NCBI GenBank assembly: GCA_027859125.1
Contig: JAQIBK010000214.1
Span: 1 to 34,582, forward strand
Length of the DNA: 34,582 nt
Reading direction: 5' to 3'
From: Actinomycetota bacterium
Lineage (GTDB): Bacteria > Actinomycetota > Coriobacteriia > Anaerosomatales > UBA3086
Made by a program: the position numbers and the translations under genes. The notes below the pieces were generated by a model. The model was not told the DNA's origin, ran no database searches, and saw nothing but the letters and a program-made list of their open reading frames with translations. Positions 1-34,582 of this stretch are shown here, piece by piece; position 1 is the first letter of the stretch; each line of letters opens with the position of its first letter.

Positions 1-1
1 C

Positions 2-658
2 AAGCTGGGCAAGTGCCCGGAGTCCGGCCATGATCTGCTGATCAAGTACTCGCCCCGCAATCGCTCATACTTCGTGGGGTGCTCGGGATACCCTGACTGT
101 TCCGTGACATATCCGCTTCCTCAGGCCATCCACTACGAGGCAGTCGAGCAACTGTGTCCTGTGTGTGGGACTCCTCAGGTCAAGTTCCGGCAGTTTCGCC
201 AGCAGCCCAAGGAGGTCTGCCTCAACACGGCATGCCCCTCTCGTCAGGAGCCGGAGATCATCCTCGGCAAGTGTCCCACGGGCGACGGCGGCGATCTCAG
301 GGTTATCCGCTCCCAGAAGTCGTTCAAGCGCTTCGTGCGCTGCAGCAACTATGACGTCTGTGGGACTTCGTATCCGCTACCGCAACGTGGCGACCTGGAG
401 CCCACCGATGAAGTCTGCGAGCCATGCGGTTCGCCCAAGGTGATAGTGCTCACCAAGAAGGGCCCATGGAAGATATGCATCGATCCCAACTGCCCCACCA
501 AGCCCGCCGACAGCAAGAAGACCGGCAAAGGTGGCGCGCAGGCAAAGGGTGCAGCCAAGGCCAAGGCGAAAGCCAAGCCCAAGGCGAAAGCCAAAGCCAA
601 GGCGAAACCCAAGGCCAAGGCGAAACCCAAGCCAAAGGATGCAACAGAAACGACCTAG
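2..658 (+). CDS. topA: DNA topoisomerase I, C-terminal part (5' truncated by window)
   Basis: Open frame from base 2; four successive Cys-pair zinc-ribbon modules (CPESGHDLLIKYS..FVGCSGYPDC, CPVCGTPQVKF..CLNTACP, CPTGDGGDLRVI..FVRCSNYDVC, CEPCGSPKVIV..CIDPNCP) followed by a K/A/P-rich tail. Confidence 0.9.
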   Translation, partial: KLGKCPESGHDLLIKYSPRNRSYFVGCSGYPDCSVTYPLPQAIHYEAVEQLCPVCGTPQVKFRQFRQQPKEVCLNTACPSRQEPEIILGKCPTGDGGDLRVIRSQKSFKRFVRCSNYDVCGTSYPLPQRGDLEPTDEVCEPCGSPKVIVLTKKGPWKICIDPNCPTKPADSKKTGKGGAQAKGAAKAKAKAKPKAKAKAKAKPKAKAKPKPKDATETT

Positions 659-736
659 TACCCCCTCGTCGGTGAGGACGTGGGCTCGAGAGGGCATGAT
701 ATTCCCGAGACACGTGCTCCCGGTGAGGAGGTAGCC

Positions 737-1366
737 ATGAAAGTCGCGGTCATCCAGATACGGACGCGCGGTGATGCCGAGCATGAGACCGCAGCGATCG
801 GCGACATGGTCTCGACTGCGCTCGACTCCGGTGCTGACGTGGTCGTGGCACCTCTCGGCAGGAATGGTGATCACGCGGGTGCGCCGGGGGCGATGTTGCT
901 GGGGACATCTCTGGGCGCCAGATCCATATGGCGCGACCTCACTGCTCTCGGTGACACAGCCCAGCTTGTCGGAGACTCATGTTTCGATCCGGATGTGATG
1001 CGACCCCTGTCAAAGGAGCCACCCGATGCGCTCGTGCTGCACCCCGGATCGGAGTCGGATCTTCAAGCTGAAGCCCTTCTGGAGTACGCCCTGGGCCTGA
1101 GTCTGTCAGTTGCGGCTCTCGTGATAGTGAGTGAGTCCATTCCAGAGATCGGTTCCGGCGTCGGGTGGAGCACGATCGTGTTCACGGGCGAGATCCTGGC
1201 TGAGTCGGAAACCGCCGATGACATGCTATTTGCGGATATCGAGTTGCCGATCACAGCTCCGGATCCTCGCGAGAGTCTGCCGACCCCCTCGGCGATACTC
1301 TCTCACAGGTTTGCGGTCCATCGCGGCGACCGCCCGGATGTGGGCTATCCGGCCGAGCTCAGCTGA
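737..1366 (+). CDS. Divergent carbon-nitrogen hydrolase-like/hypothetical protein
   Basis: ATG at 737 preceded by a GAGGAGG-type RBS; N-terminus MKVAVIQIRTRGDAEHE resembles the start of nitrilase-superfamily proteins, but the rest is weakly recognisable. Confidence 0.55.
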   Translation: MKVAVIQIRTRGDAEHETAAIGDMVSTALDSGADVVVAPLGRNGDHAGAPGAMLLGTSLGARSIWRDLTALGDTAQLVGDSCFDPDVMRPLSKEPPDALVLHPGSESDLQAEALLEYALGLSLSVAALVIVSESIPEIGSGVGWSTIVFTGEILAESETADDMLFADIELPITAPDPRESLPTPSAILSHRFAVHRGDRPDVGYPAELS

Positions 1367-1508
1367 GGTCGCCGGGCTCGGGAGCATGTCGTGACGGCGT
1401 GCTAGAATCTGCTCTGAAAACCAGACGGTTCATTCTTGGGTCGTCGCATGTATCGGGGAGCTCACTTGGGGCGCGAGTCGCTCCGAATCCGAGGCGAAAG
1501 AGGATTAC

Positions 1509-2447
1509 ATGGCGTATCCAAAAGTCACAGTTGTCGGTGCTGGACAGGTCGGTGCGACCGCAGCGTTTCTCATGTTGGAGAAGAGTCTCTGTGACGTGGT
1601 GTTGATCGATGTTGCCGAGGGTCTGCCCCAGGGCAAGGCGCTCGACATGATGCACAGTCGTTCCGTGGAGCATTTCGGACCCAAGGTCTCCGGCACCAAC
1701 GACTACGCGGAAACAGCGGGTTCCGACGTCATCGTTGTGACTGCTGGCCTTGCGCGCAAGCCGGGTATGACTCGCGATGACCTCCTCACGGCGAATGGAC
1801 GCATCATCCGGTCGGTTGTAGAGAAGGCTGTTCAAACCTCGCCGGATGCCATTGTCCTGTGTGTGACCAATCCATTGGACATCATGGTCGATCTGGCCTG
1901 GAAGGTGTCCGGCCTGCCTGCAGCGCGAGTGTTCGGAATGGGCGGAGTACTGGATTCTGCTCGCTTCGCACACTTCATTGCCCAAGAGACCGGGGCGGAC
2001 ATCTCGACGGTGGACGCTCTTGCGTGTGGAGCGCATGGTGATGCGATGGTCCCGATGCCTCGCCATTCATATATTGACGGCAAGCGTTTGACCGATCTGT
2101 TGTCTGCGGACAGGGTTCGGGAGCTGCGCAAGCGCACGATCTTCGGTGGCGCCGAGGTCGTATCGTTGCTAAAGACGGGGAGTGCGTTCTACGCGCCCGC
2201 CGCTTCGATCGTGAGCATGGTCAAGGCTGTCCTCACCGACTCGGGTTCGGTCATGCCCAGTTGCGTGCGCCTCAATGGGGAGTACGGCATAGAGGGTGTG
2301 CACATGTCCGTTCCGGCGCGAATCGGTCGTGCCGGCGTCCTTGAGGTACCGGAGTTGGACGTCGATGACGTGGAGCGCACAGCGCTCCAGGAGTCCGCAG
2401 AGACCATTCGGGTCTCCATAGCATCGCTTGAGGCAATGGACGCGTGA
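1509..2447 (+). CDS. mdh: Malate dehydrogenase (LDH/MDH family)
   Basis: Rossmann motif VTVVGAGQVGATAAF; GLARKPGMTRDDLL; CVTNPLDIM; ACGAHGDAMVP. Confidence 0.93.
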   Translation: MAYPKVTVVGAGQVGATAAFLMLEKSLCDVVLIDVAEGLPQGKALDMMHSRSVEHFGPKVSGTNDYAETAGSDVIVVTAGLARKPGMTRDDLLTANGRIIRSVVEKAVQTSPDAIVLCVTNPLDIMVDLAWKVSGLPAARVFGMGGVLDSARFAHFIAQETGADISTVDALACGAHGDAMVPMPRHSYIDGKRLTDLLSADRVRELRKRTIFGGAEVVSLLKTGSAFYAPAASIVSMVKAVLTDSGSVMPSCVRLNGEYGIEGVHMSVPARIGRAGVLEVPELDVDDVERTALQESAETIRVSIASLEAMDA

Positions 2448-3286
2448 TCTCCTCGGCGGACATCGCCAGCGCGACAGGTGAGGCGGTCACGGAGGCCGCT
2501 GTCACTTTGCGATCTGATGTCCATGCCGCTCTCGAGCGTGCCCTCTCCAACGAGCGATCGGATCGCGGACGAAGAGTGCTGGATCAGCTCCTGGAGAACG
2601 CACGGATCGCCAGCGGTGACAGGGTGCCGCTCTGCCAGGACACCGGCACTGTGTGGGTCTGGATCGAACTCGGCGAGCAGGAGTGTCTATGCGGTGACTT
2701 GCAGGTTGCCGTCGACGCGGCGGTCGAGACGGCGTATCGGGATGCCCGTCTGCGCATGAGTGTGGCCCGCGATGCGCTTCTTGACCGAACCAACACGGGC
2801 ACCAACACCCCGGCGTTCGTCGAGGTCACCTTCCGACCGGGTTCGGGAGCTACGGTGCATGTGATGCTCAAAGGCGGCGGATCGGACAACTCGTCAGCGC
2901 TTGCCATGCTTGAACCCAGCGACGGAATGGCTGGTGTCGAGAGGTTCGTTCTCGACACAGTGCAAGCCAAGGCTACCGGCGCTTGCCCCCCGGTGATCGT
3001 CGGCATAGGCATCGGCGGGAGCTTCGACAAGGTGGCCGGGCTGGCCAAGAAGGCTTTGCTCGAGTCCCTGGATTCCACTCCGAGTGATCCTGCGGTCGTC
3101 TCGCTCGAGAATCGGTTGCTGACGGTCATCAACGCGACCGGAATCGGTCCGGCGGGTCTTGGTGGGGACACCACCGCGCTCGCCGTGAAGGTCAAGACCG
3201 CTCCGTGTCACATCGCTGCGCTCCCTGTTGCGGTGAACATGGGGTGCAGCGCGGTGCGCACGGCATCAGTCGAGGTGCGAGGGTGA
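2444..3286 (+). CDS. Class I (Fe-S) fumarate hydratase, alpha subunit
   Basis: VPLCQDTGTVWVW, NTNTPAFVEVTF, GACPPVIVGIGIGGSFDKV, NMGCSAVRTASVEV; GTG start overlaps the mdh stop. Confidence 0.92.
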   Translation: MISSADIASATGEAVTEAAVTLRSDVHAALERALSNERSDRGRRVLDQLLENARIASGDRVPLCQDTGTVWVWIELGEQECLCGDLQVAVDAAVETAYRDARLRMSVARDALLDRTNTGTNTPAFVEVTFRPGSGATVHVMLKGGGSDNSSALAMLEPSDGMAGVERFVLDTVQAKATGACPPVIVGIGIGGSFDKVAGLAKKALLESLDSTPSDPAVVSLENRLLTVINATGIGPAGLGGDTTALAVKVKTAPCHIAALPVAVNMGCSAVRTASVEVRG

Positions 3287-4716
3287 GCGACGAGACCGGG
3301 ATCACGACATCGGCGCCGGGGGCATTCCGGCGCCTGCTGAGTAATCGTCAGTTCCGGCTGCTGTGGTTCAGTCAGTTCGTGTCCGGGGTGGGCGATTGGC
3401 TCGTCATCGGCTTCCTGATGCCTCTGGTGACAACTCTCTCAGGTGGATCGTCTTTCGCTGTTGCAGGCATCATGATCGCCAAGATCATTCCAGCGCTGGT
3501 CTTCTCCTCGGTCACTGGTGCTCTGGTCGATCGATTCGATCGCCGCAGGCTCATGATGGCCTGCGATGTCACGCGGGCTCTGCTGACGTTTGGGCTGTTG
3601 ATCACCAACAGCCTCGCCGTAATCTATCTCACTGTCATGGTCATGGAGGTCGCCTCGCTGTTCTTCGTGCCAGCCAAGAATGCTCTGATCCCTGTGTTGG
3701 TCGACGACGACGATCTCACGGCTGCCAATAGTCTGTCCTACACAACACAGCAGGCGAGCATGATCATCGGGCTGACCACCTCGGGTGCCATTCTGGCTGC
3801 TTTCGAGGCGATCGTACGTGGGTTGCTGGGAGTCAACATCCCCTTCGTGGGCGCGCTTCTCGACATGTTGCGACCGGCGTTGCTCGGGCCTCGTGCCGGC
3901 GTGTTCCTGAACAGTCTCACTTTCATCGCATCCGGTTTGGCGATTCTTTTCATGCGGCTCAAAGTGCATGCACCGCGTGGCGAGGGCGGAATTCAACTCG
4001 AGATGCTGGGCAAAGATGTCGTGGAGTCTTTTCGCTTTTTGCGCGATCACAATGAGCTCAGAGGTCTGCTCGTCACAATCGGCGGTGCGATTCTGGGTGG
4101 TGGCGCCATCATTCCAGTCGGGCTCGTGTACGTTCAGCAGTCGGTCACGCGGGGCGCGAATGTCGACGAGTACATCGATCGATTGCTGGGACCCCTGGTG
4201 GCAGCACCGCAGACTTTCACCTTGGTGTTCCTTGCTGTCGGTATGGTTGTCGGGGCACTTCTCGTGCCCAAGCTGGCCAACTATCTCAAGCTCCAAGCGC
4301 TGTTCCTAGGAGGAGTCACCGGGTTCGGTCTGGCCATGATCGGCTTCGCTCTGTCAGGCACTTTCGCGGTGCTCGGCTTCTTCACGGCGATGGCCGGACT
4401 TTGTCTTGCTGCAGTGACCGTGGCGGGCAACACCTATGTTGCGCAGACTGTCGGTGATGAGATTCGTGGACGCGTGTTCACTGCGCTTGAATCCGTGATA
4501 CGCGTTTCGCTATTGCTCTCCATGATAGTTGTGGCACCGCTGGGCGATGTGGTCGCCGGTGTCGTTTTCGCTGTCGTTTCGTTGCAGGGCGGCGACATGG
4601 CGGCTGCCGCGCTCACTGGCCCCAGGATCACTCTCATCATGGCAGCCACGGTCGTGCTCGGTGCGGCATACTACGCACTGAGGCGCTTGAATTGGCGCTC
4701 TGAATCGATGGAGTGA
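3283..4716 (+). CDS. MFS transporter (multi-TM)
   Basis: GTG at 3283 overlaps the upstream TGA; N-terminus FRRLLSNRQFRLLWFSQFVSGVGDWL and many hydrophobic helices, VDRFDRRRLM loop. Confidence 0.85.
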   Translation: MSDETGITTSAPGAFRRLLSNRQFRLLWFSQFVSGVGDWLVIGFLMPLVTTLSGGSSFAVAGIMIAKIIPALVFSSVTGALVDRFDRRRLMMACDVTRALLTFGLLITNSLAVIYLTVMVMEVASLFFVPAKNALIPVLVDDDDLTAANSLSYTTQQASMIIGLTTSGAILAAFEAIVRGLLGVNIPFVGALLDMLRPALLGPRAGVFLNSLTFIASGLAILFMRLKVHAPRGEGGIQLEMLGKDVVESFRFLRDHNELRGLLVTIGGAILGGGAIIPVGLVYVQQSVTRGANVDEYIDRLLGPLVAAPQTFTLVFLAVGMVVGALLVPKLANYLKLQALFLGGVTGFGLAMIGFALSGTFAVLGFFTAMAGLCLAAVTVAGNTYVAQTVGDEIRGRVFTALESVIRVSLLLSMIVVAPLGDVVAGVVFAVVSLQGGDMAAAALTGPRITLIMAATVVLGAAYYALRRLNWRSESME

Positions 4717-5054
4717 TGATGGGTACGGTAAAGGACACAACGGGCGCTGCAGTCAAGGCGCGCCCCACTCGCGAGAGCATGCATCGGTTCCTGTCGCTTG
4801 GACTGACGTTCTCTGGTGGTAATGCAATGCGAGGCGTGGCTGGATCGCGTATCGCATTGATCGGCGCTGTCTCGATCGGGGTTGTGGCTCTGCTATCTGC
4901 GCTGCTCTCCCAAGCGCAGGGAATCACTGCGGACCCGTCGCGTCTCGCGCTGTATTCTTGGATGAACGCGGCGGCCTCCGGGGACATCGAGACCGCAGAT
5001 TCACTTGCGCCAATGGTTGCGTCGGATCCCAACGTGGCATGGCTGCTACCCTGA
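4713..5054 (+). CDS. Small single-TM hypothetical protein
   Basis: ATG overlaps the MFS stop; one hydrophobic segment (IALIGAVSIGVVALLSALLS). Confidence 0.6.
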   Translation: MMMGTVKDTTGAAVKARPTRESMHRFLSLGLTFSGGNAMRGVAGSRIALIGAVSIGVVALLSALLSQAQGITADPSRLALYSWMNAAASGDIETADSLAPMVASDPNVAWLLP

Positions 5055-5070
5055 TGACATCCTGGAGAGA

Positions 5071-5673
5071 ATGATGGAGGACGTCGTGGCACGCATGAGC
5101 TCGGATACCAAGCGCGTCACCCTGCCGCTTTCGTCACATGACGCAGCTTCTCTGCGTGTCGGCGACGAAGTGCTTCTGAGCGGTCCGGTATTCACCGCCC
5201 GCGATGCCACACATGCCCGACTTGTGGCGGAACTGGAAGCGTGCGGTGAGTTGCCATACGGTCTTGACGGTCAGGTGCTGTTCTATGCCGGCCCAACACC
5301 GCCGGCTGCAGGACGTCCCGTCGGCTCGGTGGGCCCAACCACGGCCAAACGCATGGACTCCTTCACGCCCGCGCTGCTACAGGCTGGTGTCCGGGGCATG
5401 ATAGGCAAAGGAGTTCGATCCCCGGCCGTGCGTGAGGCCTGCGTGCAGTTCGGTGCGGTCTACTTCGCCGCGGTCGGTGGATCGGCGGCGCTCCTGGCCA
5501 CACGTGTGATCTCGTCGGAGACAGTCGCTTACGCCGAGTTGGGCACCGAGTCGCTCACGCGAATGGAGCTCAAGGACTTCCCGGTGTTCGTGGCCATCGA
5601 CGCAACAGGGGCCGATCTGTACGCATCAGCCGCGAACGAGTGGCGCGTCCGATCCGCCGAGGAGAACTCATGA
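5071..5673 (+). CDS. Class I (Fe-S) fumarate hydratase, beta subunit
   Basis: GPVFTARDATHARLV, GQVLFYAGPTPPAAGRPVGSVGPTTAKRMDSFTPALLQAGVRGMIGKG, GAVYFAAVGGSAALLA, ELKDFPVFVAIDATGADLY; RBS GGAGAGA before ATG. Confidence 0.9.
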   Translation: MMEDVVARMSSDTKRVTLPLSSHDAASLRVGDEVLLSGPVFTARDATHARLVAELEACGELPYGLDGQVLFYAGPTPPAAGRPVGSVGPTTAKRMDSFTPALLQAGVRGMIGKGVRSPAVREACVQFGAVYFAAVGGSAALLATRVISSETVAYAELGTESLTRMELKDFPVFVAIDATGADLYASAANEWRVRSAEENS

Positions 5674-6326
5674 TCGACAAGGGCATGCTGATCACATTCG
5701 AAGGTGGCGAGGGCTGCGGGAAGTCCACGCAGATCCGCCGTCTCGCCGCTAGTCTGAGGGGCGCGGGACTGGATGTTCGTGAGGTTCGCGAACCGGGCGG
5801 GACCCTCGTGGGCGAGGCTGTCCGACACGTGGTCCTGGATCCCGGTCATGGGTCGGTCGATCCGGTGGCGGAGCTCATGTTGTACGAGGCTTCGCGTGCG
5901 CAGAACGTGGCCGAGGTCGTTCGTCCGGCCATGAGGTCCGGGCAGATCGTGCTACTCGATCGATTCTATGATTCATCGACCGCATATCAGGGCTTCGGCA
6001 GGGGTATCGGCCGCGAGGAGGTCGAGGCCATGAACCGGATCGCGACTGGCGGACTCGTGCCGGATCTCACCTTGTTGCTCGATATCGATCCTGTCGAGGG
6101 AATCCGACGGGCGACTGGTAGGGGAGCGGATCGGTTGGAGCAGGCGGGAGCTGAGTTCCACGCGTGTGTTCGTGAGGGATTCCTGACCATTGCCGCAGAC
6201 GAACCCGATCGTTTCGCCGTCATCGACGCGAGCGGTTCCCTCGATGATATCGAGGAGCTCGTTCTCGCCGAGGTCGTCAGCCGACTGCCGCGCGTCGCTG
6301 CAGCGTTGGGGGAGAGTCGGGCATGA
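5670..6326 (+). CDS. tmk: Thymidylate kinase
   Basis: P-loop FEGGEGCGKSTQIRRL, VREPGGTLVGEAVR, LLDRFYDSSTAYQGFGRG; ATGA overlap with upstream gene. Confidence 0.93.
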   Translation: MIDKGMLITFEGGEGCGKSTQIRRLAASLRGAGLDVREVREPGGTLVGEAVRHVVLDPGHGSVDPVAELMLYEASRAQNVAEVVRPAMRSGQIVLLDRFYDSSTAYQGFGRGIGREEVEAMNRIATGGLVPDLTLLLDIDPVEGIRRATGRGADRLEQAGAEFHACVREGFLTIAADEPDRFAVIDASGSLDDIEELVLAEVVSRLPRVAAALGESRA

Positions 6327-7450
6327 GCCGAGCGTGCGTGTTCGACGACATCATAGGTCAGCAGCGTGTGGCCGGCTTTCTGGAGAATGCCGCTGCAGAG
6401 AGAACCGTAAGCCATGCGTATCTGTTCGCGGGGCCGCCTGGTGCGGGCAAGAAGACGGCCGCCAAGGCATTCGCCTGCGCGCTCCTGTGCGATGACGGCG
6501 GCTGCGGCGCTTGTGCCTCGTGCTACAAGATCAAGCGTGGCTTGCACCCAGATGTGCACATGGTCGAGCCTGAGGGCGCGGCCACGTACATGGTTTCTCA
6601 GATTCGCGAACTGATACACGACGTCCACCTCAAGCCCGTCGACGGAAGCCGCAAGATCTACATTGTGGATGCCGCCGATGCGCTCAACGACGGTTCTGCC
6701 AACGCATTCCTCAAGACGCTCGAGGAGCCGCCGGACGATGTGACGATCATCCTGCTCACGCACTCCTATGATGCGGTGATCCCCACAGTCGCTTCGCGCT
6801 GCCAGATCGTGAAGTTCAGACGAGTCCCGCCGTCCATGGCCGAGGGAATAATAGTTGAGCGTACGGGCGCGGATCCGGCACAGGCGCGTGCGGCTCTCGC
6901 CGCTGCAGGGGGTGTGATCGCCCGAGCACGTGAGTTCCTGGATTCACCCATGCGTCGCGAAGCTCGGGACAAGGTGCTCGCCACTCTCAAGGACCTGGCC
7001 ACCATGGACGGCCATGATGTACTCGTGGCCGCGCGCGATCTTCTGGCCGCGGTCAAAGCGCCTCTCGAGGAGATCAAGGTCCTTCAGGCCGAGGAGATCC
7101 GTGAGCGTGAGGAGTTTCTGGGTTCATCGGCGGGCAAGGCGGTCAGCGATCGACACAAGTGAGAGTTGACCGCCCGGGGACGCGAGGGGATTGCGGAAAT
7201 ACTCAGCGTGACGGAGAGTTGGCTGCGCGATTGCTTGGCAATGTCACAAGGACTCGATGAACTTGTTGCTAACATCGACGTGCGCGACGCTATGGAAGAG
7301 GTCGCTGCAGTCATCACGCCGAACGCCGCGATCAAGGCCTTGGCGTCAGTCAAGGAGACACGACGACGTGTCTCGTATAATGTGAACCCCCAGCTGGCCA
7401 TCGAGGCCATGCTGTTCGATATACGGGAGGTACTCATATGCCCACGGTAG
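6323..7450 (+). CDS. holB: DNA polymerase III delta' subunit, reading frame interrupted by in-frame TGA at 7160-7162
   Basis: FDDIIGQQRVAGFL, AGPPGAGKKTAAKAFA, CGACASC zinc module, ALNDGSANAFLKTLEEPP, LLTHSYDAVIPTVASRCQ. After the TGA the same frame continues as ELTARGREGIAEILSVTESWLRD...VNPQLAIEAMLFDIREVL to 7450, a typical C-terminal domain. Confidence 0.85.
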
Positions 7451-8784
7451 TGGGTGTCAAACTCAGGTTCGCCCCTAAGACGATCTTCTTCGACCCTACG
7501 GGGTTTGAGACGGCGCAGGGCGACCATGTGATAGTCGAGACAGAGCGCGGCACGGAGTATGGCGTGATCGTTGACGAGGTGCATGAATTGGCCGCGTCAC
7601 AGTTGCAGTCGCCACTCAAGCCGATCGTTCGAGTTGCGTCCGAAGAAGACCTGTCGAAAGCCAAAGAGTACGAACAGCTTGAAGCGGAGGCCATGCCGAT
7701 CTTTCGCGAGCTCGTCAACGAGCACAAGTTGGATATGAAGCCGGTCGACGTCGAGTATCTCTTTGACGGTGGCAAGGTCGTGTTCTACTTCACGGCTGAT
7801 GATCGTGTGGACTTTCGCGAGCTCGTGCGTGATCTTGCAGCGCGTTTCAAGGCGCGTATCGACATGCGTCAGGTTGGCGTGCGCGATGAGGCACGGATGG
7901 TGGGTGGGATCGGTCACTGCGGGCAGGTGCTGTGTTGCACCCGTTTTCCCGGTGACTTCCACCCGGTTTCCATTCGGATGGCCAAGGAGCAGGACCTCCC
8001 CCTCAACCCTCTCAAGATCAGCGGGTTGTGCGGTCGGCTCATGTGCTGCTTGCGCTACGAATATGAGGCGTACAAGGACTTCAAAGGGCGGGCCCCAAAG
8101 CGCAAGGCCATAATCGAGACGCCGCTCGGACTGGGAAAAGTGAAGGATTTCAACACGCCGCGTGAGACGGTGACGCTCAAGCTCGAGAACGGCGATACCC
8201 TCGTGGTCCCGGTCGCGAAGATGACCTGCTGCAAGGACAAGGGATGCCCCTGCAGTGTGAGCACCGAGGCGCTCGCTGAGATCCAGGCGGCAGAGCAAGC
8301 AGCTTCCCCGCTTGCGACCAGTTCCGTGCCGGAGCTGACATCAACGACCGGCTCCAAAGCGGCCAAGTCAAGTCAGGCATCGGATAGTCAGAATCCCAGC
8401 GGCAGGACCCGGTCCGGACGCGGGCGCTCGGCTTCTTCTGGTCAGAAGAGCGGCGCTTCAAAGAAGAGCAAGCAAGGTTCCGCCTCGGGTTCGGGGGACA
8501 AGGCTCCCGGCGGCGAGAAGGGCGGAGACACCCCCGCTTCCGATGGCAGCAAGAAGTCCTCGGGTCGCCGCCGTTCTCGTCGATCGCGGAGCGGCAAGGG
8601 CTCCGGTTCGGGCGGATCATCCAAGTCAACCTCGGGAGCGCCTGACAAGAGCGCACCCAGGCAGGCCGCGCCCAAGCAGCAGAGTGGCGGCGAGGGCGGT
8701 ACTTCTGCCACTCAGCCACCTGCAAGGCGTCGACGTCGGCGTCGCCGGCCACCGGAGGGTGGACAGAGTACGGAAAATGGTTAG
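7438..8784 (+). CDS. ricT: PSP1/RicT (YaaT)-family protein with long basic low-complexity C-terminal tail
   Basis: GGIGHCGQVLCCTRFPGDFHPVSIRMAKEQDLPLNPLKISGLCGRLMCCLRYEYEAY and MTCCKDKGCPCSV are PSP1-family motifs; RBS GGGAGG before ATG 7438. Confidence 0.9.
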   Translation: MPTVVGVKLRFAPKTIFFDPTGFETAQGDHVIVETERGTEYGVIVDEVHELAASQLQSPLKPIVRVASEEDLSKAKEYEQLEAEAMPIFRELVNEHKLDMKPVDVEYLFDGGKVVFYFTADDRVDFRELVRDLAARFKARIDMRQVGVRDEARMVGGIGHCGQVLCCTRFPGDFHPVSIRMAKEQDLPLNPLKISGLCGRLMCCLRYEYEAYKDFKGRAPKRKAIIETPLGLGKVKDFNTPRETVTLKLENGDTLVVPVAKMTCCKDKGCPCSVSTEALAEIQAAEQAASPLATSSVPELTSTTGSKAAKSSQASDSQNPSGRTRSGRGRSASSGQKSGASKKSKQGSASGSGDKAPGGEKGGDTPASDGSKKSSGRRRSRRSRSGKGSGSGGSSKSTSGAPDKSAPRQAAPKQQSGGEGGTSATQPPARRRRRRRRPPEGGQSTENG

Positions 8785-8787
8785 AAT
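8760..8787 (+). promoter_or_regulatory. Candidate sigma70-type promoter for tRNA-Thr
   Basis: TGGACA (8760-8765), 16-nt spacer, TAGAAT (8782-8787), 15 nt upstream of the tRNA; the -10 overlaps the ricT TAG stop codon. Confidence 0.5.
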
Positions 8788-8802
8788 ACTGCGAGGCGCT
8801 TC

Positions 8803-8879
8803 GCCGACGTAGCTCAGCTGGCCAGAGCACCGCACTCGTAATGCGGGGGTCAGGGGTTCGAATCCCCTCGTCGGCTCCA
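8803..8879 (+). tRNA. tRNA-Thr(CGT), encoded CCA
   Basis: GCCGACG...CGTCGGC acceptor pairing, anticodon stem-loop CCGCA-CTCGTAA-TGCGG (anticodon CGT), GGTTCGAATCC T-arm, TCCA 3' end. Confidence 0.93.
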
Positions 8880-8889
8880 GGTACACGAT

Positions 8890-8917
8890 CGAGGGCGGCA
8901 CATACGTGCCGCCCTCG
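8890..8917 (+). terminator. Strong hairpin terminator after tRNA-Thr
   Basis: Perfect 12-bp stem CGAGGGCGGCAC-ATAC-GTGCCGCCCTCG followed by TTGTGTT. Confidence 0.75.
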
Positions 8918-9011
8918 TTGTGTTATCCGGACCACATCGCGATACGACTGCCGCCTGCGGGTGGATACAGACCGCCTGCCGTATCGGCGGGTCTCAGTCC
9001 TTGCGCGACCT

Positions 9012-9029
9012 AAGTAACTTCTGTTACTT
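9012..9029. promoter_or_regulatory. Perfect inverted repeat AAGTAAC-TTCT-GTTACTT upstream of nuoA, possible operator
   Basis: 7-bp perfect arms with 4-nt spacer in the intergenic region between the tRNA terminator and nuoA. Confidence 0.4.
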
Positions 9030-9145
9030 TTGCTCGAACCCGTCGCCCTTGGGAGCGTGTATTTCTCACCCCGAGGGCGTTGCCGTATCCCGACGGAGGC
9101 CATGCATACGAAGCGTTCAGACACGAGAAGGGTCGCCGCGTTCTG

Positions 9146-9502
9146 ATGCAGATGGACTATCTCATCATAGGTGCATTCGTCCTCATCGGGCTTGTGTTCA
9201 CTGCTGCCACAGTCATGGCCTCCAACGTCCTGAGCCCGAGCGCACCCTCCGAAGCCAAGGGTGAGACCTACGAATGCGGCTCCACTCCGGTCGGTCCTCC
9301 ATGGGTCCAGTTCAGAGTCGGGTACTACGTCTACGCACTCCTCTTCTTGGTCTTCGATATCGAGACCGTGTTCCTGTACCCGTGGGCGGTCGCCTTCGGC
9401 AAGCCGGGTCTGTTCATCCTGGTCGAGATGGTCATCTTCATCGCCATCCTAGCCGCAGGACTCGCCTATGCCTGGAAGGAGGGCGCGCTCCAGTGGCGAT
9501 AG
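9146..9502 (+). CDS. nuoA: NADH-quinone oxidoreductase subunit A
   Basis: [41 protein letters not shown]. Start 9146 or 9152. Confidence 0.93.
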
Positions 9503-9996
9503 ACCGTTTCACCGGCGAGCACTCAATCGCCTTCATCCGAGTCGAGCAGCTCTTCGACCTCGCGCGCCGCAACTCGCTGTGGTACATGGCCTTCGGTATC
9601 GCCTGCTGTGCGATCGAGGGTCTCATGAGCGCGTCGGGCCCCCGTTTCGACTTCGACCGTATGGGCGTCTTCTTCCGCGCCTCTCCTCGGCAGGCCGACG
9701 TCATGATCGTGGCCGGCACTGTGAACAAGAAGATGGCGGAGACCGTCAAGACCCTCTACGACCAGATGCCCGAGCCCAAGTGGGTAGTGGCAATGGGTGC
9801 ATGCGCGTGCACCGGCGGACCGTTCCGCGAGTATCCCAATGTGGTGTTGGGCGTGGACCAGATAGTCCCCGTCGATGTGTACATCCCCGGCTGCCCCCCG
9901 CGGCCCGAGTCGGTTCAGTACGGATTCATGCAGTTGCAGGACAAGATCAAGAAGCAGACGGAGGATCGCCTTGCTGCCCGACGAGACAGTCATTAA
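9493..9996 (+). CDS. nuoB: NADH-quinone oxidoreductase subunit B
   Basis: GTG start overlapping nuo[48 protein letters not shown] (N2 cluster Cys). Confidence 0.93.
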
Positions 9997-10432
9997 GCAT
10001 ATCCTCGCAGACGCGGGGCAGAGCGACGCCGACATCCAGGAGACCGCCCTGGGTCTGGTCTGCACGCTCGCGCCATCAGTCGTTGCGTCGGCTCTGGCAG
10101 CGTTCAAGGAGTCAGAACTCGACTTCGCCACGCTCGTCGACCTCATGGGTACCGACACTGGCGAAGAGATAGAGCTTTCATATCATCTGCGATCCTTCAC
10201 GCGCGATGAAGAGATCCACATCAAGTGCAGAGTTGCGTATGACTCTGAGATCTCATCGGTCTGGAACACCTACCCCTCGGCGCTCATGCCCGAGCGCGAG
10301 ACGGCTGAACTCTTTGGACTCACGCTCTCAGGTCACCCCAATCCGAAGCGACTGCTCACGACCGATGGTGTGGAGCCGCTCCTGCGCAAGTCATCTGTGA
10401 TCCGCACCCTTCAGGAGGTGCGCGACCGGTGA
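9971..10432 (+). CDS. nuoC: NADH-quinone oxidoreductase subunit C
   Basis: TTG start with ACGGAGGA RBS, overlapping nuo[37 protein letters not shown]. Confidence 0.88.
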
Positions 10433-11637
10433 CCGACGCCCGCGACATAGCGACCGAGGCGGGAATGCTCGCCCCCGAGGGTACCCATCATCCCGGGCTG
10501 CCACCGGCCGGCATCCGTCGCGCGCCGGAAGGCGTCGATGGTCTGACCACTGAGCACCTCATCATCAACATGGGTCCCCAGCATCCGTCGACCCATGGTG
10601 TTCTTCGCATGATCGTCGAAATGGACGGCGAGGAGATCGTGAGCGCGGAGGCATCCATCGGCTATCTGCACCGCGGCATCGAGAAGCTCGCCGAACACCG
10701 TCAGTACAACGCGCTCGGCACGCTCATGGATCGCGGCGACTACGTTTCGGGCATCCATGGCGAACTCGCCTCGGCGCTGGCTGTCGAGAAGCTCATGGAG
10801 ATAGCGATCCCTGCGAAGGCCGACTACCTGCGCGTGCTGCTCTCGGAGATCAACCGAATCGCCAGTCATCTGGTGTGGTTCGGCACTTTCGGCCTGGACA
10901 CCGGTGCCATGGGGCAGTTCCTGTATGCGATGCGCGATCGCGAGAACCTCGTGGACATCCTCGAGGGCATAACCGGCGCACGCATGATGTTCAACTACGT
11001 GCGGCCCGGCGGCGTGCTTGCCGATCTGCCTGCGGGCATGGCAGCCAAGATCCTCGAGTTCTGCAGCGGCTTCGACAAGTATATAGAGGAGCACCACGAT
11101 CTTCTGGGCGGCAACGAGATATTCCAGCACCGCGTGAAGGGCATAGGCGCGATCGATCGCGATACTGCGCTCGCGTTCGGCCTGTCCGGCGCGAACCTGC
11201 GTGGTTCCGGCGTGGCGTTCGACGTGCGTCGTGAGCGTCCGTATGCGGCATATGGCGAGATGGAATTCGACGTGCCCGTCGGCTCCACAGGCGACTCCTG
11301 GGACCGATACATGGTCCGCATGGAGGAGATGCGCCAGTCCAACCGAATGATCCGCCAGTGCCTCGAAGGCATGCCCGAGGGCGATTTCACCGCCAAGGTG
11401 CCCAGAGTCCTGCGCCCGCCCGAAGGTGAGGTCTATGCCGCCGTCGAGTCTAGCCGAGGAGAGACTGGCATTCACCTCGTTTCCCAAGGCGGCGACACGC
11501 CTTATCGTTTCCATTACAAGGCGCCTTCCCTCTATGCGCTCCAGGCGCTCGAGGAGATACTTCCCGGTCACCTGCTCGCCGACGTTGTGATGATCATCGG
11601 CAGCACGGACATCATGCTGGGGGAGATCGACCGATGA
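10429..11637 (+). CDS. nuoD: NADH-quinone oxidoreductase subunit D
   Basis: NMGPQHPSTHGVLRMIVEMDGE, GYLHRGIEKLAEHR, SEINRIASHLVWFGTF, DIMLGEIDR. Confidence 0.95.
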   Translation: MTDARDIATEAGMLAPEGTHHPGLPPAGIRRAPEGVDGLTTEHLIINMGPQHPSTHGVLRMIVEMDGEEIVSAEASIGYLHRGIEKLAEHRQYNALGTLMDRGDYVSGIHGELASALAVEKLMEIAIPAKADYLRVLLSEINRIASHLVWFGTFGLDTGAMGQFLYAMRDRENLVDILEGITGARMMFNYVRPGGVLADLPAGMAAKILEFCSGFDKYIEEHHDLLGGNEIFQHRVKGIGAIDRDTALAFGLSGANLRGSGVAFDVRRERPYAAYGEMEFDVPVGSTGDSWDRYMVRMEEMRQSNRMIRQCLEGMPEGDFTAKVPRVLRPPEGEVYAAVESSRGETGIHLVSQGGDTPYRFHYKAPSLYALQALEEILPGHLLADVVMIIGSTDIMLGEIDR

Positions 11638-12653
11638 GCGACGTGCTCAGCGTCATACTTCCGGTTCTCGCCGCAGTGGGCCTCATGCTCGCCAACGGCG
11701 TGGTTCTCATTTATATGCTCCGCAAGGTCTTGGGCCATCTGCATCTGCGTGTCGGGCCGATGCATGTGGGCTGGCACGGGATTCTTCAGACGGTGGCTGA
11801 CGTGGGCAAACTGCTCACCAAAGAGGACATCACTCCCACCAATGTGGACAAGGCCCTGTTCTTTCTCGCGCCTGCTGCCGTGTTCGTGCCTTCGCTCATG
11901 GCATACGCGGCGATCCCGTTCTCTGAGACCTGGAGCATCACGTCGCTCGACACAGGTCTGCTATACACATTCGCTGTGCTTTCGCTCGTGCCCCTTGGCA
12001 TTCTGATGGCCGGTTGGTCGTCGGGGAACAAGTGGGCATTGCTCGGCGGTATGCGTGCCGCCGCCCAGCAGATCGCGTACGAGGTCCCGCTGCTGCTGTC
12101 CGTGCTGCCTATCGTGATGTTGTCGGGCTCGCTCGATCTCGTCGAGATAGTCGCGGCACAGGGCGGCTATTGGCTGGGCTTCGTGCCCCGCTGGTTCGTT
12201 CTGCATCCGCTCGGCTTCGTGGCTTCAGTGATATTCCTGATCGCGGGGTTGGCGGAGCTCAATCAGACGCCGTTCGATATGTCTGAGGCGGAGTCTGAGC
12301 TCGTTGCCGGATTCGCCAGTGAGTATTCCGCCATGAAATTCGGCCTGTTGTTCCTGTCAGAGTTCAGCAACTCGTTCATTATCTCGGCGCTCGGGGTCAC
12401 GCTCTTCTTTGGCGGATGGACTCTTCCATGGATCCCTGCTGATGTGGTGGCCAAGATCGGCCCGGTCATCTTCATGCTAAAGACCTACATCGGCATCGCC
12501 GTGTTCATGTGGATTCGAGGAACCTATCCGCGTGTTCGCATCGACCAGCTCATGTCTCTGGGATGGAAACGCCTGATCCCGATATCCCTTGGGCTGATCA
12601 TGGTCACGGGTATTGCGATCAAGGTCGTCGAGACCGTGCGGGGGGTGAGCTGA
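11634..12653 (+). CDS. nuoH: NADH-quinone oxidoreductase subunit H
   Basis: RVGPMHVGWHGILQTVADVGKLLTKEDITP, LAELNQTPFDMSEAESELVAGFASEYSAMKFGLLFLSEF, RGTYPRVRIDQLMSLGWK. Confidence 0.95.
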   Translation: MSDVLSVILPVLAAVGLMLANGVVLIYMLRKVLGHLHLRVGPMHVGWHGILQTVADVGKLLTKEDITPTNVDKALFFLAPAAVFVPSLMAYAAIPFSETWSITSLDTGLLYTFAVLSLVPLGILMAGWSSGNKWALLGGMRAAAQQIAYEVPLLLSVLPIVMLSGSLDLVEIVAAQGGYWLGFVPRWFVLHPLGFVASVIFLIAGLAELNQTPFDMSEAESELVAGFASEYSAMKFGLLFLSEFSNSFIISALGVTLFFGGWTLPWIPADVVAKIGPVIFMLKTYIGIAVFMWIRGTYPRVRIDQLMSLGWKRLIPISLGLIMVTGIAIKVVETVRGVS

Positions 12654-12654
12654 C

Positions 12655-13179
12655 ATGTGGGGCTTCGGACTGATCAATGGTCTGCGTATCACCATGCGCA
12701 ACATGCTGCGCGGGCCGATCACAGTCATGTACCCCTACGAGAAGCTCGAACTGCCCGAACGCTCGCGTTGGGCCGTGCGTCCGGTCTACTTCGACAACGG
12801 CGATCCAATGTGCACCGCCTGCATGGCGTGCGTGCGTACCTGCCCCGATCACATTCTCGATCTCGAGGTCACAACCGCCGAGGACAAATCCAAGCACATC
12901 GATCGCTTCTCCTATGAAGTGGGCGCGTGCATGATGTGCGGCCTGTGCGTCGAGACGTGCCCGTTCGATGCGATAGTCATGAGCCACGAGTACGAACTTG
13001 CTGTCACCGATCCCGCGAAGCTCTCCGAGGATCTGGTCACCGACGTGGACGCGACTTCGGCCAAGCGTCACCGGGAGATCAAAGCTGCGGCCCAGGCGGC
13101 AACAGAGGCTGCGGCGGATCCCTCAGCTCTCGTAGCGGACGACGCTGCACCGACCGAGAAGGGGGGCGACGATGCCTGA
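12655..13179 (+). CDS. nuoI: NADH-quinone oxidoreductase subunit I (two 4Fe-4S)
   Basis: CTACMACVRTCPDHI and CMMCGLCVETCPFDAI; extra Ala/Asp-rich C-terminal tail. Confidence 0.93.
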   Translation: MWGFGLINGLRITMRNMLRGPITVMYPYEKLELPERSRWAVRPVYFDNGDPMCTACMACVRTCPDHILDLEVTTAEDKSKHIDRFSYEVGACMMCGLCVETCPFDAIVMSHEYELAVTDPAKLSEDLVTDVDATSAKRHREIKAAAQAATEAAADPSALVADDAAPTEKGGDDA

Positions 13180-13681
13180 GACAGTCAATGGCGTTGTGTT
13201 CGGCATTCTGGCGCTCGCCTCCATAGGTGGTGCGGTTGCGATGCTCACATCGAGCAACGTGATTCATGCCGCGTTCTGGCTGCTGGAGGTCATGCTCGCC
13301 ATCGCCGGACTGTTCCTGCTGCTCTCCGCCGAGTTCCTGGCACTGGTACAGGTCTTGGTCTACGCCGGTGCCGTCTCCGTTCTCATGCTGTTCGTGATCA
13401 TGCTGACGCTGCGCCGACGCGAGGATGCGGTGCGTACTCTGGATGCATCACTGGGAGCCGCAGTTCTCGCGCTGCTGTTCGGTGCGATCGTCTATGTGGG
13501 CGTGGCTGCATCGAGCTTCACTCTTGGACCCATGCCCGACGAGGTTCCTGACATTGAGGCACTGGGCACACTGCTCTTCTCGCTCGATGGCGGATGGGTG
13601 TTCCCCTTCGAACTCGCTTCTCTCGTGCTTCTGGTAGCGCTCGTTGGCGCTGTCTGGTGGTCAAAGGAGGGGGATCGCTGA
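13172..13681 (+). CDS. nuoJ: NADH-quinone oxidoreductase subunit J
   Basis: SSNVIHAAFWLLEVMLAIAGLFLLLSAEFLALVQVLVYAGAVSVLMLFVIMLT. Confidence 0.93.
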   Translation: MPETVNGVVFGILALASIGGAVAMLTSSNVIHAAFWLLEVMLAIAGLFLLLSAEFLALVQVLVYAGAVSVLMLFVIMLTLRRREDAVRTLDASLGAAVLALLFGAIVYVGVAASSFTLGPMPDEVPDIEALGTLLFSLDGGWVFPFELASLVLLVALVGAVWWSKEGDR

Positions 13682-13992
13682 TGCAGGTGGGACTCGAAGT
13701 CTTTCTGGGACTGGCAGCGGTGCTGTTCTCACTCGGGCTGTACGGTGCGATCTCCAAGCGAAGCGCCGTCATGGTGCTCATGTCGCTCGAGCTCATGGCG
13801 GTGTCCGTCAACATCAACCTCGTCGCCTTCTCGAGGTTCCTGACGCCAGAGGTCATGACAGGTCAGTTCTTTGCCATCTTCACCATGGTCGTCTCTGCTG
13901 CTGAGATCGGTCTCGGTCTTGCGCTCGTCCTGGCCATCTATCGTCAGTCCCGTTCCATCGAGCTTGCCGGCTTGAACCGGCTGAAGGGGTAG
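13681..13992 (+). CDS. nuoK: NADH-quinone oxidoreductase subunit K
   Basis: LGLYGAISKRSAVMVLMSLELMAVSVNINLVAFSRF, AEIGLGLALVLAIYR; TGATG overlap with nuoJ. Confidence 0.92.
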   Translation: MQVGLEVFLGLAAVLFSLGLYGAISKRSAVMVLMSLELMAVSVNINLVAFSRFLTPEVMTGQFFAIFTMVVSAAEIGLGLALVLAIYRQSRSIELAGLNRLKG

Positions 13993-13994
13993 GC

Positions 13995-15902
13995 ATGGGA
14001 TATATCGCCGTCATACCCCTGCTTCCGGCTCTCGCCTTCGCAGTGTTGGTTCCACTCTCTCGGGAGTGGCGCAACCGCATGCTCTGGATTGCGGGGGCGG
14101 CCATGGGCGGATCGCTCGTGCTCTCAGTCATGGCCTTCTTCGCCACGTGGCCCGGAGGACATGCCGAGCACCCCGTGTGGCATGCGACGTTCCCGCTCGC
14201 AGAGATCGGCGGAAAGCCGCTCGAGATGGGCCTCATGCTCGATCCGATATCGGCTGCAATGCTTCATTTGATACCGATCGTGGGCAAGTGCGTTCAGGTC
14301 AACTCGCTGGGCTACATGCACCGTGACGAGCGCGTCGGTTGGTACTATGCTGCGCTCTCGCTGTTCACGGCGGCCATGCTTCTGCTGGTGCTGGCCGACA
14401 ACTTCCTGCTGCTCTATATGGCGTGGGAGGTCATGGGCCTCTGCTCGTATCTGCTCATCGGCTTCTGGCACGAGCAGGAGGCGCCGCGCAAGGCGTCGCA
14501 GAAGGCGTTCCTGACCACGCGAGTCGGCGACGTCGGTTTCGCCATCGGTCTCTTCGCGATGTATCAGGCTGCAGGCACCTTCTCCTTCGAGGGCGTGCTC
14601 GGTTCGGTGGCTTCCTGGGCGCCGGGCGCTGCCACCCTCGTGGCCTTGATGTTGCTCTTTGGCGCGATGGGCAAGTCCGCCCAGGTGCCGCTGCATGTGT
14701 GGCTGCCTGACGCTATGGCCGGCCCCACGCCCGCATCGGCTCTCATCCATGCGGCGACCATGGTCGCCGCCGGCGTCTATCTCGTTGCGCGCGCAATGCC
14801 CATCTTCGAGGTCAGTGGCACGGCTCTCACCGTCACGCTGTGGGTCGGTGCGATCACCGCAATGGTGGGAGGCCTGCTGGCCGCAGTGCAGCACGACATC
14901 AAGAAGGTGCTCGCGTACTCGACGATCTCGCAGCTGGGCTACATGTTCATTGCGCTGGGCGCAGGCAGTGTCGTCGCAGCCATGTTCCACCTGGTGACTC
15001 ACGCGTTCTTCAAGTCACTGCTGTTCCTGGGGGCCGGCGTGATCATTCACGCATCCCACACGCAGGATATGCGCGAGATGGGTGGCTTGGCCAAGCACCT
15101 CAAGATCACGACCGTCACATTCACCGTGGGTTCGCTTGCGCTCGCCGGCGTCTTCCCGTTCTCGGGCTTCTGGTCCAAGGATGAGATCCTCGCAGTACTG
15201 CTGCACGAGCAGCAGTACGGTGTGTTCGCGATCGCCCTGATCGCTGCGTTCATCACGGCGTTCTACGTGGCGCGGCTGTGGTTCCGGGTGTTCGTGGGAC
15301 CTGAGCAGACAGATGAGCTCCATGAGGCGCACAACACGATGCTCGTGCCCATGGTGCTGCTCGCGTCCATCACCTCTGTGATCGGTATCGGCGGCTACTG
15401 GTTCGCCGAGTTCCTGGGTCACGAGGGTGCGTGGCCCGCGCCCGTCGTGTATCTGCCTTCACTGGTGGCTGCTGGCGCCGGCCTCGCGTTGAGCTGGTGG
15501 GCCTACGGTCGCCTGAACATCGTGCTCAACACCCGACCTCTCAAGCAGCGAGCGGGCTACATCTACGGCATGCTCTCCAGGAAGCTCTATTTCGATCTCA
15601 CCTATGACACGTTCATCATTCGTCCATTCATGCGTCTTGCTCTGGTATTCGCCGTGTTCGACTTCAAACGGATTGACGGCGCGGTGAACGGAGTCGCGCG
15701 CAGTTGGCGCGATCTGTCCGAGAGCGGTTGGACTTTCGACCGCCGTGTGATCGACGGTGCTGTGAACGCGTCGGCGACAGGTGCCAAGGCGCTGGGTTCG
15801 CGTCTGCGCCGGATCCAAGGCGGTCGTGTGCAAGCGTATCAACGTTATGTCGTGGGAGCGGTTGTGCTCCTGATGCTGTGGACCGTAGTGAAGGGGGCCT
15901 GA
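13995..15902 (+). CDS. nuoL: NADH-quinone oxidoreductase subunit L
   Basis: YMHRDERVGWYYAALSLFTAAMLLLVLADNFLLLYMAWEVMGLCSYLLIGFW; GPTPASALIHAATMVAAGVYL; long C-terminal helix region. Confidence 0.95.
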   Translation: MGYIAVIPLLPALAFAVLVPLSREWRNRMLWIAGAAMGGSLVLSVMAFFATWPGGHAEHPVWHATFPLAEIGGKPLEMGLMLDPISAAMLHLIPIVGKCVQVNSLGYMHRDERVGWYYAALSLFTAAMLLLVLADNFLLLYMAWEVMGLCSYLLIGFWHEQEAPRKASQKAFLTTRVGDVGFAIGLFAMYQAAGTFSFEGVLGSVASWAPGAATLVALMLLFGAMGKSAQVPLHVWLPDAMAGPTPASALIHAATMVAAGVYLVARAMPIFEVSGTALTVTLWVGAITAMVGGLLAAVQHDIKKVLAYSTISQLGYMFIALGAGSVVAAMFHLVTHAFFKSLLFLGAGVIIHASHTQDMREMGGLAKHLKITTVTFTVGSLALAGVFPFSGFWSKDEILAVLLHEQQYGVFAIALIAAFITAFYVARLWFRVFVGPEQTDELHEAHNTMLVPMVLLASITSVIGIGGYWFAEFLGHEGAWPAPVVYLPSLVAAGAGLALSWWAYGRLNIVLNTRPLKQRAGYIYGMLSRKLYFDLTYDTFIIRPFMRLALVFAVFDFKRIDGAVNGVARSWRDLSESGWTFDRRVIDGAVNASATGAKALGSRLRRIQGGRVQAYQRYVVGAVVLLMLWTVVKGA

Positions 15903-15909
15903 CGGAGAC

Positions 15910-17388
15910 ATGTCACTCCTGACGACCATCATATTTGTGCCGCTTGTCGGCGCGATCGTGACCGCAATGTTGCCCAAGGCGCGAACGGACCTGCCAAAGA
16001 AGGTCGCACTCGGCTTCGGTCTGGTCGACCTTGCGTTGGCCGTGGTGCTGCTCGTCCGCTTCGACGTGGGCGCGGTCGGCATGCAGTTCACCGAGCGACT
16101 CAACTGGATTCCCGAGGCGGGCATCCAGTACTTCCTGGGTGTCGACGGCATCTCCGTGCCCCTGCTCGCCCTTTCGACTCTGCTCACCGTGCTCGCGATT
16201 CTCGCCAGCTGGAAGATCGAGAAGCGCACCGTTCTCTACTTCACCATGATCCAGTTGCTCGCCGTGGGCATGAACGGCGTCTTCGTGGCACTCGACTTCG
16301 TGCTCTTCTACGTGTTCTGGGAGCTCGTGCTCGTGCCCATGTACTTCCTGATAGCCGTCTGGGGCGGTCCGCGCCGCGAGTACGCCTCGATCAAGTTCTT
16401 CCTCTACACGCTCTTCGGTTCCGTGTTCATGCTCATTGGAATCCTGGCTCTCTATCTCCATCCGTCCGGCGGCACTTTCGACATGATCGAACTCGCCGCA
16501 CGAGGCGGTTCTCTGCCGACGAACTTCCAGTGGTGGATCTTTGGCGCGTTCTTCCTTGGCTTCGCGGTCAAGGTGCCGATCTTCCCGTTCCATACATGGC
16601 TGCCTGACGCACACGTCGAGGCGCCCACTGCGGGCTCCGTGCTGCTGGCCGGCATCATGCTCAAGATGGGCACTTACGGGTTCGTCCGCGTTTCATTGCC
16701 CATGCTGCCGGATGCCGCCGCGTCGGCCTTCTGGACGTGGACGATCGGTGTTCTGGCAGCGATATCCATCGTGTACGGTGCGGCGGTGGCTTTCGCACAG
16801 ACTGATCTCAAGAAGCTCGTCGCGTACTCATCGGTGTCGCACATGGGCTTCGTCATGCTCGGTATCGCATCCGGCACGGTGGCAGGTATCAACGGCGCTG
16901 TTGTGGTCATGGTCGCGCACGGCATCATCACCGGCCTCATGTTCCTGCTCGTCGGCATGGTCTACGAGCGTACGCACACTCGCAAGATCGCAGACGTCTC
17001 CGGGCTGTCAAGCGGCGTTCCCGTCGCCGGCGGTCTGCTCGCATTCGCGGCGATCGCCTCACTCGGCCTGCCCGGTCTTGCTGGTTTCCCCGGCGAGTTC
17101 CTGACGCTTCTCGGTGCGTGGCAGTCCGATCTGGCCCCCGGCATAGTGATCGTCTCGGCTCTGGGCGTGCTGTTCGCCGCCGCCTACATGCTCTGGATGG
17201 TCCAGCGCGTGGTCCTGGGCGAGGCGAGCCCGATCGTGGCCAAGATCACCGATCTCAATACTCGCGAGATCGTCATCGTTCTGCCGCTTGTGGCGCTCAC
17301 ACTTGGAATCGGCCTCTACTGGTCGAGCCTGCTTCGATATGTCGATCCGGCCGTGAAGGCCATGCTCACAGGCATGGGAGCGATCTAG
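15910..17388 (+). CDS. nuoM: NADH-quinone oxidoreductase subunit M
   Basis: VLFYVFWELVLVPMYFLIAVWGGPRREYASIKFFLYTLFGSVFML; TWLPDAHVEAPTAGSVLLAGIMLKMGTYGFVR. Confidence 0.95.
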   Translation: MSLLTTIIFVPLVGAIVTAMLPKARTDLPKKVALGFGLVDLALAVVLLVRFDVGAVGMQFTERLNWIPEAGIQYFLGVDGISVPLLALSTLLTVLAILASWKIEKRTVLYFTMIQLLAVGMNGVFVALDFVLFYVFWELVLVPMYFLIAVWGGPRREYASIKFFLYTLFGSVFMLIGILALYLHPSGGTFDMIELAARGGSLPTNFQWWIFGAFFLGFAVKVPIFPFHTWLPDAHVEAPTAGSVLLAGIMLKMGTYGFVRVSLPMLPDAAASAFWTWTIGVLAAISIVYGAAVAFAQTDLKKLVAYSSVSHMGFVMLGIASGTVAGINGAVVVMVAHGIITGLMFLLVGMVYERTHTRKIADVSGLSSGVPVAGGLLAFAAIASLGLPGLAGFPGEFLTLLGAWQSDLAPGIVIVSALGVLFAAAYMLWMVQRVVLGEASPIVAKITDLNTREIVIVLPLVALTLGIGLYWSSLLRYVDPAVKAMLTGMGAI

Positions 17389-18765
17389 ATGGAAGGCTAC
17401 TGGCAGCTACTTCCGGAGCTGATCGTCATGGGCGTCGCCATCGCGGCGCTCTTCGGCGAGCTGCTTCCGGGCAAGGATCGCGGTACGGCGCTGCTCGGTG
17501 CTGCTGCTTCCACAGCCGCGGCTGTCGTCCTGCTGTTCTGGGGTACGGCCGAGCCCCTCTTCGGCGGCATGGTCGTGGCCGACGAGACCGCCCGCTTCAT
17601 CCGCATCGCAGTCGCGCTTCTCACCGCCGTCTGGCTGCTCTGGCTATCCGGGCGCAACATGGATGGCGAGCGTCGCCGTGAGGCGGTCGCACTCGCCCTG
17701 TTCTCCTCGGCTGGAGGCATGGTGCTCGCCATGTCGGCCGATCTCATCGTGCTCTATATGGCGCTCGAACTCTCCACCATGCCCGCATACGTGCTCATGG
17801 GCTACAAGCGCAAGGATATCGACGGGCTGGAGGGCGCCCTCAAGTACTTCCTGCTCTCGATGCTCACCAGCCTCGTCATGCTCTACGGCCTGTCTTTCAT
17901 CTATGGCCTGTCGGGCACCACCGCGTACTCCGGAATCTCGCTCGCTGAAACCGGTCCGCTGGGCATTGCTGCCGCCGCGCTCGTGATGGTCGGCCTGTTC
18001 GCCAAGATGTCGGCCGCCCCGTTCCACTACTGGGCACCCGATGCCTATGCCGGTGCTTCGGCAGCGAGCGTGGCGTTCGTTTCCACCGTCCCTAAGATCT
18101 CGGGCATGGCGGCTGTCGTTCGATTGGTGGCCGTGATCGCGCCTGGTGTCAGCTCTTTCGGCATTCTGCTGGGCGCTGGCGCTGTGCTGTCCATGGTGCT
18201 CGGTAACCTCGCCGCGCTCCCGCAGTCCGACCTGCGACGCCTCATGGCATACTCCGGTGTGGCGCATACCGGCTACCTTCTGTTGGCGCTGACCTCCGGT
18301 ACCCAGATCGGCTATGGTGCCGTTCTCTTCTACGTCGTGGCGTACGCGGCTCCCTCGATGGCCATCATGCTCATATCCGCCGAGGAGGGACCCTCTCTCA
18401 CCGATCTCGCGGGCCTGGCGGCTCGCCGCCCCGCCATCGCTTGGGCGATGGTAGTCTGGCTGCTGTCACTCATCGGCATTCCGCCGTTCGCTGGCTTCTT
18501 TGGCAAGCTGTACCTCTTTGGAGCGGCCATAGAGGGGGGGCTCGTATGGCAGACGGTGCTCGCGATCGTGATGAGCGTTGTGTCCGCGGGCTACTACTTC
18601 CGTGTCATGCGCGAGATATTCTTTGGCGATGTTCCGGAATCACCCATGCAGGTTGAGCGCTCGGTCTCGGCATCGACCGCTCTGGCACTCTGCGTACTCG
18701 CGACTGTTGCGGTCGGTATCGGGGCTTCGCCACTCATGAACGCCCTGAGCTTCAGTTTTCCGTAG
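17389..18765 (+). CDS. nuoN: NADH-quinone oxidoreductase subunit N
   Basis: LYMALELSTMPAYVLMGYKRKDIDGLEGALKYFLLSML; APFHYWAPDAYAGASAASVAFVSTVPKISGMAAVVR; MAYSGVAHTGYLLL. Confidence 0.94.
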   Translation: MEGYWQLLPELIVMGVAIAALFGELLPGKDRGTALLGAAASTAAAVVLLFWGTAEPLFGGMVVADETARFIRIAVALLTAVWLLWLSGRNMDGERRREAVALALFSSAGGMVLAMSADLIVLYMALELSTMPAYVLMGYKRKDIDGLEGALKYFLLSMLTSLVMLYGLSFIYGLSGTTAYSGISLAETGPLGIAAAALVMVGLFAKMSAAPFHYWAPDAYAGASAASVAFVSTVPKISGMAAVVRLVAVIAPGVSSFGILLGAGAVLSMVLGNLAALPQSDLRRLMAYSGVAHTGYLLLALTSGTQIGYGAVLFYVVAYAAPSMAIMLISAEEGPSLTDLAGLAARRPAIAWAMVVWLLSLIGIPPFAGFFGKLYLFGAAIEGGLVWQTVLAIVMSVVSAGYYFRVMREIFFGDVPESPMQVERSVSASTALALCVLATVAVGIGASPLMNALSFSFP

Positions 18766-18921
18766 ATACACCTGAGCGAAAGCGGCTTCTGGGCATCTGT
18801 GGACTTCCCATGTGGATGTACTGCGTTGAGCAGCCGTGACGCGAGCACAGGGGGTATACTTCATCGTGTTCGGGCAGGCCAGAAACCCAGCTGCGGCATG
18901 CGGCTCGACACGAGGTGAGCG

Positions 18922-20196
18922 ATGAACGACGAACCCATTCCCGGTACACCGATCGACCCTCCCGCACCCGAGCAGCCGATCTATGCCCCGGAATACGAGA
19001 CGGTCGAAGGTGCGCTCCCGGTGTGCGACTACACGGGTGACGACGATGTTCCTTGCGAGGAGCCCGCACTGGTGCGCCAGTGGTCCAGTGCAAGTGTGAT
19101 CACGTCGGCGGCTGTCGGCAGCGTGGTCGGCGGACTGATCATGGCAGCCGCGCTCGTGTGGGCTTTTGGGCTGTTCCCCGGCGTCCAGCCGCTCTCGTCG
19201 GCGGACACGGGCGTGAAGCCTGCTGACATCACCATAACTACAGACGACGTTGTCGACCCCGCTGTTGCCGTGGCTGCCAAGGTCACGCCCAGCGTGGTGA
19301 ACATCGCCATTCAGCGGACATCGTTCAACCCTTTCACCGGTGTCACTCAGCTCCAAGAGGCCGGCAACGGGTCGGGCGTGATCATTCGCGAGGACGGCTA
19401 CGTGCTCACGAACTACCACGTTGTGGAGACCGCCGACCGCGTGATAGTCACAGTCGGCTTCGAGGATGTTGAGGCCGAGGTTGTGGGCGTGGACACATCG
19501 ACCGATCTCGCCGTGCTCAAGATTCCCGGTGATGGACACCCGGCGATCGAGTTCGGTTCATCCTCGGACCTGGTGGTCGGCCAGTTCGTCGTGGCCGTCG
19601 GCAGTCCGTTCGGGCTGGAGAAGACAGTCACCCAAGGCATCATTTCAGCGCTTCAGCGCACGAGCTTCGCCGAAGGGACCACCTCGCTGACCGCCTACAC
19701 CAATCTCATCCAGACGGATGCTGCGATCAATCCCGGCAACTCGGGAGGAGCGCTGGTCGATGAGACAGGTCTGCTGATCGGTATCAACACGTTGATCCAG
19801 TCCACATCCGGCCAGTCAGCCGGAATCGGTTTCGCGATTCCTGCGGATTTCGCCGAGTCCGTCGCACAGCAGCTTATCGAGACCGGCGAGGCGAAACATC
19901 CGTACCTTGGCGTTTCGACAGTGACGATCAACGAGTCGAACTCCCGTCAGTTCGGATTGGCAGTGGAGCGAGGTGCCCTGGTCCAGTTCGTTGAGTCCGG
20001 TTCGCCGGCGGACGAGAGCGGCGTCGAGCGCGGGGACATCATCATCGAGATCGACGGGCGCGACATCGGTGGCACCGAGGATATCTTCAGCGCGGTCAGG
20101 GGTGCAGAGATAGGGCAGGAAGCCGAGATCGTGCTTGTGCGGGGGGACACCCGCCGTACACTCACGGTCGTGCTCGCCTCTGACGGCGGAAGCTGA
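18922..20196 (+). CDS. Membrane-anchored HtrA/DegP-like trypsin-fold serine protease with PDZ domain
   Basis: N-terminal TM; YVLTNYHVVE, DLAVLKI, NPGNSGGALVDETG catalytic motifs; C-terminal PDZ GSPADESGVERGDIIIEIDG. Confidence 0.92.
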   Translation: MNDEPIPGTPIDPPAPEQPIYAPEYETVEGALPVCDYTGDDDVPCEEPALVRQWSSASVITSAAVGSVVGGLIMAAALVWAFGLFPGVQPLSSADTGVKPADITITTDDVVDPAVAVAAKVTPSVVNIAIQRTSFNPFTGVTQLQEAGNGSGVIIREDGYVLTNYHVVETADRVIVTVGFEDVEAEVVGVDTSTDLAVLKIPGDGHPAIEFGSSSDLVVGQFVVAVGSPFGLEKTVTQGIISALQRTSFAEGTTSLTAYTNLIQTDAAINPGNSGGALVDETGLLIGINTLIQSTSGQSAGIGFAIPADFAESVAQQLIETGEAKHPYLGVSTVTINESNSRQFGLAVERGALVQFVESGSPADESGVERGDIIIEIDGRDIGGTEDIFSAVRGAEIGQEAEIVLVRGDTRRTLTVVLASDGGS

Positions 20197-20660
20197 TGCG
20201 CATCACTCTGATAGCAGTCGGCAAGCTCAAGGAGCGGCACTGGCGCGAGGCCGCACAGGAGTACATCAAACGACTGGGCGCGTATGCAACTGTAGAAATA
20301 GTGGAGATCACCGATCGAGATGTCACTCGTGACGAGGTCCGGGCCATGGCTCAGGAAGGTGCTGACATCCTGAAGGCTATCCCGGCAGGCGCGCACGTTG
20401 TCGCACTCGATGTTCAGGGCAAGCAGATGAGTTCCGAGCGGATCGCGACTTGGATATCCGATCACGGACTCCAAGGACGCAGCCACTTGGCGCTGATAGT
20501 GGGTGGCTCGTCAGGATTCGCCCCCGAGGTGCTCGCGCGAGTGGACGAGCGAGTCTCCCTTGGCATCATCACACTGCCGCATCAACTTGCACGTGTGGTG
20601 CTGTTGGAGCAGGTGTATCGCGCATTCCGCATCATGCGCAACGAGCCCTACCACCGGTAG
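20196..20660 (+). CDS. rlmH: 23S rRNA pseudouridine methyltransferase RlmH
   Basis: MRITLIAVGKLKERHWREAAQEYIKRL, LDVQGKQMSSE, LIVGGSSGF, RVVLLEQVYRAFRIMRNEPYHR. Confidence 0.95.
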   Translation: MRITLIAVGKLKERHWREAAQEYIKRLGAYATVEIVEITDRDVTRDEVRAMAQEGADILKAIPAGAHVVALDVQGKQMSSERIATWISDHGLQGRSHLALIVGGSSGFAPEVLARVDERVSLGIITLPHQLARVVLLEQVYRAFRIMRNEPYHR

Positions 20661-20814
20661 GTCAGCGGTTCGTACGCAATGGACACCCATTCGTCATCGA
20701 TGTATCAGAGCCCTCTTGGTGAGCATTTCCCTGTATAAAACTAGAAGCTATCATGAGGGGTGTGTTTCATTCTTCTGCGGGATTCCGCTGCGGGAGATTC
20801 AGGGAGGAGGGCGC

Positions 20815-21039
20815 ATGGCAGATTGTGAGTGCCTCGGCGGCTGCTTGTTCTTCGACGACCGCATGGCGAAGATGCCGAGCATGGCAGAACTGTACAAGCG
20901 CAAGTACTGCCAGGCGGACAACAGTGATTGCGCGCGGTTCATGGTCTTCCAGGTTCTCGGACGAGATGCCGTGCCCGTGAACCTGTTTCCGAACGACGTT
21001 GATCGCGCCACGAAGATACTCGCGGCGCCTGCCGTCTGA
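20815..21039 (+). CDS. Small Cys-rich conserved-looking protein
   Basis: Strong RBS AGGGAGGAGG before ATG 20815; MADCECLGGCLFFDDRMAKMPSMAELYKRKYCQADNSDCARFMVF with 5 Cys. Confidence 0.75.
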   Translation: MADCECLGGCLFFDDRMAKMPSMAELYKRKYCQADNSDCARFMVFQVLGRDAVPVNLFPNDVDRATKILAAPAV

Positions 21040-21170
21040 AGCTACCATTCTTCTGAATCGAGCTGGCGTACCATGCACCGTCTGTCCAACTCCTCGTTGC
21101 TAAAGGGGCGCGGCAGGCGGTATCCTTCTGGGTCACTGTTCATGTCCGTGCACGAGGGAGAGACACGCCT

Positions 21171-22880
21171 GTGATCGAGTTGCTGTCCGGTTTGATCCAC
21201 GATGCCATCAAGGCGGCCGTTGAGGCGGGAGGGCTCAACCTCACCGAGATTCCTGAGCCGCATCTTGAGCGTCCGCGCGATCCGAGCCACGGTGACTGGG
21301 CCACCAATGTGGCCATGCAGTTGGCCAAAGACGCTCGCATGGCTCCCAGGCAGATCGCCGAGGTGATCGCCGATCAGATGAACGGCCACGAGGACATCGC
21401 TGCTGTAGAGATCGCGGGCCCGGGTTTCATCAACATTCGGCTTTCAGGTGCTGCGCTTCAGCGTGTGCTACGTGATGTGCGTGACCATGGCGCGGATTAC
21501 GGCCGCGTTGACATCGGCAAAGGGCGCCGCGTTCAGGTCGAGTTCGTTTCTGCGAACCCTGTTGGTCCCATGCACGTGGGCCATGGCCGCTGGGCCGCGC
21601 TGGGCGACAGCATGGCACGCGTTCTCGAACACGCCGGTTTCGTGGCGCAGCGCGAGTTCTACGTCAATGATGCGGGTGTGCAGATGGACACCTTTGCCAA
21701 GTCTGTCGCTGCTCGCTACATGGAGATGAATGGGGTCGAGGTCGAGTTCGCCGACGACTGGTATCAAGGATCGTACATCCGAGATATCGCCCAAGAGATC
21801 ATGGATGCCGAGGGGCCGAAGTGGGTCGATGCCGATTCAGACGCACGTGAATCACACTTCAAGGAGCAGGCATACACGCAGGTGCTGGCTCACCTCAAGC
21901 GCGTGCTCCACGGAATGGGTGTGGATTTCGACGTCTGGTTCTCAGAGCGCACACTGCATGAGCCTGCCGAGGACGGCGTGAGTGCGGTCGAGTCAGCGAT
22001 TCTGACGCTACGTGAAGCTGGCTACATATATGAGAAGGACGGTGCCACCTGGTTCCGGACCACGGATTTTTAGGACGACAAGGATCGTGTTCTCAAGAAG
22101 GCGGACGGTTCCTACACCTACTTCGCCGCTGACATCGCATATCACAAGAACAAGTTCGACCGCGGTTTCGACCGCGTGATCGACATATGGGGCGCCGACC
22201 ATCATGGCTACGTCAAGCGCATGGAGGCTGCGGTCGCCGCACTCGGACATCCCGGCAAGTTGGACCTCGTGATCGGCCAGCTCGTGAACCTGTTCCGTGA
22301 CGGTGAGGCCGTTCGCATGTCCAAGCGCACTGGCGAGATGGTGACGTTCGAGGATCTGCTCGACGAGGTCGGCGGGGATGCCGCACGCTACTTCTTCCTG
22401 CGTCGATCCACCGATCAGCCGCTCGATTTCGATATTGGATTGGCCAAGGAGCAGTCATCGGAGAATCCGGTGTTCTACGTCCAGTACGCTCATGCGCGAA
22501 TCTGCTCGATCCTGCGCAAAGCCACTGGGGCCGATACCGCCGACGAAAGCGTTGGCGTCGCCTCGATAGCAGCGACACTCATAGCGGAGGATGCGCCGCT
22601 TCAGCTGCTCGAAACAGATGCCGAGCTATCCTTGATGCGCAAGCTCGCCGAGTTCGGTGAGGTGGTGCAGGCCACGGCCGAGCAACTCGCGCCGCACAAG
22701 TTGACCCGCTACGCCGAGGATCTGGCGGCGACATTCCACCAGTTCTACACATTGTGTCGGGTGTTCGACCCCGAGAACCCCGAGCTCACCGCAGCGCGAC
22801 TCTATGCAGTGGATTCCACACGTCAGGTGCTTGCGAACGTGCTCACGCTTGTGGGAGTGACCGCTCCGGAGCGCATGTAG
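21171..22880 (+). CDS. argS: Arginyl-tRNA synthetase, reading frame interrupted by in-frame TAG at 22071-22073
   Basis: FVSANPVGPMHVGHGRWAALGDSMARVL (HIGH-type motif), REFYVNDAGVQM before the stop; DDKDRVLKKADGSYTYFAADIAYHKNKFDRGFDRVIDIWGADHHGYVKRM, MSKRTGEMVTFEDLLDEVGGDAARYFFLRRS, C-terminal APERM after it, in the same frame. Confidence 0.9.
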
Positions 22881-22904
22881 CAGGGGAGTTCCCGCGACCT
22901 CACT

Positions 22905-22920
22905 ATTAGCATATACTAAT
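22905..22920. promoter_or_regulatory. Near-palindrome ATTAGCATATACTAAT upstream of lysA, possible operator
   Basis: ATTAG/CTAAT arms around an AT-rich centre in an otherwise GC-rich region, 37 nt before the lysA ATG. Confidence 0.35.
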
Positions 22921-22956
22921 TGAATCGTATATCGACCACTATCAGGGGAGACATCC

Positions 22957-24321
22957 ATGGCCGGCAAACCAGCCGCACCACGCCCGCCCGCAACGCCTGA
23001 CCTCAAGACCGCTGCCGATCTGGCACCAGTGCTGCCCATGACCGCCGATGTGCGTGACGGTCACCTGTTCATCGGCGGGGTTGATACCGTGAAACTCGCC
23101 GCCGAGGCAGGCACCGCTCTCTACGTGATGGACGAGGCGCACATTCGCAATCAGCTCTCCGAGTACGTGAAGTGGACGCGCTACCACTGGAAGGACGTTG
23201 ACGTCATCTACGCCGGCAAGGCATTCCTCTCCGTGCAGATGGCCAGAATAGTCGCCGATGAGGGTTGCTCGCTTCTGTGCGCGTCGGGTGGCGAGCTCGC
23301 CTACGCCCTTCGTGCGGACTTCCCAATGGAGCGCGTCCAGGTTCACGGCAACAACAAGACCGACTACGAGCTTCATGAGTGCCTCGAAGCGGGCGTTGGT
23401 CGCATCGTGGTCGACTCCCTCTATGAGATGGAGCGTCTCGCCGCAATGGCGCAGGAGGCGGGGGTGGAGCAGAGCATTCTGATCCGCATCACGCCCGGTA
23501 TCGAGGCCGACACTCATGATTTCATTCAGACCGGTCAAGAGGACTCCAAGTTCGGTTTCGGCATGGCTGAGGGCCTGGCCATGCGTGCGATCAAGCGCGC
23601 ACTCGAGCTACCGGGCATCGATCTGGCCGGCCTGCACATGCACATAGGCAGCCAGATCTTCGCGCTCAAGAGTTTTTCCAGTGCCATCGAGGTCATCGTT
23701 CACTTCATGGAGGACATTCGCCAGGAGACCGGCTATGTCGTGCGCGAACTGGACACAGGTGGTGGTCTGGGAATCGCATACGGTCTGCCCGACGAGCCAT
23801 CAACGATCAAGGACTACGGCAAAGTGATCGTCGACGGTATCAAGGAGCACGTCGAGGAGCATGGCCTGCCGGTGCCCAAGATCATGGTCGAGCCCGGCCG
23901 CAGTATCGTGGCGAACGCCGGAGTGACTCTCTACACCGTGGGGTCGATCAAGCAGATCCCCAACATCAGGACATACGTTGCGGTGGATGGCGGCATGTCT
24001 GACAACATCCGCACTTCTCTGTATGACGCGCACTATGAAGCTCTCATCGCGAACAAGGCCGACAGGCCCCGCGAGATGGTCGTGACAGTCGCCGGCAAGC
24101 ACTGCGAGAGCGGGGACATGGTCGTCAGGGACGCCCCGTTGCAGGTGCCTGAGTCCGGAGACATTCTGTGCGTCTGCGCTACCGGTGCGTACTGCCAGTC
24201 GATGTCAAGCAACTACAACAAGCAGGTCCGCCCGGGTGTCGTGTTCGTCAAGGACGGCGACTGGCGTTGGAGCGTCAAGCGCGAGACTTATGACGACCTC
24301 ATGCGCAACGACGTAGAGTAG
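22957..24321 (+). CDS. lysA: Diaminopimelate decarboxylase
   Basis: YAGKAFLSVQMARIV, HGNNKTDYEL, HMHIGSQIF, DTGGGLGIAY, EPGRSIVANAGVTLYTVGSIK, CESGD. Confidence 0.93.
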   Translation: MAGKPAAPRPPATPDLKTAADLAPVLPMTADVRDGHLFIGGVDTVKLAAEAGTALYVMDEAHIRNQLSEYVKWTRYHWKDVDVIYAGKAFLSVQMARIVADEGCSLLCASGGELAYALRADFPMERVQVHGNNKTDYELHECLEAGVGRIVVDSLYEMERLAAMAQEAGVEQSILIRITPGIEADTHDFIQTGQEDSKFGFGMAEGLAMRAIKRALELPGIDLAGLHMHIGSQIFALKSFSSAIEVIVHFMEDIRQETGYVVRELDTGGGLGIAYGLPDEPSTIKDYGKVIVDGIKEHVEEHGLPVPKIMVEPGRSIVANAGVTLYTVGSIKQIPNIRTYVAVDGGMSDNIRTSLYDAHYEALIANKADRPREMVVTVAGKHCESGDMVVRDAPLQVPESGDILCVCATGAYCQSMSSNYNKQVRPGVVFVKDGDWRWSVKRETYDDLMRNDVE

Positions 24322-24326
24322 CGGTC

Positions 24327-24710
24327 ATGCCTGAGATCGACGAGGTTGAACTCAAACGCGGTTTCTGGACATCACGCATTGTCGATGCCCGCTTGCGGGA
24401 GACTTTCTCGGCTGACGATGTGGTGCAGGCATCAGTCGTCCTCGCTGGTCTCATGGGCGAGGATCCGCACGACGATGAAGGTTCCGATCAAGCCGTTTGC
24501 CGTCTCATGCTCGCTGCGATCAGGGTGAGCGAGGGTAGCTTGATCAAACTCGCAGCGTGGGTCGAGGCCGCCCATCAGGACCCCCGAGATTTGATCGTCG
24601 CCGGGGAGTACACCCGAGAGATACAGGATTCGAGTCAGGACGCTCGCAGCATCGACCTTGCCGAGTATCTGGCGTGGGTCTCAGGTCCGGCTATGGGATC
24701 GGCGGAGTAG
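24327..24710 (+). CDS. Hypothetical protein
   Basis: Tight coupling behind lysA (5-nt gap); 127 aa with no recognised motif. Confidence 0.6.
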   Translation: MPEIDEVELKRGFWTSRIVDARLRETFSADDVVQASVVLAGLMGEDPHDDEGSDQAVCRLMLAAIRVSEGSLIKLAAWVEAAHQDPRDLIVAGEYTREIQDSSQDARSIDLAEYLAWVSGPAMGSAE

Positions 24711-24767
24711 CCACAAGCGCAGAGTGATAGGATTTCCCCAGGGGTTGTCTATGACACCGGGGGTGTT

Positions 24768-25352
24768 GTGGTGAGACTTGCGAGAATCTTGCGACTCTGT
24801 GTGATCCTTCTGGCAACGTGCGCACTCGTCTTGAGCGCGGGCTGCAGCAAGGATGAACCGGCCGAGGAGACCACAGAAGCCGTCGAGTCAGCCGACGCAC
24901 CTGAGGCCCCATCCGGCCTTGAGGTTGCCGTCGACGACGAGCCGATGGAAGCTGAAGTCTCAGATGCCGACGTTGCGGCCACTGAGGACGAGGCTGACGT
25001 GGACGCGGCGACGAATGATCCGGTACTTGGCCCACTATCGGCCGAGGTCTCATGGGCTTATCTCACCGACATGTATGAGGACAACGGCTACTGGTATGTG
25101 GTCGTTGATTACATCCAGGTGATCGGTCCGGAGGACGACATACAGTTCGTGAATCAGAACCCGCAACTCAGGACGTTCCCACTCGCACCAAATGCGAACC
25201 TCCAGGTTCTTCGGGATACCGGCTCACCGGATTACGATTCTGTTTCAGTCGCCGATTTCCACACATTCCAACAGCAGGACGGCGATGAGCTGGTCGAGGT
25301 CACCCCGGACAATGGGTACGCCTCGCAGTTGACCCAGTGGTGGTCACCCTAG
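24768..25352 (+). CDS. Acidic lipoprotein
   Basis: Signal peptide VVRLARILRLCVILLATCALVLSAGC with lipobox LSAGC; long Asp/Glu/Ala-rich linker then a compact C-terminal domain. Confidence 0.75.
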   Translation: MVRLARILRLCVILLATCALVLSAGCSKDEPAEETTEAVESADAPEAPSGLEVAVDDEPMEAEVSDADVAATEDEADVDAATNDPVLGPLSAEVSWAYLTDMYEDNGYWYVVVDYIQVIGPEDDIQFVNQNPQLRTFPLAPNANLQVLRDTGSPDYDSVSVADFHTFQQQDGDELVEVTPDNGYASQLTQWWSP

Positions 25353-26064
25353 GTGTAGTTCCCACATAGGTTATTGACAGTTGAGGACCCCGTCCTGGTG
25401 AGTGCTGCGTCTCGGCCCGCGGGTGTCTCGCGGCAGACCGGCGGCAAGTGGGTCGCGAGGTATCGTCGATCCGGTGAACCCGGTTTGCTCGATGTCAGCT
25501 CACGCCCGCATCGCATCCGACCGCGTGTCACGAAGAGACACTGTCGACGCATCCTCAAGGCGCGGCTTCGTTACAAGCGCGGTCCGCACTGGCTGTCCTG
25601 GCGACTGAAGATATCGCGCTCGACGATCTATGCGGTCCTGCGCAGGTTCGGGATCAGCCGCCTGAAGCCAAGATCCACTGAGCCGTGCGTTCGCTATGAG
25701 TGGCCGGAGCCAGGCGACCTGATACACCTCGACGTGAAGAAGCTCGGACGGATCAAACCCGGCGGCGGCCATCGTGCCTTCGGCCGAGGTCCGGGGATGC
25801 ATCACAAAGGTGTGGGCTGGGAGTTCGTCCATATCGCGATCGACGACCACTCACGTCTGGCGTATGAAGAGTTCTGTGCCGACGAACGCGCCGAAACGAC
25901 AGTAGGGTTCGTCAGAAGAGCTCTGGACTTCTTCGAGTGTGTTGGGATCGAGACGAGGTGCGTACTCACGTACTACAATCTAGAACGTCCACATGGAGGC
26001 ATTGATGGTCAGCCGCCGATCTCGCGGGTCAACTGACAACAACGTCCATGGGAACTGCATCTAG
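25349..26064 (+). mobile_element. IS481-family insertion sequence remnant with imperfect terminal inverted repeats and CTAG at both ends
   Basis: Left end CTAGGTGTAGTTCCCACATAGGTTATTGACAGTTGA; reverse complement of right end CTAGATGCAGTTCCCATGGACGTTGTTGTCAGTTGA; 28 of 36 positions identical by hand. Transposase fragment lies inside. Confidence 0.82.
25374..26036 (+). pseudogene. IS481-family transposase with internal in-frame deletion (second D and E of the DDE triad missing)
   Basis: GVSRQTGGKWVARYRRSGEPGLLDVSSRPHR helix-turn-helix, GDLIHLDVKKLGRI (first D), VHIAIDDHSRLAYEE; then CVLT joins directly to YYNLERPHGGIDGQPPISRVN, skipping the expected TDNGS...PRTNGKAERF segment. Confidence 0.85.
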
Positions 26065-26180
26065 CTGCCCAGTAGTTCCGGAGCTCGGTCGCCTCGACGT
26101 CCTGCGGTATACTGCTGCGACGAGCACTCGACGCGCACACACGCTTGCAGACGCGTCTCATTGGCAGAAGGAGTTGCGCG

Positions 26181-27467
26181 ATGCGCAAAGTAAACATCGG
26201 ACTCATCGGGCTCGGCACAGTTGGTGCGGGCGTCACAGAGATTCTCGCGCAGCATACTGGCGACTTCCGCCACAAGGCCGGGGTCGACCTGGAGCTCGCT
26301 CGGGTTGCTGATCGCAACGAGGCGTGCTTCGCCACCGTGGATCTTCCCGCCGATCGCTGTCACACAGACTGGCACGCCATCGTCGATGACCCTGAGATCG
26401 ACATCGTGATCGAGCTCATCGGCGGCACGGGTGTGGCGCGCGACGTAGTGATCGCCGCCCTCGATGCAGGCAAGAGCGTCGTGACTGCGAACAAGGCTCT
26501 CATGGCCACCGCAGGCAAAGAGGTCATGGACCATGCCGCGGCCCAGGGCGTCGACATCGCGTTCGAGGCGAGCGTGGGCGGCGGCATCCCGATTATCGGG
26601 CCGCTCAAGCATTCGCTCACCGGAAACGAGATCACGAGCGTTGTCGGCATCGTCAACGGAACCACCAACTACATGCTCACCCGGATGGCCCAGGACGGTC
26701 TGGACTATGGCGTCGTACTCGCTGAAGCTCAGGCCAAGGGCTATGCCGAGGCTGACCCCACTGCCGACATCGACGGCTTGGACGCCGCCGCCAAGATAGC
26801 CATTCTGGCTTCGATCGCGTTCAACTCGCGGGTGGTCATGGATGACGTTCCCGTCGAGGGAATCCGCTTTCTGACCTCGAGCGATATCGACTATGCCAGC
26901 GACATGGGCTACGCGGTCAAACTGCTGGCCATCGCCAATCGTACCGACTCCGGTATCGACATTCGCGTGCACCCCACGATGATTCCGTCGGATCATCCTC
27001 TTGCGGGCGTCAACGGCGTGTACAACGCCATCTATGTTGTCGGCGACGCAGTGGGCGAGACAATGTTCCTCGGGGAGGGAGCAGGGTCCAGCGCTGCCGC
27101 CAGTGCAGTTGTGGGCGATGTCATCGAGGTGGCGCGTCACCTCTCCGTAGATTGTCTGGGTCTTGTCGGTTGCACATGCACCGAGGTGCTTCCTGTTCGC
27201 AACATCGCCGATCTCATCACGGGGTACTACGTACGTATTCTCGTCTCCGATGTACCTGGTGTGCTCGCCGCTGTCGCCACGGTATTCGGCCAGCATGGAG
27301 TCTCGATCGCCTCGGTCATCCAGAAGAACACAGATGAGACCGGTGCTGAGATCGTCTACGTGACTCACAAGGCATCCGAGGGAGCCATTCGCGAGGCTCT
27401 CAAGCAGATCGAGGCTCTCGACGTCACCAGTGCCATTGGCGCAGTGATCCGTGTCGAGGAATTCTGA
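26181..27467 (+). CDS. hom: Homoserine dehydrogenase with C-terminal ACT domain
   Basis: ATG 26181 preceded by AAGGAG; VNIGLIGLGTVGAGV, ELIGGTGVARDVVIAALDAGKSVVTANKALMA, ASVGGGIPIIGPLKHSLTGNEITSVVGIVNGTTNYML; ACT-like VSDVPGVLAAVATVFGQHGVSIASVIQ. Confidence 0.95.
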   Translation: MRKVNIGLIGLGTVGAGVTEILAQHTGDFRHKAGVDLELARVADRNEACFATVDLPADRCHTDWHAIVDDPEIDIVIELIGGTGVARDVVIAALDAGKSVVTANKALMATAGKEVMDHAAAQGVDIAFEASVGGGIPIIGPLKHSLTGNEITSVVGIVNGTTNYMLTRMAQDGLDYGVVLAEAQAKGYAEADPTADIDGLDAAAKIAILASIAFNSRVVMDDVPVEGIRFLTSSDIDYASDMGYAVKLLAIANRTDSGIDIRVHPTMIPSDHPLAGVNGVYNAIYVVGDAVGETMFLGEGAGSSAAASAVVGDVIEVARHLSVDCLGLVGCTCTEVLPVRNIADLITGYYVRILVSDVPGVLAAVATVFGQHGVSIASVIQKNTDETGAEIVYVTHKASEGAIREALKQIEALDVTSAIGAVIRVEEF

Positions 27468-27470
27468 CCA

Positions 27471-28400
27471 ATGAAGCGGCGAGCGACCGTTGCAGTCCCG
27501 GCGACCTCGGCCAACCTTGGTCCGGGATATGACTCATTCGGTCTCGCTCTGGGAATGTACAATGATTTCTCCGCTGAGCTGGCCGATGAGTGGAGTGTCG
27601 ATGTGAGCGGAGAGGGCTCCGGCTGGCTGTTCACCGACGCGCGGAACAAGGTGGCCATCGCCATGTCCCGCGTCTTTGCAGAGTGCGGTTCGCCGGGTAT
27701 ATCGGCGGCCGTGCACTGTGACAATGGGATTCCGACCGGAAGAGGCCTGGGTTCGTCGGCAGCCGCGATCGTGGGCGGCATGATGCTGGCCAACGAACTC
27801 TGCGGTGGCGAACTGGGTAGCGAAGGCGTCCTGCGTCTGGCGATCGAGATGGAGGGGCACCCCGACAACGTGGCGGCAGCAATCCTGGGCGGCTTCACGA
27901 TCTCGTGGTGCGATGACACTCCGGCCACCTGTCACTCCGAACGTTTCGAGCCGGGGCGAGGATTGGCCACTGTTGTTGCCGTGCCCGCGAAGTCGCTCTC
28001 GACCAACAGCTCTCGGGAGCTTCTTCCTGACACCGTGCCTCATTCCGACGCAGCCTTCAACGCTGGCCGTGCCGGGCTCCTGTCAGCCGCCATCATCTCA
28101 GGCCGAGGAGATCTTCTTGCGCATGCACTCGCCGACAGGCTCCACGAGTCCTATCGTTCACCAGCCATGCCGAACTTCGTGGACGTCCGGGACGCACTGT
28201 TGGTAGCGGGTGTCGATGGGGTGGCGCTCTCGGGCGCGGGGCCCACTGTGATCGGATTGCTGACCGCCGATACCGATGAGGATGCATTGGAACGGGCGCG
28301 TTCCGTGGCCCAGACGGCGGGGGGAATGGCCGGTTGTTCAGGGTTCGCGGTTTCCGCGCTGCCCATCGATCGTCGGGGGGCTTGGAGTCGGGCGGAATAG
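27471..28400 (+). CDS. thrB: Homoserine kinase (GHMP family)
   Basis: VPATSANLGPGYDSFGLAL, GIPTGRGLGSSAAAIVGGMMLAN, LSGAGPTVIGL. Confidence 0.95.
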   Translation: MKRRATVAVPATSANLGPGYDSFGLALGMYNDFSAELADEWSVDVSGEGSGWLFTDARNKVAIAMSRVFAECGSPGISAAVHCDNGIPTGRGLGSSAAAIVGGMMLANELCGGELGSEGVLRLAIEMEGHPDNVAAAILGGFTISWCDDTPATCHSERFEPGRGLATVVAVPAKSLSTNSSRELLPDTVPHSDAAFNAGRAGLLSAAIISGRGDLLAHALADRLHESYRSPAMPNFVDVRDALLVAGVDGVALSGAGPTVIGLLTADTDEDALERARSVAQTAGGMAGCSGFAVSALPIDRRGAWSRAE

Positions 28401-28512
28401 CAGTCTGTCATCTTCTGGTTGACCCGCGGCACCATCTGAGGGGAATATGGAGATGTCCCCCCAACCCCCATCCTGCCGTTCCACTTGCGGCCCACCTGCG
28501 GAGGCACTCCCT

Positions 28513-29550
28513 ATGGATCAGCCGAACACCCCGGCACAAACCAGTCCCGACTCGTATGCCGCGCAGGCGCAGCAGTACGCGGCGTACTATGCTCAGCAGG
28601 CGCAGCAGCAGTCGCAGCACCAGGTGACGCCGACTCCGCCGTCCAAGATGGGCACTGGCTGGAAGGTGTTGATCGGCTTCGTTGCCCTCTCCGTACTGGG
28701 TGCTTGCGGTCTTTGTGGAATCTTGGCCGTATCGATCCCCTCGAACGACGGGGTTCACGGCGATTCCATCGCGCTGATCCACGTCACAGGCGTGATCTCC
28801 GGTACGGGCAGCGCAGTCAACGGGGTCGTCACGCCCGAGAACATGCTCAGCTTGCTTGCTGCAGCAGAGAACGACCCCAGTGTTCGTGCGGTGCTTCTGC
28901 GCATCGACTCGCCCGGCGGAACAGTAGCAGCATCCGAGGAGATCTCGACTGAGGTGGCTCGCATGAGCAAGCCGGTGGTCGCGAGCATAGGCGACATAGG
29001 CGCTTCCGGCGCCTACATGATCGCTTCCCAATGCGATGAGATCGTGTCTTCGCGCACTTCCTCGGTGGGTAGTATCGGTGTGATCGCCGAGGTCATGAAC
29101 CTGGAAGGGTTGCTGGAGAAAGTGGGCGTGGACTTCACCGTCATCACCGCTGGTGAGTTCAAGGACGCAGGCAGTCCGTATCGATCGATCACGGAGACGG
29201 AGACTGCGCTGATCGAGCATTCCGTGGATATGGCGTATCAGGAGTTCATCGATGTGGTCGCTCGCGGCCGAGGGCTCGATCGCGCATCGGTCGAGGAGAT
29301 GGCCACCGGATGGGTCTGGTCCGGCGTGGAAGCCCAGGAGATGGGACTCGTGGACACCTTGGGAACATTCAACGATGCGATCGATCGCGCGGCTGATCTG
29401 GGGGGCATCGAGGGGGATCCGTACATCGTGACGTACGACGAGTACGATCCGTTCGATGTCATCTGGAGCCTTCTTGGCATCCGAGACAGGCTCTCGCCGG
29501 CCAGCGCACTCGACAACGAGGCGATGCTGCGACGGTCGCTGCCCCAGTAG
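28513..29550 (+). CDS. sppA: Signal peptide peptidase SppA-type S49 protease with Gln/Ala-rich N-terminus
   Basis: ALIHVTGVISG, LLRIDSPGGTVAASEEI, SIGDIGASGAYMIASQCDEI, GSIGVIAEVMNLEGLLEKVGVDFTVITAGEFKDAGSP. The start could be further upstream at 28447. Confidence 0.9.
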   Translation: MDQPNTPAQTSPDSYAAQAQQYAAYYAQQAQQQSQHQVTPTPPSKMGTGWKVLIGFVALSVLGACGLCGILAVSIPSNDGVHGDSIALIHVTGVISGTGSAVNGVVTPENMLSLLAAAENDPSVRAVLLRIDSPGGTVAASEEISTEVARMSKPVVASIGDIGASGAYMIASQCDEIVSSRTSSVGSIGVIAEVMNLEGLLEKVGVDFTVITAGEFKDAGSPYRSITETETALIEHSVDMAYQEFIDVVARGRGLDRASVEEMATGWVWSGVEAQEMGLVDTLGTFNDAIDRAADLGGIEGDPYIVTYDEYDPFDVIWSLLGIRDRLSPASALDNEAMLRRSLPQ

Positions 29551-29584
29551 ATGGGTCGGTATCGACGTTATGAGAGGTGGCACG

Positions 29585-30382
29585 ATGAGCGGTGAGGGAC
29601 CGATCGTCATAGCGCATATCTCGGATCTGCACTGTGGGTCCCGCTACCACATTCCCAGCCTAGCAACCCGGGTGGTGGATGAACTCAACGATCTGGCTCC
29701 GGACATCGTGGTCGTCACAGGTGATCTGACGGACATGGGCTATCAGCCGGAGTTCCATCGCGCACACCGACTGCTCTCCCGACTCGAGTGCGAGCACTTG
29801 CTGGTCCTTCCCGGGAACCACGATGCCCGCAACGTGGGCGACGAGCACTTCCAGGACCTCTTTGGCACGAGGAGCAAGGAGCTGGTCTTCGACCGGCTGC
29901 GCATTCTCACATTGGACAGCACTGAGCCGGACCTGGACAACGGACGAGTGGGGCGCGGTCGTTATCCCTACATCGAGGATCGCTTCTCCGACCCGACCGA
30001 GTTCAAGATACTGTGTCTTCATCACCATCTGGTGCCTGTCCCTGGAACGGGGCGCGAGCGCAACATCGTGCACGATGCGGGTGATCTGCTGCGCGTACTC
30101 TCCAATACTGGCGCAGATCTCGTGCTGTGCGGACACAAGCACGTCCCCAACATCTGGCGTCTCGAGGACATGCTGATCGTGAACGCGGGCACCGCGTGCA
30201 CGCATCGGCTGCGCGGCAAGGTCCGGCCCTGCTACAACCTGATAGAGATTCACGACGACGGACGTGTTCGCGTGCTGCTCAAGGAGCCGTACCAGGACCC
30301 GCAGGTGGTGGCCGACTTCCTGGATATGAACCAGCAGTCCTGCAAGTGGGAGCGAAGATCGGAATCGGAGGAGCCTTCATGA
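29585..30382 (+). CDS. Calcineurin-like metallophosphoesterase
   Basis: IAHISDLHCG, VVTGDLTDMG, VLPGNHDARNV, CLHHHLVPVPG, VLCGHKHVP. Confidence 0.92.
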   Translation: MSGEGPIVIAHISDLHCGSRYHIPSLATRVVDELNDLAPDIVVVTGDLTDMGYQPEFHRAHRLLSRLECEHLLVLPGNHDARNVGDEHFQDLFGTRSKELVFDRLRILTLDSTEPDLDNGRVGRGRYPYIEDRFSDPTEFKILCLHHHLVPVPGTGRERNIVHDAGDLLRVLSNTGADLVLCGHKHVPNIWRLEDMLIVNAGTACTHRLRGKVRPCYNLIEIHDDGRVRVLLKEPYQDPQVVADFLDMNQQSCKWERRSESEEPS

Positions 30383-31722
30383 CACGAGTGGTGGCACTCA
30401 TCGATGGAGAGCACTATCCGCCCGTGGTCCGCTTCGCGCTGGCCGGACTCGGTCACGAGTACGATGTGGTCGCTGCCGCCTTCATTGGCGGAACAGAGAA
30501 GGTCGACCTGCAGGCAGGCATGGCCACCTATGGAGTACCGGTCGTGACGGCCGCTACGGCCGCAGAGGCGCTTGCACTGGCAATCGACCGATACGACCCC
30601 TGCGCCGTGATCGATCTCTCCGATGACCCCGTCCTGTCTCCGGCCGATCGCTTCGAACTCGCGACAGTGGCGCTGTCCCGCGGCGTCGAGTATCGCGGCG
30701 CCGATTTCGTCTTCTCGCCACCGCGTTCCCGCATGAGCACCAAAACCCCTACGCTAGCCCTCATTGGCACCGGTAAGCGGGTGGGTAAGACGGCTGTGTC
30801 CGCGTACGTCGCCCGCAGGCTCAAGGCAGCGGGCCGCGACGTGGTCGTGCTCGCAATGGGCCGAGGAGGGCCAAGTGAGCCCGAGCTCATCGAGGGCGAG
30901 CATGTGCAGCTGACCACGAGTGACCTGCTCGAACTCGCCCGGCAGGGCAAACATGCTTCGTCGGACAACTACGAGGATGCCGTCATGAGTCGCGTCACTA
31001 CGGTGGGCTGTAGACGCTGTGGAGGCGGATTGGCGGGGGAGACGTTCTTCTCCAACGTGCCCGACGGGGCGCGGCTGGCCGATTCCCTCGGCAAGGAGCT
31101 CATCATGCTCGAGGGGTCGGGCGCGGCTATCCCACCGGTCGCATGCGACGCGACGATACTCGTCGTCGGTGCCGGTCGCGGTATCGAGTACGTGCGCGAC
31201 TACTTCGGTCCTTATCGCCTGGGGCTGGCCGATCTTGTGGTCATCGCATCCGCCGAGGAGCCGGTGGCGTCCGTAGCGGAGGTCGATGCGATCCGCGACG
31301 AGATCGCACGGCGGGCTCCCGGTGTTCCTTGCGTCGTCACGACCTTTCGGCCCGTCCCCCTGGAGCCGATCGCCGGAAAGCGCGTCTTCTTCGCCACCAC
31401 AGCGCCAGAGGGCGTGGTACCCAAACTCAGTGACTTCCTGCAGACAGAGTTCGATTGCGAGGTTGTTGCCGCGAGCGCACACCTCTCGAATCGTGAACTG
31501 CTGCGACGAGATATGCAGGCGGCTGGCGGTTCGTTCGATGTTCTCGTTACCGAGCTCAAAGCGGCTGCGATAGATGTTGTGGCGGCTGCGGGTGAAGAGG
31601 CCGGAGTGCCGACCGTGCTGTGCGACAACTTGCCCATCGCTTTGGACGGCTCCGATCTGGGAGTGTTGGTCGAGTCCGTGGCCGCGACCGCCATCGATCG
31701 GGGTTTGAGTAGGAAGGCGTGA
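30379..31722 (+). CDS. Cyclic 2,3-diphosphoglycerate synthetase-like protein
   Basis: MTRVVALIDGEHYPPVVRFAL N-domain, LALIGTGKRVGKTAVSAYVARRLKAAGRDVVVLAMGRGGPSEPELIEG P-loop region, NYEDAVMSRVTTVGCRRCGGGLAGETFFSNV, MLEGSGAAIPPVACD; ATGA overlap with the upstream phosphoesterase. Confidence 0.82.
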   Translation: MTRVVALIDGEHYPPVVRFALAGLGHEYDVVAAAFIGGTEKVDLQAGMATYGVPVVTAATAAEALALAIDRYDPCAVIDLSDDPVLSPADRFELATVALSRGVEYRGADFVFSPPRSRMSTKTPTLALIGTGKRVGKTAVSAYVARRLKAAGRDVVVLAMGRGGPSEPELIEGEHVQLTTSDLLELARQGKHASSDNYEDAVMSRVTTVGCRRCGGGLAGETFFSNVPDGARLADSLGKELIMLEGSGAAIPPVACDATILVVGAGRGIEYVRDYFGPYRLGLADLVVIASAEEPVASVAEVDAIRDEIARRAPGVPCVVTTFRPVPLEPIAGKRVFFATTAPEGVVPKLSDFLQTEFDCEVVAASAHLSNRELLRRDMQAAGGSFDVLVTELKAAAIDVVAAAGEEAGVPTVLCDNLPIALDGSDLGVLVESVAATAIDRGLSRKA

Positions 31723-32630
31723 GGGCAATGCCACAAGGCAAGCAGATAGTCCTGAGCGACAAGGCGCACGGCCTGCCCTTCTCCAAGGGGCTGCTCGCGC
31801 AGTCTTTCACTGCTACAGGGCTTGCGCCGAGTCGTGCGTATGAGGTCTCCTCGGCGATTCAGGAGGACTTGCGGGAGCACGACGAGCTCTCCATCACAGT
31901 CGTGCGCTTGAGAGAGTTGGGCCAGGAGTACCTTTCGCGTATGGCAGGCGAGGAGTACGCGGTGCGCTACCGCAAGATCGGCAAGCTCGGTCGGCTCGAC
32001 AAACCCCTGATCGTGTTGGTCGGTGGTACGACGGGAGTCGGCAAGTCGACTATCGCCACAGAGGTTGCTCACAGACTGGGAATCACCCGAATAACATCGA
32101 CGGATTCCATTCGTGAGGTCATGCGTGGTATCTTTACCAAGGACCTGATGCCCGCACTGCACGAAAGTGCGTTCAATGCGTGGCGAGGTCTTCGAGTCCC
32201 GGTGCCGCACGGCGCCAACCCCGTCATAGTTGGATTCCGCGAACAGACCGCGGTCGTTTCGACGGGTGTTCAGGCGCTTATCGATCGGGCGGTGCTCGAG
32301 GGCGTCAGCCTCGTAGTAGAGGGTGTCCACCTCGTGCCTGGCTATATCGATACGAAGCAAGTCAAGAATGCCCGGGTCGTGCAGCTTGTCATCGCCGTTG
32401 CAGACGAAGAAACCCACAGAAGCCACTTCTATATCCGCGAGGTTCAGACCGACGGAATGCGTCCAGTCGAGCGCTATCGGTCGAACTTTGGGAACATCCG
32501 TCTGCTCGGCCACTACATAGAGGATCTTGCACGTGAACGGGAGATTCCGGTCATCTACAGTCACCAGCTGGACCGGACGGTCGCAGAGACTCTCGAGTAC
32601 ATCGTGAATGCGGCCGTAGACCAGGGATGA
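31719..32630 (+). CDS. 2-phosphoglycerate kinase-like protein with N-terminal ATP-cone-like region
   Basis: Possible ATP-cone KQIVLSDKAHGLPFSKGLLAQSF...; P-loop IVLVGGTTGVGKSTIATEVAHRLGITRITSTDSIREVMR; GVHLVPGYI; GTGA overlap with the upstream gene (alternative ATG 31728). Confidence 0.83.
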   Translation: MRAMPQGKQIVLSDKAHGLPFSKGLLAQSFTATGLAPSRAYEVSSAIQEDLREHDELSITVVRLRELGQEYLSRMAGEEYAVRYRKIGKLGRLDKPLIVLVGGTTGVGKSTIATEVAHRLGITRITSTDSIREVMRGIFTKDLMPALHESAFNAWRGLRVPVPHGANPVIVGFREQTAVVSTGVQALIDRAVLEGVSLVVEGVHLVPGYIDTKQVKNARVVQLVIAVADEETHRSHFYIREVQTDGMRPVERYRSNFGNIRLLGHYIEDLAREREIPVIYSHQLDRTVAETLEYIVNAAVDQG

Positions 32631-32646
32631 ACCGACGCGCGTCGGT
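32631..32646. repeat. Perfect 16-bp palindrome ACCGACGCGCGTCGGT
   Basis: Intergenic between the 2-phosphoglycerate kinase-like gene and transaldolase; a second related palindrome CGACGCGTCG lies at 32669-32678. Confidence 0.6.
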
Positions 32647-32706
32647 CAGCAAGGTACATCGGTTCCGGCGACGCGTCGGAGTTGAAAAGGAGAGGGACAA
32701 AAAACA

Positions 32707-33369
32707 GTGAAGTTCTTTCTAGACACCGCGAACATCGCGGACATCGAGGAGGCTGCGTCGTGGGGCGTGATCTCCGGAGTCACCACCAACCCCACACTCT
32801 ATGCCCGTGAGGGCGGCAACCTCGCAGAGTTCCACAACCACATCAAGCGGATCTGCGACATTGTCGACGGTCCGGTCTCGGCTGAGACCGTGGGCCTCAA
32901 GCGTGATGAGATCATCCGCGAGGGCCTCGAGCTTGCTGATCTGGCTCCCAATGTGGTCGTGAAAGTGCCCATGATGGTCGAAGGGCTCGCCGCAACCAAG
33001 GCGCTCTCCGACAAGGGCATCAAGGTCAACATGACGCTGTGCTTCACAGCGCCGCAGGCACTTCTCGCGGCACGGTCAGGTGCCGCATACATCAGCCCAT
33101 TCGTGGGTCGTTTCGACGATATCTCTGAGGATGGCATCGAGCATCTTGCCAACGTGGTGCAGGCACTGGGCAACTACGACTTCGGCCACGACGTCGAAGT
33201 CATCGCGGCGTCCGTGCGCCACCCGCAGCACGTTCTGGCGGCGTCCCTTATCGGTGCTGACATAGCGACGGTACCGATGAGCACGCTCGAGAAGTGCGTG
33301 AAGCACCCGCTTACCGACCGGGGACTGAAAGCGTTCCTGGATGACTGGGAGAAGGTCAAGAACTCATGA
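32707..33369 (+). CDS. Transaldolase / fructose-6-phosphate aldolase-like protein
   Basis: MKFFLDTANIADIEEAASWGVISGVTTNPTL, VVVKVPMMVEGLAATKAL, VNMTLCFTAPQALLAARSGAAYISPFVGRFDD; GTG start, RBS AAAGGAGAGG. Confidence 0.93.
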   Translation: MKFFLDTANIADIEEAASWGVISGVTTNPTLYAREGGNLAEFHNHIKRICDIVDGPVSAETVGLKRDEIIREGLELADLAPNVVVKVPMMVEGLAATKALSDKGIKVNMTLCFTAPQALLAARSGAAYISPFVGRFDDISEDGIEHLANVVQALGNYDFGHDVEVIAASVRHPQHVLAASLIGADIATVPMSTLEKCVKHPLTDRGLKAFLDDWEKVKNS

Positions 33370-34582
33370 GTGCAAGACCTCGCAAGCGTGGACGTCGCGG
33401 TGGCACTACCGGTGGCGGTGGCGGTGGCGGGCAGCAACAACAGCAGCCCAAGCCCTCCATCACCAGAGAGGATCTCACGGCCAAGACCGTAGCTGAGCTG
33501 CGTACCATGGCCGGCCAACTCTCGTTGGACGTCAAGAATCTCAAGAAGAAGGACGAGATCATTGACGCGGTGCTCGCGGCCAAGTTGAAGGCAGAGGGCT
33601 TTGTGAGCATCACCGGCATTCTCGACGTGCTACCCGAGGGCTACGGATTCATTCGCACATCCGGTTACCTCCCGGGCGACACCGACGTGTACTGTTCGAT
33701 GTCGCAGGTCCGCCGTTCCAGTCTCCGCCGAGGGGACATGATCACAGGTCAGGTCAGGCCTCCCAAGGACAATGAGAAGTACCCGGCGTTGCTCAAGGTC
33801 ATGACGATCAACGACAAGGCTGTCGAGGAGGCACGGGAGCGCAAGCGCTTTGGCGACCTCACGCCGGTCTACCCGGATCAGCGGTTCCGTCTCGAGCACG
33901 GCAAGGATACGATCACGGCCCGCATCATCGATCTCGTGGCGCCCATCGGCAAGGGCCAGCGCGCGCTCATCGTCTCGCCGCCCAAGGCCGGCAAGACGAC
34001 CATCCTCAAAGAGATCGCCGCCGCGATCACGGCGAACACCCCCGACGCGTATCTCATGTGCCTCCTCGTCGACGAGCGCCCCGAAGAGGTCACCCACCTC
34101 CGCCGCCAGGTGAAGGCCGAAGTGCTCGCCAGCTCGAGCGACCATGACACCGCCTCCCACGTGCGCCTGGCCGAGACGGTCATGGCCCATGTGCAGTGCG
34201 AACTCGAATGCGGCCGCGACGTGGTGGTGCTCGTGGACAGCATTACGCGCATGGCCCGCGCCTTCAATTCCAACGAGCGGGGCAACAAGCGCACCATGAG
34301 CGGCGGCGTCGGAGCCGGCGCCCTGGAGATCCCGCGCAAGTTCTTCGGCATGGCCCGCAACGTCGAAAACGGCGGCTCGGTGACCGTCATCGCCACCGCC
34401 CTGATCGAGACCGGCTCACGCATGGACGACCTGATCTTCCAGGAGTTCAAGGGCACCGGCAACATGGAGCTCGTCTTGAGCCGCTCGCTGGCCGAAGAGC
34501 GCATCTTCCCGGCCATCGACCTGCGCGCCAGCGGCACCCGCCGCGACGACCTGCTCTACACCGAGGAAGAAATGGTCTTGCT
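33366..34582 (+). CDS. rho: Transcription termination factor Rho (3' truncated by window)
   Basis: ATG overlaps the upstream stop; Gly/Gln-rich start MSARPRKRGRRGGTTGGGGGGGQQQQQ; GILDVLPEGYGFIRTSGYLPGDTDVYCSMSQVRR; PIGKGQRALIVSPPKAGKTTILKEIA; LLVDERPEEVTH; FQEFKGTGNMEL. Frame open to window end. Confidence 0.95.
   Translation, partial: MSARPRKRGRRGGTTGGGGGGGQQQQQPKPSITREDLTAKTVAELRTMAGQLSLDVKNLKKKDEIIDAVLAAKLKAEGFVSITGILDVLPEGYGFIRTSGYLPGDTDVYCSMSQVRRSSLRRGDMITGQVRPPKDNEKYPALLKVMTINDKAVEEARERKRFGDLTPVYPDQRFRLEHGKDTITARIIDLVAPIGKGQRALIVSPPKAGKTTILKEIAAAITANTPDAYLMCLLVDERPEEVTHLRRQVKAEVLASSSDHDTASHVRLAETVMAHVQCELECGRDVVVLVDSITRMARAFNSNERGNKRTMSGGVGAGALEIPRKFFGMARNVENGGSVTVIATALIETGSRMDDLIFQEFKGTGNMELVLSRSLAEERIFPAIDLRASGTRRDDLLYTEEEMVL

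Follow-up and report, generated by a model that had tools for sequence, protein, structure and literature searches.

We found that the window, the whole 34,582-nucleotide stretch of DNA that was analysed, carries one operon of three plus-strand genes, encoding a calcineurin-like phosphoesterase (PE), a predicted cyclic 2,3-diphosphoglycerate (cDPG) synthetase (cPGS) and a kinase of the 2-phosphoglycerate kinase (2PGK) family. Judged from their sequences, these genes very probably make cDPG in this uncultured, deep-branching actinobacterium and possibly break it down. The cassette is widespread and not peculiar to the window's organism, a point overlooked in an earlier note on the same DNA. That note had raised the possibility of a bacterial cDPG pathway, and we consider it likely that such a pathway exists, with the kinase and synthetase making cDPG, the PE returning phosphate and carbon, and the pool acting as a reserve and K+ counter-ion. 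Residue conservation, family specificity and phylum-wide co-occurrence all agree with the naming of cPGS and 2PGK and with a bacterial cDPG pathway. In the open-access literature searched, we found no paper on cDPG or cPGS in a bacterium. Named relatives place the window in the Coriobacteriia, order Anaerosomatales/OPB41, and the features discussed below are as follows.

28447..29550, + strand: SppA, signal peptide peptidase, a neighbour (TIGR00706, 217 bits)
29585..30382, + strand: PE, calcineurin-like metallophosphoesterase, 265 aa, proposed cDPG or 2,3-diphosphoglycerate (2,3-DPG) phosphohydrolase (PF00149, metal-site motifs)
30379..30382, + strand: ATGA stop/start overlap of PE and cPGS (sequence)
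30379..31722, + strand: predicted cyclic 2,3-diphosphoglycerate synthetase (cPGS), 447 aa (8oru match, residues, tree)
31719..31722, + strand: GTGA stop/start overlap of cPGS and 2PGK (sequence)
31719..32630, + strand: 2-phosphoglycerate kinase family protein (2PGK), 303 aa (NCBIfam scores, Walker A, co-occurrence with cPGS)
32707..33369, + strand: fsa, fructose-6-phosphate aldolase / transaldolase family, a neighbour (TIGR00875, 271 bits, cut-off 246)

Both 4-bp overlaps that the earlier note had described are present at these coordinates. An ATG at 29456 would give the PE a longer open reading frame; relatives conserve the start at 29585. The GTG start of 2PGK at 31719 is not certain: an alternative ATG lies three codons inside it, at 31728, and with that start the GTGA overlap with cPGS would vanish. 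Upstream of the cassette lie hom, thrB and sppA, and downstream fsa and then rho. No known RNA or riboswitch near the cassette reached its gathering score, the sole RNA match being a tRNA at 8803-8876. Further upstream, between an open reading frame at 24768-25352 and hom, sits another (25374-26036) whose translation, judged by eye, resembles part of an integrase-type transposase and is apparently shortened.

The middle gene is well supported, from its sequence, as a predicted cyclic 2,3-diphosphoglycerate synthetase. No model in Pfam or NCBIfam matched the protein, and its best matches among PDB chains (phmmer) were to entries that carry the name cyclic 2,3-diphosphoglycerate synthetase: 8oru and 8ork at E 7.6e-120, and 9sxb at E 5.6e-106. 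We take 8oru/8ork to be the crystallised Methanothermus fervidus enzyme (MfcDPGS), since the numbering of its residues agrees with that in the paper describing the structure (PMC10690619); identity to it is 46%, and residues 3-426 of the 447 align to 8oru, with the unique N-terminal domain included. When the MfcDPGS residues named in that paper as binding 2,3-DPG, Mg or ATP or as lining the site were mapped onto the window's protein, 11 of 11 were identical: E40, K41, K133, R134, K137, T138, D196, E293, T341, E392 and K394, equivalent in the same order to E45, K46, K145, R146, K149, T150, D208, E305, T353, E404 and K406 of MfcDPGS. P335 of the paper was omitted from the mapping, residue 335 being Phe in the PDB-chain numbering. 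When 75 cPGS sequences of Actinomycetota, Bacillota, Methanobacteriota and Thorarchaeota were aligned, E45, K46, K145, R146, K149, T150, D208, E404 and K406 (MfcDPGS numbering) were invariant in 75/75, with T353 kept in 74 and E305 in 69. The structure-family match and this conservation rule out a chance match or mis-annotation, and the earlier note's naming of the gene is borne out.

In the tree of the same 75 sequences, cPGS of one actinobacterial family (f26; L132, L158 and L166) grouped, with moderate support, with archaeal and Bacillota sequences, apart from other Actinomycetota, a position that hints at transfer between lineages. Two Bacillota MAGs (L095 and L110) had cPGS and no detected 2PGK; either the genomes are incomplete or 2,3-DPG would come from another source.

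The kinase had been called 2PGK-like in the earlier note, and at the level of family this assignment holds by resemblance. Against the NCBIfam 2-phosphoglycerate kinase models it scored 326 bits (PRK12337) and 304 bits (PRK04220), compared with only 88 bits for the mevalonate-3-phosphate 5-kinase model (PRK12339), and its Walker A motif is GGTTGVGKST. These scores are below the curated cut-offs of 603 for PRK12337, which describes a longer protein, and 343 for PRK04220, so the curated equivalog label is unearned. The Methanobrevibacter and Thermococcus kinases, which exceed the PRK04220 cut-off, are 35-40% identical to the window's kinase across most of its length, and the archaeal kinases and those of the bacterial cassettes make up one family with common motifs. 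PDB sequences offered no useful match to the kinase, and a fold search returned generic P-loop kinases alone. The kinase family is already recorded in bacteria, in Thermus and Deinococcus (COG2074), in a paper whose relevant passage makes no mention of cDPG or a synthetase (PMC1274311).

The genes occur together well beyond the window. Among 200 Coriobacteriia genomes, cPGS and 2PGK were found in the same 65, all in the window's order, with no discordance; both were lacking from four members of that order and from the remaining Coriobacteriia, save for one weak cPGS-like match (E 2e-7). Of 397 Actinomycetota genomes, 201 had cPGS, 198 had 2PGK and 194 had both (phi 0.94), and of 394, 198 had PE at a threshold of E<=1e-35, 193 of them together with cPGS (phi 0.94; PE in 193/200 cPGS genomes); shared ancestry inflates such counts, and the joint absence of adjacent genes is non-independent in draft genomes because one missing contig can cause it. 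Fisher p values ignore shared ancestry and were not used as a measure of evidence strength. The PE is conserved with the pair, in keeping with the coupled cassette that the earlier note had described.

PE, cPGS and 2PGK were contiguous in 28 of 35 diverse loci (in 23 families, none of them from the window's order, with the sample drawn mostly one per family), the exceptions having PE missing at the spot or 2PGK elsewhere or off the contig. Within the order, PE and cPGS overlapped (-4 bp) at 36 of 43 loci, while the spacing of cPGS and 2PGK varied among relatives. The conservation of all three genes in the same order across many families excludes a chance origin of the trio. One genome (G238) had PE and cPGS adjacent and 2PGK elsewhere, and in one lineage (family f33) and in archaea the genes were unlinked yet still co-occurred; neither PE nor 2PGK was adjacent to cPGS at the Methanobrevibacter and Thermococcus loci examined. 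Among 91 genomes of the methanogen phylum, 82 had cPGS, 80 had PE and 75 had both. These unlinked cases are more independent support for the association. Recent import into this organism from a methanogen is ruled out, as the cassette keeps one locus within the order and occurs in many other families, and by the depth and diversity of the Actinomycetota sequences.

The cassette sits in a conserved run, hom-thrB-(sppA)-...-fsa-rho, of housekeeping genes, so gene order alone is weak evidence. SppA, missing at the locus in many relatives, is probably outside the pathway. The downstream fsa, found in 26 of the 35 diverse loci, had been read in the earlier note as a sugar-phosphate context for the cassette. 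This reading is weak, as fsa belongs to the housekeeping run and adjacency need not mean shared metabolism, and we set the gene aside as a pathway member.

By association, the PE is a plausible candidate for a hydrolase of cDPG (or 2,3-DPG). The protein matches PF00149 Metallophos (E 1e-17) and has the metal-site motifs DxH, GD, GNHD, H and GHxH, with D14, H16, D47, N78, H79, H146-148, H184 and H186 invariant in 24 of 24 aligned members. An additional invariant signature comprises TGRER, R82, W191 and R210-G211; TGRER and R210-G211, like the metal-site motifs, are invariant in bacterial, archaeal and paralogous members alike. The fold nearest to its AlphaFold model (pLDDT 88.7) is that of Rv0805 and GpdQ, class III cyclic-nucleotide and glycerophospho-diesterases that share its binuclear metal motifs; identity over the fold is only 21-24%, the TGRER and RG motifs set the cassette family apart, and the score against the corresponding cyclic-nucleotide phosphodiesterase model (PRK11148, Rv0805/CpdA) was 42.7 bits for a cut-off of 225. 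An activity suited to the breakdown arm, cDPG hydrolase, has been established in methanogens, as have the 2PGK and cPGS reactions (PMC1224877). The activity described there, from Methanothermobacter thermautotrophicus, differs in being membrane-bound and inhibited by K+ and Pi, and the description consulted names no gene; the window's PE, judged by eye, has no obvious membrane segment. PE homologues of roughly 40-50% identity are found in most examined methanogen genomes with cPGS.

It is possible, though the less probable reading, that the kinase and synthetase make cDPG while the PE acts elsewhere, on a cyclic nucleotide or a glycerophosphodiester, and is linked to them by regulation or old gene order. 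The identity of the nearest solved folds would agree with this, as would a PE paralogue located apart from cPGS, the presence of the family in five Actinomycetota genomes and five of nine archaea without cPGS, five loci that lack PE (L035, L039, L080, L130 and L131), and the conservation of the entire hom-thrB...fsa-rho run, which makes adjacency weak by itself. Against it, PE tracks cPGS across the phylum, the two genes share a 4-bp overlap at most loci of the order, and the invariant TGRER, R82 and R210 would form a positive pocket suited to a polyanion. In methanogens PE is unlinked and still present in 75 of the 82 genomes with cPGS, which points to the PE as a candidate cDPG or 2,3-DPG hydrolase.

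The paralogue in the window's own genome (G000, contig C12:3-632; L164) is about 50% identical to the cassette PE. Several order-mates have a similar second PE (L160, L161, L162 and L163), which forms a separate branch in the tree, and no link to cDPG was seen in the context of the paralogue at L161, L162 and L164 (raw open reading frames). At three of the loci without PE, all from order-mates (L035, L039 and L080), sppA is followed directly by cPGS-2PGK; G136 and G085, the genomes matching PE-less order-mate loci, retain only the paralogue.

In the pathway that we favour, 2PGK would phosphorylate 2-phosphoglycerate drawn from gluconeogenesis to 2,3-DPG, and cPGS, a dimeric P-loop enzyme, would spend a second ATP on closing a ring between the 2- and 3-phosphates, giving the cyclic anhydride cDPG and releasing Pi. 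For the M. fervidus synthetase the proposed mechanism is that the gamma phosphate of ATP passes to the 2-phosphate, which the 3-phosphate attacks as Pi leaves (PMC10690619). The binuclear PE would then open the anhydride to 2,3-DPG and/or remove phosphate, returning stored phosphate and carbon, so that one co-translated unit would set the size of the cDPG pool. The pathway of Methanothermus fervidus and Methanothermobacter is alike in its two synthetic enzymes, in the catalytic residues of cPGS and in its expected substrates, which are gluconeogenic intermediates. It differs from the one proposed here, which has a bacterial host and a three-gene operon that includes PE.

Both synthetic enzymes might instead have drifted, such that a ligase resembling cPGS and a kinase resembling 2PGK make a different cyclic or bis-phosphorylated metabolite. 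The 2PGK superfamily does contain mevalonate-3-phosphate 5-kinase, the kinase scores under its equivalog cut-offs, and bacterial cDPG is unreported in the literature searched. We regard such drift as unlikely, given that every mapped residue for 2,3-DPG contact and ring closure is kept, nine of them without variation across bacteria and archaea, that the partner kinase is of the expected family and co-occurs with cPGS nearly without exception, and that the mevalonate-3-phosphate 5-kinase model falls so far behind the 2PGK models. The product of 2PGK, 2,3-DPG, is also the cofactor of the phosphoglycerate mutase dPGM in many bacteria. That the kinase chiefly supplies this cofactor, with cPGS and PE merely removing the excess, is highly improbable, as it leaves the conservation of cPGS, equal to that of 2PGK, unexplained, and the mutase of both cultured Anaerosomatales is cofactor-independent (PMC9686372), so that 2,3-DPG is unneeded there for that purpose. 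The same cultured Anaerosomatales lack phosphofructokinase and run gluconeogenesis (PMC9686372).

If made, the cDPG pool would most likely serve as a reserve of phosphate and carbon and as a K+ counter-ion, and may also stabilise proteins. The literature on cDPG stresses thermoprotection; recent papers continue to credit the solute to thermophilic methanogens alone, and a 2023 paper calls cPGS exclusive to hyperthermophilic methanogens. The gene has been recorded in thaumarchaeal ammonia oxidisers (PMC7554672), and cDPG itself in the gut species Methanobrevibacter smithii (PMC1224877). For Methanothermobacter, a discussion of cDPG treats it as balancing K+ and storing phosphorus (PMC4302986). 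The order Anaerosomatales includes a species growing at 14-42 C (optimum 30 C) and a strain growing at 25-77 C, which does not imply that either carries the cassette (PMC9686372). Cassette loci came from MAGs of permafrost palsa (L067), soda-lake sediment and groundwater, habitats taken from names only. Papers on Pyrococcus and Nitrosocaldus reportedly mention cDPG as well. Together, the growth temperatures within the order, the habitats suggested for the MAGs, cDPG in M. smithii and the K+ and phosphorus store of Methanothermobacter best fit storage and counter-ion as the role, which we infer to be the most likely one, with protein stabilisation a possible extra, rather than thermoprotection only.

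Database annotation of bacterial cPGS homologues very probably already exists, and the novelty here lies in the phylum-wide cassette with its PE partner and not in the detection of a homologue as such. More tentatively, cDPG metabolism may be old and general in deep-branching Actinomycetota, serving as a phosphoryl/carbon reserve at ordinary temperatures, and the PE family may be the cDPG hydrolase of these bacteria and the methanogens; the cassette PE offers one gene with which a cDPG breakdown enzyme could be tested for. If the proposed pathway is correct, bacterial enzymes would become available for cDPG production, and roughly half of a broad sample of Actinomycetota genomes would encode a solute described as exclusive to hyperthermophilic methanogens. 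The view of what cDPG is for would then shift from thermoprotectant towards store of phosphate, carbon and K+, and its chemistry may be common in bacteria.
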